From Ignavibacteriales bacterium (GTDB lineage: Bacteria > Bacteroidota > Ignavibacteria > UBA10030 > SZUA-254), in assembly GCA_016214905.1 (NCBI GenBank), contig JACRMQ010000005.1:62001-126000 (forward strand): a DNA stretch of 64,000 nucleotides, written 5' to 3'. Each line of letters begins with the position of its first letter. The stretch's first letter is position 1. Under the pieces are notes generated by a model, which saw only the letters and a list, made by a program, of their open reading frames with translations, ran no database searches and had not been told where the DNA came from. Both the position numbers and the translations under genes were made by a program. This document shows positions 1 to 64,000 of this stretch, piece by piece.

Positions 1-2
1 AC

Positions 3-2870
3 CTAACTTATATTGATTTAACACCTGCAAAATGGCATGAATTTGAGGCAAAGCTAGTACAGGAACAGATTCTGCCGAACGGGTATTCCACAATTTATGA
101 AAAGGAGTATATCAGGAAAGACGGAACTACCTTCCCTGTGGAATTGAGAGTTTCCGTAATAAAGGATGATACAGGCAATCCTTCTTTCATGTGGGCGATA
201 GTACGTGATATCACCGAGCGCAAGCAGGCCGAAGAAGCGTTGCGTGTAAGTGAATTGCGATTTAAACACGTATCGGAAAGCGCGCAGGAGTGGATTTGGG
301 AAGTCGATAGTACAGGGAGGTATACATATTCAAGTTCGATTATAAAAAAATTATTGGGTTACGAACCTGAAGAAATTATAGGTAAAAAATATTTTTATGA
401 TTTTTTTGAACCAAAAGATAAAGAACAACTAAAACGAGGCGCTCTCGGAGCGTTTGCCCGCAAAGAAAGTTTTAATGATTTTGTTAACTGTAACATTCAT
501 AAAGATGGCAGAAAAGTTTTTCTATCCACAACCGGTTCACCGGTCCTCGATAAAAATGGTAATCTTATTGGCTATCGGGGAGTTGACGTTGACATAACCG
601 AACGAAAGCGTGCTGAGGATCTTTTGCGGGAAAATGAAAACCGTATGCGCATGATTATAGAAGGAACCCCATATTTATTTTTCTACACTCAAGACGAGAA
701 TGCAAAAACTACTTACGTTTCGCCCTCAGTTGAACAGATCACAGGATATCCTGTACACAAATGGATGAACCAGTCGGATTGGTTCATAACCGACAACAAG
801 ATAAATGAATATGCACAAGAAAGAACAAAAGCTCACTTGCGGGGAGAAATCACAGAAGGTCCAATATTAGTGGAAGTACTACATTCTGCTAATTATCCTA
901 TTCTTCTGGAAGTTTATGAGAACCCGATATTATTAAGTGGTAAAGTCATAGGAATCCAAGGTGTAGTACATAATATAACCGAGCGCAAACGGGCAGAAGA
1001 ATCTTTAAAGATGTGGGCGAATATCTTTGAGCATGCTGAGTGGGGAGTCGGCGTCAGCAGTAAAGACGGCAAGAGTTTGGCAAATTTAAATCCGACATTT
1101 GCAAAAATGCACGGTTATACAGTAGAAGAACTCATGGGTCAACCCCTTCTTAATTTATATCCAAGAGATGTTCACACAGACTTTGAAGACGAAATTCAGA
1201 TAGCCCAGAAGAAAGGTCACCACATATTTGAAACCTTACATATTAGAAAAGATGGAACTGTCTTCCCGGTTCTTATGGATGTTACGGTTGTGAGAGACCA
1301 GAATGGAGAATTCCTCTATCGTATTGTAAACGTTCAGGATATCACAGAGCGTAAGCGTGCGGAAGAAAATATCCGTATGCTTTCACGTGCGATGGAACAA
1401 AGCCCCGCCTCAATTGTCATAACCGATCTTGAGGGAAAGATAGAATATGTTAATCCTAAGTTTACACAAGTTACCGGCTACACTTACACCGAGGCAATAG
1501 GTCAGAATACACGCATACTAAAATCAGGTGAAAAATCGCCCGACGATTACAAACAACTGTGGGGAACGATAACAGCCGGTAAAGAATGGCGGGGAGAATT
1601 CCATAACAAGAAAAAGAGCGGTAAGCTTTATTGGGAATCTGCATTAATCTCTCCGATCAAGAATGTATCGGGTGAAACTACTCATTATCTTGCCATCAAA
1701 GAAGATATTACGGAAAAGAAATTGCTCGAAGAGCAACTGTTACGAGCACAACGGATGGAAAGTATCGGTACACTCGCCGCAGGAATCGCGCATGATCTTA
1801 ATAATGTTCTCGCACCCATAATGCTATCGATAGAAGTTCTCAGAAAAAGAACCATCGGAGAAGATACCAAACGTATGCTCGACACAATCGAGTCGAGCGC
1901 CAAACGCGGATCGGATATAGTAAGGCAGGTTCTAACATTCAGCCGCGGCGTCGAGGGTGAACGGGTTCTGCTCCAACCTAAACATCTGATTGACGAAATA
2001 ATTAAGATAGCCAAAGAAACTTTTCCGAAATCAATCGAGATAAAAACAGATATTCCAAATAATTTATTTCCCCTCTCGGCAGATCCAACACAAGTTCACC
2101 AGGTATTGCTGAATGTATGTGTTAACGCCCGCGATGCAATGCCCAAGGGCGGTAAGCTAACTATAAAAGTAGAGAATATTATTATCGACGACCAATATGC
2201 TTCTATGGATCTTGACGCGAAACCCGGTCAATATGTGGTTATTGCCATCACAGATACCGGTATCGGTATACCCCCTGAGATTCTCAACAAGATATTTGAA
2301 CCGTTCTTCACTACAAAAGAGATAGGAAAAGGAACGGGGCTCGGTTTGTCTACGACATATACAATTGTGAAAGCCCACGGAGGATTTATCCGCGTCAATA
2401 GTAAAGTAGGCAAGGGCACCACACTCAATATCTATTTGCCTGCCAGTATGAAGCATAAAGTTGCTTCAAAAGAGGAAATGCGGGTTGAGCTTCCTGTAGG
2501 ACACGGAGAAACAATTCTTGTTGTTGATGATGAAGCGTCTGTTCGTGAGATAACAAAAAATATGCTTGAAACATACGGCTACAAGGTGATAACGGCTTCC
2601 GATGGCATGGAATCATTATCGATATATGCGGAGAAGAAAAATGAGATTTCCATTATTTTAATGGATATGGTAATGCCGATTATGGGTGGGTATGCGACAA
2701 TTCAGGTTCTGATGAAAATGAATCCGAAAGTAATTGTCATTCCCACAAGCGGTCTTCAATCCGAGATCGACACTGCAAGATCGTTGTTGCCTGAACTAAA
2801 ATATTCCCTGATAAAACCTTATTCATCGAAACAATTACTGGAAATACTTACTAAGGTAATTACAAAATAA
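3..2870 (+). CDS. PAS-rich hybrid sensor histidine kinase/response regulator (5' end outside window)
   Basis: Cytoplasmic-type signalling protein with no membrane segment in the visible part. The reading frame is open to the left window edge, so the GTG at 138 is inside the gene, not a start; the codons before it complete a PAS domain (LTPAKWHEFE, then YIRKDGTTFPVELRV). At least four more PAS units follow, each ending in a DITERKRAEE-type linker near 205-240, 590-625, 975-1010 and 1335-1370; the last PAS ends near 1720. A HisKA domain carries the phospho-acceptor His in GIAHDLNNVLAP (codon 1791-1793), followed by an ATPase domain with N box NVCVNARDAM and G boxes DTGIGIPP and GKGTGLGLS. The C-terminus is a receiver domain (ILVVDDEASVRE; phospho-Asp in ILMDMVMP, codon 2664-2666). 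Ligand and target are unknown. It is followed by an intergenic repeat and a convergent gene. Confidence 0.93.
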   Translation, partial: LTYIDLTPAKWHEFEAKLVQEQILPNGYSTIYEKEYIRKDGTTFPVELRVSVIKDDTGNPSFMWAIVRDITERKQAEEALRVSELRFKHVSESAQEWIWEVDSTGRYTYSSSIIKKLLGYEPEEIIGKKYFYDFFEPKDKEQLKRGALGAFARKESFNDFVNCNIHKDGRKVFLSTTGSPVLDKNGNLIGYRGVDVDITERKRAEDLLRENENRMRMIIEGTPYLFFYTQDENAKTTYVSPSVEQITGYPVHKWMNQSDWFITDNKINEYAQERTKAHLRGEITEGPILVEVLHSANYPILLEVYENPILLSGKVIGIQGVVHNITERKRAEESLKMWANIFEHAEWGVGVSSKDGKSLANLNPTFAKMHGYTVEELMGQPLLNLYPRDVHTDFEDEIQIAQKKGHHIFETLHIRKDGTVFPVLMDVTVVRDQNGEFLYRIVNVQDITERKRAEENIRMLSRAMEQSPASIVITDLEGKIEYVNPKFTQVTGYTYTEAIGQNTRILKSGEKSPDDYKQLWGTITAGKEWRGEFHNKKKSGKLYWESALISPIKNVSGETTHYLAIKEDITEKKLLEEQLLRAQRMESIGTLAAGIAHDLNNVLAPIMLSIEVLRKRTIGEDTKRMLDTIESSAKRGSDIVRQVLTFSRGVEGERVLLQPKHLIDEIIKIAKETFPKSIEIKTDIPNNLFPLSADPTQVHQVLLNVCVNARDAMPKGGKLTIKVENIIIDDQYASMDLDAKPGQYVVIAITDTGIGIPPEILNKIFEPFFTTKEIGKGTGLGLSTTYTIVKAHGGFIRVNSKVGKGTTLNIYLPASMKHKVASKEEMRVELPVGHGETILVVDDEASVREITKNMLETYGYKVITASDGMESLSIYAEKKNEISIILMDMVMPIMGGYATIQVLMKMNPKVIVIPTSGLQSEIDTARSLLPELKYSLIKPYSSKQLLEILTKVITK

Positions 2871-2880
2871 AGAAAGAATA

Positions 2881-3062
2881 GCCGGGGGTGACCAATAAGA
2901 TTGTTTTCTCGTTACATTCTTCAACTTGTCGTCGAAGAACACTCGCCTGCCCGCCATGCCTGTAGCAGGTAGCAGGCGGGAAAACCGGCTACACAAGCTG
3001 GTTCTCGAGTAAATAGTTTCATCATAGGGTATCGAGAGAACCTTTTTGGTCAGCCCCCGGTT
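2881..3062. repeat. MITE-like palindromic intergenic element
   Basis: This 180-bp intergenic stretch between two convergent genes is bounded by imperfect inverted ends about 30 nt long: GCCGGGGGTGACCAATAAGA at 2881 and, read on the other strand from 3061, ACCGGGGGCTGACCAAAAAG. Both ends continue into a similar GTTNTCTCG stretch. Inside lie further inverted arms (CGCCTGC at 2944 against GCAGGCG at 2972; AACCGGCT against AGCTGGTT around 2993-3004). No credible protein is encoded. The structure resembles a non-autonomous palindromic element; part of it may act as a bidirectional terminator. Confidence 0.45.
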
Positions 3063-3073
3063 CATAATGATAC

Positions 3074-4591
3074 TTACTTAACTAGCAATCCTTTTCGCAC
3101 ATCGTTCATCGATTGCTTGCCGGAAACAAGATCGAATGCGGAAAGACGGTAATAATACACTCCGCTTGGCAAATCTGAGCCATCCAACTCAACCTCATAT
3201 CGTCCCATCTTCTTAGAGCCGTTAACAAGCGTTGCTACTTCCCTGCCAAGTATGTCGTAAACTTTTAAAGTTATATAATTGTCAGTTGATAAATGATAAT
3301 TGATGATTGTTTTGGGATTGAATGGATTGGGATAATTCTGATCGAGCTTAATTTCAACCGGACGATTATTTATTTCAGAAACATCTGAAGGATATCCGAA
3401 AAAATGTCGCAGTATCAAATCGGTTGTTGCACGCCAGAGTCCCCAGCTATGCCCTTCATGTCTTTCCTCCCAACCAATAACGTATCCTTTTTTTAAAAGA
3501 GAATCCTTGAACGCGCGCATATTTTGAGTTAACGGATTTTCATAAGTCCCCCAGACAGAAAAATATCTGATCGAATCTTTTTTATTCACACCGTAAACGA
3601 TGAGGTTGAAAGCTTCGTAATTGTTCGGTTGAAATGCACCGGAATGCAATCCGCAATTACCGAATATACCGGGATGATTATAAGATATAAGAGCTGAAAT
3701 ATTCCCGCCGTACGAATCTCCCATAACTGCTCTTGCATACCGGACTTTATTCGTGTTATATACAGAATCTATGAACGGCACAAGTTCATAAACAAAAAAT
3801 TGCATATACTGATTACGCAATGAACCGGCATATTCTTCGTTGCGGTTGAGCGGTGTGACAAAAACCGCGATTATATCTTGAATATAATAATTCCCGATGA
3901 GGTTATCGATAACGTTTTTAGTTTTTCCTAAATTGATATATTCTGAACCGTCCTGATAATATACAACAGGATAAGGTTGACCAACGCTACGATAATCCGG
4001 TGGCAAATAAATATTCAAACTGTACGTTGCCGAACGGTAATTGCTGAAAATTGTTTTTGACTCGATCCGACCGTGCGGGATAGTGGAATCGTATTGAATC
4101 TCCGACGGTTGAACGTAATCCGGCATGGCAAGTTCGGAGTTTGGTCCATAACCACCCGATACGGTATGCGGATTGCGCGGATCGAGAATCCATGATGAGC
4201 CGTTGAGAATGAATTTATAATCGAGCCGCGCGTCGCTCTCGAACACCTGCGATGTGTACCAAAGATCTGTGGTTGAAAGTTTAATCATCGGGTAACCGTT
4301 CGGATTCCACCCGTTCGCATCGCCGGGAACATTTACGCTTGTTACATTGCCGCGATAGATAAAATGCGCGACCGGATCTTCAATGAACGGAAACGCGGGA
4401 ACCGCCAGCATAAAGCTATCTACAATTGCGCTCCGCTCTTGCGAGGGAGCGGAATTTACACGGTTTATGAATTGCTGGAAATTAGAATCATGAGTTTCTT
4501 GTGTTAACTTTGTTGATGATGATATTTGGGATAGTGAAATATTGGTAATTACAAAGAAAGTCATCAGAAATGATATTGAGTCTCTATACAT
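3074..4591 (-). CDS. Exported esterase-family alpha/beta hydrolase with C-terminal sorting domain
   Basis: 505-residue secreted enzyme. A hydrophobic N-terminal signal peptide (residues 1-22) is followed by an E-set/CBM48-like domain (FIYRGNVTSVNVPGDANGW, then YKFILNGSSWILDP), then an esterase D/enterochelin-esterase-like alpha/beta hydrolase domain. The nucleophile elbow is GDSYGG and a probable catalytic His lies in HEGHSWGLW. The last ~90 residues form a Bacteroidota-type sorting domain (DQNYPNPFNP ... LKVYDILGREV ... SGVYYYRLS), which implies export by a type IX secretion system and surface attachment or release. The substrate is unknown; ferric-siderophore, carbohydrate or acyl esters are possible for the family. 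The start is supported by AGG five bases upstream. It lies 25 bp downstream of ctaB on the same strand but is functionally unrelated. Confidence 0.85.
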   Translation of the reverse strand: MYRDSISFLMTFFVITNISLSQISSSTKLTQETHDSNFQQFINRVNSAPSQERSAIVDSFMLAVPAFPFIEDPVAHFIYRGNVTSVNVPGDANGWNPNGYPMIKLSTTDLWYTSQVFESDARLDYKFILNGSSWILDPRNPHTVSGGYGPNSELAMPDYVQPSEIQYDSTIPHGRIESKTIFSNYRSATYSLNIYLPPDYRSVGQPYPVVYYQDGSEYINLGKTKNVIDNLIGNYYIQDIIAVFVTPLNRNEEYAGSLRNQYMQFFVYELVPFIDSVYNTNKVRYARAVMGDSYGGNISALISYNHPGIFGNCGLHSGAFQPNNYEAFNLIVYGVNKKDSIRYFSVWGTYENPLTQNMRAFKDSLLKKGYVIGWEERHEGHSWGLWRATTDLILRHFFGYPSDVSEINNRPVEIKLDQNYPNPFNPKTIINYHLSTDNYITLKVYDILGREVATLVNGSKKMGRYEVELDGSDLPSGVYYYRLSAFDLVSGKQSMNDVRKGLLVK

Positions 4592-4616
4592 AAAACCTCG
4601 TTAGATTTGAACCGGT

Positions 4617-5480
4617 TCAATGCAACAATCTATCCAAAATCATAAGAATAAACAAAATCGGAAGATATATTATCGAAGTAATAAACAGTAAACGTGCTTT
4701 ATTATTCGTGCGATCACGGAAGAGGATTAATCCCACCATTAAATATCCGAAAGATAATATCAGAGCGCCGGTAAAATAGATCGTGCCTGCAAGTCCAACA
4801 AGCGCAGGCATGATTGAAGCGGGGACAAGTGCTATGCAATAAATTAAAACCTGGCGGGTTGCAGAAATTCCGGCAGGGTCAACAACGGTGATCACTTTGT
4901 AGCCGGCACGTTCATAATCTTCGCGGTGAATCCAGGCGAGTGCAAGAAAATGGGGTGTTTGCCAGAAGAACAAAATAAAGAAAAGTGATAAACCGGGTAA
5001 TGAAATACTTCCCGTCATTGCGGTCCACCCTATAAGCGGCGGAAGTGCGCCTGCTATGCCGCCGATGACAGTGGCAAACGGAGTGCGGCGTTTCATTGGA
5101 GTATAAATAAGCAGATAAATAATTAACGTTGCCGCAGTTATAACCGCTGCAACGATAGTTGTAAAAATCGCCAGATAGATGCAGCCGATGAAAGATAGAA
5201 TTAATCCAAACAAGAGGACATTATTGGCAGGTAATCTATTTGCAGGAAGCGGTCGCAGACCTGTTCGCGTCATTCGTGCATCATAGTCACGCTCAAGATA
5301 TTGATTTAGTGCCCCAGCCCCTCCGCCTGCAACGAAAGCTCCGATGGATAGATGCCAAAGCAAATACAAATTTTCCGTTCCAACCGATGCAAGGTATGCA
5401 CTGCCGACTGCCGTGCTCACCGAAACAAATGTTAATCCCGGTTTGGTAAGGGCGAGGTAATTAGAGAGTTTGTTTGTCAT
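4617..5480 (-). CDS. ctaB: Protoheme IX farnesyltransferase (haem O synthase)
   Basis: 287-residue UbiA-superfamily membrane prenyltransferase that farnesylates haem b to haem O, the first step to the haem A needed by the aa3 oxidase encoded just upstream. The diagnostic Asp-rich loop is NQYLERDYDARMTRT and a second conserved loop is YTPMKRRTPFATVIGGIAGA; about seven to nine hydrophobic helices are visible and the length is normal. It is separated from the cox operon by a ~200-bp intergenic repeat, so it may be read through or have its own promoter. No haem A synthase (ctaA) is visible in the window. Confidence 0.96.
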   Translation of the reverse strand: MTNKLSNYLALTKPGLTFVSVSTAVGSAYLASVGTENLYLLWHLSIGAFVAGGGAGALNQYLERDYDARMTRTGLRPLPANRLPANNVLLFGLILSFIGCIYLAIFTTIVAAVITAATLIIYLLIYTPMKRRTPFATVIGGIAGALPPLIGWTAMTGSISLPGLSLFFILFFWQTPHFLALAWIHREDYERAGYKVITVVDPAGISATRQVLIYCIALVPASIMPALVGLAGTIYFTGALILSFGYLMVGLILFRDRTNNKARLLFITSIIYLPILFILMILDRLLH

Positions 5481-5493
5481 TATTTGTTATTAT

Positions 5494-5667
5494 AATTTGT
5501 CGCCCCGACATTCATATCACTGAACTCACCCTATAATCCCTCTCTAATTTTAGAGAGGGATGGTTCGCTACAGTCCAGCTTTCAATACTCCCCTTCTCTT
5601 TACTGAAAGAAGGGGCAGGGGGATGAGTTCCGTATGTTTGTGCAATATCTATTTACCCCGACAAATT
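5494..5667. repeat. Composite palindromic intergenic repeat
   Basis: Nested inverted repeats fill the gap between the cox operon and ctaB. The outer arms are AATTTGTCG (5494-5502) and CGACAAATT (5659-5667). Inside them GAACTCACCC at 5523 pairs imperfectly with GGGATGAGTTC at 5620. Two hairpins follow: TCCCTCTCTAA (5537-5547) with TTAGAGAGGGA (5550-5560), and CCCCTTCT (5590-5597) with AGAAGGGG (5608-5615). The 20-mer CTCACCCTATAATCCCTCTC (5525-5544) recurs exactly, inverted, at 58713-58732, so this is a dispersed repeat family. It could also terminate or attenuate transcription between coxB-side genes and ctaB. Confidence 0.7.
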
Positions 5668-5685
5668 CCGGATAACATCTTTAGT

Positions 5686-7032
5686 TCATTTTTGCTGGGT
5701 ATTATCTGCAACCTTACTCAGCAAATAACTCACAATCGAATCGGCTTCAGCGGGCTTTAAGCCCTGATTTGGCATTGGAGGATAAGCAGGATTTATCTTG
5801 GATGGGTTCAGAACAAAAGCCATGATTTTTGCTTTATCCCCGTTGTACTTTGGGATAGTTTCATTGTAAGGCGGACCGACTTTTTTCTGATCGAACAAAT
5901 GGCAAGCAGAACACTTGGCATTGAAAATATCTTCACCCGTCATTACAATCAATGCAACACCAAGTTTAGTTTTTAACTCTTCTGTGTTCCTGTCATATTT
6001 TAGAGCAAGAACAGCAGAGTGTTCTTTAGTCGCATTGCCGATCATGACATGATCGTTTATAATAAGCGATGCAGCGGCACAGAGGAACATGAACAATCCG
6101 TATCCAATTGCTTTCAGGTCATTCAGTTTAAAATAACCATACAGAAAATGTGCTGAGAGGAATAAAAATAAAAGTGTTAATCCTGCAAGAAGATAAATCG
6201 TCCCGGATAGCACGTCAATCGAAAGCGTAAATACATTCAGAAGAACCAGCGCCGGCAATACAAGCATGGAGATGACAATCAATCGTCTGGCAATTTTATG
6301 AACGAGTTCTTTTAACTGCTCATCCATTTCCGGCTTCCGACCCTGATACGCGAAGAAGAAATATAAAAGACAGGCACCGGTAATACCCAAAGAAAATGCC
6401 ATAAAAATTAAGAATTTCAGCCACACATCAAACGAAATCAAAACATCGAATATCGAACCGATGCTTGTCCAGCTTGAAGGATTAGTCGTTACGCTGAATG
6501 CCGAAGAATAAAGAAATACAGAAACAAATAATAAAAACAAACCCCACTTGCCTGTGCGAATATGAACACTGGTATTTGTTCTACGGTAATCGTCAACATC
6601 ACTGTTTGCCGTATTATATTCTACGACATCGAGCAGTCCCTGAACTCTGAATGTATATTTATACGTGTACAGAAAAATAAGGGCAACAACGAGAGAGAGA
6701 AAACCGTACCCAGCTAATCCAACAGATATGGAACTGGTAGACTGAAGCATCTGGGCATAAACAAAAACGAGCGACATGCCTGGAATTATTCCAAGGAACG
6801 CAAGCACACTTTTGTTGTATAAGACAATATCAATTACAGCCTTTGCTAATTTATTATACGACGGATTGATCTCCTTCTTTCCTTTTCTATCGAAAAGATA
6901 AGAAAGAACAGATGAGCCAAGCAGGAAAGTAATGAAAGATACGAATACGAGCGAATTGATCGCCGCTATCAGCACGACTAAATGAAAATGTTCCAACGAT
7001 AGAGGAAGAGCCGCATCCTTCAAGAAATCCAT
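5686..7032 (-). CDS. Polytopic membrane protein with C-terminal monohaem cytochrome c domain
   Basis: 448 residues. The first ~330 residues form about eight to nine hydrophobic helices of a family I do not recognise (starts LSLEHFHLVVLIAAINSL). The last ~90 residues are a class I cytochrome c domain with haem motif CSACH and a likely Met ligand in YPPMPNQG. The gene begins 2 bp after coxB and ends the cox operon, so the natural inference is a membrane-tethered electron carrier delivering electrons to the CuA site, since CoxB here lacks its own cytochrome c domain. The membrane part contains a His pair (EHFH) near the first helix; whether it binds haem b or quinone is unknown. Family assignment needs a profile search. 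Confidence 0.75.
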   Translation of the reverse strand: MDFLKDAALPLSLEHFHLVVLIAAINSLVFVSFITFLLGSSVLSYLFDRKGKKEINPSYNKLAKAVIDIVLYNKSVLAFLGIIPGMSLVFVYAQMLQSTSSISVGLAGYGFLSLVVALIFLYTYKYTFRVQGLLDVVEYNTANSDVDDYRRTNTSVHIRTGKWGLFLLFVSVFLYSSAFSVTTNPSSWTSIGSIFDVLISFDVWLKFLIFMAFSLGITGACLLYFFFAYQGRKPEMDEQLKELVHKIARRLIVISMLVLPALVLLNVFTLSIDVLSGTIYLLAGLTLLFLFLSAHFLYGYFKLNDLKAIGYGLFMFLCAAASLIINDHVMIGNATKEHSAVLALKYDRNTEELKTKLGVALIVMTGEDIFNAKCSACHLFDQKKVGPPYNETIPKYNGDKAKIMAFVLNPSKINPAYPPMPNQGLKPAEADSIVSYLLSKVADNTQQK

Positions 7033-7034
7033 AC

Positions 7035-7694
7035 CTACTCCTTCACCTTTTCTTCCGCAAGCATAGGCAGATACTGCTTCGATTGTTTCAGAGAAGCTTC
7101 TTTATACCATTGCTCAAAACCGGAGGAATCTTTCGCTACAATCTTCGTGTACATATATGAATGATTCAATCCGCAATACTCAGCACAAGCTATATCATAA
7201 GATGCCGCTCTGGGTGTTTGAAACCACATTACATTTTCGCGGTTAGGAATTACATCTTTCTTGATGCGAAATTCAGGAATGTAAAGGGAATGGTTCACAT
7301 CCAATGATTGAAGCGACAGTTTGATTGGTGTGTTTACCGGGACATAAAGCGTGTCGGTTTTAACACCGTTGGGATACTCGAACGACCATGCCCACATCCG
7401 ACCAGTTACTTTAATAAGATGTGCACCTTCAGGGACGGTGATTTCTTTCAGATAACCTTGCCAGCCCAGATAAAACATTCCCATGAATAACGCTAACGGA
7501 ATGATAGTCCATGTTAGCTCAAGCGGCACATTCCCGTCGATATTAGTCGGATTAGGATTCCGCTTACGGCTGTATCGGATGATGAAGTATACCATCGCTA
7601 TCATCAATCCTAACAGCACAAGTGATGAAATTCCGACAACGATTAGAAATGTTGTATCAACATATTCCGAAAATGGCGATGCATCCTGTAACAT
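7035..7694 (-). CDS. coxB: Cytochrome c oxidase subunit II
   Basis: 219-residue CuA-bearing subunit that receives electrons from cytochrome c. Two N-terminal transmembrane helices (residues ~12-35 and ~60-80) precede the periplasmic cupredoxin domain. The CuA ligands are complete: CAEYCGLNHSYM gives Cys, Glu, Cys, His and Met, and an upstream His lies in DVNHSLYIPEF. There is no fused C-terminal cytochrome c, unlike classical caa3 subunits; the next gene supplies one on a separate membrane protein. It sits in the gapless cox operon, 8 bp after coxD. Confidence 0.96.
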   Translation of the reverse strand: MLQDASPFSEYVDTTFLIVVGISSLVLLGLMIAMVYFIIRYSRKRNPNPTNIDGNVPLELTWTIIPLALFMGMFYLGWQGYLKEITVPEGAHLIKVTGRMWAWSFEYPNGVKTDTLYVPVNTPIKLSLQSLDVNHSLYIPEFRIKKDVIPNRENVMWFQTPRAASYDIACAEYCGLNHSYMYTKIVAKDSSGFEQWYKEASLKQSKQYLPMLAEEKVKE

Positions 7695-7702
7695 ATCAAG
7701 TC

Positions 7703-7999
7703 CTAATAAAACGCGTAGTCGAAAAATGTCAGTGAAATAAATATCGCAAGCGTTGCGACGGCAACGAGAACGAATATTTTGAACATCTTATCTTCAAATT
7801 TCAAATGCATGAAAACATTCAGCACTAAAATAGATTTTATCGAAGCGATAACAAGTGAAGTTATTATAACCCATCTGCCGAGATCGATACCGGCGAGTGT
7901 TACCGTTATGCCGGTAAAAGCGAGCAGACCGAGCCAGATTAAAATATATCTGCCGTAACTGACTGAATGCTGTGTATGTTGTTCTTCGTGCTGTGACAT
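7703..7999 (-). CDS. coxD: Cytochrome c oxidase subunit IV (prokaryotic type)
   Basis: 98-residue protein with three hydrophobic helices, beginning with a short His-rich cytoplasmic stretch (HEEQHTQHS). The LVIASIKSILVLNVFMHLKF segment is the typical signature of the prokaryotic COX4/CtaF subunit, which stabilises the oxidase. It lies 3 bp downstream of coxC and 8 bp upstream of coxB, so it is co-translated with the other oxidase subunits. Confidence 0.9.
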   Translation of the reverse strand: MSQHEEQHTQHSVSYGRYILIWLGLLAFTGITVTLAGIDLGRWVIITSLVIASIKSILVLNVFMHLKFEDKMFKIFVLVAVATLAIFISLTFFDYAFY

Positions 8000-8002
8000 A
8001 AA

Positions 8003-8617
8003 TTAACTGATCAAATAAAATAATGGGAACAGGAAAATCCAGATTATATCGACAAGATGCCAGTAAAGTCCGCCGGCTTCAAGCTTTACATACGATTGCT
8101 GATTGATTTTCCCTTTTGCAATAAAAACCATACTGAACACCAGCACTACCATACCGATTATAACGTGGAGCGCGTGAAGTCCAGTCATTACATAATACAA
8201 ACCAAAGTATAATATTTCTCCCGGTGGTTTATTAAGAAGCTCAGGTGACTGCGGATAGATACCGATCGATATTTTATGACTCCACTCAAAATATTTATTC
8301 ACCAAAAAAGCCAATGCGAAAATTATCGTCATCCCGATCAGCATCATCGATAGATGTTTCTTCCCTTGCTGAATTGCCGTAATAGATAACGCCACTGTTA
8401 AGCTGCTTGTGAGAAGTATAATCGTGTTTACGGTTCCAATGAGAGTATCTAATTCTCTTGCAGCGAGTGAGAATTGTTCCGGAAACTTAAATCGATAAAC
8501 AGCATAGATAATAAATAGCCCGCCGAAAAGAATTAGTTCGGTAAACAGGAAAAGCCACATTCCCATTCTTGATCCTACATCGTCACGGTATGTATGTGTC
8601 GCTGCTGCTGTGGTCAT
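8003..8617 (-). CDS. coxC: Cytochrome c oxidase subunit III
   Basis: 204-residue membrane subunit with five hydrophobic segments. Conserved features include GMWLFLFTELILFGGLF at the first helix, YYVMTGLHALHVIIGM and GLYWHLVDIIWIFLFPLFYL at the end, the hallmark of the subunit III family. It overlaps the 3' end of coxA by 4 bp (ATGA), showing translational coupling. The five-helix length matches short bacterial CoxC proteins that lack the first two helices of the mitochondrial type. Confidence 0.95.
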   Translation of the reverse strand: MTTAAATHTYRDDVGSRMGMWLFLFTELILFGGLFIIYAVYRFKFPEQFSLAARELDTLIGTVNTIILLTSSLTVALSITAIQQGKKHLSMMLIGMTIIFALAFLVNKYFEWSHKISIGIYPQSPELLNKPPGEILYFGLYYVMTGLHALHVIIGMVVLVFSMVFIAKGKINQQSYVKLEAGGLYWHLVDIIWIFLFPLFYLIS

Positions 8618-10251
8618 TTAACTGACTCCGGTTTAATTTCATATTCGGAATAATCGTACGGACCTTTTTCCACAACGGGAATTTCGTGGAAGTTCTCGAC
8701 CGGTGGTGGCGATGCGACAGTCCATTCGAGCGTTTTTCCGCCCCACGGATTTGCAGACGCCTTCTTACCTTTCTTCAAAGAGATCAACAGATTGATGAAG
8801 ATGATGAGTATTCCGATAAAAAGAATCCATGAACCGACGGTAGAGATTATATGATACGACTGATATTGGGGCAGATAATCATAATACCGCCGCGGCATTC
8901 CTAAGTATCCAAGTATAAACATCGGGAAATAGAGCATGTTAAATCCGAGTGTCATCAAAAGCCAGCCGATAATTGCCGGAATTTTCTTAAACATTTTCCC
9001 GAACATTTTCGGAAACCAGAAGTGCATAGCTGCCATCAACCCGAAACCGGTTCCGCCGAACATCACATAATGAAAATGCCCGACCACAAAATATGTATCC
9101 TGCACGTGGATATTAACCGCGAGCACGCCGAGCATTAAACCCGTTAATCCGCCGATCGAGAACTGGAAGATAAAAGATAAAACAAAAAGAAACGGAACTT
9201 CAATTTTAATCGACCCTTTGTAAAGTGTGGCGATCCAATTGAATACTTTTATCGCGCTTGGAATTGAAACGAGGAATGTGAGGAGAGAGAAAATAAACAT
9301 CCCCGTATTACTCATACCGACTGTGAACATATGATGCGCCCACACCAACGAGCCGATAAAAGCGATTGCTAAACTTGAGTACGCGATAACTTTGTATCCG
9401 AAAATAGTTCTTCGCGCAAAGACAGGAAGAATTTCTGAAACAACACCAAGTCCCGGAAGAATCATGATGTAAACAGCCGGATGCGAATAAATCCAGAACA
9501 GATGCTGATAGAGAACGGGGTCGCCCCCTAAGTTCGGATCGAAGATACCGACACCGAACAAACGCTCTACAACCACGAGCAACAAAGTGATTCCTATAAC
9601 CGGAGTCGCTAGAATCTGAATCCATGCAGTTGAATATAAAGCCCACGTAAAAAGTGGCATCTTAAACCACGTCATTCCCGGCGCTCTCATTCGGTGTATA
9701 GTGGTTATGAAATTTAAACCGGTTAATATAGATGAAAATCCAAGAATGAACGCTGCGAATAGTGCGGGTATAACATTAGTTGTTGTACGGATACTGTATG
9801 GTACATAAAATGTCCAACCGGTATCTGCGGGACCGCCGGGTAGAAAAAGTGAAACGAGAGCTAACAAACCTCCTGTTATAAACAACCACCAAGAGAGGAG
9901 ATTAAGACGCGGGAAAAATACATCTTTCGCACCAATCATGAGCGGCAGTAAAAAATTCCCGAACACCGCAGGCAACCCGGGAATGATGAAAAGAAAAATC
10001 ATCATTATTCCGTGCAGTGTAAAAAATGTATTATACGTCTGCGGTTGCATTATCGTTTTCCCCGGAGTCAACATTTCCAAGCGCATAAGAACACCAAGAA
10101 CAACTGCCGTTAAAAAGAAAACCAGCATCGATACCATGTAAAGTATACCGATTCGTTTGTGATCGGTGCTGAAAATCCAGGCACCGATTCCTTTGCTGTT
10201 TGTCTGTGCGTGTAAATAATCCGGCTCTATCGCTGGCACATTTGAAGTCAT
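8614..10251 (-). CDS. coxA: Cytochrome c oxidase subunit I, A2 type
   Basis: 545-residue catalytic subunit of a haem-copper oxygen reductase. Haem and CuB ligands are visible: FFTLHGIMMIF (low-spin haem), YSHPAVYIMILP (CuB His and cross-linked Tyr), WAHHMFTVGM (CuB His pair) and DTYFVVGHFHYVMFGG (haem ligands). The proton-channel Glu of A1 oxidases is replaced by the YS pair directly before HP, which by the established classification makes this an A2-type enzyme, as in Rhodothermus caa3. Twelve helices are expected at this length. It overlaps both neighbours by 4 bp. It works with the alternative complex III encoded upstream in the same operon. Confidence 0.97.
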   Translation of the reverse strand: MTSNVPAIEPDYLHAQTNSKGIGAWIFSTDHKRIGILYMVSMLVFFLTAVVLGVLMRLEMLTPGKTIMQPQTYNTFFTLHGIMMIFLFIIPGLPAVFGNFLLPLMIGAKDVFFPRLNLLSWWLFITGGLLALVSLFLPGGPADTGWTFYVPYSIRTTTNVIPALFAAFILGFSSILTGLNFITTIHRMRAPGMTWFKMPLFTWALYSTAWIQILATPVIGITLLLVVVERLFGVGIFDPNLGGDPVLYQHLFWIYSHPAVYIMILPGLGVVSEILPVFARRTIFGYKVIAYSSLAIAFIGSLVWAHHMFTVGMSNTGMFIFSLLTFLVSIPSAIKVFNWIATLYKGSIKIEVPFLFVLSFIFQFSIGGLTGLMLGVLAVNIHVQDTYFVVGHFHYVMFGGTGFGLMAAMHFWFPKMFGKMFKKIPAIIGWLLMTLGFNMLYFPMFILGYLGMPRRYYDYLPQYQSYHIISTVGSWILFIGILIIFINLLISLKKGKKASANPWGGKTLEWTVASPPPVENFHEIPVVEKGPYDYSEYEIKPESVK

Positions 10252-11030
10252 ACGTTAGAAACCTTTCCGGAATTTTTCTTTTTTGGTTTGATAACAAAAA
10301 CAGCGATAAAAATCAGAACAAATAAAATCGTTGCCGCAAATCCGATGCGTGTGTAATTGAAAGCATATTTCTTTCCATCCGGATCGTAACTATAACAGAA
10401 TTTCAGTACCTTCGCAATCGTTGGCGTCGCTTTTCCTTCAGATGCTTCGATGACTGCCATTTTCACATCAAATGGAAGATGCTTAACGCCGTAAAGATAG
10501 CGAGTAATTTTTCCCTGCGGAGAAACGACAATCAATGAAGCCGCATGAATCCAATCTCTTCCGCTTCTTTGAAAGTAGAAACCTGCCGCATCTGTGAAAC
10601 GGTAAATATCGGCACTATCGCCGGTGAAGAATTTCCAACCACTAGGATCGATGGGTTTTTTAATTTCGGCTAAATAATTTTCTTTCTTCTCTTTCGCTAA
10701 TTCCGGTTTTTCATCTTGATCAAAACTCAACGTAAGTATCTGATAATCTTTGCCTAACGTTAAATCCATTTTGCTGACAACATCGGTCATTTCCCGCAGA
10801 AGCGGGTTGCAGATACCTGCACACCTATAATAGACGAATGTTAAGATGGTCGGTTTGTCGATTATCGATTTTAGTGAAACCAAATTACCATCTTCATCAT
10901 AAAATTCTTCGTCCATCGGGATTGTTTGTCCCAATTTTTCAACGATCCCAACGGGCGGTTTTGGTTGTTCCTGATTTGAATAAGCCAAAACGGACAAGAT
11001 CGCTATGAAGATGATGATAAGCTTTTTCAA
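10248..11030 (-). CDS. SCO1/SenC-type copper chaperone with C-terminal membrane anchor
   Basis: 260-residue thioredoxin-fold protein that delivers copper to CuA of CoxB. Signal peptide at residues 1-18; copper-binding CAGIC in VYYRCAGICNPLLREM and the downstream conserved His in DWIHAASLIVVSP. Unusually for the family, a hydrophobic helix lies near the C-terminus (FAATILFVLIFIAVFVI) followed by a Lys-rich tail, so the domain is anchored from its C-terminal end. The gene is between a cytochrome c gene (1 bp gap) and coxA (4 bp overlap), as expected for an oxidase-specific chaperone. Confidence 0.92.
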   Translation of the reverse strand: MKKLIIIFIAILSVLAYSNQEQPKPPVGIVEKLGQTIPMDEEFYDEDGNLVSLKSIIDKPTILTFVYYRCAGICNPLLREMTDVVSKMDLTLGKDYQILTLSFDQDEKPELAKEKKENYLAEIKKPIDPSGWKFFTGDSADIYRFTDAAGFYFQRSGRDWIHAASLIVVSPQGKITRYLYGVKHLPFDVKMAVIEASEGKATPTIAKVLKFCYSYDPDGKKYAFNYTRIGFAATILFVLIFIAVFVIKPKKKNSGKVSNV

Positions 11031-11031
11031 A

Positions 11032-11982
11032 TTATTTTTCCTTCAGTCCAACAACAGTTACAATATATTTATGCATTTGATGCCACTCTTCTGATGAAAG
11101 CTGCACGACATTCGCCTTGAATCCGAATTGAATTGGATCGGCAGTTACGGTTTTAACAAATTGGTCAATCCCGACTTGATGATACCGGCTGTTGCTGAAA
11201 CCTGTAAACACTTTAGATGCATTACGCACGACGCGCCAAAAAATATCGGCACCCGGACTCTCTTCTGCCAGCGACAATTTCAGTTCATCAGAAATTTTCA
11301 CTTCGCTGACTTTTGTTTGATTGACTATGATTTGCATCGCTTTCTTAACGGGAATTTGTCCGGCGATATTCATTCCTTTTGAAAGCTGGTAAGCTACGTC
11401 AAGCTGCTTTAGATCTTCGGTGGAATCAACCGGGTGTCCAGCAGCAAATGATCTCACGTAATGAATCAATCCAAATCGATCTTCGGGTGATAAATAATTA
11501 TAAGAAGCCATGCCGCTTCCGGTTATTCCTTCCTGAAGCGTTTTATAAATTTGAGAAACTTTCGATCCATTCTTCCATCCATCGAGCAAATGAAAATTTC
11601 TCGGCTTCGGATTTAATGTCGGAGCTGTTGGCCCATCCCCCTGTCCGTTATCGCCATGGCATGATGAACAATTAGCTTTGAATAATTCTTTTCCTTTTAC
11701 AACAAGCTCAGTAGATGAAATCCCAACCTTCATAACATCGACGGGCGGAATGACTCTCGCGTTTTGCATCGGGATATCCTGAACGAAAGCGATTGAATCG
11801 CTAAGCACAGCCGGTGTAATCGAGTTTTTTCCGATGTTTGTAAGATTCGAAATATAAAGATAACCAAGCGCGCCAAGAATAACCACGAAGTAAAAATACG
11901 AATATCCGAAAAGCTTCGCCGGCTTTTTCAACAGATCGTTCCAATCCATTTCGGCTTTGTATTTAGGATTGTGTTCTATCAT
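11032..11982 (-). CDS. Membrane-anchored monohaem cytochrome c of the ACIII/oxidase operon
   Basis: 316 residues with one transmembrane helix near residues 25-46 and a periplasmic cytochrome c domain (haem motif CSSCH in FKANCSSCHGDNGQGDGP, residues ~103-107; possible Met ligand in GSGMASYNYLSPEDR). After the haem domain is a further ~120-residue region with no motif that I recognise. Because a second ActE-like cytochrome is fused to ActD in this operon, this protein is an extra cytochrome that may bridge complex III and the oxidase. It overlaps actF by 4 bp. Confidence is high for a cytochrome c, lower for its exact role. Confidence 0.85.
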   Translation of the reverse strand: MIEHNPKYKAEMDWNDLLKKPAKLFGYSYFYFVVILGALGYLYISNLTNIGKNSITPAVLSDSIAFVQDIPMQNARVIPPVDVMKVGISSTELVVKGKELFKANCSSCHGDNGQGDGPTAPTLNPKPRNFHLLDGWKNGSKVSQIYKTLQEGITGSGMASYNYLSPEDRFGLIHYVRSFAAGHPVDSTEDLKQLDVAYQLSKGMNIAGQIPVKKAMQIIVNQTKVSEVKISDELKLSLAEESPGADIFWRVVRNASKVFTGFSNSRYHQVGIDQFVKTVTADPIQFGFKANVVQLSSEEWHQMHKYIVTVVGLKEK

Positions 11983-13163
11983 AATCTGAATTTCAATCCC
12001 CGATCCAGTTTTGGATCGCCAACAGGCATCAGGTTGTGCCGTTTCATTTTATATCCAAGGACAACAACCACGAGTCCGATTATTAATATTGGAAAACCGA
12101 TTTCCATCCATCCGATAGTTACACCGTTCGCATAAGTCGGCATAACGAGCCAGTAAAGATCGAAAAGATGTGCGAATAAAATCCATATTGCCATGAACTT
12201 CAATCTCTTTAAATTCATTTTTGCTTCCTGCGGCAGCAACAAAAAGTATGGGACGGCAAAATGAACTATGATGAGAAGAACAGAAACGAATTGCATCCCG
12301 CCTTCCCAGCGCTTCATAAACCAAATCGTTTCTTCCGGCAGGTTTGCGTACCAGATTAAAAGAAACTGACTGAAAGCGATATACGCCCAGAAATTAATAA
12401 ATGCAAAGAGCAATGCACCAAGACTATAGAAATGATCGCGCTTAAGATTTTGCAGATAACCGTTCTCATGGAATTTCACAATTATATATGTTGCGGTCGC
12501 AACAGCAGCAAGTACAGTTCCGGCAAAATAGTAAACACCAAGAATGGTCGAGAACCAATGCGGTTCCAAACTCATTGCCCAATCGACTGCTGTAACGGTA
12601 AGAGTTATCGCGAATACCGGCAGAAATACCGCTGCCAACCGGATGTTGATTGTAGTTAGCTTTTGATCTTTTGATAGATCCTGCTTCAAAGAATTACGTG
12701 TGAACAGCCAGTAGAACAAATTCCACAGAGCAAACACAAGAACAAATCGAATGATAAAGAAATTCAAATTGAGATACGGCTGTTTGCCTTTAAGCAGTTC
12801 ATCTGTTCCGACTGCTCCTAAATCTGTCCAATGGAAAATATCGTGCAAATGAAAGAACATAGGAAGTGCAACAATCGGAGCAATCAGTATTAGTCCGCCG
12901 AGAAACTCATTCACTCTGCGCATCGGAACACTCCATACTGCGCCCGCGATATATTCAAGCGCAATCAGAAATATTGAACCGACAGCAATGCTTGTGATAA
13001 ATAAAAATCCGATTATGTTGTTGAATGCCGCTTCTCTTGGATTTACAGTATAACCTATCGCATAAATAACAATCCCGACAAATAATAATGCCCATCCAAG
13101 ATTTTTAACTTTAGAGGGAAGTTCTTTTTTCATTTGTTCGATATTGAAATGTGAATCGCTCAC
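11979..13163 (-). CDS. actF: Alternative complex III membrane subunit ActF
   Basis: 394-residue polytopic protein with about ten hydrophobic helices, lacking haem motifs. It matches the ActF subunit, which resembles the second half of the NrfD-like fold (EYIAGAVWSVPMRRVNEFLG; NLFYWLFTRNS; HFAVPYFLLLPQEAK). ActF helps form the quinol-oxidising membrane domain with ActC. Gene order actA-B-C-DE-F and 4-bp overlaps with both neighbours support the call. Alternative complex III oxidises menaquinol and reduces periplasmic cytochromes in organisms without cytochrome bc1. Confidence 0.9.
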   Translation of the reverse strand: MSDSHFNIEQMKKELPSKVKNLGWALLFVGIVIYAIGYTVNPREAAFNNIIGFLFITSIAVGSIFLIALEYIAGAVWSVPMRRVNEFLGGLILIAPIVALPMFFHLHDIFHWTDLGAVGTDELLKGKQPYLNLNFFIIRFVLVFALWNLFYWLFTRNSLKQDLSKDQKLTTINIRLAAVFLPVFAITLTVTAVDWAMSLEPHWFSTILGVYYFAGTVLAAVATATYIIVKFHENGYLQNLKRDHFYSLGALLFAFINFWAYIAFSQFLLIWYANLPEETIWFMKRWEGGMQFVSVLLIIVHFAVPYFLLLPQEAKMNLKRLKFMAIWILFAHLFDLYWLVMPTYANGVTIGWMEIGFPILIIGLVVVVLGYKMKRHNLMPVGDPKLDRGLKFRL

Positions 13164-14299
13164 TTTAAATCGGATTCCTTTGCATTCTGTGCGCGTTGTA
13201 ATGCCCTAAGGTAATGAATAATTGCCCAGCGTTCGTCGCTTGCAATCTGTGGACCGTAACTCGGCATTACGTTTTGCCCTTCTGTAATAACGTGATAGAT
13301 ATTCCCGTCGGGCCAATTTCTGACTTTATCGGAATGGAGCGTAGGTGGATTCGGGAATTGACCGCGTAGCCGGCTATCTCCTTGCCCAAAGTTTCCATGG
13401 CATGGGCTGCAGAATGTGAAATATTTCTGTTTCCCAATTTCCAGAATTTCTTTTGTCGGCAATAACGGATTCACCAAATATTTTCCGGCAGAATCAGGTT
13501 GACCTTTAAACGGATAAGGTAGAACACCTCGTGCAACAGTTCCCTCAACAGGTTTACGCATCCCGATTCCGTCGGCAAATAGCGCGCTTGGTTTTTGCGC
13601 CTTCAATTTTTCCTGCGTCATCATCCAGTTAAACGGCGGCATGAACATTAATTGATTGAATATAAAGTAAGTTGCACCTGAAGAAATAACCGCCACCAGC
13701 AATAGAATGCCTATAAATTTAGGATCGAATAATTTTTGTCCATGGTTCAATTCCTCATCATCAAAATAAACCGGAGCAATCTCTTTGCTCCCCAGCGATT
13801 TGAAGAATTCGGTAATAACTTTCTCATTAAACTTCGGATCGTCAACCTGAATGTTTATACCGAATTTATCTGATGAAACCGCTTTCATGTATTTTGTGTC
13901 GTGAAGCGGATGAGAATTATTTGGGAATTTAAAATAAATAACAATCATCGCAACAATTGAAAGCACCGAGGCAAGAAGCACTGTTAATTCAAAAGAAACC
14001 GGAACAAATGCGGGCCACGACCAGAATGGTTTACCGCCGATAACAAGTGGATACTCGATCAATGTAACCCAAGTCATTAGACCAATTGCTAACACCGCTC
14101 CGAGCAACCCGAACGCAAGCGCGAAAAATCCGAGGCGCGACGGCTTCAACTGCATTGCTCCGTCCATTCCGTGAACCGGATAAGGAGTATTCACGTCATA
14201 CTTTGTATAACCGGCTTTGCTCGTTTCCGATGCCGCTTTGATAATTGCATCGGGTGAATCAAAGAGTGCTGTTATAGAATATAATTGTTTTGTGCTCAT
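13160..14299 (-). CDS. ActD-ActE fusion of alternative complex III
   Basis: 379-residue protein. The N-terminal ~180 residues are ActD (DUF3341-like): they start YSITALFDSPDAIIKAA, continue YDVNTPYPVHGMD, and hold two helices around residues 60-85 and 100-130. A third helix at ~195-215 precedes a C-terminal cytochrome c domain with CSPCH (FTFCSPCHGNFGQGDSRLRG) and a Met-containing VMPSYGPQ, which corresponds to monohaem ActE. ActD and ActE are usually described as separate subunits, so here two subunits appear as one chain. It overlaps actF by 4 bp and follows actC by 5 bp. Confidence 0.9.
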   Translation of the reverse strand: MSTKQLYSITALFDSPDAIIKAASETSKAGYTKYDVNTPYPVHGMDGAMQLKPSRLGFFALAFGLLGAVLAIGLMTWVTLIEYPLVIGGKPFWSWPAFVPVSFELTVLLASVLSIVAMIVIYFKFPNNSHPLHDTKYMKAVSSDKFGINIQVDDPKFNEKVITEFFKSLGSKEIAPVYFDDEELNHGQKLFDPKFIGILLLVAVISSGATYFIFNQLMFMPPFNWMMTQEKLKAQKPSALFADGIGMRKPVEGTVARGVLPYPFKGQPDSAGKYLVNPLLPTKEILEIGKQKYFTFCSPCHGNFGQGDSRLRGQFPNPPTLHSDKVRNWPDGNIYHVITEGQNVMPSYGPQIASDERWAIIHYLRALQRAQNAKESDLK

Positions 14300-14304
14300 A
14301 TTTT

Positions 14305-15672
14305 TTAATGATGACTCGGTTGTGCACCTTCGACAACCGCTTTAACTTCCGATATTGAAACAACAGGCAATACTCTCACAAAAATCAAAATCAACGTGAA
14401 GAATAATCCAAAACTGCCTAAGAATATTCCGGCATCGTAGAGCGTCGGTGTATAATGTCCCCAACTTGACGGCAGAAAATCTCTTGAAAGTGAAGTTACA
14501 ACAATGACAAATCTTTCGAACCACATTCCGATATTTACTGTAATTCCGATCAGGAACATTGCAGGTATCGAGCGTCTGATCTTTTTAATCCAGAAAAGCT
14601 GTGGGAATATCACATTACAGCTAACCATCGTCCAGTAAGCCCAGGAATAAGGACCAAGCGCGCGATTCAAAAAGACGAATGTTTCAAATTGACTTCCGCT
14701 GTACCATGCGATGAAAAATTCCATAGCGTATGCATACCCGACCATACTGCCGGTTAATACCATAACTTTGTTCATCTTTTCAAGATGATCCAAAGTGATG
14801 ATATGTTTTAGATTGAAATATTGCCTAACAAAAATTAAAACATTCTGCACCATCGCAAACCCGGAGAAAACCGCGCCTGCCACAAAGTATGGCGGGAAAA
14901 TTGTCGTGTGCCAACCTGGAATTACTGATACGGCAAAATCGAAACTTACGATTGTATGAACAGAAAGAACAAGCGGTGTTGCAAATCCTGCAAGTATCAA
15001 ATACGCGCGTTCATAATGCTGCCAATGACGATTCGAATGACGCCATCCCAAACTGAAAATTGAATAAATCGTTTTCTTAATTTTATTTGTTGTTCGATCT
15101 CGGAGCGTCGCTAAATCCGGAATCAATCCTAAATACCAAAACACTAGCGAGACCGTAAAATAAGTTGAGACCGCAAATACATCCCACAATAGTGGCGATG
15201 TAAAGTTCACCCACAATCCGTGTTGATTAGGATATGGACTTAAATACATAGGGAGCCACTGCCTACCTGTGTGCATCAACGGAAACAATCCAGCACACAT
15301 GACTGCAAATATTGTCATCGCTTCAGCGAAACGTGCGATGCCTGTCCGCCACCGTTGTCGTAACAAAAATAAAATTGCAGAGATCAAAGTTCCCGCATGA
15401 CCGATGCCAACCCAGAAAACAAAATTCACAATATCGAATCCCCAACCAATCGGCTGGTTCACACCCCAAAGTCCTAATCCTTTATAAAGCGTCATTCCGA
15501 TACAGAAAGCACCAATAGAAAGCATAGATAATGTAACTGCAAATGCGTACCACCACCTGCGCGGAGGGAATTGATCGAGCGGCGCCGAAACAACCGCATC
15601 TATCTGAGATGCAGGTGGTCTGCCTCCAACGACGGGTAGTTCTTTAGTGTAATCGATAACCGTCGTGCTCAT
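14305..15672 (-). CDS. actC: Alternative complex III quinol-oxidising membrane subunit ActC (NrfD family)
   Basis: 455-residue NrfD/PsrC-like protein with about ten transmembrane helices. Conserved features include [39 protein letters not shown] and [18 protein letters not shown], typical of ActC and related membrane subunits where quinol is oxidised at the periplasmic face near the ActB clusters. It overlaps actB by 4 bp. Length and motifs are normal. Confidence 0.94.
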
Positions 15673-18600
15673 GCAGTTTTCCTCTCATTCACATTTTTCA
15701 GCCGTGCAAGATATGTTACATTGGGTTTGGCATTTACTTCTTCCAATACATGATAACCGAGCTCATGCTTCCTGTATTTCGATATTTCGGAATTCGGATC
15801 GTTCATATCTCCAAAAATTATTGCAGATGCGGGGCAAGCTTCCTCGCACGCAGTTCGGACATCTGTTCCAACCAATGCTCTTCCCTGTTCAGTTGCATGT
15901 TGACGGGCTTCCATGATTCTCTGCAAACAGAATGTGCATTTTTCCATCACTCCGCGTGAGCGGACTGTTACTTCGGGATTGTGTAATAAACTTATAGGTT
16001 CACCCTCATAATATCCATCCGCCAAATTATCACGCCAGTTGAAGAAATTGAAGCGACGTACTTTGTAAGGACAGTTATTCGAACAATATTTCGTACCTAC
16101 GCATCGGTTGTAAACCATCTGGTTCAATCCATCGGGACTGTGGTTTGTGGCAACAACCGGACAAACATTTTCGCACGGCGCGTTGTCGCAATGCTGGCAA
16201 AGCATCGGTTGATGACTGAGCGACGGATTTTCATTAGTGCCGGAATAATATCTATCGACGCGTATCCATTGCATCTCACGCCCTTTGCCTACCTGTTCTT
16301 TTCCAACAACCGGGATATTGTTTTCGACATTGCATCCCGCCACACAAACATTACAGCCGGTGCATTTGTTGAGATCGATTGCCATTGCCCATTTCACACC
16401 ATTATATTCGATTGTCTTGGCAATGTTGAACAATTCATGTCTTTCTTCGTGCAGGAAGTTTGGATTCTTTTCGTATTCTCCAAGTGATCCTTCTCGAATG
16501 ATTTTCCGTTTATGATGAAGATCTTTCACGAACTCATCGTCAAGAGAATGATGTTCCTGCGTTGAAACGAGTTCATGCTTCCCTTCAACTTTTCGAATTA
16601 CCACGCCCTGAAAGATTCGAGATGCAGAAATGGATTCTTTAGAGAGCAAAAGATTTCCATTCACGCCAACATCTGTCCCGATTGGTCCTGCGTTCGTTCT
16701 GCCATAACCAAGTGCAACCGAAATAAAATTATCTGCCTGCCCGGGTTGCAAAAATACCGGCAAGGTTAGCTTCCGATCTGCAAGTTTTATTTCAATCCGA
16801 TCGTTGTTTTCAAGATTCAAATCTTTTGCATTCTTCGGTGAGATCGCCGCGTAATTATCCCAGACGATTTTTGAAACAGGATGCGGAAGTTCCTGAAGCC
16901 ATCCGTTATTAGCAAATCGTCCATCTCCGATAAAATAATTTTCAGTCAACGCAACACTGAATTCCGATGCACTCTGCATTGGTGTAATTGAAGGTAGCGA
17001 TCCTTTGTTGAAGCTGTAATTATTTTTCGCCGCTTCATCATAATTAACAACTCCGTCGTGAAGCGATGAATACCAGAACGATTTAAAATCTGCTTTTCTG
17101 TCGAGCGACGGGAACAGTTCCTTCTGCCACCTGTTCATCAAATATTCATGATAGATCGTGTCTTTATAAGAATCTTTGCCATTAATCCACGTTAATAGAA
17201 TCGCTTCCTTCTGACGGGTATTATAAAGAGGAGCAATAACCGGCTGTTGAAGCGAATATACGCCGGTTCGCACCTGATAATCACCCCATGATTCGAATGA
17301 GTGATTGATTGGCAGAACAAAATTTGCAGAGCGAGATGTTTCATCATCAGATTCAACCAAACTGACAGTCAGCGGAACAGATTTCATTGCCCGTTCGTAA
17401 TCGAATTCTTTCGGAAGATGATAAACAGGGTTAGAATCAAAATGAATAACGACACCAACATCACCCGACTTCATTTTGCGGACAAGCTCCTCAAACTCTT
17501 TTGGTTCCGTTAAAGTTGTTAAAGATGTTATCGTTTGGCTTGATTGATATAATTTTGTATTACCTAGAATTTCATTCAGATAATTAACCGCAACGTGAAT
17601 CTCATCGGATAAAATATTCCCGGCATAGACAATTGACTGACCACGATTTTTTAATAAATCGCCGATGAGATAATTGATGATATTTTCATCCAATGAAAAT
17701 TTATTCAAGATAGATTTTAAAGATACACTTTCGGGAAGGGAATTAATGACGCCAATTTTTTTCGAGATTTCATCAATCAGACCGAGAACAAATTCAAGCT
17801 GCGCATCGGGGCGAAGACGTAATCGATAATCGGCATTCGCGCCGGTTAACGACATTGTTCCTTCGACGCAATAAAGCCGATTGAACTCTTTCGATTTCAT
17901 GAGGTCCCGCCCATCGGCAAACTTTCGTGTTTGCTCAACCGTCATGCCGTCGGTTCCGAGGAAATCTGCTTCGAGCGCTAAGATAACATTTGCTTTTCCC
18001 CATTCGATAACCGGTAGATCGGTTGTTCCGTAACATTTATTCCATGCACGTTTCCGGTTTTCATCATTGAATAAATCGTGTGTGTAAATTTTAGTCCCAG
18101 GAAATTTTCCGGTAAAATCGTCTAACACCTTCTTTGTAGTCGGAGAGTGAATAGAATGAGTGATGATCGAAATTTCATTTCCGGCTTTTACCGATTCTTC
18201 TAATTTCTTTATTACTTCGGCATCTGCCGTTTGCCAACTTAATTCATCCAACCTTCCCGATGTTGTTCCAAACTGAGGAGTGCGCAAACGATATGGATCG
18301 TATAAATTTAAAACACTCGCCTGTCCTTTGCTGCAAATTTTACCTTGATTAATCGGATGATCCGGATTGCCATCGACTTTGATGGGTCTGCCTTCGCGCG
18401 TTTTAATTAATATTCCGCATGATTGGCTACAACCGTTGCATGTTGATGCGTAAAAGTTAGCCACGCCCGGAATTATTTCCTCAGGTTTCTTGCTGTAAGG
18501 CACTATTTCACCGCGGTCTTGATAATTATTGCAACCCGCGACAGCGAAAGCAGTGGAAGCAGAAATAAGCGCAAGAAATTTTTTCCTCGAGATCGGCGAA

Positions 18601-18722
18601 AGATTCGAAAGTCCGAACTCTTCCGCAACACCCTCAGCGAATTCGTTCTCTTTCTTAGATCGCGACTCGCTCAAATTCTGATATTCGTTCAAACTCTTCC
18701 AGTATTTTTTATCGTAAGTCAT
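15669..18722 (-). CDS. actB: Alternative complex III iron-sulfur subunit ActB
   Basis: 1017-residue periplasmic subunit. An N-terminal twin-basic export signal with a lipobox-like end ([21 protein letters not shown], residues ~44-64) follows a ~43-residue leader. Residues ~90-740 resemble a molybdopterin oxidoreductase (CNGCSQSCG ... GKICSKGQ), a domain known to lack molybdenum in this complex. The C-terminal ~250 residues are a four-cluster ferredoxin: [43 protein letters not shown] and CTFCLQR ... CEEACPASA. These pass electrons from quinol to ActA/ActE haems. The first four Cys look intact, so whether a cluster sits in the ActB1 half deserves checking. Overlap with actC is 4 bp. Confidence 0.95.
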
Positions 18723-18723
18723 C

Positions 18724-18924
18724 TTACAAAGAATTTTCTTTCTTTCGAGGAACCGCTAACGGATTTTGTTTAACCACGATCTTCTTTTCTGGTTTGAATA
18801 TTTTTTTGGCGCTCGCAATCAATCTTGTCGGATTAGAGATTAAAAATCCCGAGGTTATCCCGCCGAGAATATAACCGAAAAAATTCCGCCGCTTTATTTC
18901 ATTCTTAACAATCATCGATGACAT
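18724..18924 (-). CDS. Small single-helix protein between actA and actB
   Basis: 66-residue protein overlapping the 3' end of actA by 13 bp and ending 1 bp before actB, so it is clearly part of the operon. It begins MSSMIVKNEIKRRNFFGYIL, with a twin-Arg-like RRNFFG followed by one short hydrophobic helix (GGITSGFLISNP), then a basic tail (KKIFKPEKKIVVK). It could be a small accessory subunit of alternative complex III anchored by its N-terminus, or the stump of a Tat-exported protein such as a Rieske-type subunit. I do not recognise a family. Confidence 0.65.
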   Translation of the reverse strand: MSSMIVKNEIKRRNFFGYILGGITSGFLISNPTRLIASAKKIFKPEKKIVVKQNPLAVPRKKENSL

Positions 18925-19481
18925 GCCGAGCAGTTTGTTGGACCATTTTTAATTTTCGAGACATTCGCTAATTGAGTCGTTGCGTTGCGGTGGCAATTCA
19001 AACATGCCGCCATTGTAAACTCAGATACTTGCTGAACGACATCCATGTTTTCAACTTTTCCGTGACAGTTAGCGCAGTCGATTCCTTTGTTCACATGCGC
19101 GCTGTGATTGAAGTAAGCGTAATCGGGTACTTTATGCACGCGTTTCCATGGGATTGCCGCACTATCCTGATAAAATTTTGTAAGCTTAATGATTTCCGGT
19201 TTGTTTTTCCGGGCAACGGAGTGGCAATTCATGCATGTGTTCGCGGGAGGCACCATGGCATTTGGAGAAGATGTTACTCCGGTATGACAATATTTGCAAT
19301 CGATCTGCATCGTTCCGGCATGAAGTTTATGTGAGAAAGCGATTGGTTGAACAGGTGCGTAACCTACACCATCCCGTTCTGCGCGCGAAATGAAATATGT
19401 AGCTACAGAAGCTGCTACTGCTACGAACAAAACAATAGGAAGCCGGATGCGGAGCGTATAATCTAAAAGCGATTTCTTCAT
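18912..19481 (-). CDS. actA: Alternative complex III pentahaem cytochrome ActA
   Basis: 189-residue protein with an N-terminal transmembrane helix (residues ~12-29) and five CXXCH motifs: CKYCH, CMNCH, CANCH, CLNCH and CSACH, the last at the very C-terminus. Five haems match the pentahaem ActA described for Rhodothermus marinus. Extra His residues (FSHKLHAG, FNHSAHV) can provide distal ligands. It is the first gene of the ACIII-oxidase operon; the 290 bp upstream should hold the promoter. Confidence 0.95.
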   Translation of the reverse strand: MKKSLLDYTLRIRLPIVLFVAVAASVATYFISRAERDGVGYAPVQPIAFSHKLHAGTMQIDCKYCHTGVTSSPNAMVPPANTCMNCHSVARKNKPEIIKLTKFYQDSAAIPWKRVHKVPDYAYFNHSAHVNKGIDCANCHGKVENMDVVQQVSEFTMAACLNCHRNATTQLANVSKIKNGPTNCSACHR

Positions 19482-19772
19482 ACCATGCGGAGCTTATATC
19501 AACGTATCATCAATAAAAACAACTTCATCAAAATATTCCTCTATATAATCGTGGAGGAATCGATTATCGGACTTAAAAGGGTGATTTTAGATTAAGGATA
19601 TTACGAAAAAAATTACTCGTAAGCAACCCAAATTCATGATCATTAACGATTATTTGGGATAATGAGTTCCACCGAAAAATTGTAGCTGCCTTTAACATAC
19701 TCATTATTGATTAACTGTGATTTCATTTAAAAAAACAATGTAATTCTTAAATATTCCTTATCCGGAATTAAA
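19482..19772. other. Intergenic region upstream of the actA operon
   Basis: 291 AT-rich bases between the end of the cbb3 cluster and the start of actA, both on the minus strand. It must hold the terminator or read-through zone of the cbb3 operon and the promoter of the ACIII-oxidase operon. No credible ORF and no strong hairpin were seen, and no regulator box could be named. Confidence 0.5.
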
Positions 19773-20483
19773 TTAATTGCAACATTCTCCGCCTTCAGTC
19801 GGTATCATCTTTGCAAGCTTCGGACTTAAATATGGTATTCCCAAATTCAATCCGCGAATTATTAACAGCAATCCAATGATAACTTGAAACGCGGGAAGAA
19901 TTTTGGCAATTTTCAATCGGAGGTTTGCGGAAATAAGTTTGGGGAAAAACGATACAGCAAGCATTGCCGGAACCGTTCCGAGACCGAATCCAACCATGAA
20001 CAACATCCCCGCAAGAGAACCGCCTGTAACTGCTGCCGTTGAAATCGCCATGTAAACAAATCCGCACGGAAGAAATCCATTCATAACTCCGAGTATCAGC
20101 ATCGAAACAAGAGCGTTACTTTCCAACATTTTGCCAATGATCGATGTTATCTTTTGAGTGACGGGATCGAAAACCTTGCTCAAGAAATTTACCGATCTGA
20201 TTATCTTCGGGAATAAAACGGTGAGTATAAGCAGTGCACCGACAATGATAGAAAGATTTTGCTGCAAAATCGGCAGCAGCAGCCTTGCACCTAATAATCC
20301 TACTGCCGCACCCATTACTGCATAACTTATCACGCGACCGAAATGATAAAGCGCCCGCCCAGATGCAAAGCGAAATGCAGACTGCTCACCGACAGGAAGA
20401 GCCAGCACGATGGGCCCGCACATTCCGATACAATGCAAGCCGCCGAGTATTCCGAAAATAAAACCTGTAATTACTACCAACAA
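19773..20483 (-). CDS. UreH/TauE-like membrane protein linked to cbb3 oxidase assembly
   Basis: 236-residue membrane protein with six hydrophobic helices in two similar halves; the opening GGLHCIGMCGPIVLALP and the later GVMNGFLPCGFVYMAI are the signature of the COG2836 (UreH-like/TauE-related, DsbD-like) family. Members next to cco genes are thought to act in copper or haem handling during cbb3 maturation. Both half-repeats contain a Cys (GMCGP, LPCGF), as in thiol or metal transporters. It ends in EGGECCN, a Cys pair that could bind metal. It is the last gene of the cco operon, 7 bp after ccoH. Confidence 0.85.
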   Translation of the reverse strand: MLVVITGFIFGILGGLHCIGMCGPIVLALPVGEQSAFRFASGRALYHFGRVISYAVMGAAVGLLGARLLLPILQQNLSIIVGALLILTVLFPKIIRSVNFLSKVFDPVTQKITSIIGKMLESNALVSMLILGVMNGFLPCGFVYMAISTAAVTGGSLAGMLFMVGFGLGTVPAMLAVSFFPKLISANLRLKIAKILPAFQVIIGLLLIIRGLNLGIPYLSPKLAKMIPTEGGECCN

Positions 20484-20490
20484 TTCCTCC

Positions 20491-20934
20491 TCATTGAATT
20501 ATTACAACTTCTTCCTGATAATATTTTTCTTTCTGATACTCCCACATTATTTTCGTACGCCACAGACCTTTTTGAAACGACGAAGTTAAAATTGTTTGAG
20601 TATTCGCCGAGTCGAGAACTAACGGCAGCATAATATCGATTTTTCTATCGGACGGACGATAAAGCATTATCGTGCCTGTAATTTCTCTGCTTAAAAATGA
20701 ATTGGGAAATATTATTTTCAATTCAGAGTTTGCAGCACGTACTTCTATTTTCTCTTTTAAATCTGAACTCCTTTTTGATTCATCGATACGATCTTGATGC
20801 TTTAATTCCTGCTCGTAATAATCATCGGTAACCAGATCAACCTTCTGACTCGCGGCAATATAGACTAAAGCTCCAACACCAACCGCGAATATCACAACAA
20901 CTAATGCAATTCCGAAACCCCAATTAAACTTCAT
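20491..20934 (-). CDS. ccoH: cbb3 oxidase assembly protein CcoH/FixH
   Basis: 147-residue protein with one N-terminal transmembrane helix (residues ~7-28) and a periplasmic FixH-type domain starting VTDDYYEQELKHQDRI, the segment conserved in FixH proteins, and ending GLWRTKIMWEYQKEKYYQEE. CcoH interacts with cbb3 subunits during assembly. It sits 3 bp after ccoG, the standard ccoGHIS association. Confidence 0.9.
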   Translation of the reverse strand: MKFNWGFGIALVVVIFAVGVGALVYIAASQKVDLVTDDYYEQELKHQDRIDESKRSSDLKEKIEVRAANSELKIIFPNSFLSREITGTIMLYRPSDRKIDIMLPLVLDSANTQTILTSSFQKGLWRTKIMWEYQKEKYYQEEVVIIQ

Positions 20935-20937
20935 GAA

Positions 20938-22359
20938 CTATTCCTTTCCCCCAACCGGTCCTAAAAAAGATGTTTCAATAATTTGGGCAATCTCACCGTT
21001 GCGTAGTACTTCAATTTGCAGCGGAGTGTTCATCGACCTAATTTGGTCGCGTCTCAGCATGATGAATAATTTTACCGAAACCGATTCTTGCGTTTTTACA
21101 ATCAATGAATCACCCAAAACGGAAATCATCCCATCAACATTTTTCAGCTTAAACGATAACGGCACAGATTCAAAAGTCTTATTCAACGCCTTGACATCAT
21201 AAAGATTGCTTATATAATCGTCGGGCTGTTCCTGATAAAACATTCCCCCCGTGCGAAGAATTGTAACATCAATATCCGAACGCGTGATGACAAGATATAT
21301 AAGAAGTGAAATGAGAATTATCAGCAGAATCGAATACCCGATACTTCGCGGCGTAAAGAGAGATCGGATTTTCTTTTCGATCCCCTCGATTGAATCGTAC
21401 CGGATTAAACCCCTCGGTTTTTCTACCGAGTCCATAATTGAATCACAAGCATCAATGCAAGTAGTGCAGTTTATACACTCAAGCTGCGTACCGTTTCGAA
21501 TATCAATACCCGTCGGACAAACATCCACACACTGATGACAATCTATACAATCGCCAATTACTCTTTCTTCGCTTTTTCGGAGTTTACCTCTCGGTTCTCC
21601 GCGAATGAAATCATAAGCAATGACGATTGAATTTCTGTCCAGTAATACTCCCTGCAACCTGCCGTACGGACATACGAGTATGCAAGCTTGCTCACGGAAC
21701 CAGCCGAAAATCCAATGAAAGACACCGGTGAATACAAGAATAGCAACTAACCCGCCCATATGTTCAGATGGAGGAGAGGTAATTATTTTTAATAATTTGT
21801 CCGAACCTATTATCCATGCAAGCAGCATGTTGGAGATAAGGAACGATAGAAAAAAATAAATTCCATGTTTAAATGATTTCTTGAAAATTTTATTGCCCGT
21901 CCATGATGAATCGTTCAATTGTTTTTGCCGGAGAGGATTTCCTTCTATCCAATAATCAATCTTGCGGAAAACCATCTCCATAAAAACCGTTTGCGGACAA
22001 ATCCATCCGCAAAACAAACGTCCGAACACTACGGTGAATAAAAAAATAAAAACGATCGTCGATATCATCGCAATGGCGAAAAGAATATAATCGTGCGGAC
22101 CGAAAATTAGACCGAACACGATGAATTTGCGCTCAGTAATATCGAACAGCATCAACGGATGACCGTTGAAACGCAGAAACGGGGTAACAAAAAGAATTGC
22201 AAGAAGAATCCAGCTTGCGAGAATGCGCCCGCGATGGAATCTTCCTTCGGGTTTCTTAGGGTAAATCCATTTCCGTTTTCCTTCTTTTGAAACAATACCG
22301 AGCTGGTCGCGGAAAGAAGTTTCCGATGCTGGAGAATTTGTTGTTTCAGTTTCCGTCAC
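20938..22359 (-). CDS. ccoG: cbb3 oxidase accessory ferredoxin-like protein CcoG/FixG
   Basis: 473-residue membrane protein. About five transmembrane helices hold the FCGWICPQTVFMEM motif; a second Cys pair lies in EQACILVCPYGRLQG. Two [4Fe-4S] motifs follow (CIDCHQCVDVCPTGID and CINCTTCIDACDSIM), then a C-terminal Ig-like periplasmic domain after one more helix (IGYSILLIILISLLIYLVI). CcoG is reported to work in copper reduction for CuB insertion. It overlaps ccoP by 4 bp. Confidence 0.95.
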   Translation of the reverse strand: MTETETTNSPASETSFRDQLGIVSKEGKRKWIYPKKPEGRFHRGRILASWILLAILFVTPFLRFNGHPLMLFDITERKFIVFGLIFGPHDYILFAIAMISTIVFIFLFTVVFGRLFCGWICPQTVFMEMVFRKIDYWIEGNPLRQKQLNDSSWTGNKIFKKSFKHGIYFFLSFLISNMLLAWIIGSDKLLKIITSPPSEHMGGLVAILVFTGVFHWIFGWFREQACILVCPYGRLQGVLLDRNSIVIAYDFIRGEPRGKLRKSEERVIGDCIDCHQCVDVCPTGIDIRNGTQLECINCTTCIDACDSIMDSVEKPRGLIRYDSIEGIEKKIRSLFTPRSIGYSILLIILISLLIYLVITRSDIDVTILRTGGMFYQEQPDDYISNLYDVKALNKTFESVPLSFKLKNVDGMISVLGDSLIVKTQESVSVKLFIMLRRDQIRSMNTPLQIEVLRNGEIAQIIETSFLGPVGGKE

Positions 22360-23186
22360 GATTTCACTGCAATTTTTACAGAATCACTTGATTCAACCTT
22401 AGGTTCCACCCACAAATTGCCTTCCTGCGGTTTTCCGCCCGGCGGATTTGTTCCCTGCAAAGTAAGGATATACGATGCAATCTGTTGGATTTCTTTAGGT
22501 GTGAATACGAGTTTCCAACTGATCATTCCTTTTGCAGGAACTCCATTTTTAATCGTGGCAAAAATATTTTTTACACCGCCGCCATGAATCCAATATTGAT
22601 CCGTGAGGTTAGGCCCTACAACTCCACCGCCTTCATTGCCGTGACAGCTAACGCAGTTCTTCTTGAATTTTTCCATTCCTTCCTTTATCGATGCATCATC
22701 CTTGAGCGCAGCCAATTTATCTTCGTTGATCTCACCTTCCGATGCGATCCGCACACGCCTCATCAAATCGGCAGATGCAAGCTCTTCCGAAAATTCAGCT
22801 TGCGGCAACGGACTTGTTTTCAACACATGATAATTGATCAGATAAATAACGGCGAAGAGAACGGTTGCACCGAAAAGATAATTGAACCACGGAGGAATCC
22901 TGTTATCCAACTCAGTTATCCCATCGAAGTCTTCATCCATCTGGATTGCTTTTTCAGCAGATTGCGGCACAACATAAGCCCATGCAGTATGCAAAAATTT
23001 TACAATCGGTTCTATGTTTCCTTCAAGAACAAATATGACGAAGAAAATAATTATCACAAAAAATGCGGTGAGTATGCCTGTAACAATTAAAGCGGTTTCT
23101 GTTCCCGTATCTGCGGCTTGCGCTAAGAGAGTGGAACTGCCGAAAATAAAAAGCATAATCAATCTAAGTAAAAATTTATTTTTCAT
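22356..23186 (-). CDS. ccoP: cbb3 oxidase cytochrome c subunit CcoP, monohaem form
   Basis: 276 residues. A signal-like first helix (residues 5-24) is followed by a helix at ~32-52, then RIPPWFNYLFGATVLFAVIYL, the usual CcoP membrane anchor, and a periplasmic cytochrome c domain. Only one haem motif is present (CVSCH in KKNCVSCHGNEGGG), with a Met in AKGMISWK, whereas proteobacterial CcoP normally has two haems. AAGGA lies 8 bases upstream of the ATG; the start overlaps the end of ccoQ by 4 bp. Confidence 0.92.
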   Translation of the reverse strand: MKNKFLLRLIMLFIFGSSTLLAQAADTGTETALIVTGILTAFFVIIIFFVIFVLEGNIEPIVKFLHTAWAYVVPQSAEKAIQMDEDFDGITELDNRIPPWFNYLFGATVLFAVIYLINYHVLKTSPLPQAEFSEELASADLMRRVRIASEGEINEDKLAALKDDASIKEGMEKFKKNCVSCHGNEGGGVVGPNLTDQYWIHGGGVKNIFATIKNGVPAKGMISWKLVFTPKEIQQIASYILTLQGTNPPGGKPQEGNLWVEPKVESSDSVKIAVKS

Positions 23187-23368
23187 GATGATATCCTTTC
23201 AGATTCACGATACTCATCGAGCGGCAAATTACTCATATAATCTGTATGTTCTTTTCTCATTTTGAAAACTATAAAAAGAACGATGATGAAGAACGGAATA
23301 AAAATGAAAAGGGAGATAAGCGGATAAGAAGCAATTCCTTCGACCTGTTGCAGATATTGAGAAAACAT
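23183..23368 (-). CDS. ccoQ: Small cbb3 oxidase subunit CcoQ-like
   Basis: 61-residue single-helix protein (helix ~17-40, LISLFIFIPFFIIVLFIVF, then a charged KMRKEHTDYMS tail). The start is set by an excellent ribosome site, GGAAGGAG six bases before the ATG at 23368; a longer frame running back into the end of ccoNO has no such site. Position between ccoNO and ccoP and the one-helix form match CcoQ, which stabilises cbb3. Sequence identity to CcoQ is too weak to prove by eye. Confidence 0.78.
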   Translation of the reverse strand: MFSQYLQQVEGIASYPLISLFIFIPFFIIVLFIVFKMRKEHTDYMSNLPLDEYRESERISS

Positions 23369-23381
23369 TTTTTGCTCCTTC

Positions 23382-25493
23382 CTACTTTTGTACCTGAATA
23401 TCCGTGCCAAGCCGTTGGAGATACGCGATAACGGCAATGATCTCCTTTGAAGGATCGGCAGGTATTTTTTGTTTTTGAAGATCAACGGCAATCAGTTCTG
23501 CCTGCCTTTGCAAATCGGTCAACGCCAATAAATCGAATCCTTTAGGATATGGAACTCCCAAACTTTGCATGGCTCTGATTTTCGGCTCGAGTGTAGAATT
23601 ATCTAAGTCTTGTGTGTATAACCACGGATACGGAGGCATAATGGAACCGGGAGAAACCGAGCGCGGATCGTCCATGTGCATAAAGTGCCAAAGATTGGGA
23701 TATCTTTTTCCTTCACGATGGAGATCGGGACCGGTGCGTTTCGATCCCCACAAAAATGGGTGATCATAAACAAACTCGCCTGCTTTAGAATACTCACCGT
23801 ACCGTTCAGTTTCCGATCGGAATGGCCTCACCATTTGAGAATGACAGGTATTACATCCTTCGCGGATATAAATGTCTCGCCCCTGCAACTCGAGCGGTGT
23901 ATACGGTTTCACTGCAGCAATCGTAGGAATGTTAGATTTTATTAGAAATGTCGGAATGATTTCTATCAATCCCCCAATTAAAATTACAACGAGAGAAACG
24001 ACTGCAAATTGAATGGGACGCTTTTCAAGCCATCGATGTTTATTTTCTTTCGAGACGTGTTCATCAACCCACACGGCTGGAACTTGTACTTCTTCTTCTT
24101 TTATCAATTTTCCCGAGCGAACAGTCTTGAACATATTATAACACATGATGCACGCGCCGGAAAGATACAATGTTCCGCCGAAAGCACGCAGAATATACAT
24201 CGGTATAATTTGAAGAACGGTTTCTAAAAAATTCGGGTATTGAAGAACGCCAAATGTTGTGAATTGTTTCCACATCAGCGATTGTGCAACGCCAGCCCAG
24301 TACATTGGCACAGCATAGAAAACTATACCGAGAGTACCGAGCCAGAAATGCAGATTCGCAAGTTTTTTAGAAAATAGATTTGTTCCCCACATTCTCGGTA
24401 TGAGCCAGTAAACTATTCCAAAAGTCAGAAATCCGTTCCAGCCCAGCGCACCGATATGCACATGCGCAATTGTCCAATCTGTGTAATGTGAAAGAGCGTT
24501 GACATTTTTCAATGAAAGAGTTGGACCTTCCAATGTTGCCATGCCGTATGCTGTAACTGCAACAACCATGAATTTTAAAATCGGGTCTTCGCGCACTTTA
24601 TTCCACGCGCCGCGTAATGTTAGTAATCCGTTAATGGCACCGCCCCACGAGGGAGCTATCAACATAATTGAAAAAACTGTTCCTAAAGACTGCGCCCAAT
24701 CCGGAAGAGCAGTGTAAAGCAGATGATGAGGTCCAGCCCAGATATAAATAAATATAAGTGACCAAAAATGAACTATCGATAGCCGGTATGAATAAACCGG
24801 ACGGTTTGCAGCTTTGGGTAAAAAGTAATACATCAAACCTAAGTAAGGTGTTGTAAGAAAAAAAGCAACCGCATTATGTCCATACCACCATTGCACAAGC
24901 GCATCTTGAACTCCGGCATACACCGGATAACTTTTTAGAAATGAAACAGGAATCTCGATGGAATTTACAATATGAAGAACAGCAACAGTTACTAATGTTG
25001 CAAGATAAAACCAGATCGCGACGTACATATGTTTCTCTCGCCGCTTGATAATTGTGCCGACAACATTAATTGTAAGCACAATCCAGATTAATGTAATCGC
25101 AATATCGATGGGCCACTCGAGTTCGGCATATTCCTTAGCTGTTGAAATACCTAATGGTAACGTTACGACGGCAGCAACAATTATCAATTGCCATCCCCAA
25201 AAATGAATCTTACTCAATAGATCGCTGAACATTCTCGCTTTACACAATCGCTGGAGCGAATAGTACAATCCCATAAAAATTCCATTCCCCACAAATGCAA
25301 ATATAACTGCATTAGTATGGAGCGGACGGAGTCTACCGAATGTAAGATACTGTAACTTTGCATTGTATATCGGATCGAATAACTGGAAAGCTATAGTTAA
25401 TCCAACAGTCATTCCTACAATTCCCCATACCATCGTTGCAATTGCAAAATTGCGAACAACACCGTTATCGTACTTGATCGTTTGCATTTCCAT
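23382..25493 (-). CDS. ccoNO: Fused cbb3 oxidase subunits CcoN-CcoO
   Basis: 703-residue fusion. Residues ~1-470 are CcoN, the catalytic C-type haem-copper subunit with about 12-13 helices (FGRLRPLHTNAVIFAFVGN; QWWYGHNAVAFFLTTPYLG; WAGPHHLLYTALPDW; HYTDWTIAHVHIGALGWNG). Residues ~490-703 are CcoO, with a helix (VVSLVVILIGGLIEIIPTF) and monohaem cytochrome c domain (CNTCH in IREGCNTCHSQMVRPF; Met in SIMPPYPWLY). CcoN-CcoO fusions are known from Bacteroidota. The enzyme reduces oxygen with high affinity. The first ATG is preferred (AAAGGA upstream); it overlaps ccoS by 29 bp. Confidence 0.96.
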   Translation of the reverse strand: MEMQTIKYDNGVVRNFAIATMVWGIVGMTVGLTIAFQLFDPIYNAKLQYLTFGRLRPLHTNAVIFAFVGNGIFMGLYYSLQRLCKARMFSDLLSKIHFWGWQLIIVAAVVTLPLGISTAKEYAELEWPIDIAITLIWIVLTINVVGTIIKRREKHMYVAIWFYLATLVTVAVLHIVNSIEIPVSFLKSYPVYAGVQDALVQWWYGHNAVAFFLTTPYLGLMYYFLPKAANRPVYSYRLSIVHFWSLIFIYIWAGPHHLLYTALPDWAQSLGTVFSIMLIAPSWGGAINGLLTLRGAWNKVREDPILKFMVVAVTAYGMATLEGPTLSLKNVNALSHYTDWTIAHVHIGALGWNGFLTFGIVYWLIPRMWGTNLFSKKLANLHFWLGTLGIVFYAVPMYWAGVAQSLMWKQFTTFGVLQYPNFLETVLQIIPMYILRAFGGTLYLSGACIMCYNMFKTVRSGKLIKEEEVQVPAVWVDEHVSKENKHRWLEKRPIQFAVVSLVVILIGGLIEIIPTFLIKSNIPTIAAVKPYTPLELQGRDIYIREGCNTCHSQMVRPFRSETERYGEYSKAGEFVYDHPFLWGSKRTGPDLHREGKRYPNLWHFMHMDDPRSVSPGSIMPPYPWLYTQDLDNSTLEPKIRAMQSLGVPYPKGFDLLALTDLQRQAELIAVDLQKQKIPADPSKEIIAVIAYLQRLGTDIQVQK

Positions 25494-25689
25494 AATCAGC
25501 TGATCCTTTTACTTTATTTTCCGATGTTTGATTCATTGTAATATTTTTCTTTTCATCATCAAAGAGAATTCTAACGGATGGTGTAAATTTATCATCATAT
25601 TGCCCATTTCTCACAGCCCAAACGAACAATAACAAAAAACTAACCGCGACAAAAATACTGAATCCAACCAATATCCAAATAACCGACAC
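25465..25689 (-). CDS. ccoS: cbb3 oxidase maturation protein CcoS
   Basis: 74 residues: one N-terminal helix (IWILVGFSIFVAVSFLLLFVWAV) followed by RNGQYDDKFTPSVRILFDD, the diagnostic CcoS motif (helix, then NGQYDD near the membrane edge). CcoS is needed for haem and copper insertion into CcoN. Its ATG overlaps the ccoI stop and its 3' end overlaps ccoNO, so expression is tightly coupled. Confidence 0.92.
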   Translation of the reverse strand: MSVIWILVGFSIFVAVSFLLLFVWAVRNGQYDDKFTPSVRILFDDEKKNITMNQTSENKVKGSADYGNANDQVR

Positions 25690-28094
25690 TATATCAATCC
25701 TCTCCGTTTCGCCAGAAACCGGGTCAATAAAGTTGAGAATGCAACAACCGTGATAGAACTAAGCGGCATGAGTATGGCAGCCAACATCGGAGATAGATCA
25801 CTCTGCACAGCGAAGTACAATCCTATGATATTATAGATAATTGATATCATAAAGTTCCAATATACTACATGTTTTGCTGTCGATGCAAATCGGATAAATC
25901 TGTCCAAATCGTTAAAGGCATCGGCACTTAAGATACCATCACAAGCAGGTGAAAACGCGCTGACGTCTTCCGTAATTGCAATGGCAACATCGCTTTGCCA
26001 TAATGCGCCGGCATCATTTAAACCATCACCGACCATAATAACGTTCCGGTTTTTTGATTGTAACGATTTAATAAATGATAATTTATCGGCCGGTTTCTGG
26101 TTGAATTCCATCCCGTTGAAATTCGGAAAAATATCTTTTAATTTCTCCATCTCACCATCATCATCACCTGATAGGAGGGATATTGAATGACTTCCGCTGA
26201 GATTGTCAAAAACTTTATCGACTTGATCCCGGTAGACATTTTCAAATTCAAACCGACCGAGAATCTCTCCATCAACCGAAGCATATACACTTGTCTTTTT
26301 GATATTATTTTCCGGAGTTTTCACTCCAACAAATGAAGCGGAGCCAAGTTGAACTTCAGATCCTTCCACGAACGCGCGAATACCAGCCGCTTCCACTTCT
26401 TCGAAGTCGGTCACCTCGAAATTTTTTCTTATCTGCAAAAAATCATAAATCGATCGGCTCAGCGGATGCGTGGAACTTCGCGCGAGGGATGCAAGCAGGA
26501 TTTGATTTTTTTCCGAAAGTGAATTTCCGTTGAATCGGATCGATGTTCGATCGGTTTTAGTGATTGTCCCGGTTTTATCAAAAACAATCGTATCGGTTTT
26601 AGATAACGCCTCAACAACGGATGAATGCTTCAGGTAAAATCCTTTCTTCCCAAATAGTCGAAGAGTTGTACCGAAAACAAACGGGGCCGCAAGTGCGAGC
26701 GCGCATGGGCATGCAATGATTAAAATCGCGGTTACCGAGTCTAGAATTTTACCCGGATTAATATTCCACCATACAATTGCTGTCAACAATGCAATGAACA
26801 GAATTCCAAGCGTGAAATATTTTCCTACGGTATTCGATAATGTGAGTAATCTCGATTTTATTCTGTCTGATAACCGAAACTCATTCCATAGCTGGATGAA
26901 CTCACTCTCAGATACTTCCTTAATGGCTTCAAGCTCTATAAGACTTCCGAGATGTTTTCCACCGGCATAAATCAAGTCACCAACTCTTTTTATTGATGGT
27001 TTGGATTCTCCGCTTACAAAGCTGTAATCAATATTTGCGATTCCGTTCATCAACACAGAATCAGCAGGTATGATTTCGTTATTTCTGATAATCATTCTTT
27101 CACCGGGCCTGATAAGAGTGATGGGAATAGTAGTTTCATCCCACCCCTTTTTGACCGATACCGCAAGTGGAAAATATGATTGATACTTCCGTTCAAAGTT
27201 CAAAGTATCATAAGTTTTATTTTGAAATAATCTGCCGATAAGTAGAAAAAAAACTAGTCCTGTTAACGAATCAAAATATCCGGGACCGATTTGAAATAAC
27301 ACTTCAACGGCGGAACGAAGGAATACAATCGCAATGCCGAGCGCGATCGGTACATCAATATTTATCGCTTTTGATCTTAACCCATTTACCGCCGATCCAA
27401 AAAAAATCGCACTGCTAAAATAGACAACGGGAATAGATAAGATCAGATTGAGATAACCGAACAACGTTCTGGTGCCGGTATCGATCATAGATGAAGAGAG
27501 GTATTCCGGTAAACTGAACAGCATAATGTTTCCAAAACAAAAAGCGGCAACACCAATTTTCAAATATAAACTTCGCTCGATTTTAGTGCGGTGGCTGGGA
27601 TCGGATGCATTCAAATTCAATTCGGGTTCATATCCAATGGAAGAGATAAGTTCAACAACTTGACGAAATGAAATTTTATTTTTTACGAATTTGATAAGTA
27701 TTCGTTTTTTTAAAAAATCTACTCGGGAAAAAAATATTCCCGGATGCAATTTATGCAAATTCTCTAAAAGCCAGATACATGAACTGCAATGCATCTGGGG
27801 AATGTGAAAACTTACAACTACTATACCATCACCAGAAAAATCTATCAGCTTACTGTTTACGTCCGGCTCATCCAAATAAGCAAACTTTGAGTCGGTAGAT
27901 ATCGGTGGCGTAATACCAGGGTGTTCATTGAAATCGTAGTACCGGTAAAGGTGCTTCCCGTTCAGTATTTCGTAAACAGATTTGCAACCATTGCAACAAA
28001 ACAATTTATCATCGTAGGTTATGGCTACTTCACCGGTAGGCGCTCCACAGTGAAAACAGTTCGTTTCAATATTTATATTATTTTCCGGCACCAT
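25689..28094 (-). CDS. ccoI: Copper-exporting P1B-type ATPase CcoI/FixI
   Basis: 801-residue P-type ATPase. It starts with a Cys-rich metal-binding module (NCFHCGAPTGE ... FCCNGCKSVYEIL, residues ~12-50), then an HMA-like domain with HCSSC (QMHCSSCIWLLENL). The membrane CPC motif is ACPCALALAAP; the phosphorylation site is VFDKTGTITKTD; the hinge is VGDGLNDAGAL. This family exports Cu(I) to the periplasm to metallate the cbb3 CuB centre. It is the first gene of the cco operon. The intergenic region upstream is divergent with the HybA-like operon. Confidence 0.95.
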   Translation of the reverse strand: MVPENNINIETNCFHCGAPTGEVAITYDDKLFCCNGCKSVYEILNGKHLYRYYDFNEHPGITPPISTDSKFAYLDEPDVNSKLIDFSGDGIVVVSFHIPQMHCSSCIWLLENLHKLHPGIFFSRVDFLKKRILIKFVKNKISFRQVVELISSIGYEPELNLNASDPSHRTKIERSLYLKIGVAAFCFGNIMLFSLPEYLSSSMIDTGTRTLFGYLNLILSIPVVYFSSAIFFGSAVNGLRSKAINIDVPIALGIAIVFLRSAVEVLFQIGPGYFDSLTGLVFFLLIGRLFQNKTYDTLNFERKYQSYFPLAVSVKKGWDETTIPITLIRPGERMIIRNNEIIPADSVLMNGIANIDYSFVSGESKPSIKRVGDLIYAGGKHLGSLIELEAIKEVSESEFIQLWNEFRLSDRIKSRLLTLSNTVGKYFTLGILFIALLTAIVWWNINPGKILDSVTAILIIACPCALALAAPFVFGTTLRLFGKKGFYLKHSSVVEALSKTDTIVFDKTGTITKTDRTSIRFNGNSLSEKNQILLASLARSSTHPLSRSIYDFLQIRKNFEVTDFEEVEAAGIRAFVEGSEVQLGSASFVGVKTPENNIKKTSVYASVDGEILGRFEFENVYRDQVDKVFDNLSGSHSISLLSGDDDGEMEKLKDIFPNFNGMEFNQKPADKLSFIKSLQSKNRNVIMVGDGLNDAGALWQSDVAIAITEDVSAFSPACDGILSADAFNDLDRFIRFASTAKHVVYWNFMISIIYNIIGLYFAVQSDLSPMLAAILMPLSSITVVAFSTLLTRFLAKRRGLI

Positions 28095-28597
28095 TAGTCA
28101 TATTAATCTAAAAGCAATATACAATTTTGATTCCATCTAAATCAACTCTAATCTAACTTTTCAAATGACGGCTGTGCGTTATAAAACAAATCCATTCCCA
28201 TGAATTTTAATTGCCTTTAACATCATGACAAAGCTCTGTAGAACAATTATGAACTCTTCATAATCATCTATCCACAGGAGATACTTTTAATCAACTGATC
28301 CAGATAAATTTAATTTCAACTCCGAACTAATTATATAAACTTAAACTTAATAATCTAACCTTTCTGGACTGGGGTTTTTAACACACTTTAAAATAAATTT
28401 GTCAGTATTGAGAATTCCGTTGATATTAAATGAAAAATAATCAAATCAAAGATCAGCAATCCTCGATAAATTTAATAAATTCGCCAATCTTATAATTATT
28501 TTCTGGAGGAATAAATGGCATAATTTTAGGATATTGTTGATAGCCCGCTGAATTTATTTTATTGACTAATCTAGCTCTCTTTGAAAGGAATAAAAGA
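28095..28597. other. Divergent intergenic region between cco and HybA-like operons
   Basis: About 500 AT-rich bases with no credible gene. It holds the divergent promoters of the cbb3 operon (minus strand) and of the iron-sulfur/cytochrome operon (plus strand). An inverted repeat close to ccoI is listed separately. A two-codon frame (ATG GCA TAA at 28514) follows a perfect GGAGG, probably by chance. No terminator or riboswitch was recognised. Confidence 0.6.
28127..28145. promoter_or_regulatory. Candidate operator upstream of ccoI (TTGAT-N9-ATCAA)
   Basis: Perfect 5-bp arms TTGAT (28127-28131) and ATCAA (28141-28145), separated by 9 bp, lie 33 bp before the ccoI start. The half-sites match those of CRP/FNR-type boxes, but the 9-bp gap is wrong for FNR (normally 4 bp), so binding by an FNR-like oxygen regulator is only a guess. 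Confidence 0.2.
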
Positions 28598-29506
28598 ATG
28601 TCTGGCAAAAGCCGTCGCGATTTTCTGAAACAATCCGTAGCAGCTGGAGCGGTAGCTACGGGACTTTCAACATCAACAGCAACTGCAGGACCTAAAAATA
28701 TTTTATCAGAAGACAGAATGGGGGTTCTGGTCGATACTACCGTCTGTGTTGGATGTAGAAATTGTGAATGGGCTTGCAAAGATGCCCACAATTTACCTGT
28801 CGGCAATTTAGCTTCGTACGAAGATAGAAAAATTTTGGAAACTAAAAGAAGACCTGATCATACTGCGCTCACTGTTATCAATGAATACCCTCATGGCAAA
28901 AATTCAAATCTACCTATCAATGTAAAGATACAGTGTATGCATTGCGATCGCCCGGCTTGTGTTTCTGCCTGCATCGTTGGTGCTTTCTCTAAAGAAGAAA
29001 ACGGATCGGTTATCTGGGATACAGAAATGTGTATTGGTTGTCGTTACTGCATGGCTGCCTGTCCGTACCAGATTCCGGCGTTTGAGTATGATAAAGCAAT
29101 TAATCCATTAATCATGAAATGCGATTTTTGTTTCAACAGAACAAAAGAGGGAAATCTTCCCGGCTGTGTGAACATCTGCCCGGTTGAGGCACTTACTTAT
29201 GGCCCGAGGAGCGAACTGATTAAAATTGCACGAAACCGTATCAAAAAGGAACCGCATAGATATATCGATCATATTTTTGGCGAATATGAGGTTGGAGGTA
29301 GTTCGTGGATGTACCTGGGTTCAACAGATTTTAAAGAACTTGATTTTCCTCGGCTTGGAAAAAATCCCGCTCCCGGTGTTTCTGAATCCATCCAACATGG
29401 AATTTTTGCATACTTCATTCCCCCTGTTTCTCTGTACGCACTGCTGGGCGGAATCATGTGGATTACAAAACGTCGTAAAGAATTAGAGGAGGAGGGAAAA
29501 ATATGA
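28598..29506 (+). CDS. HybA-like periplasmic four-cluster ferredoxin subunit with Tat signal and C-terminal anchor
   Basis: 302-residue electron-transfer subunit. A clear twin-arginine signal opens the protein (MSGKSRRDFLKQSVAAGA), so I start at the ATG at 28598 (AAGGA eight bases before it) and not at the upstream TTG. Four [Fe-S] motifs follow: CVGCRNCEWACKD, CMHCDRPACVSACI, CIGCRYCMAACPY and CDFC ... CVNICPVEA. A C-terminal helix (YFIPPVSLYALLGGIMWI) anchors it to the membrane, as in HybA and HmcB. It passes electrons between the 13-haem cytochrome and the HybB-like quinone subunit. Overlaps the next gene by 4 bp. Confidence 0.92.
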   Translation: MSGKSRRDFLKQSVAAGAVATGLSTSTATAGPKNILSEDRMGVLVDTTVCVGCRNCEWACKDAHNLPVGNLASYEDRKILETKRRPDHTALTVINEYPHGKNSNLPINVKIQCMHCDRPACVSACIVGAFSKEENGSVIWDTEMCIGCRYCMAACPYQIPAFEYDKAINPLIMKCDFCFNRTKEGNLPGCVNICPVEALTYGPRSELIKIARNRIKKEPHRYIDHIFGEYEVGGSSWMYLGSTDFKELDFPRLGKNPAPGVSESIQHGIFAYFIPPVSLYALLGGIMWITKRRKELEEEGKI

Positions 29507-30750
29507 GTCACGAATTAGTTAAACCAGTTCAGATAAAACAAAAATTTTTTACACCCGGTGTTTATGGACTCATTATAATCGCACTAAACGGTTTAGTTTT
29601 TCTGGCGGGAAGATTTATTTTCGGTATAGGCGCGGTTACAAATTTAAATAATCAATATCCCTGGGGACTATGGATTGGTGTTGATGTTGCTGCCGGAGTT
29701 GCGCTTGCTGCCGGCGGTTTTACAACTGCGGCTTTTGGTCATGTGATGCACAAAGAAGAATATCATGCCATTGTCCGCCCGGCATTGTTGACCGCTATGC
29801 TTGGCTACACTTTCGTTGCTATCGGAGTTTTTGTCGATATCGGAAGATGGTACTTTATATGGCATCCGTTGATTATGTGGAACGGAAATTCTGCTTTGTT
29901 CGAAGTTGGTATCTGCGTTATGATTTATATGACTGTTCTGTACATCGAGTTTCTTCCCATTGTTACTGAACGATTTATTGGAAAAGTAAATCTACCCGGA
30001 TTACTCTCTCCATTGAATAAACCGGCAGATAAAATATTGAGATTATTAGACCGCGGACTTTCTAAAACCATGTTCATCTTTATTATCGCGGGAGTTGTTC
30101 TCTCGACACTTCATCAATCGTCACTGGGTACATTAATGGTAATAGCAGGACCCAAAATGCATCCATTATGGCAAACACCTATCTTACCGCTCCTGTTTTT
30201 ATTATCTGCGATAAGCGTCGGTTTTCCGATGGTGATATTTGAATCATTAATGGCATCACGCTCGCTTAAGTTAAAACCTGAAATGCATGTTCTCTCAAGA
30301 TTAGGTTCAATGATAGCACCCTTGCTTGGAATTTATCTTGCTTTTAAAATTGGTGATATGTTCATCAGAGAAACATTCGTTTATTTAAGTGAATTTACGA
30401 CTGCGAGTATAATGTTTTCAATTGAACTTCTCTTAGGAGTAATTATCCCGTTGAGAATGTTCTTATCTCCAAAAGTTTTGAAATCACCTCCTCTTCTTTT
30501 CACGGCATCAGCACTTGTTGTATTTGGAGTATTGTTAAACAGAATAAATAATTTTGTTGTTGCATACACTCCTCCTTATTCAACAGGGTCGTATTTTCCA
30601 TCAATCGGTGAAATTTCTGTCACGATAGGATTTGTAGCAATGTTGGTCCTTGCATATAGATTTATTGTCATCAATTTCCCCGTAATAAGCATGCCCGATA
30701 AACAATCTATCCAACATAATAAATATACGATCAGAGGATTTGAAAAATGA
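29503..30750 (+). CDS. HybB/NrfD-family membrane quinone-interacting subunit
   Basis: 415-residue polytopic protein with about nine to ten helices and the HybB/HmcC signature (NNQYPWGLWIGVDVAAGVAL near the second helix; GRWYFIWHPLIMWNGNSALFEVG; STLHQSSLGTLMVIAGPKMH). The family exchanges electrons with menaquinone in complexes made of an iron-sulfur subunit and a multihaem cytochrome. Ribosome site GGAGGAGGG precedes the ATG; stop and start codons overlap (ATGA) with both neighbours, so the three genes form one complex. Confidence 0.93.
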   Translation: MSHELVKPVQIKQKFFTPGVYGLIIIALNGLVFLAGRFIFGIGAVTNLNNQYPWGLWIGVDVAAGVALAAGGFTTAAFGHVMHKEEYHAIVRPALLTAMLGYTFVAIGVFVDIGRWYFIWHPLIMWNGNSALFEVGICVMIYMTVLYIEFLPIVTERFIGKVNLPGLLSPLNKPADKILRLLDRGLSKTMFIFIIAGVVLSTLHQSSLGTLMVIAGPKMHPLWQTPILPLLFLLSAISVGFPMVIFESLMASRSLKLKPEMHVLSRLGSMIAPLLGIYLAFKIGDMFIRETFVYLSEFTTASIMFSIELLLGVIIPLRMFLSPKVLKSPPLLFTASALVVFGVLLNRINNFVVAYTPPYSTGSYFPSIGEISVTIGFVAMLVLAYRFIVINFPVISMPDKQSIQHNKYTIRGFEK

Positions 30751-31886
30751 AAAACTTTTTGATTGTTTTATCGATTTTATTTTTTGTAATTGAATCCGAC
30801 GCTCAACAGAGCCCCGGCAAAAACCACGCGAAACTGCACATTAATTGTGTATCATGTCACACATGTGGTCTTCCGACCAAAGATGATCCTTGCTGGGTAG
30901 CTTGTCCTCGCGAAAAAATGATTACGGTTTATCTCAAACCCGAGCAAACCGATGAACTTGTTGTGATCGATCAGGGAAGCGAAAGATATGGCCCGGTTTA
31001 TTTTTCACACAAGATACACGCACAAATGTCGGGGATGGTTGGCGGTTGCGGGAATTGTCATCATTATAACACGCTTGAGCAAATATTAAAATGTAGTAGT
31101 TGCCATGCATCGTCCAGACAAAGAGAAAACATCGGCATTCCTGATTTGAAAGCTGCTTATCACAGGCAGTGCATGGATTGCCATCGTGAATGGAGTCACG
31201 AGACAGGTTGCACCACATGCCACGCTCCGATAAACAATTTAAAAGTATCGGAAAAAACAGTTTTAGAAAAACAATTGAAAGGTAAAGATCATCCACCGGT
31301 CACCGAACCGACAAAAATTGTGTACGAAACTGACTTTGAACCTGGAAAGCTGGTTACGTTCTATCATGATGATCATGTAAATAATTTTAAAATAAAATGC
31401 AATAAATGTCATGCTCAGGAAAGCTGTACCAGATGTCACGATGTGAATAATGTATCGAGTGATAAATTATTATTAGTAAAAGAAAAGAAATCATTAGAAG
31501 AACATCATAAAAAATGTTTCACTTGTCACAAAGAGAACGATTGTACTAAATGTCATCTCGATAGACCACTTGAGCCGTTTAATCATAAACAGAGAACCGG
31601 GTGGGCACTTAATAAACCTCATTCGAACCTTCCCTGTGTAAGTTGTCATGGATCAAAGCAACCATATCAAATACTCGACAATCAATGCACGAGCTGCCAC
31701 AAGGGCTGGAAAAAGGAAACTTTTAAGCATTCGGTAACAGGTCTGCGGCTTGACGAGATCCACTCAGAGCTTGTTTGCGTAGATTGTCATGTTGGGAATG
31801 ATTATTCTGTAAAACCCGACTGCAAAAGTTGCCACGAAAACTTTGCATATCCAAAACAAAAACCTGGAAAGTTGGTCAGCAAATAA
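30747..31886 (+). CDS. 13-haem periplasmic cytochrome c
   Basis: 379 residues with an N-terminal signal peptide (residues 1-19) and thirteen CXXCH motifs (CVSCH, CGNCH, CSSCH, CMDCH, CTTCH, CNKCH, CTRCH, CFTCH, CTKCH, CVSCH, CTSCH, CVDCH, CKSCH). Many spare His residues (FSHKIHAQ, FYHDDHV) suit bis-His ligation as in class III cytochromes. After the first motif come extra cysteines (CGLPTKDDPCWVACP). It forms, with the HybA- and HybB-like subunits, an Hmc-like complex linking the menaquinone pool to periplasmic redox partners. Direction of electron flow is not evident. A histidine kinase follows 32 bp downstream. Confidence 0.9.
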   Translation: MKNFLIVLSILFFVIESDAQQSPGKNHAKLHINCVSCHTCGLPTKDDPCWVACPREKMITVYLKPEQTDELVVIDQGSERYGPVYFSHKIHAQMSGMVGGCGNCHHYNTLEQILKCSSCHASSRQRENIGIPDLKAAYHRQCMDCHREWSHETGCTTCHAPINNLKVSEKTVLEKQLKGKDHPPVTEPTKIVYETDFEPGKLVTFYHDDHVNNFKIKCNKCHAQESCTRCHDVNNVSSDKLLLVKEKKSLEEHHKKCFTCHKENDCTKCHLDRPLEPFNHKQRTGWALNKPHSNLPCVSCHGSKQPYQILDNQCTSCHKGWKKETFKHSVTGLRLDEIHSELVCVDCHVGNDYSVKPDCKSCHENFAYPKQKPGKLVSK

Positions 31887-31918
31887 TTAATTTTTTAATT
31901 GAATAATAATCTTGAAAT

Positions 31919-33784
31919 ATGCTTTTTAACAAGATCGGTTTTCGATTAATATTTGCAGTTGCTCTTACTTCGCTTGTAATCATAGGCGTTTTTGCATACT
32001 TTAATATTAAATCGCAAACCGGCAGTTTAATATCCGAAGTTGAACGTCATGCCAACCAGTTAGGTGAAACCGTTATCGCAAGCACGCGGTTCGATATGAT
32101 GCTGAATCAAAGAGATAGAATTCAGGAAACCATCAATTCAATCGGTAAACAACCTCAAATCAGGGATGTCAGAATCATAAATAAAGTCGGTAAAATTATT
32201 TATTCATCTGATTCAAAAAATATAAATAAGATGGTAGATAAACGAGCTGAAAGTTGCTACGCATGCCACTCCGAAGACCGTCCTCTTGAGCAAATTTCGA
32301 TCACGGAACGGACAAGAATATTTAAAGAGCATCCGGAGTTCAACCGAATTCTCGGAATAATCACCCCGATATACAATGAAAATTCATGCTGGCAAGCCGA
32401 ATGTCATGCTCATCCTAAAAATCAAAAAGTTCTCGGCGTCCTCGATGTTTCAATTTCACTCGCGGAGGTTGATAAAACAATTGTTATAAGGGAATGGGAA
32501 ATTGTAGTATTTGCTATCATCGCAATAATAGCCGTTGGATTATTGATCGCTTTCTTTGTGCGACGCTGGGTGTCTAATCCTGTGAATGATTTATTAAATG
32601 CAACTCAACAGGTCAGCCAGGGTAATTTGAATTATGCCATTAAAGATCTCAGTAACGATGAAATAGGAAAGCTTGGTACCTCATTTAATAATATGACAAA
32701 GAAATTGGCAGAAGCACGGATGCAGCTTTTCCAATCGGACAAAATGGCTTCACTCGGACGACTTGCCGCAGGAGTTGCGCATGAAATAAATAACCCTCTG
32801 ACCGGAGTCCTCACTTACAGCAGCTTTCTCTTAAAAAGGACAAAGGATAATCCTGAATTCCAGGATGATCTCAACATTATTGTGAGAGAAACTTTACGAA
32901 GCCGTGAAATCGTAAAAAGCTTATTGGATTTTTCGCGTCAATCGGTTCCCAGGAAAAGCAACGCTAATTTAAATGACATCATCGATAAGGCGATCAGTGT
33001 TATTGAGCGTCAATTATCTTTAAAAAAGATAAAAATCATCAAGCAATCCGAAGTTAATCTTCCCCCGATTACTGTCGATTCAAACCAAATCCAGCAAGTA
33101 TTTATTAACCTTTTTGTAAATGCATCGGATGCGATAGGTAACAACGGCGGTACAATAACAACTTCAATAAAGCAAATATCGCTTTCACCTTTTGGAATTG
33201 CTCAGATAAAAAAAGCGACATGTCTTAAGCGACACAGTTTGATTGATAATGAATTTAAGATCGATGGACTACCGGCATTGAAAGTTAAGGTTGTTGCAGA
33301 CGGTAAAGGAGGAATAATTCATCTCGATCCTGTTTATGGAAAACATCGCAATCAATATTATCCCGGCATCAAAATAAATAAAGACACAAAATTCATATGT
33401 CCCGACTGCGATAATTCACTTGTTCAGCAAGATAAAATATGTCCCAAGTGTGGCTCACCGATCCTTGCATTTGAAATAAGTGGACAAGGATTTTACGAAG
33501 TATGCGCCTCCGAAAACAGTGATTGGGAAAGATGGGATTTTGTTGATTCTTCCGGTTTAAAAGAGTATATAGAAATAAGAATCAGCGACACAGGTTGCGG
33601 AATCAGTAAAGACGATCTTCCAAAAATATTCGAACCGTTCTTCTCGACCAAAGGACAAAAGGGTACCGGCCTCGGTTTGGCTGTGATTTGGGGAATAATC
33701 GATAATCATAACGGAACTATTAACGTTGAGAGCGAAGAAGATAATGGAACTACTTTTATCATCCGGCTTCCGCTCATTCAATAA
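31919..33784 (+). CDS. Haem-binding-motif sensor histidine kinase with zinc-ribbon insertion in the ATPase domain
   Basis: 621 residues. Helices at ~9-29 and ~195-214 frame a periplasmic sensor with a CXXCH (C113-H117, CYACH) and a CX4CH (C157-H163, CWQAECH), suggesting covalent haem. Then HAMP (~215-265), HisKA with GVAHEINNPL (His288) and an ATPase domain with N box around N401 (LFVNASDAI). Before the G1 box (SDTGCGIS, D557) lies a ~125-residue insertion (normally ~20) containing CLKRH (435-439), CPDC (494-497) and CPKCG (508-512), a zinc-ribbon or rubredoxin-like pattern. G2 is GTGLGLAV. The design suggests sensing of periplasmic redox state through haem, perhaps also cytoplasmic metal or redox state. 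The two response regulators downstream are its likely partners. Confidence 0.9.
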   Translation: MLFNKIGFRLIFAVALTSLVIIGVFAYFNIKSQTGSLISEVERHANQLGETVIASTRFDMMLNQRDRIQETINSIGKQPQIRDVRIINKVGKIIYSSDSKNINKMVDKRAESCYACHSEDRPLEQISITERTRIFKEHPEFNRILGIITPIYNENSCWQAECHAHPKNQKVLGVLDVSISLAEVDKTIVIREWEIVVFAIIAIIAVGLLIAFFVRRWVSNPVNDLLNATQQVSQGNLNYAIKDLSNDEIGKLGTSFNNMTKKLAEARMQLFQSDKMASLGRLAAGVAHEINNPLTGVLTYSSFLLKRTKDNPEFQDDLNIIVRETLRSREIVKSLLDFSRQSVPRKSNANLNDIIDKAISVIERQLSLKKIKIIKQSEVNLPPITVDSNQIQQVFINLFVNASDAIGNNGGTITTSIKQISLSPFGIAQIKKATCLKRHSLIDNEFKIDGLPALKVKVVADGKGGIIHLDPVYGKHRNQYYPGIKINKDTKFICPDCDNSLVQQDKICPKCGSPILAFEISGQGFYEVCASENSDWERWDFVDSSGLKEYIEIRISDTGCGISKDDLPKIFEPFFSTKGQKGTGLGLAVIWGIIDNHNGTINVESEEDNGTTFIIRLPLIQ

Positions 33785-33799
33785 ATCTTATTTCGGATT

Positions 33800-34606
33800 A
33801 TGAATACACCATCGAATATATTAGTCGTTGATGATGAGAAAGTAATCATAGATGGAGTAGTAAAAATTTGTTCGCTGGAAAATTATACTATCGATTTTGC
33901 TTCAGATGTAACAACTGCAATTGAGAAGATTTCAAAAAAATATTACTCAATCATCATCTGCGATATTATGATGCCAGATGGTGACGGCTTCCAGATATTG
34001 AACGAACTCCAAAAGCAAAACATCGACAGTGCTTTAATAATGATGACTGGTTATTCAACAGTTGAGAATGCTGTTAATTCACTTTACAAGGGCGCAATAG
34101 ATTTTATTCCTAAACCGTTTACAGTAGACGAGTTGCTGAGTTCAATCTATCGCGCAAACAAATTTCAACAAATTAAAAAAAACCAAGTAAAACCCAACAA
34201 AGATAATCAGAAAGTTGAATTGTTTTACGTCGAATGTCCGACCAAATATTATCGTCTTGGCAATTCAAGCTGGTTGTTCGAAGAAAGAGACGGCTCGGTT
34301 TTGATAGGTGTTTGCGATTTTTTTCTCGCAACGATTGATTCAGTAACAGAAATTGAATTTCTTAATCCTGAGGATGAAATAGTACAAGGCATCTGTTGTC
34401 TCACGATCAAATCGAAAGATAGCAGAGTGCATAAAATTCATTCTCCTGTTTCAGGCAGAATAATCGATGTAAATAAAAATTTAAAATTGATTTCCAACCT
34501 GATTGAAAAAGACCCTTACTTTGAAGGATGGGTATATCGCGTTATACCCAACGATCTTGGTTATGAAATTAAAAATTTAGTACCTTGCAGTTCAGATAGA
34601 ATGTAG
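33800..34606 (+). CDS. Response regulator with C-terminal GcvH-like domain
   Basis: 268 residues. A receiver domain occupies ~1-120 (phospho-Asp55 in IICDIMMPDGDG; Lys105 in PKPF). Residues ~143-260 resemble the glycine-cleavage H protein: LGNSSWLFEERDGSVLIGVCDFF, then SRVHKIHSPVSGRIIDVN and DPYFEGWVYRV. The lysine that carries lipoate in GcvH (seven residues before the conserved [SA]PVSG) is Ser208 here, so lipoylation at the usual site is not possible. There is no DNA-binding domain. Output may be through protein contact. The gene follows the kinase by 15 bp. Confidence 0.88.
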   Translation: MNTPSNILVVDDEKVIIDGVVKICSLENYTIDFASDVTTAIEKISKKYYSIIICDIMMPDGDGFQILNELQKQNIDSALIMMTGYSTVENAVNSLYKGAIDFIPKPFTVDELLSSIYRANKFQQIKKNQVKPNKDNQKVELFYVECPTKYYRLGNSSWLFEERDGSVLIGVCDFFLATIDSVTEIEFLNPEDEIVQGICCLTIKSKDSRVHKIHSPVSGRIIDVNKNLKLISNLIEKDPYFEGWVYRVIPNDLGYEIKNLVPCSSDRM

Positions 34607-34658
34607 GTTTGAACATAATATAAGTTTAATAAATTATTTTTTATTTAGGAGATAAGTC

Positions 34659-35822
34659 ATGGCATTATTCATACTCGCAATAATTTTATTCATCATAGCA
34701 GATATCTTAATTCGGGCGATCAGCAAGAACTTGCATGAAAAGAAGTTGAAAAAAGAACGTGAAATCGTTCTACATGAAAGCCTCAGATTAGATTTTACCG
34801 GTGAGGCAAAAACTTTGAAACGAGCTGAAGTGCAAAACCCGAAAGCCAAAATTTTGTGTGTTGACGATGAGGAAGTTATTCTCGGTAGCTTCAGAAAAAT
34901 TCTTGTGCTCGATGGTTACTCGATAGATACTGTTGAAACCGGACAAGAAGCGCTTGGATTAATACAGAAACATCATTATGATTTTGTATTTACTGATCTT
35001 AAAATGCCGATGATGGATGGAGTTGAAGTGACAAAATCAGTAAAACACCTGCGCCCCGATATCGATGTTATCATAATTACCGGATACGCATCTGTGGAAA
35101 CCGCGGTTGAGACAATGAAATACGGAGCGATGGATTATGTACAAAAGCCGTTCACGGAAGACGAACTCCTGGCATTCGTAAAGAAAATCTTAATCAAAAG
35201 ACAAGATAAAATTCAAAAACAACTCAAACCAAATGTTCATATCACCCATCTTCCGGCTACGCACGATTTTATTAAAGGTGAGTTTTCAATCCCCGGTGGT
35301 GTTTTCATAGCGAAGAATCATACCTGGTTTAGCATTAATCAGGAAGGAATAGCCAAAATCGGTATGGATGATTTTGCAAAAAAACTGATTGGGAAGATAG
35401 ATTCAATCGAATTTCCGAATCTCGGGATGAATATAAAAGCAGGGCAGCCGCTATTTACTGTAAAACAAGGAAGCAGAAGTGTAACATTTAATTCTCCAAT
35501 CACGGGGAAAGTATCACGGGTCAATACGGCTTTGCTGAAAAATCTTGTGGCATTAGAGATTACAGCATATGAAAGTAATTGGATCTGCTCTCTTGATACC
35601 GATCAGATAGATAACGAAATTATGGGTATGTCGATTGGTAAATCTGCGGTATCACTGTTCCAAAATGATATTGAAAAGTGCAAAACTTTATTGAAAGAAT
35701 TAATAAAATCTGAAAAACGAGAAAGCGAATATACTGGTGAAGGACAGATTTACATCGGACAACTTGAAGAACTACCAGATGCAAACTGGCAAAAAGTAGT
35801 TGCCGAATTTTTTATCAGGTAA
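34659..35822 (+). CDS. Membrane-anchored response regulator with GcvH-like domain
   Basis: 387 residues. An N-terminal helix (LFILAIILFIIADILIRAI, residues 3-21) and a basic stretch tether it to the membrane. A receiver domain follows at ~63-180 (Asp113 in FTDLKMPMMDG; Lys163 in QKPF). A GcvH-like domain covers ~205-310 (KNHTWFSINQEGIAKIGMDD, then GSRSVTFNSPITGKVSRVN). The position of the lipoyl lysine is Ser272. A C-terminal ~75-residue extension is unassigned. AGGAG precedes the ATG. It is a paralogue of the preceding regulator and shares its domain order; the membrane anchor suggests it acts near the redox complex and not on DNA. Confidence 0.88.
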   Translation: MALFILAIILFIIADILIRAISKNLHEKKLKKEREIVLHESLRLDFTGEAKTLKRAEVQNPKAKILCVDDEEVILGSFRKILVLDGYSIDTVETGQEALGLIQKHHYDFVFTDLKMPMMDGVEVTKSVKHLRPDIDVIIITGYASVETAVETMKYGAMDYVQKPFTEDELLAFVKKILIKRQDKIQKQLKPNVHITHLPATHDFIKGEFSIPGGVFIAKNHTWFSINQEGIAKIGMDDFAKKLIGKIDSIEFPNLGMNIKAGQPLFTVKQGSRSVTFNSPITGKVSRVNTALLKNLVALEITAYESNWICSLDTDQIDNEIMGMSIGKSAVSLFQNDIEKCKTLLKELIKSEKRESEYTGEGQIYIGQLEELPDANWQKVVAEFFIR

Positions 35823-36231
35823 GGAGTTTGCAAAAATAATTATACAGATAAACTTAACGCTTTTCCACCTGTGAGTTGAACGATTTCCAGCCGTATAATA
35901 ATCATACGGCTGGTTAAAATATTTAATTGAAGGATGATTGATGTATGATCGGTGATTTGTTTCTATAAAAACATACAATTTATATTTCCTTTCTCAGTCG
36001 TAAGTTTTTTCAATACATTTCTCAATCTTTTCTTGGCTTATCTCATTGAGTCAATTTCAATACTGCGAAATTGTTCTCCTTCGATTTCAGAAATGAGAAA
36101 TTTAGGTCTGAAATTATCATTCAATCCCACAAATTTAATGATTATTCGATATATCTCTGGAACGATTATTGCAATATTCTGAGCCAATCAAATCATAAAA
36201 ACTTCACATAACACTACAAGATTTAACAGAT
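35823..36231. other. Intergenic region after the signalling operon and before nifJ
   Basis: 409 bases holding the terminator-like hairpin listed separately and the presumed nifJ promoter. A 76-codon frame on the plus strand (35952-36182) and an overlapping ~50-codon frame on the minus strand are open, but neither has a ribosome site or a recognisable product, so I leave both out. Confidence 0.5.
35887..35913 (+). terminator. Terminator-like hairpin after the response regulator genes
   Basis: Perfect 10-bp stem CCAGCCGTAT (35887-35896) and ATACGGCTGG (35904-35913) with a 7-base loop, followed by TTAAAATATTTAA. The stem is strong but the T-tract is weak; it lies 65 bp after the second response regulator and probably ends that operon. 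Confidence 0.6.
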
Positions 36232-39200
36232 ATGAAACAAAATCGAACGATGGTCACAATTGATGGTAATGAAGCGGCCGCATTTGTCGCGCACAAAACA
36301 AACGAAGTAATCGCTATATACCCAATCACACCCTCATCACCAATGGGCGAATGGTCCGATGAATGGTCCGCTCTCGGAAAACGAAATTTGTGGGGAACTA
36401 TACCTCAAGTAATCGAGATGCAAAGCGAAGGTGGGGCTGCCGGCGCCGTTCACGGTGCTCTTCAAGCGGGTGCCCTCACAACTACGTTCACATCGTCACA
36501 GGGATTATTATTGATGATTCCGAATATGTTCAAGATTGCCGGCGAGCTAACATCGACAGTGTTTCATATCGCGGCACGAACAGTTGCAACTCACGCACTT
36601 TCAATTTTTGGAGAACACAGTGATGTTATGGCTGTGCGATCAACCGGCTGGGCGATGTTATCATCTAATTCACTTCAAGAAATAATGGACTTCGCATTAA
36701 TCGCCCAGGCAGCAACTCTGGAATCGCGTGTCCCGTTCATTCATTTCTTCGATGGTTTTCGATCCTCACACGAAGTAATGAAGATAGAAGAACTGACCGA
36801 CGATGATATGCGCGCGATGCTGAGCGACGAACTTATTCGCGCTCATCGTGCAAGAGCTATGTCTCCGGATAAACCTATTTTACGTGGCACCGCTCAAAAT
36901 CCAGATGTTTATTATCAGGCGAGAGAAACAGTCAATCCATTTTATACTGCTTGCCCCGAAATCGTAGAAAAGGCAATGCGAAAGTTTGAACAATTGGTTG
37001 GTCGGAAATATGAATTATTCCAGTACTTCGGTGATCAAGATGCGGATCGGGTTATCATAATGATGGGCTCGGGCGCGGAAGCGGCACACGAAACGGTGGA
37101 ATATCTTAATAAAAACGGAGAAAAAATAGGACTGCTGAAGGTTCGTTTATATCGACCTTTCTCTGCGGAACATTTCATAAAGGCATTACCGAAATCTATT
37201 AAAAACATCGCAGTGTTAGATCGCACAAAAGAACCGGGTGCAACGGGTGAACCGCTTTATCAGGATGTTATAACTACAATGAGCGAGGCGTTCATAAACA
37301 ACGCTTTACCATTCGCATATCCAAAAATAATCGGCGGCAGATACGGTCTTTCATCCAAAGAATTTACACCTGCAATGGTTAAAGCCATATTCGATGAAAT
37401 GAAAAAATCACAACCTAAAAATCATTTCAATATCGGAATCAACGATGATGTCACAAAAACAAGTTTAGATTACGACCCTTCATTCACAACCGAATCTGAT
37501 GATGTGGTAAGGGCGATCTTCTTCGGGCTTGGCGCGGATGGTACAGTTGGCGCCAATAAAAATTCAATTAAAATTATAGGTGAAGATACAGATTTTTATG
37601 CACAGGGATATTTCGTATACGATTCGAAAAAATCCGGTTCTACAACAACATCACATTTACGTTTCGGACCGCGTCCGATTCATTCAACATATTTAATCGA
37701 TAAAGCAAGTTTCATCGCATGCCATCAATGGTTCTTCCTTGAAAAATATGATGTGCTCAAATCAGCTATTAACGGCAGCACATTTCTTTTAAATAGTTTG
37801 TACGGACCGAACGAAGTGTGGGATAAACTTCCACGGCACATACAAAAACAAATCATCGATAAAAAAATCAAGCTTTACGTGATAGACGCATACAACGTAG
37901 GTCGTCAAACCGGAATGGGAACTCGCATCAACACAATCATGCAAACCTGTTTCTTTGCCATTTCGGGTGTGCTACCCAAAGATGATGCAATAGCGGCAAT
38001 CAAACATTCGATAGAGAAAACTTATGGTAAAAAAGGAGCTGATATTGTATCTCAGAATTTCGAGGCGGTGGATAAAACACTCGCAAATCTGTTTGAAGTG
38101 AAGGTACCGGATAAAGTTACAAGTAATATTGAAATGCCGCCAATCGTTTCACCTCAAGCCCCCGATTACGTTAAAAATGTTCTGGGGAAAATAGTAGCAG
38201 GAAACGGTGATGAACTCCCGGTCAGCGCGTTGCCGTTGGACGGAACTTTCCCCACGGCTACGGCTCAATGGGAAAAGAGAAATATCGCGCTGGAAATTCC
38301 GGTTTGGGAATCGGAGATTTGCATCCAGTGCAACAAATGCGTAATGGTATGTCCGCACGCGGCTATCCGCGCAAAAGTTTATGAACCAAAATTCCTCGAT
38401 AATGCTCCTGCCACTTTCAAGTCGATTGATTTTAAAGGTACAGAATACAAGGGAATGAAGTATACAATACAAATAGCCCCGGAAGATTGCACAGAATGTG
38501 GTCTTTGCGTAGATATTTGCCCAGCAAAGAGCAAATCGGAAACAAAGGTAAAAGCGATTAACATGAAACCGCAACCGCCTATCCGTGAATCCGAGAGGTT
38601 AAACTACGATTTCTTTTTGAATATTCCTGATATAGACCGAAGAACTGTTAAGGTGGATACGATAAAAGGTTCACAATTTTTAAGACCGTTATTTGAATAT
38701 TCAGGCGCGTGTGCCGGGTGCGGAGAAACACCATACGTAAAATTAGTGACGCAATTATTTGGCGACAGAACCATCATAGCAAACGCGACCGGTTGTTCTT
38801 CGATCTACGGCGGTAATTTACCAACCACTCCATACTGTGTCGATCATAACGGTCGTGGACCGACCTGGTCAAATTCACTTTTCGAAGATAATGCGGAGTT
38901 TGGTCTTGGAATGCGTCTGACTATTGATAAACATACCGAGATGGCAAAAGAATTAGTTGAGAAATTAAAATCCCAGATCGGTGAATCGCTTGCAAACGAA
39001 TTATTAAGTGCCGACCAAAAAGATGAAGCAGGCATTTATTCGCAGCGTGAAAGAGTGAAGATTCTTAAAGATAAATTAAAGACCATCTCTTCACCCGACG
39101 CGAAAAGCTTGATAAGTCTTAGTGATAATCTTGTAAAACGCAGCGTGTGGATATTTGGGGGTGATGGTTGGGCTTATGATATCGGGTACGGTGGATTAGA

Positions 39201-39801
39201 TCATGTAATTGCCACAGGCAAAAATGTAAACATTCTTGTCATGGATACCGAAGTGTATTCAAACACCGGCGGGCAAATGTCGAAAGCAACATCACGCTCG
39301 GCGATCGCAAAATTTGCGGCAAGCGGCAAATCGACTGCGAAAAAAGATTTAGGATTATTAGCTATGGGATACGGTAATGTGTATGTGGCAGCTGTTGCCA
39401 TGGGCGCTAATGATTTACAAACTCTTCGAGCTTTCATCGAGGCAGAAGCATACGACGGACCATCAATCATCATAGCATATAGTCATTGCATCGCGCATGG
39501 TATTAACATGGCTCGTGGAATGCAGAACCAAAAACTTGCGGTAGAAACCGGTTATTTCCCGCTTTACCGGTATAATCCGATGTTGGCCCTTGAAGGAAAA
39601 AATCCATTCAAACTCGATTCTAAAGCTCCCAGCCGAAAGTTGAAAGAATTTACAGATCTGGAAACTCGATTTAAAATGCTCGAAAAAAGTTACCCCGAGA
39701 GGGCGAAAGAATTAAGCGTTCTCTCTCAACGCGATGTCGAAACTCGCTGGAAAATGTATGAACACCTCGCGCGTGACAAAGATGGTTCTACTCAAAAATA
39801 A
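36232..39801 (+). CDS. nifJ: Pyruvate:ferredoxin (flavodoxin) oxidoreductase
   Basis: 1189-residue single-chain PFOR, a cytoplasmic enzyme converting pyruvate and CoA to acetyl-CoA, CO2 and reduced ferredoxin. Domain I starts NEAAAFVAHKTNEVIAIYPI; the ferredoxin-type domain has CIQCNKCVMVCPH and CTECGLCVDICPA; extra cluster Cys lie in SGACAGCGETPYV; the thiamine-diphosphate site is GGDGWAYDIGYGGLDHV and later DTEVYSNTGGQMSKAT. Length is normal. No good ribosome site precedes the ATG. The ferredoxin made could feed the NfnAB-type enzyme encoded ten kilobases downstream. Confidence 0.97.
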   Translation: MKQNRTMVTIDGNEAAAFVAHKTNEVIAIYPITPSSPMGEWSDEWSALGKRNLWGTIPQVIEMQSEGGAAGAVHGALQAGALTTTFTSSQGLLLMIPNMFKIAGELTSTVFHIAARTVATHALSIFGEHSDVMAVRSTGWAMLSSNSLQEIMDFALIAQAATLESRVPFIHFFDGFRSSHEVMKIEELTDDDMRAMLSDELIRAHRARAMSPDKPILRGTAQNPDVYYQARETVNPFYTACPEIVEKAMRKFEQLVGRKYELFQYFGDQDADRVIIMMGSGAEAAHETVEYLNKNGEKIGLLKVRLYRPFSAEHFIKALPKSIKNIAVLDRTKEPGATGEPLYQDVITTMSEAFINNALPFAYPKIIGGRYGLSSKEFTPAMVKAIFDEMKKSQPKNHFNIGINDDVTKTSLDYDPSFTTESDDVVRAIFFGLGADGTVGANKNSIKIIGEDTDFYAQGYFVYDSKKSGSTTTSHLRFGPRPIHSTYLIDKASFIACHQWFFLEKYDVLKSAINGSTFLLNSLYGPNEVWDKLPRHIQKQIIDKKIKLYVIDAYNVGRQTGMGTRINTIMQTCFFAISGVLPKDDAIAAIKHSIEKTYGKKGADIVSQNFEAVDKTLANLFEVKVPDKVTSNIEMPPIVSPQAPDYVKNVLGKIVAGNGDELPVSALPLDGTFPTATAQWEKRNIALEIPVWESEICIQCNKCVMVCPHAAIRAKVYEPKFLDNAPATFKSIDFKGTEYKGMKYTIQIAPEDCTECGLCVDICPAKSKSETKVKAINMKPQPPIRESERLNYDFFLNIPDIDRRTVKVDTIKGSQFLRPLFEYSGACAGCGETPYVKLVTQLFGDRTIIANATGCSSIYGGNLPTTPYCVDHNGRGPTWSNSLFEDNAEFGLGMRLTIDKHTEMAKELVEKLKSQIGESLANELLSADQKDEAGIYSQRERVKILKDKLKTISSPDAKSLISLSDNLVKRSVWIFGGDGWAYDIGYGGLDHVIATGKNVNILVMDTEVYSNTGGQMSKATSRSAIAKFAASGKSTAKKDLGLLAMGYGNVYVAAVAMGANDLQTLRAFIEAEAYDGPSIIIAYSHCIAHGINMARGMQNQKLAVETGYFPLYRYNPMLALEGKNPFKLDSKAPSRKLKEFTDLETRFKMLEKSYPERAKELSVLSQRDVETRWKMYEHLARDKDGSTQK

Positions 39802-39841
39802 ATTCATCTCAAATTATATCATAATTTTTTAGATTGAAGGA

Positions 39842-40843
39842 ATGGAAACAAAAATGGATTTGACGACCAAATACTTAGGAATAAAATTAAAAAACCCGAT
39901 AGTTCCATCGGCATCACCGCTATCCTATTCACTTGACAGCATGAAACAACTCGAAGACGCAGGCGCTTCGGCAATAGTGATGTACTCACTTTTTGAAGAA
40001 CAAATTGCTCACGAGCGATCTGAACTTCTACATTATTTATCGCATGGCACCGATAGTTATGCGGAAGCTTTGTCTTACTTTCCGGAGGTTCAGCATTACA
40101 ACAGCGGACCTGATGAATATCTTAATAACATCCGAAACGCAAAAAAATCTCTCGATATTCCTATCATCGGCAGTTTAAACGGGGTATCGGTTGGTGGTTG
40201 GATCGAGTACGCAAAAAAAATTCAGGATGCCGGTGCCGATGCGTTAGAACTGAACATCTATTACATCCCAACGAATCCGGATGTCTCCTCATCAGAACTC
40301 GAGAATAAATATTTAGAAGTAGCCAAGACGGTAAAGAAAAGTGTTACAATCCCGGTGGCAGTAAAATTAAGTGCTTTCTTTACGACTATGGCAAATATGG
40401 CTCGGAAATTTGACGATATCGGAATCGACGGTTTGGTTCTCTTCAATCGTTTTTATCAACCCGATATTGACCTTGAGTCGCTGGAGATAGAACCGAATAT
40501 TATCTTAAGTACTCCGCAAGCATTGCGATTGCCGATGCGTTGGATTGCAATATTGCACGGAAGAATTAGGGCTAACCTCGCTGCATCAAGCGGAATTCAT
40601 ACGAGTGATGATGTATTGAAGATGTTGATGGCCGGAGCCGATGTCACGATGATGTGTTCTTCACTTCTTAAACACGGACCGGAACATATCAAGAAAACTC
40701 TTTCAGAAGTCGAGAAATGGATGAGTGAACATGAGTATGTTTCTGTTCAACAACTAAAAGGAAGCATGAGTCAAAAATCTGTTGCTGATCCTGCTGCTTT
40801 TGAGAGAGCTAATTATATGAAATCTCTGCATAGTTATAAATAG
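39842..40843 (+). CDS. Dihydroorotate dehydrogenase-like flavoprotein
   Basis: 333-residue FMN-binding TIM barrel of the dihydroorotate/dihydropyrimidine dehydrogenase superfamily ([88 protein letters not shown]). It has no iron-sulfur motif. Paralogues like this often follow PFOR genes in Bacteroidota-related genomes and are probably not the pyrimidine-pathway enzyme; the true substrate is unknown. Two ATG codons compete (39842 and 39854); GAAGG is 1 and 13 bases before them respectively, so the start is unsure. The gene is 40 bp downstream of nifJ, likely co-transcribed. Confidence 0.88.
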
Positions 40844-40879
40844 CCATATTTGATTATTATTCACAATATTATTAATTTA

Positions 40880-40898
40880 AGACTAATTACTCCGATAT
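40880..40898 (+). promoter_or_regulatory. Candidate Rrf2 operator, copy 1
   Basis: AGACTAATTACTCCGATAT lies directly before the rrf2-family gene and matches 17 of 19 positions with a site at 41371-41389 before the next gene. The repetition in front of a regulator and its neighbour suggests an operator or shared promoter element, with autoregulation. This is inference from position and similarity only. Confidence 0.5.
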
Positions 40899-40904
40899 AT
40901 TAAG

Positions 40905-41342
40905 ATGAGCATTATATTTAGCAGACAGTGTGAATATGCGCTTCAAGCCGTCCTATTTCTGGCATTGAAACCACAAAAAGAATTGACTTCAATCAGGGAG
41001 TTAACCAAGCGAATCGATATACCGTACCATTTCGTTGCGAAAATTCTCCAGGACCTTACCCGTAAAGGATTATTAGTTTCGCATAAGGGTCCTGCCGGTG
41101 GATTTGGTTTAGCCCTCCCCGCAAAAAATATTACCATACTCCAGATCGTTGAAGCCATCGATGGACTTTCATTCATGAATAATTGTGTGTTTGGATTTCC
41201 TGATTGTAGTCATAACGATCGCTGTGCGGTGCATGATCATTGGGAAAAAATCCGTGAACAAATTCACGATATGCTCGCCTCAAAAAATATTCTTGAGTTG
41301 ACTGAAATTAATAAAAAACCGCAATACAATTTGATTGCATAA
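40905..41342 (+). CDS. Rrf2-family transcriptional regulator with Fe-S cysteine motif
   Basis: 145-residue winged-helix regulator of the Rrf2 family (FSRQCEYALQAVLFLAL; HFVAKILQDLTRKGLLVSHKGPAGGF). Three cysteines in CVFGFPDCSHNDRC (spacing C-X6-C-X5-C) occupy the place of the Fe-S ligands of IscR and NsrR, followed by the family's AVHDHW. It should therefore sense iron-sulfur, NO or redox state. The next four genes include cluster-binding redox proteins and an HAO-type cytochrome, which favours a NsrR-like role. The putative operators around 40880 and 41371 support local control. Confidence 0.9.
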   Translation: MSIIFSRQCEYALQAVLFLALKPQKELTSIRELTKRIDIPYHFVAKILQDLTRKGLLVSHKGPAGGFGLALPAKNITILQIVEAIDGLSFMNNCVFGFPDCSHNDRCAVHDHWEKIREQIHDMLASKNILELTEINKKPQYNLIA

Positions 41343-41370
41343 ATATAAGACCTTTTTTTAAACAGTATTC

Positions 41371-41389
41371 AGACCAATTACTCTGATAT
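41371..41389 (+). promoter_or_regulatory. Candidate Rrf2 operator, copy 2
   Basis: AGACCAATTACTCTGATAT, 17 of 19 identical to the site before the Rrf2 gene, lies 21 bp before the membrane ferredoxin gene. It probably controls the redox operon 41410-45550. Confidence 0.5.
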
Positions 41390-41409
41390 TATCTCCGATA
41401 AAATTACCG

Positions 41410-42603
41410 ATGGAACTTCAAAGAACAAATACAAACGGCTCTGATGGATCGTCTGCAGAGAATCTTATACACACTAATTTATTACGTATAAAAAATATTC
41501 CACCAGAGTTGAGAAAAACAAAATACGATTTTAAGAATGACAAATCCTTTATTACAAGAATCATTCAGCGGTTAAAAACTGATTCACAATTCCTAAGATC
41601 CGTAATCCAAATAATATTTCTTCTCCTCTGCATTTGGATCGGAATTGAATTTTACCTCTTCATGAAATGGGGATCAAGCGGCGGTCAATCGTTATTTCAT
41701 GAACGTCCGCCGGGAGTTGAGGGATTTTTACCGATCAGTGCTCTGATGAGCTTGAAATACTGGCTTCAAACCGGGATAATCAATAATATCCATCCTTCTG
41801 GATTATTCATATTCATCGCAATTATCGCCGGCGGTTTATTGCTTAAAAAAAGTTTTTGCGGTTGGCTTTGTCCTGTTGGAACGATAAGCGAAAGCTTATG
41901 GATGCTGGGAAGAAAAATATTCGGAAAAAATTTAAACTTGAATCGCTGGCTCGATTATCCATTGCGTTCAATAAAATATTTCCTTCTCTTCTTCTTCGTA
42001 TACTCGATCTGGCAAATGGATACATCTTCGCTATTCGAATTTATCAATAGCCCATACAATAAAGTTGCCGACATCAAAATGTTTCTATTTTTTTCTAACA
42101 TCACATCGTTCGCGCTCTGGACAATTATAATATTAATGATGTTTTCTCTTTTCATCCAAAATTTCTGGTGCCGTTATTTATGTCCATACGGTGCATTGCT
42201 TGGCGCCATAAGCTGGTTGAGTCCGACAAAGATAACCCGAAACAAAACTACTTGTATCGATTGTGAGCTTTGCACCAAAGCATGTCCATCTAACATAAAA
42301 GTGCATAAAGTCAAAAAGGTTTGGAGTGATGAGTGTATGAATTGTCTCGCCTGTGTTCAGGCTTGCCCGGTTAAAAACACACTTGATATCCGCACGCCGA
42401 TTACTAAAACACGTGTCCCGAATTTAATTTTCGGGATCCTGATTATCGGCGTTTTTATCGCAATCACCGGACTTGCAATGATTACCGATCACTGGCATAA
42501 TCAAATTTCGAAGGATGAATATCTAAAAAGATTTAAAGAACTCGAAACTCCACTTTATCAACACAATCAAGGTCAAGTGCCTAAGTACGGACCAAATGAT
42601 TGA
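41410..42603 (+). CDS. NapH/CcoG-like membrane iron-sulfur protein
   Basis: 397 residues. About five transmembrane helices carry two Cys-containing loops, FCGWLCPVGTISE and WCRYLCPYGALLG, the NapH/NosR/CcoG pattern. Two cytoplasmic [4Fe-4S] motifs follow: CIDCELCTKACPS and CMNCLACVQACPV, then a last helix (LIFGILIIGVFIAITGLAMI). The N-terminal ~60 residues are hydrophilic and unassigned. Such proteins move electrons from quinol or ferredoxin across the membrane to periplasmic reductases. Here the partner is probably the octahaem cytochrome three genes downstream. Confidence 0.88.
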   Translation: MELQRTNTNGSDGSSAENLIHTNLLRIKNIPPELRKTKYDFKNDKSFITRIIQRLKTDSQFLRSVIQIIFLLLCIWIGIEFYLFMKWGSSGGQSLFHERPPGVEGFLPISALMSLKYWLQTGIINNIHPSGLFIFIAIIAGGLLLKKSFCGWLCPVGTISESLWMLGRKIFGKNLNLNRWLDYPLRSIKYFLLFFFVYSIWQMDTSSLFEFINSPYNKVADIKMFLFFSNITSFALWTIIILMMFSLFIQNFWCRYLCPYGALLGAISWLSPTKITRNKTTCIDCELCTKACPSNIKVHKVKKVWSDECMNCLACVQACPVKNTLDIRTPITKTRVPNLIFGILIIGVFIAITGLAMITDHWHNQISKDEYLKRFKELETPLYQHNQGQVPKYGPND

Positions 42604-42637
42604 ATAATTTAAAACTTAAAAGATTGAAAGAACTCTG

Positions 42638-43429
42638 ATGGTAAAACGAAAAATAATAAAAATTGATGAAACATTGTGCGACGGATGCGGTGAATGTATC
42701 ACCTCTTGCCCGGAGGGAGCATTACAAATTATTGATGGCAAAGCAAGGGTTGTGAAAGAAAGCTTTTGCGATGGATTCGGTGCCTGCATAGGTGAATGTC
42801 CGGTTGGCGCATTATCAATTATAGAAGCCGAAACAGATGAATATGACGAAAACGGGGTAATTGATCATATCAAGAAACATTCACCCGAAAAATTAGACAA
42901 GCACATTGAGCATCTTAGTTTACATCGCGATAAATTGCATTCAGCAAACTCTAACCATCAACATCATCATTCCGGCTGTCCGTCAAGTCGAACTATGGTA
43001 TTTGAGAAACCAGGCAACACACAACCGAGCAACAACGTTGAATCTCAACTTCGGCAGTGGCCCATACAACTTCATCTGGTTTCACCGAATGCCACATACT
43101 TCAGAAATGCAGACATCGCATTTGTAGCCGATTGTATACCGTTTGCTTACGGAAACTTCCACAATGATTATCTTGTAAAATATCCGATAGCGATTGGATG
43201 CCCTAAACTTGACGATACTCGTTTGTATTTCGAAAAAATAAAACAGATAATAGAACAATCGAATCCTCGTAGTATCAAGATTTTAATAATGGAAGTTCCC
43301 TGTTGCTCGGGATTGTTGCAAACGACAAAGCAGGCGATTCTCGCCGCCCGGGCTGATATTCCTGTAGAAGTTACTGTAATTGGAATCAACGGAAAGATTC
43401 TTGGATCTCGCGAGTTTGATGTATATTGA
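42638..43429 (+). CDS. Dicluster ferredoxin-domain protein with His-rich linker
   Basis: 263 residues. The N-terminus has one normal [4Fe-4S] motif (CDGCGECITSCPEGA) and a second with one ligand missing (CDGFGACIGECPVGA, Phe replacing the second Cys), which would favour a [3Fe-4S] or labile cluster. A His-rich linker (NSNHQHHHSGC) follows, then a C-terminal domain with VADCIPFAYGNFHNDY, PIAIGCPKLDD and EVPCCSGL. Proteins of this shape often neighbour hybrid-cluster proteins and similar nitrogen-oxide stress genes. The exact function is unknown. It lies 34 bp after the membrane ferredoxin and is followed immediately by a methyltransferase. Confidence 0.82.
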   Translation: MVKRKIIKIDETLCDGCGECITSCPEGALQIIDGKARVVKESFCDGFGACIGECPVGALSIIEAETDEYDENGVIDHIKKHSPEKLDKHIEHLSLHRDKLHSANSNHQHHHSGCPSSRTMVFEKPGNTQPSNNVESQLRQWPIQLHLVSPNATYFRNADIAFVADCIPFAYGNFHNDYLVKYPIAIGCPKLDDTRLYFEKIKQIIEQSNPRSIKILIMEVPCCSGLLQTTKQAILAARADIPVEVTVIGINGKILGSREFDVY

Positions 43430-43434
43430 TCTGT

Positions 43435-44190
43435 ATGAAAACGATTGAACAATTTTACGATAATTTAGCACCTTCGTACGATGGAATGACATCGTTTGAT
43501 GAGCGTTTTAGAAAAGAGAAAAAACATTTTAAATCGATTATTCGAAAATATAAAATCTCATCCGCGCTCGATGCAGGTGCAGGCACGGGGTTCCATGCAT
43601 TGTTGCTCTCGTCACTCGGTGTCGAGGTCACGGCGATCGATTTATCCTCGAAGATGCTCATGCAAGCCAGGAAACACTCGCGCGAAATGAATCTTAAGAT
43701 TAAAACCGTTCAAACCGATTTTCTTTCTGTTCCTAAATTAATCGAGGATAAATTTGATGCGGTTTTCTGCTTAGGTAACTCATTACCTCACCTCCCGCCT
43801 AAGTTGCTCCTTAAAGCATTTAAAACGTTTTACAAAATGTTGCATCCCCATGGTATAATAGTTACTCAGACACTGAATTACAATCGGATATTGCATAAAG
43901 GTGAAAACATACAGAATATCAGGCATTCCGATAAACTCACCACTATCCGTTATTACGATTTTTATAAAAAAATATTCCGTTTTAATGTATTAACAATTCA
44001 ACATCCAATTAATAGGCCATCATCGCACATATTTCAATCAATTATTCATTATCCTATTTATCATGAGAGTATTAAGGATCTCGTAACCGAAGCCGGCTAC
44101 ACGAAACTGCAAACTTATGGTGGAATCGATCTGACGGAATATCGCGCTGAGAATTCGCGGGATATCGTATTAATCGCAGAAAAATCTTAA
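43435..44190 (+). CDS. Class I SAM-dependent methyltransferase
   Basis: 251 residues from the ATG at 43435, 5 bp after the preceding stop; an earlier TTG overlaps that stop and is less likely. The Rossmann motif I is LDAGAGTGFHALLLSSLG, motif II is VTAIDLSSKML and motif IV is FDAVFCLGNSLPHLP. The substrate cannot be told. Its place in a redox operon is common for Rrf2-linked clusters but not explained. No ribosome site is obvious, so translation may be coupled to the ferredoxin gene. Confidence 0.85.
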   Translation: MKTIEQFYDNLAPSYDGMTSFDERFRKEKKHFKSIIRKYKISSALDAGAGTGFHALLLSSLGVEVTAIDLSSKMLMQARKHSREMNLKIKTVQTDFLSVPKLIEDKFDAVFCLGNSLPHLPPKLLLKAFKTFYKMLHPHGIIVTQTLNYNRILHKGENIQNIRHSDKLTTIRYYDFYKKIFRFNVLTIQHPINRPSSHIFQSIIHYPIYHESIKDLVTEAGYTKLQTYGGIDLTEYRAENSRDIVLIAEKS

Positions 44191-44305
44191 CTGCGAGAAT
44201 GTTAAAAATGAATATTATTATTTTAAGCCGGAATACAATTACGTTTGAATATTTCAAAATATATTATAAATTACTTTCATTAATTAACTAAATAGTGAGG
44301 AATCC

Positions 44306-45550
44306 ATGAAACCTATCTACAAAATCGTTGTTTTTATTATTGGTAATCTTCTTATTCTCTCGACGTTATTTTCTCAATCTTGCGTTGAATGTCATAAAAA
44401 TATAACTCCAAACATAGTTACCGACTGGCAGTTAAGCAAGCACAGCGGTAACGGTGTTGAATGCTCAACTTGCCACGGAGATAGACACACAACCGCGCAG
44501 GATGTTTCGAATGTTCAAATTCCAACTCCCGAAACATGCGGGCAATGTCATGAAGAACGTGTCGCACAGTATAAAAAAGGGAAGCATGCTGTTGCGTGGG
44601 CTGCTATGAAAGCTATGCCGACAGCACATTTTCAACCGATGGCTATGATGGAAGGAATGAAAGGATGCGGCGGATGTCATAAGATCGGGATGAAGTCGGA
44701 AGCAGAGATCAAAGAATTAAAAAAGGACGGTGCCGGATTCGGAGTCGCTTCGTGCGACGCATGCCATACCCGTCACACATTTTCCAAAAAAGAGGCTCAA
44801 CAACCTCAAGCATGTCAAACATGTCATATGGGTTTCGACCATCCTCAGTGGGAAATGTATTCCGCCTCGAAGCACGGTGTCAGAAATTCATTGAAACAAA
44901 ACAACATTCTTCCTGCGAATACTGCCGCTCCCACTTGCCAAACTTGTCATATGCAGGAGGGGAATCACGAAGTCAGAACGGCATGGGGATTTCTTGCAGT
45001 ACGATTACCATTACCGGAAGACAAACAATGGGCAGCCGATCGTGTTACGATATTGCAAGGGCTTGGTGTGTTAGATCCGGCAGGTAAACCGACAGGTCGC
45101 CTCGATGTGGTTAAAGCCGCAGACGTAGCCCGGCTTGATCAGGAGAGCTGGCAGAAGGAGCGCGACAAAATGACCAAGACATGCAATCAATGCCACTCTG
45201 CGAATTTCGCTAAAGGTGAGTTGGAAAAGGGTGACAACATGATAAAAGAAGCAGATCGTCTGATGGCTGAAGCAATCCGCACTGTTGCTGCATTATATAA
45301 AGATGGTTATCTCAAGAAACCGAAAAATTATTCAAGTGATTTTCCAGACCTTCTTACATTTCATGATGCGCCTACAACTATAGAGCAAAAACTATTCGTC
45401 ATGTTCCTCGAACATCGCATGCGCGCGTTCCAAGGAACATTCCATGCAAATCCTGATTATGCGCTATGGTATGGATGGAGCGAAATGCAACGCGATCTTA
45501 CAGAAATAAAAACGATCGCTGCTGAGATGAGAAGTAAACGTAAAAAATAA
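44306..45550 (+). CDS. Octahaem cytochrome c of the hydroxylamine oxidoreductase family
   Basis: 414 residues with a signal peptide (1-23) and eight CXXCH motifs: CVECH, CSTCH, CGQCH, CGGCH, CDACH, CQTCH, CQTCH and CNQCH. Spacing, the long helical region after haem 8 and the ending HANPDYALWYGWSEMQRDLT match the HAO family. Members act as hydroxylamine or hydrazine oxidases, or as ammonia-forming nitrite reductases when they lack the haem-crosslinking Tyr; only an alignment can show whether a Tyr here sits at that position. The Rrf2/NapH-like context and respiratory setting favour reduction of nitrite, NO or hydroxylamine. GAGGA precedes the ATG; a strong terminator follows. Confidence 0.9.
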   Translation: MKPIYKIVVFIIGNLLILSTLFSQSCVECHKNITPNIVTDWQLSKHSGNGVECSTCHGDRHTTAQDVSNVQIPTPETCGQCHEERVAQYKKGKHAVAWAAMKAMPTAHFQPMAMMEGMKGCGGCHKIGMKSEAEIKELKKDGAGFGVASCDACHTRHTFSKKEAQQPQACQTCHMGFDHPQWEMYSASKHGVRNSLKQNNILPANTAAPTCQTCHMQEGNHEVRTAWGFLAVRLPLPEDKQWAADRVTILQGLGVLDPAGKPTGRLDVVKAADVARLDQESWQKERDKMTKTCNQCHSANFAKGELEKGDNMIKEADRLMAEAIRTVAALYKDGYLKKPKNYSSDFPDLLTFHDAPTTIEQKLFVMFLEHRMRAFQGTFHANPDYALWYGWSEMQRDLTEIKTIAAEMRSKRKK

Positions 45551-45571
45551 TCTCGTATTTAAATAATTTAT

Positions 45572-45609
45572 AAAAAACCCCGATCGAATAAGTTGATCGG
45601 GTTTTTTTT
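45572..45609 (+). terminator. Rho-independent terminator after the octahaem cytochrome gene
   Basis: Inverted arms CCCGATC (45579-45585) and GATCGGG (45595-45601), extended by A-tract and T-tract pairing, end in eight T residues. Located 22 bp after the stop codon. Confidence 0.9.
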
Positions 45610-45691
45610 ATTAGGAGTAAAATAGTATCTCCAAGAATATAAATATTGATGATTTTACACCATGGAAGAATAAAATTATTTTGATAAAATA

Positions 45692-45883
45692 TTAACGGTA
45701 AAGTAAAAGTTGTTTCAGCGTCCAAACTTCATTCTCACGCTGAGCAAGTGAACGCTGTAAGCGGTCTATTTTCTTCAGTAAAACCGTTTCAGGAATATTT
45801 TTATCCGATTTTTGAAAAGATCGAAAAATATTCGGTTGAGTTACAGACTTATGTTCACCTTTGTATATATTCTTTTTAACCAT
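45692..45883 (-). CDS. Small coiled-coil-like protein of unknown function
   Basis: 63 residues from the ATG at 45883, chosen because GGAGGG lies five bases upstream; a TTG four codons earlier overlaps that site. The basic N-terminal half (MVKKNIYKGEHKS) is followed by a leucine-spaced C-terminal segment (LLKKIDRLQRSLAQRENEV) that could form a coiled coil. No family recognised. The good ribosome site and isolated position suggest a real small gene. Confidence 0.5.
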   Translation of the reverse strand: MVKKNIYKGEHKSVTQPNIFRSFQKSDKNIPETVLLKKIDRLQRSLAQRENEVWTLKQLLLYR

Positions 45884-45895
45884 AACACCCTCCAA

Positions 45896-46118
45896 TTAAA
45901 TTAGCTTTAACATCCGTAAGTTTTGCTGTAATCGAATAATGAATAGATAAGCATTCCTGAACAGGAACTGATAAATGATCGAAATTGAGCGATGGCACCA
46001 CTAATTCGGTCGGGATTATCGTCTCGCGCGCCGCATAAGTTCAGGAATTCTGTCTATGTCGATCACGAGATCTTCTTTGATTAAAGATAAGAAGTAGTTG
46101 TTTGAAAGTCAACGAAAA
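45896..46118. other. Intergenic region after ptb
   Basis: About 220 bases between the small gene and phosphate butyryltransferase. On the minus strand a 30-codon open stretch (ending DRIPELMRRARR, stop near 46020) looks protein-like but has no start or recognisable family; it may be the remnant of a gene. Nothing else seen. Confidence 0.3.
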
Positions 46119-47036
46119 TTATTTGCGAGCATAATACCCGCACATGATTTTTCCAAGTGCGATAGATAGCATTTTAGCATCGCTTTTATCGGCTCTTGAC
46201 GGAATTAAAATCGGTATTTTTCCCCCAATAATCACATGTGCCAACCGGTAACCCGCAAAATAAGTTGTACTTTTTGCAAAAATGTTAGCTGATTCAATAT
46301 TAGGAAGAACCAAAATTTCAGCGTTTCCGGCAACCCGGGATCCAATTTTCTTTTCCCCTGCGGCATCCGAAGAAATAGCATTATCCAAAGCGAGTGGACC
46401 TTCAACGAGACATCCTTTAATTTGACCTCTTTCGTTCATCTTAGCAATCATTGCCGCATCTACCGTTGATTGGAGGTTCGGGTTGACAAATTCAGAAGCG
46501 GATAGCATGGCAACTTTTGGGGTTGTATTCCCGAGGGCGTGCGCCACCTCTACCGCGTTATTCACCAATTCTATTTTTTCTTTCAAATTGGGAGCAAGCG
46601 TTAAACCGCCATCGGTGATCATAATTAATTTATTTTCGGTTCGCTTCGGATATTCAAAAATGAATACGTCCGAAAGCAAACGTCCCGTTCGTATACCGAC
46701 ATCTTCTGCCAGGAGAACTTTCATCAATGTAGAGGTATCAACACCACCCTTTAAAACGACATCGGCTTTATTACCTTTGATTAGGTCGACGGATACTTTA
46801 AGCGCATCTTCAACTTTTGCTTGCTGAATAATTTCAACCCCGGCAGGGATTTTGCCACGAGGAATATTTTTAGAGATAATATCTCTATTGCCAACAAGAA
46901 TAAAATCGGCTAATTGCTTCTCACACGATTGAACAACAGCTGAAAGGGTTTCTTCGTTATTGGGGAACACAACAACGACTTTTTTATTTTGAATTTGCCG
47001 TGCGGCTTCAATCAATTCTTCAAAGTTTTTTATCAT
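46119..47036 (-). CDS. ptb: Phosphate butyryltransferase (phosphotransbutyrylase)
   Basis: 305 residues from the ATG at 47036, two bases after the buk stop; a TTG two codons earlier is possible but overlaps that stop. The phosphate acetyl/butyryltransferase fold is clear (VVVVFPNNEETLSAV; DVVLKGGVDTSTLMKVLL; ITDGGLTLAPNLKEK; VEGPLALDNAIS; AEILVLPNIESANIFAKS). It converts butyryl-CoA (or a branched acyl-CoA) and phosphate to the acyl phosphate, which Buk uses to make ATP. No butyryl-CoA synthesis genes are visible here. AAAGGA precedes the start. Confidence 0.93.
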   Translation of the reverse strand: MIKNFEELIEAARQIQNKKVVVVFPNNEETLSAVVQSCEKQLADFILVGNRDIISKNIPRGKIPAGVEIIQQAKVEDALKVSVDLIKGNKADVVLKGGVDTSTLMKVLLAEDVGIRTGRLLSDVFIFEYPKRTENKLIMITDGGLTLAPNLKEKIELVNNAVEVAHALGNTTPKVAMLSASEFVNPNLQSTVDAAMIAKMNERGQIKGCLVEGPLALDNAISSDAAGEKKIGSRVAGNAEILVLPNIESANIFAKSTTYFAGYRLAHVIIGGKIPILIPSRADKSDAKMLSIALGKIMCGYYARK

Positions 47037-47038
47037 GA

Positions 47039-48100
47039 TCAATATTCCTTTGCTTGTTCCTCATTTTTCAATATACGCATACCCGCTTCAGCCAATGCTT
47101 GCATTTCATCCTCGCCCGGGAAAATTAACACCTTGCCTATAAACTGCACTCGTTCGATTATCCACGATGTAAGAATATTCGAATACGCGATACCGCCGGA
47201 TAACACAATCGCATCGATCTTGCCTGCAAGAACTGTTGCCATGGCACCGATTTCTTTCGCGATCTGATATGCCATTGCTTTATACACTTCTTCGGCAAAC
47301 TCATCGCCTTGAATGATTCGTCTCTCAACTTCTTCGATCGAATTCGTTTTAAGATATGCAATTAAACCACCCTGACCCATAACAAATTTTCGCAATTCGG
47401 ATTCAGTATATTTTCCCGACATCGCAACGGTTATGAAAGGTTGAAGCGGTAAACCACCGGTGCGCTCCGGTGAAAATGGGCCATCACTCGATGCGTCATT
47501 AACATCAATTATCATTCCGTCTCGAACAGGCGCTATTGAAATTCCGCCTCCGAGATGACAAATGATAAACGCTGATTGATTGTAATGAAGATTCAACTCG
47601 CTTGCTGCGCGTCTTGCGATAGCGTGTATGTTTAACGCGTGTGAAAGAGGTCGTCTTTTAATTTGAGGATGGCCGGAATAAAAAGCCAACGGTTCAAACT
47701 CATCGACTGAAACCGGATCGGCAATAAGTGCCGGGCAAGAAAATCGTTTTGAAATTTCGTGTGCCATAACGCAACCGAGGTTAGATGCGTGCTCACCCTG
47801 TAAATTTCCGCGTGCATCATCTATCATCTTCTGATTCACAAAGTATACACCACCCTGAACAGGTTTTAGCAAACCTCCCATTGCAACTACTGCCGAACAA
47901 CACGTTACATTCTTTTCCACCCATCTATTTATAACTTCCATCCGGAATTGATATTGATCCCATATGGATTTGAAATTTTTCAACTCTTCCGCCGAGTGAA
48001 CCACTTTATCGGTCTGAAGAATAATCCCGTCAACATAGATCGCTAACTTAGTCGACGTTGATCCGGGATTAATTACCAGAATAGTATAATTTTCTGACAT
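47039..48100 (-). CDS. buk: Butyrate kinase
   Basis: 353 residues, acetate/butyrate kinase superfamily (ASKHA fold). N-terminal phosphate loop LVINPGSTSTKLAIY, central FIICHLGGGISIAPVRDGM and DASSDGPFSPERTGGLP, then AIVLSGGIAYSNI. It makes ATP and butyrate (or isobutyrate or isovalerate) from the acyl phosphate. Forms an operon with ptb, the two genes separated by two bases. Length is typical. Confidence 0.95.
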   Translation of the reverse strand: MSENYTILVINPGSTSTKLAIYVDGIILQTDKVVHSAEELKNFKSIWDQYQFRMEVINRWVEKNVTCCSAVVAMGGLLKPVQGGVYFVNQKMIDDARGNLQGEHASNLGCVMAHEISKRFSCPALIADPVSVDEFEPLAFYSGHPQIKRRPLSHALNIHAIARRAASELNLHYNQSAFIICHLGGGISIAPVRDGMIIDVNDASSDGPFSPERTGGLPLQPFITVAMSGKYTESELRKFVMGQGGLIAYLKTNSIEEVERRIIQGDEFAEEVYKAMAYQIAKEIGAMATVLAGKIDAIVLSGGIAYSNILTSWIIERVQFIGKVLIFPGEDEMQALAEAGMRILKNEEQAKEY

Positions 48101-48148
48101 ACCCGATCTGATAATCTAAAAAGATATTATTTAACTAATGCAAAAATA

Positions 48149-49582
48149 TTATTTCCCGTTTCGTTTAGAGCTTAAATATTTATGAATAGCTTCTGCGGCA
48201 ATTTTACCATCACGCATCGCGAGGATGACCGTGGCACCACCACGTGTCAGATCACCGCCGGCAAATATTCCTTCACGACTTGTGAGTTGAACGTCGTTCA
48301 CTACAATCGTTCCCCATTTGCTGATATTCAGACCATCGGTAGTAGATTGAATGATTGGATTCGGTTTCTGACCAACCGCTTCGATCACCGTTTGAACCGC
48401 TATTACAAACTCGGACCCTTTAACAGGTATTGGTTTTCGCCTTCCTGATTCATCCGGCTCGCCTAATTCCATCTTTTGGCACTCAATTCCCCGAACCCAA
48501 TTATTTTCATCTGCAAGAATGCGGATTGGATTTGTAAGCATCACCAATTCAACACCTTCTCCTTCTGCATGATGAATTTCTTCTTCGCGGGCAGGCATTT
48601 CTTTACGCGAACGGCGATAAATCAAATACGCTTTCTTCGCCCCAAGCCGGAGCGCAGTTCTAACGGCATCCATTGCTGTGTTACCACCGCCGATTACAGC
48701 AACCTCTGTCCCGATTTTAATAGGTGTATCGTAATCCGGAAATTTATACGCTTTCATTAAATTTACACGCGTGAGGAATTCATTCGCCGAATACACACCG
48801 CTCAGATTTTCACCCGGGATTCCCATAAATGTAGGAGTACCGGCGCCGGTGCCGAGAAACATTGCCTCGAATCCCCACTCACTGAATAATTCATCCACTG
48901 TTGCAGTTCTACCGACAACAAAATTAGTATATATCTCAACACCTAATTGACGAACTCGATCCATCTCGAGATCAAGGATGGTACGTGGAAGTCGAAATTC
49001 TGGGATTCCATATCGTAACACACCGCCAACATCGTGTAATGCTTCAAAGATTGTAACTTTATATCCAAGTTTTGCAAGTTCTGCCGCAGCTGTCAATCCG
49101 GATGGACCTGATCCCACTATCGCCACTTTTTGATTTATATGATTTGTTATAACAGGAGACGAAAACAGATTATGAGCAAACTCGAAATCGGCAACAAAGC
49201 GTTCTAATTTTCCGATTGCAACCGGTTCATGCTTCTTGCCAAGAGTACAAACAAGTTCGCATTGACTTTCTTGCGGACAAACACGCCCACATATTGATGG
49301 TAAATAATTTGCCTCACGGATTTTATTTACCGCACCTATATAATCTTTTTGAAGGATAAGTTGAATAAACGTACGAATATCGATAACTACCGGACATCCT
49401 TCGATACATACAGGATTTTTACATTCAAGACATCGTGCCGCTTCTATTAATGCACGTTCCTCATCCAAACCGGCTGAGACTTCAATAAAATTTCTATTTC
49501 GTTCTTCGGGAGATTGCTCAATCGACTCTTGGCGTGGAATTTTCATCCTCTCGGAGGGTTTCATAGGATTGACATTATTCAT
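48149..49582 (-). CDS. NfnB/SudA-type NADPH-binding flavoprotein (glutamate synthase small-chain-like)
   Basis: 477 residues. N-terminal cluster region CLECKNPVCIEGCPV and CGRVCPQESQCELVC, then two nucleotide-binding motifs: VAIVGSGPSGLTAAAELAKL (FAD) and VAVIGGGNTAMDAVRTALRL (NADPH); C-terminal GIFAGGDLTRGGATVILAM. This form is either GltA-type NADPH glutamate synthase or, as its neighbour shows, the large subunit of a ferredoxin:NADP oxidoreductase (NfnAB/SudAB). AGGAGG precedes the ATG; it overlaps nfnA by 4 bp. Confidence 0.9.
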   Translation of the reverse strand: MNNVNPMKPSERMKIPRQESIEQSPEERNRNFIEVSAGLDEERALIEAARCLECKNPVCIEGCPVVIDIRTFIQLILQKDYIGAVNKIREANYLPSICGRVCPQESQCELVCTLGKKHEPVAIGKLERFVADFEFAHNLFSSPVITNHINQKVAIVGSGPSGLTAAAELAKLGYKVTIFEALHDVGGVLRYGIPEFRLPRTILDLEMDRVRQLGVEIYTNFVVGRTATVDELFSEWGFEAMFLGTGAGTPTFMGIPGENLSGVYSANEFLTRVNLMKAYKFPDYDTPIKIGTEVAVIGGGNTAMDAVRTALRLGAKKAYLIYRRSRKEMPAREEEIHHAEGEGVELVMLTNPIRILADENNWVRGIECQKMELGEPDESGRRKPIPVKGSEFVIAVQTVIEAVGQKPNPIIQSTTDGLNISKWGTIVVNDVQLTSREGIFAGGDLTRGGATVILAMRDGKIAAEAIHKYLSSKRNGK

Positions 49583-50436
49583 TTTACACCTCCTGCCAAT
49601 GCATTTATCGAAGGTGTCAGCTTACATCGTTCATCCGCAATCTTTTCCATACTGGTAAAAGTTCTGTTCCTCATTATTAGTTCGTCAAAATCAACAAGAT
49701 GGGCATCAAATTCCGGTCCGTCAACACACGCAAATTTCATCTTTCCACCTATTGAAACCCGGCACCCGCCGCACATACCTGTGCCATCAACCATAATTGT
49801 ATTCAAACTGACTAACGTTTTGGTGCCGTAAATTTTTGTCAGGTTCGAAACTGCCTTCATCATCGGCAGTGGTCCGATCGCGTAAACGGCGTGAATATTT
49901 TTATTTTTTTCCAGTAAATCTTTCAACGGATCGGTAACTATACCCTTCCGTCCATATGATCCGTCATCAGTCGTTATAAAAATTTCCTTTGATATCTCCG
50001 ACATTTCTTTTTCAAGAATTATTAAATCTGAAGTACGCGCCCCAACGATGCTGTGGATAACATTACCTGCATCTCTCAAAGTGCGTGCAATAGGATAAAC
50101 TTCAGCGGTTCCAACACCACCGCCGATACATACGACTTCGCCGTGATTTTCAATCGGAGTCGGTTCTCCTAACGGGCCAACTACATCGAGAATATATTCT
50201 CCGGCATTTTTAGTAGCAAGAAGTTTTGTCGTTTTTCCTATCGATTGAACAATCAACGTAATTGTGCCTGCTGAAAGATCACTATCAACGATAGTAATCG
50301 GAATACGCTCTCCATTCTCTTCAATCCGCAGCATGACGAAATTGCCGGCTTTACGCTTCCGGGCTATAAATGGCGCGTGAACAATGTATTTTGTCACTGT
50401 TGATGATAGATTTTCTTTTGAAACAATACGAAACAT
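49579..50436 (-). CDS. NfnA/SudB-type ferredoxin-NADP reductase subunit
   Basis: 285 residues of the ferredoxin reductase/dihydroorotate dehydrogenase electron-transfer subunit fold: FAD site HAPFIARKRKAGNFVMLRI, NAD(H) site GEVVCIGGGVGTAEVYPIAR, and a C-terminal [2Fe-2S] segment (DGTGMCGGCRVSIGGKMKFACVDG ending 49700-49760). Together with the next gene it should catalyse NADH-dependent reduced ferredoxin:NADP+ oxidoreduction, an electron-bifurcating reaction that suits the PFOR in this window. The pair forms a two-gene operon. Confidence 0.92.
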   Translation of the reverse strand: MFRIVSKENLSSTVTKYIVHAPFIARKRKAGNFVMLRIEENGERIPITIVDSDLSAGTITLIVQSIGKTTKLLATKNAGEYILDVVGPLGEPTPIENHGEVVCIGGGVGTAEVYPIARTLRDAGNVIHSIVGARTSDLIILEKEMSEISKEIFITTDDGSYGRKGIVTDPLKDLLEKNKNIHAVYAIGPLPMMKAVSNLTKIYGTKTLVSLNTIMVDGTGMCGGCRVSIGGKMKFACVDGPEFDAHLVDFDELIMRNRTFTSMEKIADERCKLTPSINALAGGVK

Positions 50437-50525
50437 TATATCTCCAAATATTTTTGTTGACTAAAAACTACGAAAACTTCTCTTGAATTACAATTTTTAG
50501 GAACGGTCTATTCCGGGTTTAACTT

Positions 50526-51083
50526 TTATTGATAGGTAATGCTCTGGATTTCTTTTCCGAACTGAAGGTATTCATCGGAGGTTAGTAATCGTTTTACCAT
50601 GGGCAGTATCACATCATTCTCCCTGTTTATATGATTTCGGAAATGTTCCACTACTTGCAATGCGCATTGAAGCAGATCGCGGACGGTGGAACCGTGCGAC
50701 CGACCGTCTTCGACATCTCTTATCGCATTAATCAATTCATTATAATACTGCCACATCTCGCGCCGCTCATATCGAATTTCATTCGGTGATTCAAACAGAT
50801 GTTTGTCGAGTAACGGAAACAGATGATGCTCTTCCTTCTCGTAATGCTTTCTCATCTCAGATCCGATATACCTGACCGATTCGGCGATTTGCGCGAAAGC
50901 ATCCGCAGAAAAACCTTTTTCCTGTATCGACTCGATCGCGGCAGATATTTTTTCCAATTCCTTCAATCCGCGCTCGTGTTCCTCCCGTAAAATTACAAGC
51001 GGATCTTGTACACCGGTTGAACTTCGGTTCTGAGCGGAGGCGAATTCGCTTCCGTTGTTTTTATACGACATTCCTAATTTCAT
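50526..51083 (-). CDS. Hemerythrin-like (HHE) domain protein
   Basis: 185 residues. Two HHE repeats give the di-iron ligand pattern: LREEHERGLKELEKI, HYEKEEHHLFPLLDKHL, and later HFRNHINRENDVILPM, with helical regions between. Such cytoplasmic proteins bind or sense O2 or NO, or help repair iron-sulfur clusters (RIC/YtfE-like); this one lacks the N-terminal ScdA domain of true RIC proteins. An internal ATG four codons later is an alternative start. The setting, near nitrogen-oxide and Nfn genes, fits stress defence, but this is inference. Confidence 0.85.
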   Translation of the reverse strand: MKLGMSYKNNGSEFASAQNRSSTGVQDPLVILREEHERGLKELEKISAAIESIQEKGFSADAFAQIAESVRYIGSEMRKHYEKEEHHLFPLLDKHLFESPNEIRYERREMWQYYNELINAIRDVEDGRSHGSTVRDLLQCALQVVEHFRNHINRENDVILPMVKRLLTSDEYLQFGKEIQSITYQ

Positions 51084-51272
51084 CTCTGAATAGTTTTTTA
51101 TATACTTTCTTGAATATCATAATTATCAATTCGTATGCCAGTAGATAATCGGACCATTTTAAATAAATTGTCTATTTTTATAGATTTAGGGTAAGGAGAA
51201 TGAATAATGAGTTCGGGCAAATCAACCTCTCCAAATTACTTCTCACTCATGAAAAACATCGCACACTTTCAC

Positions 51273-51286
51273 TCTCACGCGTGAGA
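51273..51286. promoter_or_regulatory. 14-bp perfect palindrome
   Basis: TCTCACGCGTGAGA is a perfect palindrome in the 237-bp gap between the M1 peptidase and the hemerythrin gene (both minus strand). It could be an operator or the core of a terminator; there is no T-tract. Function unknown. Confidence 0.3.
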
Positions 51287-51320
51287 ACGCCTCCATTCAC
51301 ATCCACAATGATCGGCCTGA

Positions 51321-53285
51321 TTAGTGAATAATGAGTAACTTTTTCGTCGCTACAAGATTCAATCCTGTTAGTCGATAATAATAAACACCCGACGGATAAT
51401 CGGCTATGTTTTCCCATTTTGCTTCATGAGCACCAATCGAATTAGGTTCATCAACCAGGGTTTTGATTTTCTGACCGAGAATATTATACACAGTCAAATT
51501 AACATGCATCTTTGACGGCAATTCATAATTTATCTGCGTATAAGTTCTGCAAGGATTTGGATAATTTTGATAAAGAATGAATCTGTGATTAAATTCCTCG
51601 GATACATCTTTCAGTATCCATCCGCCGGGATCTAATTGAACATTCTTGATGATCCGATCAACAGGAAAATAAAATAATTGCTCGGAAGCGTTATTGAATA
51701 CGGTAACTGTGGTATCCCACCCCGGAGCGGTCAGCTTTATATCGATGGGCATAGTGAATATGCTCGGTTGAACTTCTTGCGGAATCTGCTTCAGAAGAAG
51801 TTCAACAACGTAACCGTTTGAAGAATCTTTTAAACTCCAATTTATAGAATAACGCGGATAACCCTCGCCATAAATCCATTCATCGAAGAAATAAGTTAAA
51901 TCCTTTCCGCTGATTCGTTCACAAATATTTTTAAAATCTTCAGTATTTGCCGTTGAATACTTTAACAGAGGATCATTAGCATAGCTGTAGAGTGATCTGA
52001 AAAAGATCGAGTCGCCCAATGTATGGCGCAGCATATGCAGAACAGTTGCTCCTTTAGCATAAACCCTATTACCATCGAATAAATTTCTTACGGTTGTTGT
52101 GTCTTGAACATAAAGCGATCCGACGGCAAGCCGTGCGTTGCTTAATTGATTTTGCAAGTAGTTCCAATACGACGACTCTCCATATTTTTTTTCTAAATAC
52201 AATGCCGTTGAATATTGGGCGAATCCTTCATTAAGCCAAAGATCACTCCACGTCCGACATGTAATCATATCGCCGAACCATTGATGAGCTAATTCGTGTG
52301 CGATTGTGTTCTCATTGTAAGTTGTTGTTGAGGTCATCGTTTGATGTTCCATTGCGCCTCCCCTTCCAAAATCGGCGTGTCCGTATTTTTCTTTTATGAA
52401 CGGATACAATCCGAATAAATCGGAAAATATTTCCAGCATATCAACGGTTATAGGAAGAGCAATTTGTGCATTTACAAATCTTTCCGGAATCACATAATTG
52501 AGAACTTCCATCGAGTCTGTGGATGAATAATGATACCAATTCGAAAATTGCATATAGTTCGTAATTGCAATTGAGATAAGATATGAAGCAATCGGGTACC
52601 GCTCCTGCCAATGATGAGTTTTTGTTCCATCACCATTATCATTTACAGAAATAAGTTTACCGTTCGAACCGACTTTGAACGAAGAATCACAAGTAACAAT
52701 TATATCTGCTGAATCTGCTTTATCCGATGGATGATCTTTACAGGGCCACCAATCTCTGGCACCATAAGGTTCACTCAACGACCATACCCAAGGAACACCC
52801 GAATGCTGATCGAAAATAAAACTTCCGAAACCGCTGACAGCAGGTATGCCCTGATAAAATATTTCAATTAACAATCCTGTACCGACTTCATATATCGATT
52901 CAAGATTTATTTCAACGGAACTTGTCTGCTGCAAAAACGAGCGCTTGGTTCCATTCACTTTCACCGAATCGACATGAAGCGAATTGGTAAGATCGAATTT
53001 GATTATCGAGGTGGTATCATCATTACAGACACCCAGTATTCCAACCTCACCGATCAGATGCGGCGGATAAGTCGTTACGGTAAGATTCAATTTATAATAA
53101 GTAACATCAAACCATTCACTTGCCACGCTGGATAAATTTGCAGGATTCATTAATTTCTGATACCGCTGTATATCCGACGATAACACGCTTTTTTCATCTT
53201 CCGATATATCGAAATATTTCTCCTGCGATTTCAGTTGAACGGAAAACAAAAGGAGAATCCCAAACATAATGAATCTTATCTTCAT
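51321..53285 (-). CDS. Secreted M1-family aminopeptidase with C-terminal sorting domain
   Basis: 654-residue zinc metallopeptidase. Signal peptide (1-20), an N-terminal beta-domain, an exopeptidase motif RGGAMEHQTMTS (the GAMEN equivalent), the zinc site HELAHQW with Glu in WLNEGFAQYS, and a helical C-terminal part. The last ~80 residues are a Bacteroidota-type sorting domain (YQNYPNPCRTYTQINYEL ... VYNILGQKIKTLV ... YPSGVYYYRLTGL), implying type IX secretion. It probably digests peptides outside the cell. It lies 51 bp after leuD on the same strand but is unrelated to it. Confidence 0.93.
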   Translation of the reverse strand: MKIRFIMFGILLLFSVQLKSQEKYFDISEDEKSVLSSDIQRYQKLMNPANLSSVASEWFDVTYYKLNLTVTTYPPHLIGEVGILGVCNDDTTSIIKFDLTNSLHVDSVKVNGTKRSFLQQTSSVEINLESIYEVGTGLLIEIFYQGIPAVSGFGSFIFDQHSGVPWVWSLSEPYGARDWWPCKDHPSDKADSADIIVTCDSSFKVGSNGKLISVNDNGDGTKTHHWQERYPIASYLISIAITNYMQFSNWYHYSSTDSMEVLNYVIPERFVNAQIALPITVDMLEIFSDLFGLYPFIKEKYGHADFGRGGAMEHQTMTSTTTYNENTIAHELAHQWFGDMITCRTWSDLWLNEGFAQYSTALYLEKKYGESSYWNYLQNQLSNARLAVGSLYVQDTTTVRNLFDGNRVYAKGATVLHMLRHTLGDSIFFRSLYSYANDPLLKYSTANTEDFKNICERISGKDLTYFFDEWIYGEGYPRYSINWSLKDSSNGYVVELLLKQIPQEVQPSIFTMPIDIKLTAPGWDTTVTVFNNASEQLFYFPVDRIIKNVQLDPGGWILKDVSEEFNHRFILYQNYPNPCRTYTQINYELPSKMHVNLTVYNILGQKIKTLVDEPNSIGAHEAKWENIADYPSGVYYYRLTGLNLVATKKLLIIH

Positions 53286-53336
53286 CTAGATGGATTCTCC
53301 TTCAAACGGATTGAGTGATTTGATATTAAAACAGAT

Positions 53337-53843
53337 TTACTTCCTCGACGTTTTCTCGATTAACCTCTTCCGAGTGTATGCGATTAATCCGCCCGCATCA
53401 ACAATCGCCTGTCGTGCCTTCGGTAAAGGTTCAACGGGAAATGTTTTTCCCTTGGTGACATTTACAACTTTATCCTGAAGGATTTCGAGTTCGTCACCTT
53501 CCGATGCTTCGATTGTCGGGCAGACAACAGTTTTCAAACCGAGGTTGACAGAATTTTGTAAAAATATTCTGGCGAATCCTTTAGCAACAATAACAAGCTC
53601 ATGTCCTTTAATTGTTGAAACTGCTTGTTCCCGAGACGAACCGCATCCGAAATTTGCACCTGCAACAATTGCACTGTTCGGTGGAATTTCTTTGTTCTTC
53701 AATCGTTTATTCAGTTCAGTAATATCGGCGAAACAGTATTGCGGTGTTTCGGTTGGAAGCACAGTCGCCATGAACCGTCCGGGATAAATAATGTCGGTTG
53801 AAATATCGTTCTGCATTATCGCTATAACTTTTGATGTCGTCAT
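53337..53843 (-). CDS. leuD: 3-isopropylmalate dehydratase-type small subunit
   Basis: 168-residue swivel-domain protein with the substrate loop FGCGSSREQA and the N-terminal ISTDIIYPGRF region. The short form (about 165-170 residues) belongs to the archaeal/bacterial LeuD2 group that also includes homoaconitase and methylmalate dehydratases, so the substrate is not certain: isopropylmalate, citramalate/methylmalate or homocitrate. It starts 1 bp after leuC. Confidence 0.9.
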   Translation of the reverse strand: MTTSKVIAIMQNDISTDIIYPGRFMATVLPTETPQYCFADITELNKRLKNKEIPPNSAIVAGANFGCGSSREQAVSTIKGHELVIVAKGFARIFLQNSVNLGLKTVVCPTIEASEGDELEILQDKVVNVTKGKTFPVEPLPKARQAIVDAGGLIAYTRKRLIEKTSRK

Positions 53844-53844
53844 A

Positions 53845-55134
53845 TTAATTTACTCCTCTCGGATCAGTTATTACACCAGTTATTGCGGATGCTGCGGCAA
53901 CGGCAGCGGAACAAAGATAGACATCGGAATTCGGATTGCCCTGTCTGCCTTTAAAGTTTCGGTTAGTCGTCGAAAGTGAAACATCGCCATCGGCCAGCGC
54001 TCCTTGATGAACACCAAGACAGCAACCGCAATTTGAATTCATGATGACCGCCCCTGCATCCATCAGGTCAGCGATGTAACCGCGCTTGAGCGCTTCTCTG
54101 TAAATTCTCCACGATGCCGGAAATACAAGCATACGAACGCCTTGCGCGACTTTCTTTCCTTTTAAAATTTTTGCTGCTTCTTCCAGGTCGTCGAGACGTC
54201 CGTTTGTACACGATCCGATAACGACCTGATTTAGTTTAACATTTAATACTTCGTTTATCGGCTTGACATTGTCAACAGTGTGCGGCTTCGCAATTTGCGG
54301 TGCGAGCGTGGATACGTCAACTTCAATCACCTGATCATATTTTGCATCCGGATCAGGTTTCATTAGTTCACCTTTGAAATCGACACCGGCTTCTTGTTTC
54401 AGATAGCGGACTGTCTCCTCGTCCGGCGGTACGATGCCCGATGTCGCTCCGGCTTCTACAGACATATTTGAAAGTGTGAGACGACCGGAAGTGCTCATAT
54501 TTTTTATTGCTTCACCGTGGAATTCCAAAACTTTAAAGTTCGCACCTTCGGCGGTAAGTTTTCCAATTAAATAAAGAATTAAATCTTTTGGATAAACACC
54601 AGATGAAAATTTTCCCTTCGCATTTATTTTGATAGTACCGGGAACCTCAACATTCAACACGGTCCCGAGCGTCCATACGCTTGCCATTTCAGTTGCACCG
54701 ATACCGAACGCAAATGTTCCAAGAGCGCCATGACTGGTAGTGTGACTGTCGGTTCCGACAATCACCGATCCCGGAATCACGTATCCGTTCTCCGGCAACA
54801 CCTGATGGCAGATTCCTCCTTCATCACCGCGAATGTCGTGAAATTTTGTAATTCCCTGCTTCCCGACAAAATCGCGAATCTTTTTTTGATTCGTCGCAGT
54901 CTTTGCGCTTTCGGCGGGTACGCGATGATCGAAGATGATTGCGATCTTTGATGAATCCCAAACCTTCAGCGGGATGCCTGTATCTTTATAAATTTCTGAA
55001 AATTGATTGATCACCAATGCCGCATTCTCATGCGACATCGCAAGATCGACCTTCGGCTCCAGCACATCACCGGCTTTCACCGCCGTCTGCCCGGTTGCCT
55101 TTGCCAGTATTTTTTCTACAAGTGTCATTCCCAT
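53845..55134 (-). CDS. leuC: 3-isopropylmalate dehydratase-type large subunit
   Basis: 429-residue aconitase-superfamily subunit with the [4Fe-4S] ligands in IGSCTNGRLDDL and NSNCGCCLGVHQGAL and the substrate-binding HTTSHGALGTFAFG region. At this length it belongs to the LeuC2-type group. With LeuD it isomerises a hydroxy-dicarboxylate; the dehydrogenase encoded at 58.7 kb could take the product. Two in-frame ATGs two codons apart make the start uncertain by 6 bp. Confidence 0.92.
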   Translation of the reverse strand: MGMTLVEKILAKATGQTAVKAGDVLEPKVDLAMSHENAALVINQFSEIYKDTGIPLKVWDSSKIAIIFDHRVPAESAKTATNQKKIRDFVGKQGITKFHDIRGDEGGICHQVLPENGYVIPGSVIVGTDSHTTSHGALGTFAFGIGATEMASVWTLGTVLNVEVPGTIKINAKGKFSSGVYPKDLILYLIGKLTAEGANFKVLEFHGEAIKNMSTSGRLTLSNMSVEAGATSGIVPPDEETVRYLKQEAGVDFKGELMKPDPDAKYDQVIEVDVSTLAPQIAKPHTVDNVKPINEVLNVKLNQVVIGSCTNGRLDDLEEAAKILKGKKVAQGVRMLVFPASWRIYREALKRGYIADLMDAGAVIMNSNCGCCLGVHQGALADGDVSLSTTNRNFKGRQGNPNSDVYLCSAAVAAASAITGVITDPRGVN

Positions 55135-55324
55135 AAATTAATTTGTTCCTTTGTTCGTAATTAAGTTTTAAAATTCTGACTTAATATAACTGTTTTCTGT
55201 AAATAGTGGAAATTATATCACTCGGTGTTTGTTAATATTGAAAATTAATTTCGGAAATAAAATACAAATTTAATCTCTTAAATTTCAGTTAGCATTGAGA
55301 AATCGGTTGGATAATAATATATTA

Positions 55325-55627
55325 TTAACGTACTGAAAACCAAGCAATATGAAATCCAAGTAATACAACAGTTGTTACAGTTATGCGTGCAATTTTTGAA
55401 TAAGAGCCAAAAATACCAATGAATAATTCAAAAGTAATTTCGAGTATGAACCACAAGGGAAAAACAGCCAATCCAGCCCAGGAGAACTTATCATCAGGTG
55501 AAATGCGAGCCATTGTCACACCTAAACCAACCCCTAACAATCCAGAAATAATGGAAGACAAAATTGTGGCGATTGCAGCGGTACTGCCACTGTAGCGAGA
55601 TTTCCTTTGAATATTATTATCTACCAT
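55325..55627 (-). CDS. Small hydrophobic membrane protein, unknown
   Basis: 100 residues from the ATG at 55627, chosen because AGG lies seven bases upstream and the preceding 12 codons look untranslated. Three hydrophobic helices are visible (AAIATILSSIISGLLGVGLG; WAGLAVFPLWFILEITF; RITVTTVVLLGFHIAWF). No family recognised; it stands alone between leuC and the CoA-transferase gene. Confidence 0.6.
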   Translation of the reverse strand: MVDNNIQRKSRYSGSTAAIATILSSIISGLLGVGLGVTMARISPDDKFSWAGLAVFPLWFILEITFELFIGIFGSYSKIARITVTTVVLLGFHIAWFSVR

Positions 55628-55771
55628 AGTCAAACCTAACGGATTGCGGCTAATCAGCCGCACTGATTATTTTTTTGATTTATAAATTGCACGAATCTAT
55701 AAAAATGTAAACAAAATATCATCTACTAATTATCTGATGATGGAAATACGTAAGAACAGATGAGTAACAAA

Positions 55772-56965
55772 TTATATAATTTTCTTTTCTTTAAAACTTT
55801 TTATTTCTTCATCAGTATATCCAACACTCTTCAATACCTCGAATGTATGTTCCGACAATTTTGGCGGTGGTGAATCGATGCTGCCCGGAGTCTTACTAAA
55901 CTTAGCAGTTAAATTAAACAGCTTCAGGTCGCCGATGCCCTCGCTGTGAATAGACTTGATAGTCTCGCGTTGCTTGATTTGCGGTTGGTTGAGAGCGTCT
56001 TCGAGCGAAAGAATTTCACCGGAAGGAACATCGTTTTCATTAAGCTTATCAACCCAATATTTAGTATCACGTTCAGCGAGCTTCGCTTCCAATAATGGCG
56101 TGAGAAGTTTACGGTTTTTCTTCCGTGTGTCGCGTTCCTGAAAGCGTGCGTCCGTTTTTAACTCGGGAACACCCAAAACATCCGCGACAGATTCCCATTG
56201 CTCCTGCTTATTTGCGGCTATGTTGATATAACCATCCTTCGTCTTGAAAACTCCAGAAGGCGCCGCCGTAAAGTTGTCATTTCCCATCAATGTCGGTTGC
56301 TGTTTGCCGATTAAAAGATTCGCAGCAACCCATCCCATCAGCGGCATGATCGAGTCGAGAAGGGCGACGTCGATGAATTGTCCTTCACCGGTCTTCTCCC
56401 GATAATAGAGTGCCGCCATGATCGCGAATGCGGCGTTCAATCCACCGACTGTATCGCAGACAGGGAATCCAGCACGTAACGGATTCAAGTTTTCATCACC
56501 ATTAATTGCCATCTCACCGCTCAGTCCCTGGATGATCTGATCATACGCCGGTTTCATCGCGTCCGGTCCGTCTTTCCCGAATCCCGATATTCCGCAGTAA
56601 ATAATTTTCGGATTGATCTCCTTTAGCGCGTCATACCCGACTCCCAAACGGTCCATAACATCAGGGCGGAAATTTTCCACCACCACGTCGGCAGTCTTCA
56701 CGAGCTTTTTAAAAATTTCTTTCCCTTCAGGGAATTTCAGGTTAAGCGTAACTGATTTTTTGTTTGCATTCTGTGCAAGAAAACTCGTCCCCATTTGTTT
56801 TTTATTCAATTCGGGAAGACATCCCAAAGCACGCGCGAGATCGCCACCTGTCGGGTTTTCGATTTTGATTACCTCGGCACCGAGTAGTGAGAGGTGAAGT
56901 GTTGCAAATGGTCCCGACAAGACATTTGTAAGATCGAGAACGCGGATATTTGATAGCAATTTCAT
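55772..56965 (-). CDS. CaiB/BaiF-family (class III) CoA-transferase
   Basis: 397 residues. Conserved features: VLDLTNVLSGPFATLHLSLL, AEVIKIENPTGGDLAR, KIIYCGISGFGKDGP, the catalytic Asp in YDQIIQGLSGEM, and QFIDVALLDSIMPLM. It moves CoA between carboxylic acids (family members act on carnitine, formate/oxalate, succinate, itaconate or mesaconate). Its partner downstream (same strand, 3') is an HMG-CoA lyase-family gene, so an itaconate/citramalate or leucine/HMG-CoA breakdown step is likely. Confidence 0.9.
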   Translation of the reverse strand: MKLLSNIRVLDLTNVLSGPFATLHLSLLGAEVIKIENPTGGDLARALGCLPELNKKQMGTSFLAQNANKKSVTLNLKFPEGKEIFKKLVKTADVVVENFRPDVMDRLGVGYDALKEINPKIIYCGISGFGKDGPDAMKPAYDQIIQGLSGEMAINGDENLNPLRAGFPVCDTVGGLNAAFAIMAALYYREKTGEGQFIDVALLDSIMPLMGWVAANLLIGKQQPTLMGNDNFTAAPSGVFKTKDGYINIAANKQEQWESVADVLGVPELKTDARFQERDTRKKNRKLLTPLLEAKLAERDTKYWVDKLNENDVPSGEILSLEDALNQPQIKQRETIKSIHSEGIGDLKLFNLTAKFSKTPGSIDSPPPKLSEHTFEVLKSVGYTDEEIKSFKEKKII

Positions 56966-56997
56966 CTTGTTTCTTTCTAAGATGCTTACGATTAATT

Positions 56998-57138
56998 TTA
57001 TACTTGTTTTACGCTAATTGGTCCCGTTTTATACACCAGCCCCGGCATTTCGCGATTGAAGAATGCTGAAAAACCTTTTGCAAGATCAATCAGTTTTGTC
57101 AGATCAATTTCTTTCCTGATACCTATACGCATAATCAT
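56998..57138 (-). pseudogene. Duplicated C-terminal fragment of HMG-CoA lyase gene
   Basis: A 46-codon frame on the minus strand encodes the last part of an HMG-CoA-lyase-like protein (IRKEIDLTKLIDLAKGFSAF, then NREMPGLVYK), matching the C-terminus of the intact gene at 57697-58593 but ending differently (TGPISVKQV). 103 bases (57025-57127) are 87% identical, without gaps, to 57712-57814. With no upstream part, it is a gene remnant or duplication left by insertion of the ORF6N gene next to it. Confidence 0.85.
57025..57127. repeat. Direct repeat copy A flanking the ORF6N gene
   Basis: 103-bp segment matching 57712-57814 at 90 of 103 positions with no gap, in the same orientation; the two copies bracket the ORF6N gene. 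They correspond to the 3' end of the HMG-CoA-lyase gene. Confidence 0.9.
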
Positions 57139-57679
57139 ACTTTTTTCCTCCGTGTAACATACTTCACTTTGGGTTCTTCAACACGGAAACCAATTTGGCG
57201 TTTGGGTTTCTCGGGTGGAGTCATTAATTGTTTGATCGCTTCAAATACAACCCGGAATTGTGAATCGTATTTCTTTTCAAGCTCATCCAATCGCTTGGCG
57301 AACTCCTTATTACTTGCCAGCATCTCTCGTAGTTTTACGAAAGCACGCATGATTGCAATGTTTACTAAAATAGCGCGCTCACTATTCAAAACTGTCGATA
57401 ACATAGCAATCCCTTGTTCTGTAAAAACATAAGGATTATGACCACCAATGTGTTTCCGAGATGGTATCGCAAATTGCGATAGCAGCCAATTCGTTTCTCG
57501 TTGTTCAATTTTATCATGAAATCGTCAGGGAACCGCAATATATTTCTTTTTACTTGCTCTCTCAGGCGAATAGGTTTGACTCCGTACATATCAGCCAAAT
57601 CCTTATCGAGCATTACCCTCTGGCCCCGGATCAGAAATATTTTTTTCTCAATCACCTCATGTAAAATTAACTGTTCCAT
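57135..57679 (-). pseudogene. Frameshifted ORF6N-domain protein gene
   Basis: Two adjoining minus-strand frames together make one ORF6N/KilA-N-like protein of about 180 residues. The 5' frame (57386-57679) gives IRGQRVMLDKDLADMYGV and REQVKRNILRFPDDFMIKL. The expected middle (NPYVFTEQGIAML) is only read by changing frame near position 57500. The 3' frame (57135-57404) gives MLSTVLNSERAILVNIAIMR and a coiled segment (ELEKKYDSQFRVVFEAIKQL). ORF6N proteins are phage-derived DNA-binding proteins common as stand-alone mobile-like genes in FCB genomes. A single frameshift makes this a probable pseudogene; sequencing error is the alternative. Confidence 0.85.
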
Positions 57680-57696
57680 GTTTAAATCATATTCAC

Positions 57697-58593
57697 TTAA
57701 ATGATTGTCTTCGTTTTGTAAACCAGCCCCGGCATCTCGCGATTGAAGAATGTTGAAAAATCTTTTGCAAGATCGATCAGTTTTGTCAGATTTATTTCCT
57801 TTCTGAAGCCCATACTATGAAGTGCATGGACAAAATCCTCAGTACAAACATTTCCAGCCGCGACTTTTGTAAACGGACATCCGCCGAGACCAGCAATCGA
57901 TGACTCATAACTTTGCACACCAACCTTCATTGCAGTATACACATTAGCGAGTCCCATTCCGTATGTATTATGAAAATGACATGCAGCTTCAACTGAACTA
58001 TCGAGCTTAAAAATAGCCTCAAACAGTTTCTCAACTTGATCGGGGGTTGCATGTCCTGCAGTATCGGCAAGCGAGATATTCCTTAAACCGGCATCGAGAT
58101 ACTTCTGAACAATATCGAGAACGCGTTCAGGAGGAACGCGTCCTTCAAAGCCACACCCAAACGCCGATTGCACCGAAACCTGCACACGTTTACCGGCAGT
58201 TATTGCTTGTTTTGCCGTTGCAACGATTCTTTCCGTTGCCTCTGCGATGGTCATGCCTGTATTTTTTTTGCTGTGTGTTTCGCTCGCAGAAACGCCCATA
58301 CAGAACATTTCTACACCGCAGTTTAAACCGCGCTCAAGTCCTTTTTCATTCAGAACTAATCCCGACAAAATAATTTTACTTGTTTTATTTTTAGCCAGCT
58401 CGGAAAATAGTTTATCGGTATCTGCCATTTGCGGGACTTTCTCGGGATGCACAAATGAGCCGACCTGAATTATATCGACTCCGGACTCCATGAGACTGTT
58501 GATCCACTCGATTTTCTTTTCAAACGGAACAACTTGCTTTTCCAATTGCAAACCGTCACGCAGACCTACTTCATGTATGATAATCTTTTGCAT
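57697..58593 (-). CDS. HMG-CoA lyase-family protein
   Basis: 298 residues from ATG 58593; an upstream TTG is rejected since the family starts close to EVGLRDGLQ. TIM-barrel lyase of the DRE family: catalytic HEVGLRDGLQLEK, FVHPEKVPQMAD, HFHNTYGMGLANV (metal His), and the lid loop GLGGCPFTKVAAGNVCTED with the active Cys. It cleaves 3-hydroxy-3-methylglutaryl-CoA (leucine breakdown), or citramalyl-CoA in related enzymes. Its C-terminal 100 bp are duplicated downstream. The neighbouring CoA-transferase suggests a CoA-ester cleavage pathway. Confidence 0.92.
   Translation of the reverse strand: MQKIIIHEVGLRDGLQLEKQVVPFEKKIEWINSLMESGVDIIQVGSFVHPEKVPQMADTDKLFSELAKNKTSKIILSGLVLNEKGLERGLNCGVEMFCMGVSASETHSKKNTGMTIAEATERIVATAKQAITAGKRVQVSVQSAFGCGFEGRVPPERVLDIVQKYLDAGLRNISLADTAGHATPDQVEKLFEAIFKLDSSVEAACHFHNTYGMGLANVYTAMKVGVQSYESSIAGLGGCPFTKVAAGNVCTEDFVHALHSMGFRKEINLTKLIDLAKDFSTFFNREMPGLVYKTKTII
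57712..57814. repeat. Direct repeat copy B, inside the intact lyase gene
   Basis: 3' end of the HMG-CoA-lyase gene, matching 57025-57127 at 90 of 103 positions. Confidence 0.9.
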
Positions 58594-58669
58594 TCTTCTT
58601 ATCAAATAAATTGGGAACTATGTGAGCACTATCTCTCGTTTAAATAGATCTTTATAATTTGAGCCAAAC

Positions 58670-58734
58670 AATCCCTCTCCCAAACTTGTCCTGAGCGAAG
58701 TCGAAGGATTGGGAGAGGGATTATAGGGTGAGGG
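58670..58734. repeat. Intergenic hairpin repeat sharing a 20-mer with 5525-5544
   Basis: Perfect 14-bp arms AATCCCTCTCCCAA (58670-58683) and TTGGGAGAGGGATT (58709-58722) with a 25-base loop containing CCTGAGCGAAGTCGAAGG, a sequence I recall as a dispersed repeat in many bacterial genomes. GAGAGGGATTATAGGGTGAG (58713-58732) is the exact reverse complement of 5525-5544. It ends two bases before the stop of the dehydrogenase gene. Confidence 0.8.
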
Positions 58735-58736
58735 TT

Positions 58737-59855
58737 TCAAAGTTTCTCCGCTATTGCCTTTGCCAGATCAAGTGTCTTGTTACTTCCGCCCATATCGTAT
58801 GTGCGAATTTTTCCTTCCTTGATAACAGCGGCGGTGGCGTTTTCTAACTTTGTTCCCATTTCTTTTTCACCCAGCCAATCGAGCATCATCTTCGCTGCCT
58901 GAATGGTAGCGATTGGATTTACTTTATACTGTCCAGCATATTTAGGCGCTGAGCCGTGCGTTGGTTCGAATACTGCCAACTTCTCTCCGATATTTCCGGA
59001 ACAACCGAATCCAAGTCCGCCAACCATTTGCGCGCAGAGATCCGATATAATATCGCCATACAAATTCGGTGCGACCAACACGTCGTAATTGTGAGGGTTC
59101 TTCAACAACCACATGGTTGCCGCATCGATATTCGCATCATCCATCTGAATACCGGGATAATTCTTAGCGACTTCTTTGGCAGTTTCAAAGAATAAACCAT
59201 CGGTAGCCCTGACAACATTTGCTTTGTGAATTATCGTCACTTTCTTCCGGTTAAATTTCTTCGCGAAGTCAAATGCGGCACGAACGATGCGCTCTGAACC
59301 TTTTCGCGTATTAATTTTACATGAGATCGCGTATTGATCTCTTGCATAATCTTTGAAGGCGGTGAAAGGTTTCGATATGCGCAGCAATGTTTCTGCGAGT
59401 TCAGGAGGAACGGGTGAAAATTCAACACCGCAATACAAATCTTCTGTATTTTCTCTGAATACAACCAGGTCAATATTTTCTTTGAAGTTCAAAGGATTAC
59501 CCGGATATCCTTTGCAAGGCCTTAGGCAATTGTAAAGATCGAATTGCTGTCGCATACGGACAATGGGTGATCGATAGATGAGTCCTTTTCCTCTCAATTC
59601 AGGAACGAGTTCCGCTTCCGCTTCCTTTATCGGTTTTGATGTAATCGCACCGAACATCGCGGCATTTACATTCTTCAGAAGATCGATGGTGCGCTGCGGC
59701 AATGCATCTCCTTCTTTGCACCAGAATTCCCATCCGATATCTCCGTGAATATATTCGGCGTCGAGTTTAAGTTTATCTAAAACAATTTTTGCTGCTTCGA
59801 GTACTTCGATTCCAATTCCATCTCCGGGAAGCCATGCGATTTTATAATGAGCCAT
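58737..59855 (-). CDS. Isocitrate/isopropylmalate dehydrogenase-family protein
   Basis: 372-residue beta-decarboxylating dehydrogenase. Start KIAWLPGDGIGIEVLEAA; substrate region SPIVRMRQQFDLYNCLRP; VVFRENTEDLYCGVEF, which resembles NAD-isocitrate dehydrogenases (RENTE) more than isopropylmalate dehydrogenases (REL.GG); metal-site NLYGDIISDLCAQMVGGLG; nucleotide-binding EPTHGSAPKYAGQYKVNPIA. It likely oxidises isocitrate in the TCA cycle, but isopropylmalate or homoisocitrate is possible because of the LeuCD-type genes 4 kb away. Coenzyme cannot be fixed from motifs alone. Confidence 0.87.
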   Translation of the reverse strand: MAHYKIAWLPGDGIGIEVLEAAKIVLDKLKLDAEYIHGDIGWEFWCKEGDALPQRTIDLLKNVNAAMFGAITSKPIKEAEAELVPELRGKGLIYRSPIVRMRQQFDLYNCLRPCKGYPGNPLNFKENIDLVVFRENTEDLYCGVEFSPVPPELAETLLRISKPFTAFKDYARDQYAISCKINTRKGSERIVRAAFDFAKKFNRKKVTIIHKANVVRATDGLFFETAKEVAKNYPGIQMDDANIDAATMWLLKNPHNYDVLVAPNLYGDIISDLCAQMVGGLGFGCSGNIGEKLAVFEPTHGSAPKYAGQYKVNPIATIQAAKMMLDWLGEKEMGTKLENATAAVIKEGKIRTYDMGGSNKTLDLAKAIAEKL

Positions 59856-59942
59856 GTAATTCCTTTCTAAATATTTTAAACAAGAAAAATCTTATAATTT
59901 TATCTTAATCAACCAATATGCCAAATTTTCTCAGAATAATTT

Positions 59943-59975
59943 AATAAAAAAGCCATCCGTTTACAAGGATGGCTT
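59943..59975 (-). terminator. Rho-independent terminator of the cytochrome operon
   Basis: Stem AAGCCATCC (59950-59958) and GGATGGCTT (59967-59975), with an A-tract on the plus strand that reads as T-tract on the minus strand. It lies 115 bp after the 9-haem cytochrome gene. Confidence 0.85.
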
Positions 59976-60089
59976 ACTTACAAGACTTCGTTCCCAGGTT
60001 TGTTTTTATTTCTTCTCTATTCTGTCAAATCTGACAAATCAACCATTAAATGTAATCAATTTTGAATATAGACTTGCACTTTTATTGTA

Positions 60090-61127
60090 TCAGAAATCTT
60101 GTTCATTATCAAACAAATTTAATTTACCATTTATATGTTTGAGAGTATCGTTGATAATCCATTTACTTCCATCATATGAAGCTACAGGATTACCATTCGC
60201 CGTATGACAATACTCGCAATTATCTAAACCTGAATCATGTGTTCCGGTCGGTGTTGGATTACCGGTTATTTTATCTCCGTGACATGTACCGCATGCCGCC
60301 TGAGTCCCGTTAACTTTATTCCACTGCGGACGATTGGATAGATTGCCGTTCGTAAAATAACCGTGACAATAAACATTACTGCAAGTCGAATCTGATGTAT
60401 GGAATGTTGGTGTGGGGATAATCGATCCACTAGAAGTTTTTAATCCCGCTAAAGTGTCATTGAAAACTACTTGAACGAGAAACGGAGAATCGATATGCCC
60501 AGGCGATGAAACAGATGATGGAACGTTGTGGCATTCCTGACATTTTACCGGTTTGCCGAGCGATCCTGTTGCTAAGTGGTTTTGGTGTGCCCCTACTCCG
60601 AGCTTAGTGGTCGAGGTATCTCTGTTGATATCTACGGGAGGAGCGGCATCTGTAAACTTAGCTCCACGAAAATTACCATGGCATGTATTGCATTCTTCCG
60701 GCCCGGCAGTATTATCATGGCAGTCCCTGCAAGAAACAGTTACCACCTTTTCTCCGCTATAAGTGTTGCCATGACACAACTTGCATTGTTCGAGCGGAAA
60801 ACCGTTGGATCGTATGAATACCGGATGTCCGGTAACTTCCTCAAATTCAGCAGGATGAGGATATGAGGAATGACAATCGCGGCAAGAGACTTTGGTGCTG
60901 CCTCCATAGAAATTATTACCATGACACGAAGCGCATTCATTTACATTCCAATTTTTACTTTTCAGAAATTTGCCGTGGGAATTGGGAGAATTTGGTTCAT
61001 TCCATCCTGCATCGTGAATACTCAAATCCCCATTGGATGCGGCAGGTAAATTTTTCTTCAACTCAGAACAACTTATGCTCAAGAGTATAAATGCAAACGC
61101 GAGAAACCAAAATGATATTGTTCTCAT
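60090..61127 (-). CDS. Nine-haem lipoprotein cytochrome with CX4CH motif
   Basis: 345 residues from the ATG at 61127 (AGGAG upstream; an earlier TTG is rejected). Signal peptide ends in a lipobox (FILLSISC). There are eight CXXCH motifs (CASCH, CRDCH, CKLCH, CRDCH, CNTCH, CQECH, CGTCH, CEYCH) and one CX4CH (CSNVYCHG). The pairing of CXXXXCH with a following CXXCH is the signature of a Geobacter-type cytochrome domain (TIGR01904, recalled). As a lipoprotein next to a 12-haem cytochrome and an outer-membrane barrel, it is a candidate for electron transfer at or beyond the outer membrane. Start is 2 bp after the upstream gene. Confidence 0.88.
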   Translation of the reverse strand: MRTISFWFLAFAFILLSISCSELKKNLPAASNGDLSIHDAGWNEPNSPNSHGKFLKSKNWNVNECASCHGNNFYGGSTKVSCRDCHSSYPHPAEFEEVTGHPVFIRSNGFPLEQCKLCHGNTYSGEKVVTVSCRDCHDNTAGPEECNTCHGNFRGAKFTDAAPPVDINRDTSTTKLGVGAHQNHLATGSLGKPVKCQECHNVPSSVSSPGHIDSPFLVQVVFNDTLAGLKTSSGSIIPTPTFHTSDSTCSNVYCHGYFTNGNLSNRPQWNKVNGTQAACGTCHGDKITGNPTPTGTHDSGLDNCEYCHTANGNPVASYDGSKWIINDTLKHINGKLNLFDNEQDF

Positions 61128-61129
61128 AA

Positions 61130-62143
61130 TCAATCTCCTATTTTCTCAGTGTGGCACATTATACATACGGGATCGGCGCCTTCCACATCGTGACACGCCA
61201 TGCAGTATTCAATATCTCTCTCGGCTAATTTTGCATGCAGACCGCCGCCGCTTCCTTTGGCAAATAATTTAAATCCCGGTTCATTATGATTCGAAGGTTT
61301 AATTTTCATCTGATTGATATTTCCACCGGCTTGGTGGCACTCCACGCAAAACGTTGATTGTTCATGGCATGAGTAGCAATCTGTTTTTTTCGATTTTGCG
61401 TCAATTCCGTGAGTGAATCTGTAATTCAAATTATGTACTTGCTGGAGCTTCGATTCATTGGGTGAATCTTTCAATTGAGTTCGCGTTGAGGGATCTGCTG
61501 TCAATTCTTTTCCACCGAAACGCTGCAACTCAATACCGGAATGGCAATTTTGGCAAAAGCTTTCATCATGACACATAGAGCAATTTACGTCCAGCCCGCC
61601 AATTCGGGTTTGCCGTTTATGATCTTTCTTGAATTCACCTGTCCGGTGGTTTTTCGGTATCAAACCGGCAAAATCTGTATGACATGCAACGCATTCTCTT
61701 GAAACATTCTTTCTCTTATGGCAGCTCATGCAATCTTCCATAATCGGCATGTTCGCGGACGAAGCGTATTTCACCTCATCAAGCCCGCGGTGGCAAGTTA
61801 TACAGTCGATTGATTTTGCCGTATGTTGCGCATGCGAAAAAATAATTTCACGCTCAGGATTCTTTATAGTTTCAATGTTATCGGGATCTATATGACAGAA
61901 CGCGCAATTGTTCGTCAAAGGTTCTTCGTGACAGGATTTACAACTTTCATGATCTCCAAAAAGGTTATCCGAAGAAAGTTTACTGTCCGGTGCACTATAA
62001 TGACATGTACTGCATTCTATTCCGCTTTCTTTTACATGAAAAGTGTGCGAAAATTTTATTTGCTTCTCGTGATTATCGCTAATCCAGGCAAGTGACAAAA
62101 AAAGGAGAAGTGAGATGATGAATATTGAGGTTAAGATTCGCAT
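61130..62143 (-). CDS. Twelve-haem periplasmic cytochrome c
   Basis: 337 residues with an N-terminal signal helix (1-20) and twelve CXXCH motifs (CSTCH, CKSCH, CAFCH, CITCH, CMSCH, CVACH, CSMCH, CQNCH, CYSCH, CVECH, CMACH, CIMCH). His residues such as FSHTFH and FSHAQH suit bis-His ligation. AAGGAG eight bases before the ATG. It probably carries electrons in the periplasm; the following 9-haem lipoprotein is two bases downstream, so both are made together. Confidence 0.9.
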   Translation of the reverse strand: MRILTSIFIISLLLFLSLAWISDNHEKQIKFSHTFHVKESGIECSTCHYSAPDSKLSSDNLFGDHESCKSCHEEPLTNNCAFCHIDPDNIETIKNPEREIIFSHAQHTAKSIDCITCHRGLDEVKYASSANMPIMEDCMSCHKRKNVSRECVACHTDFAGLIPKNHRTGEFKKDHKRQTRIGGLDVNCSMCHDESFCQNCHSGIELQRFGGKELTADPSTRTQLKDSPNESKLQQVHNLNYRFTHGIDAKSKKTDCYSCHEQSTFCVECHQAGGNINQMKIKPSNHNEPGFKLFAKGSGGGLHAKLAERDIEYCMACHDVEGADPVCIMCHTEKIGD

Positions 62144-62158
62144 TTTGATATCTCCTTT

Positions 62159-63469
62159 TTATTCCGGATTTGAAAATTGGTGACTGAACCAGTAACTCAC
62201 TCTTCCAAAAACACGCAGATCGTTTTCCATAATCTTATTTTCAATCCACTGTGTTTGAATATCGATCGAAATCGTTTTCATAGGACGCACAACAATACCT
62301 GCTACTGCTGCGATCATAGATTCACTTTTCCCGCTGCCGTCCGATAGCTCATAAAGAGAATATGTCGCTCCGATTGTTGGGGTTATCAGCCGATCGAAAA
62401 ACGGATAGACTGCATCAAAACTAATCGAATGCAATTTTCCGGCAAAACCGCTTGTCCCGGCATATTGAAAACCTCCGTAATTTGTGCTCACGCCGGCTGT
62501 ATATCTCATGCTTTGATCATCGTCATATTGAACATACGCGACTCTTCCAATCGCATTCGCCCATGGACAAACCGCGTATTCAATACCTCCTTCGAATTCT
62601 TCCACAGATTCAGATGGGAAGAGTGTAAAAAATGTGTTGTAAAATATTTTCGGTGTCCGATGAATAAATGTTCCCGTCATCGTCAAATCGGAATTCAAAC
62701 GCACTCGCCCATCGATCTCTCCTTTTAAGATTTCGTCTCGGTTCAATTCGTAATCGAACCTGCCGTAAACAGAATAATTATTTCCGAACTCATAACTTAC
62801 GTCAGCACCGATGACTTGTTCTTTACGCGCAGGAGGTTCGATAAGCATAGTTACCGGATTATATGCAGAATCGGAACGAACAGCCCAGTACGATTTAACT
62901 TCGCGCTGGCGGTTCATATAACTTAAACCCAAACGCATTCCTTCGATGAATTTTCCGACAACCTGACCACCGACAAAATAATTATCTTTAATATTATCGA
63001 AAGCTTTAGAACGGAGAGCCGTAGACACGTTTCCACCGCCATATCCGGTTACAGTCAGTTGCGATGTAATCTCCGATTTGAAAAGTGCGCCATCGATTAT
63101 TCCGTTGCCGACACCTGCGAAAACCGGAACACGTCCTAACCGCGCTTCGAGAACACCACCGATATTTTTCCATTGCAGATAAGCGTTGTAAACTCTCACC
63201 TGACCGTTATCGCTCAATGATTTTATTCCACCGGTAGCACCGTTTAAAAACGTATGAAGAGAAACATCTCCGAATGATGCGTTTACTTCGGCGTTTTGGT
63301 AAATCCGCGTTATTATGTTCGATTGATCAACGGTATCGAATTTCTCCCACGTGTAGAATGAGGTTGAAAATCGTCCATTTATATTTTGCGCGACCGAAAA
63401 TGCGGATAATACTAAGATAGAAAGAAGCAAGAAAAAGAGAATCTTATTTTTCATGAACACCCGTTTCAT
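62159..63469 (-). CDS. Outer-membrane beta-barrel protein
   Basis: 436 residues with a signal peptide and alternating amphipathic strands typical of a large barrel (e.g. LGRVPVFAGVGNGIIDG; LRVFGRVSYWFSHQF at the end, closing with aromatic residues). No haem motif. Its place directly upstream of two multihaem cytochrome genes in one operon recalls porin-cytochrome conduits (MtrB/PioB-like), but no CXXC signature of MtrB is visible, so porin or DUF-type is equally possible. The ATG at 63454 is an alternative start; neither has a convincing ribosome site. Confidence 0.75.
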   Translation of the reverse strand: MKRVFMKNKILFFLLLSILVLSAFSVAQNINGRFSTSFYTWEKFDTVDQSNIITRIYQNAEVNASFGDVSLHTFLNGATGGIKSLSDNGQVRVYNAYLQWKNIGGVLEARLGRVPVFAGVGNGIIDGALFKSEITSQLTVTGYGGGNVSTALRSKAFDNIKDNYFVGGQVVGKFIEGMRLGLSYMNRQREVKSYWAVRSDSAYNPVTMLIEPPARKEQVIGADVSYEFGNNYSVYGRFDYELNRDEILKGEIDGRVRLNSDLTMTGTFIHRTPKIFYNTFFTLFPSESVEEFEGGIEYAVCPWANAIGRVAYVQYDDDQSMRYTAGVSTNYGGFQYAGTSGFAGKLHSISFDAVYPFFDRLITPTIGATYSLYELSDGSGKSESMIAAVAGIVVRPMKTISIDIQTQWIENKIMENDLRVFGRVSYWFSHQFSNPE

Positions 63470-63583
63470 ATGATGAATTCAACCTTTCCTGTTTAATTAA
63501 TTCAATGCTTTGAATATCAAAAATTTTAACATGAAAATCAATAGGTAAGATGACATATTTGGAAATCAATTATCAAAAAAATG

Positions 63584-63615
63584 ATAAAAAAAAGCATCTC
63601 CGGATTGAGATGCTT
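63584..63615 (-). terminator. Rho-independent terminator of nuoN
   Basis: Stem AAGCATCTC (63592-63600) and GAGATGCTT (63607-63615), loop 6, followed on the minus strand by a T-tract (ATAAAAAAAA on the plus strand). It lies 26 bp after the nuoN stop. Confidence 0.9.
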
Positions 63616-63640
63616 AGAAATGCGAATTCAAACAGACGGA

Positions 63641-64000
63641 TTAACGCACACCGAACATCCCGATTGAGGCATGTGCGTATTCCACAATTGGTGTGAAATA
63701 TAAACCCAAAAGCAAAGTGGGTATTACTAAAAGAAGTAGTATGACAATTTCCATATTGGAAAATTGTAACGGTTGTGCGTTTGCTTGCGGATCGCGGAGG
63801 AACATATTTCGCAGCACACGCACATAGTAATATAACGACACAACACTATTAAGAACACCGACTATAGCCAGCCAAAACACTTTTGCGCTGATGAGAGCCG
63901 AAAAAAGATAAAGCTTGCCTATGAATCCGGCTGTTGGAGGTACACCTGTCAGCGACAATAAAAGTATTGTCATTGATACACCGATAAGCGGAGCGCGGAA
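63641..64000 (-). CDS. nuoN: NADH-quinone oxidoreductase subunit N, C-terminal part (5' end outside window)
   Basis: The frame is open to the right window edge, so the ATG at 63973 is internal (preceded by FRAPLIGVS). The C-terminal ~120 residues show SLTGVPPTAGFIGKLYLFSA and YYYVRVLRNMFLRD, the NuoN/antiporter-type signature, plus three hydrophobic helices. NuoN is a proton-pumping subunit of complex I and normally the last gene of the nuo operon; the terminator at 63584-63615 fits. Confidence 0.92.
   Translation of the reverse strand, partial: FRAPLIGVSMTILLLSLTGVPPTAGFIGKLYLFSALISAKVFWLAIVGVLNSVVSLYYYVRVLRNMFLRDPQANAQPLQFSNMEIVILLLLVIPTLLLGLYFTPIVEYAHASIGMFGVR

Follow-up and report, generated by a model that had tools for sequence, protein, structure and literature searches.

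Two response regulators with a GcvH fold but no lipoylation signature, in a conserved cassette for signalling and electron transfer

The window analysed here is a stretch of 64,000 nucleotides from an Ignavibacteriales bacterium (contig JACRMQ010000005.1, positions 62,001 to 126,000, forward strand). Six closely packed genes lie on one of its strands, and the last two encode the response regulators RR1 and RR2:

28562..29506, + strand: HmcB/HybA-like 4Fe-4S protein, cassette gene 1 (NCBIfam HmcB, Pfam Fer4_11)
29503..30750, + strand: NrfD-superfamily membrane subunit, HybB/HmcC-like, cassette gene 2 (Pfam NrfD, 1e-20)
30747..31886, + strand: c-type cytochrome with 13 hemes, cassette gene 3 (13 CxxCH motifs counted by eye; Cytochrom_CIII, 4.8e-15)
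31919..33784, + strand: histidine kinase with HAMP, HisKA and HATPase domains, cassette gene 4 (open reading frame, Pfam)
33800..34606, + strand: RR1, soluble response regulator with a receiver and an H domain (REC-H), cassette gene 5 (open reading frame of 268 aa, Pfam, model)
34659..35822, + strand: RR2, predicted membrane-anchored response regulator (TM-REC-H), cassette gene 6 (open reading frame of 387 aa, Pfam, model)

The 4Fe-4S (FeS) protein matched NCBIfam HmcB with an E-value of 3.3e-99 (331.8 bits, below the cut-off of 420) and Pfam Fer4_11 at 2.2e-20; a match to TAT_signal (0.0062) was below cut-off, and by eye the protein has a twin-arginine-like signal and a C-terminal hydrophobic tail. 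The NrfD subunit matched the HybB-type model PRK10881 at 1e-104 and HmcC at 2.6e-82 (277.1 bits against a cut-off of 550), both below the NCBIfam cut-offs. Because both proteins fall below the curated Hmc cut-offs, we regard them as relatives of Hmc rather than members of its curated equivalogs. The kinase contains one CxxCH and one CxxxxCH motif in its N-terminal sensor region, and its HATPase domain carries a zinc-ribbon-like CxxC-CxxC insert at about 33392-33463. When the open reading frames were inspected by eye, we saw neither HmcE nor HmcF between the cassette genes.

The computed domain content of the two regulators was the same in its main parts. RR1 matched a Pfam receiver at residues 7-116 (E 1.4e-25) and GCV_H at 153-254 (E 3e-14, 53.4 bits against a cut-off of 22.2), and RR2 matched a receiver at 65-174 (E 9e-31) and GCV_H at 218-318 (E 3.2e-16, 59.8 bits). 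The Pfam scan returned no DNA-binding domain above cut-off in either protein, and a weak NQRA_N match in RR2 (20.4 bits) lay below the cut-off of 25. The features of RR1 and RR2 that bear on their function are as follows:

34232..34603, + strand: RR1 H domain, residues 145-268 (Pfam GCV_H; model compared with 1htp)
34421..34423, + strand: RR1 Ser208, codon AGC, at the lipoyl-lysine position, with a one-residue insertion before it (codon reading, alignment)
34659..34724, + strand: hydrophobic helix at the RR2 N terminus (residues 1-22), with a basic stretch after it (translation; N-terminal conservation)
35280..35669, + strand: RR2 H domain, about residues 208-337 (Pfam GCV_H; model compared with 1htp)
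35454..35498, + strand: RR2 hairpin, residues 266-280, with basic Lys269 (-3) and Arg273 (+1) (alignment)
35472..35474, + strand: RR2 Ser272, codon AGC, at the lipoyl-lysine position (codon reading)
35787..35813, + strand: RR2 C-terminal motif W-x2-hydrophobic-x3-FF, residues 377-385 (alignment; conserved tail)

To compare these proteins with their relatives, we aligned RR2 with 83 of 85 proteins of 370-410 residues (RR2-type, n=84) and RR1 with 74 of 80 proteins of 250-300 residues (RR1-type, n=75). The receivers are intact by this measure: the phosphoacceptor Asp, acidic pair, Thr/Ser and Lys of a response regulator were present in both types, with all five key residues invariant in RR2-type receivers and four of five in RR1-type receivers, where position 83 is Thr in 72 proteins and Ser in 3. 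The RR2 N terminus, modelled by AlphaFold as a helix spanning residues 2-43, is a predicted membrane anchor that would place the receiver and H domain on the cytoplasmic side. At the other end of the protein, the tail motif, in the form W-x2-hydrophobic-x3-F[FL], is common to TM-REC-H proteins and to receiver-less TM-H proteins in the 10 and 14 tails, respectively, that were inspected, which is not an exhaustive count.

The earlier note, made from the sequence alone, had proposed that both regulators contain an H-protein-type domain whose fold was kept, and structural comparison bore this out. The AlphaFold model of RR1 had a mean pLDDT of 86; that of RR2 averaged 66, being poor in the receiver and linkers, with block means of 74-93 over residues 211-330. 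H-proteins were the best structural match of both second domains, with 1htp aligning to RR1 (model residues 144-268) at Z 21.0 and an rmsd of 1.6 over 122 residues, and to RR2 (model residues 209-341) at Z 16.8 and an rmsd of 1.8 over 131 residues. These matches span the entire H-protein chain, both termini included. In a search of PDB sequences with the H part of RR2, the best 13 matches were all H-proteins (top E 2.7e-10). A different fold, which would have spoken against the proposal, was not seen in the predicted models. Comparison with two relatives gave an H-domain dN/dS of about 0.05-0.12 (dS 0.66-1.37), and judged by these ratios the domains look to be under purifying selection.

We then considered the site at which H-proteins carry lipoate. 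Ser208 and Ser272 lie seven residues before the first Ser of SPVSG and SPITG, respectively, and the canonical GcvH of the same genome (126 aa, contig C6) has Lys at the matching place, in TIEAVKAVSD. The AGC codons and the GcvH alignment thus agree with the earlier assignment of both serines to the lipoyl-lysine position, with one alternative: because the RR1 hairpin has one extra residue, Asp207 and Ser208 are both candidates there. Older mutagenesis of H-protein reportedly found that the Glu three residues before the lysine, Glu(-3), matters for lipoylation. Neither RR1 nor RR2 has the lipoyl Lys and Glu(-3) that together mark a GcvH hairpin. Among 277 H domains, with identical proteins counted once, Glu(-3) and Lys(0) occurred together in six, namely four GcvH and two proteins that we presume to be LbpA (L046 and L091, read from their ligase-like and DsrE-like neighbours rather than from a family search), and in none of 165 REC-H proteins.

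The residue at this position varies widely. In RR2-type proteins position 272 is N in 34, K in 18, H in 7, T in 7, G in 6 and Q in 3, with others in the remainder (entropy 2.65 bits, n=84); the corresponding RR1-type position is G in 32, E in 18 and D in 13, with others, among the 73 of 75 proteins that have a residue there. The Ser-Arg pair that had been noted as a shared pattern is therefore genuine in RR1 and RR2 themselves, but it is not conserved in relatives: the nearest relatives of RR1 have ER in its place, and those of RR2 have GR, NR, KK, HR and others. We rejected the pair as a conserved surface, since it varies across both alignments, and a special role for it is not upheld, Ser occupying one of the more variable positions of the hairpin. 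Its sole retained feature is the basic residue at +1 in membrane-anchored copies. The surrounding hairpin is far more constant in RR2-type proteins, with Phe266, Pro280 and Gly283 invariant in all 84, Lys/Arg at -3 in 83 (Lys269 being replaced by Arg in 24) and Lys/Arg at +1 in 78. His211 is kept in 73 of 75 RR1-type proteins. No alternative fixed lysine that could serve as a modification site was found in the hairpin of either type across the 84 and 75 aligned sequences, so the first observation that might have overturned the earlier proposal did not appear.

Read from sequence, the proposal that modification was lost is supported for RR1, RR2 and most of the relatives compared, which lack the lipoylation signature. 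The absence of the lysine is not absolute, with Lys at the old position in 18 of the 84 RR2-type proteins. These 18 proteins, together with the lipoyl synthase gene lipA in the genome, would fit a history in which lysine-bearing relatives are lipoylated and RR1 and RR2 have recently lost a real redox arm. We consider this very improbable. All 18 lack Glu(-3); elsewhere the position is N, H, T, G, Q or R; and an RR2-type tree from which the hairpin was left out requires at least eight changes to explain the Lys/non-Lys distribution. A separate idea, that the lysine was lost once, was also set aside: on the tree a single change separates the lysine-bearing group from all others, but the branch where it falls has an SH-aLRT of 47. 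The H-domain tree sampled 26 of 80 REC-H proteins (type A) and 24 of 85 type B proteins, and domains shorter than 85 residues were dropped.

The basic +1 residue was found in 140 of 151 membrane-anchored H domains and 20 of 98 others (256 rows, of which 7 were ambiguous and left out). We rejected the reading of this residue as a membrane-facing tip, because only two to three independent pairs support the association and it is non-significant once relatedness is counted (132 rows). A basic hairpin tip in anchored copies, seen in alignments, may serve as a lead only.

A GcvH-like groove from which the lipoyl arm is missing might instead hold a small molecule, such as free lipoamide, a sulfur species or a quinone head group, with the H domains acting as sensors or carriers. 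RR1-type proteins do keep residues that could suit such a role (Cys146 in 69 of 75, Cys200 in 61, Cys263 in 68, His211 as given above and Gln196 in all 75), and LbpA, as far as the text seen of PMC6067878 goes, also has conserved N- and C-terminal cysteines. However, Cys146 and Cys263 of RR1-type proteins do not align with the cysteines of L091, the sole presumed LbpA that has them, and the RR1-type cysteines are mostly not lost together. RR2-type proteins lack these terminal cysteines, and their H domain has no strictly retained cysteine except Cys310 (83 of 84). We judge ligand binding to be improbable. A disulfide or metal pair formed by Cys146 and Cys263 of RR1 was likewise rejected, because the losses are mostly separate: of 75 proteins, five have lost only Cys146, six have lost only Cys263 and one has lost both.

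We next examined whether the genes around the regulators are conserved. A species-genome collection was scanned with RR2-type H domains, and 80 of 244 relatives were examined; by record title these belong to Ignavibacteriota (43), Bacteroidota (19), Gemmatimonadota (5), Elusimicrobiota (5) and Chlorobiota (2), with 6 unassigned, nearly all being metagenome-assembled genomes whose names may in some cases be imprecise. A cultivated carrier is Stygiobacter electus (strain record L160), whereas Melioribacter roseus was represented by metagenome-assembled records only. REC-H lies directly upstream of TM-REC-H in 67 of 71 cases. TM-REC-H genes preceded by more than 6.6 kb of sequence numbered 56, and for 47 of them the order FeS-NrfD-cytochrome-kinase-REC-H-TM-REC-H was exact. 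In three of the exceptions (L095, L129 and L146) the 13-heme cytochrome is absent and another TM-REC-H, the second of the locus, lies upstream of FeS; the genes of L142 are reordered; for L156 no REC-H was called; in L106, L130 and L159 a gene call is split, missing or extra; and in L167 the REC-H protein, of 434 aa, is RR1-like and was classed as RR2-type by its length. Across the 47 exact-order cassettes, 13 CxxCH motifs were present in 46 cytochromes, both heme motifs in all 47 kinases, the CxxC-CxxC insert in 44 kinases and a Tat-like motif in 43 FeS proteins. Only one of the five Elusimicrobiota loci (L164) has the exact order, and its cytochrome has 11 CxxCH motifs.

In the family to which the window belongs, RR2 orthologues have a patchy distribution, with 5 of 15 genomes carrying one, the window's own genome included, and in one relative (G010) an in-frame stop interrupts the RR2 gene. 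A scan of viral contigs with a single protein, sensitive to close relatives only, gave no match. The gene at 36232-39801, which we take to be a PFOR, was rejected as a partner, since only 4 of the 80 loci (L094, L095, L142 and L161) have it close to the cassette; this name, like dihydroorotate-dehydrogenase-like and Rrf2-type, is our own reading rather than the outcome of a family search.

The GcvH fold is thus retained without the lipoylation signature, inside a conserved signalling and electron-transfer cassette. That the H domain is vestigial, a leftover linker with no function of its own, would fit the missing residue on which known H-protein function depends. We give it almost no credence: the scaffold is conserved in 75 and 84 sequences, H-domain dN/dS is low, the two regulators stay side by side, and stand-alone versions of the domain exist.

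Within the taxonomic order, H domains that lack the lipoylation signature are also found without a receiver, as TM-H proteins (often in tandem) and as soluble H proteins, and they adjoin genes for FeS and NrfD proteins, a kinase and a regulator. One cassette form reads TM-H/FeS/NrfD/H/HK/regulator, where the regulator is NtrC-type in the locus that was scanned (L038). An NrfD gene lay within 5 kb of 68 of 85 TM-REC-H, 64 of 80 REC-H and 81 of 95 H-only proteins; of the 47 misses, 38 fall at loci that end within 5 kb. A number of truncated RR2-type proteins are included in the REC-H and H-only classes, and two sets of regions of relatives (40 and 16) were hand-picked from match lists rather than drawn at random. 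Of the GcvH and LbpA controls, none of six had NrfD nearby, but all six were on short loci, which makes this count uninformative. The window's own genome is a better control: it has four NrfD genes, with H-domain genes near that of the cassette only, and the contig with the canonical GcvH carries no NrfD gene. Its cassette FeS protein is by far the best HmcB match in the genome; the FeS protein of a second FeS-NrfD pair (contig C7, 225729-227485) scores 111.5 bits with the HmcB model, where the cassette FeS protein reaches 332.9. No H gene lies near this second pair, so an FeS-NrfD pair can exist without H.

Four TM-H proteins, each encoded directly after FeS-NrfD, have an N-terminal helix that resembles HmcD (E 2e-4, 6e-5, 0.029 and 1.3e-4). 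All four helices align to the same positions of the HmcD model, 9-33, and all are below the curated cut-off. Matches were confined to 4 of 14 TM-H among the proteins or N termini tested, with 0 of 6 for TM-REC-H and 0 of 10 for control helices from the N termini of other proteins. Homology of RR2 itself to HmcD was rejected because its N terminus gave no match.

With H beside FeS-NrfD as the common element and the receiver optional, these comparisons favour an H domain that binds the complex, or something located there, with the receiver as control added by the heme-motif kinase. We therefore propose that the H domains of RR1 and RR2 are lipoyl-independent docking modules through which a heme-sensing two-component system is connected with a membrane complex of the Hmc/Hyb-like kind, a reading to which we assign a probability of about one half. 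The binding or docking role suggested by the earlier note is in this respect plausible, and both the conservation of the cassette and the occurrence of H-only relatives next to FeS-NrfD add weight to it; it is still a putative role, as operon proximity is not proof of contact between the regulators and the complex. In the mechanism that we infer, with heme binding, the link between kinase and receivers, a position in the cytoplasm, docking at the complex and the direction of effect all as proposed steps, RR1 and RR2 would serve as the pair of response regulators in a heme-sensing two-component system built into the electron-transfer cassette. Through its heme-motif sensor the kinase would monitor the periplasmic cytochrome chain, either its redox state or its load, and would phosphorylate the receivers of both regulators, RR1 being soluble and RR2 tethered to the membrane. 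This may then alter the docking of the H domains, either on the NrfD-FeS-cytochrome complex at its cytoplasmic face or on a partner at that site, and altered docking could tune complex assembly or electron flow post-translationally.

The H domains might instead dock on another regulator, such as a sigma-54 activator of the NtrC type or another kinase, and control transcription of electron-transfer genes without touching the complex. The regulator that follows the kinase in sister cassettes, NtrC-type as noted for L038, points to a partly transcriptional output in those cassettes, and RR1 is soluble. We nevertheless think this arrangement unlikely, because RR2 is predicted to be membrane-anchored, the open reading frames of the window cassette include no NtrC-type regulator by eye, and receiver-less H proteins encoded next to FeS-NrfD, of which four have an HmcD-like helix, would be odd for a pure connector.

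Considering that the gene set recurs in many bacteria, reuse of the H fold for docking, by which a heme sensor could act on the complex, is probable. A broader generalization of the docking reading, which we put forward tentatively as possible, is that the lipoate-free H fold is a dedicated regulatory subunit of NrfD/HmcBC-type complexes, and that receiver-fused copies let a heme-sensing kinase switch a respiratory complex by phosphorylation rather than transcription. If docking is correct, response regulators would gain an output domain that probably acts on a membrane redox complex, and a GcvH-like family that annotation could misread as metabolic would be given a function. Docking would also supply conserved partners for a type of FeS/NrfD/cytochrome module whose flanks are reported as unconserved in the portion consulted of PMC10924467.

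Among the matches listed in a search of the open-licence literature, titles and the starts of abstracts held no description of receiver-GcvH fusions. RR1 and RR2 share with GcvH the fold, the family PF01597 and the scaffold Gly, Pro, Asn and Trp positions, but differ from it in lacking the lipoyl Lys and Glu(-3), in being fused to receivers and in lying beside respiratory-type genes. Lysine-less barrel-sandwich domains, as in NqrA/RnfC and membrane fusion proteins, use lipoyl-like folds in assembly; they resemble the H domains of RR1 and RR2 in lacking the lysine but belong to a different family, and we know of no receiver fusions among them.

The Hmc complex of Desulfovibrio (HmcA-F) is accompanied by the regulators rrf1/rrf2, and regulator genes lie near hmc loci, according to the part of PMC10924467 available. 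FeS, NrfD and multiheme cytochrome families are common to Hmc and the window cassette, but the cytochrome in the window has 13 hemes rather than 16, the regulators are REC-H proteins, and inspection of the open reading frames revealed no HmcE or HmcF. The same part of PMC10924467 describes tail-anchored FeS/HybB-like/cytochrome modules, related to Hmc, without conserved flanks, whereas in the lineage of the window cassette the flanks are fixed. For Melioribacter roseus, an NrfCD cluster is mentioned without REC-H-like regulators in the text seen of PMC3534657, and the corresponding portion of PMC5492636 names only an unrelated response regulator. The closest parallel in kind comes from LbpA, the lipoate-binding GcvH-like protein of the sHdr sulfur-oxidation system (PMC6067878 and PMC10332631, both in the parts consulted). 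There, as in RR1 and RR2, a GcvH-like domain has been recruited to a redox system other than glycine cleavage; in contrast, the lipoyl lysine of LbpA is strictly conserved in the account given by the same part of PMC6067878, and neither RR1-type nor RR2-type proteins have a conserved Lys. LbpA is thus a precedent for recruitment of the fold, from another family than that of RR1 and RR2.

The histidine kinase of the cassette carries an insert with paired cysteine motifs.

Window about 33392-33463: CxxC-CxxC zinc-ribbon-like insert in the ATPase domain of the histidine kinase (31919-33784)
Window 36232-42603: putative PFOR, dihydroorotate-dehydrogenase-like protein and Rrf2-type regulator (names by reading), downstream of the cassette

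This insert could possibly provide a second, cytoplasmic redox or metal input. It is present in 44 of the 47 kinases from loci with the exact six-gene order. The putative downstream run also lies 3' of the cassette in the related loci L094 and L095.

Other genes in related loci.

L076:13571-14737: divergent second TM-REC-H, 53% identical to RR2
L038:396-941: archaemetzincin (M54) protease gene
L038:4954-5664, L042:15982-16701, L039:6748-7440 and L047:4043-4873: TM-H proteins with an HmcD-resembling N-terminal helix, immediately after FeS-NrfD

L129 and L146 likewise carry a divergent second TM-REC-H. In all three loci it lies upstream of a small gene (with five CxxCH motifs in L076) and of the gene for the FeS protein; these cassettes lack the 13-heme cytochrome. 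Archaemetzincin genes occur in 12 loci (L038, on whose copy the family assignment was made, and relatives in 11 others), and in 11 of these the gene immediately follows, on the 3' side, the regulator gene of an H-only cassette.

Directly after FeS-NrfD, L041 has just a 97-amino-acid H fragment. The four TM-H proteins (membrane-anchored, without a receiver) look as if HmcD had been joined to an H domain.
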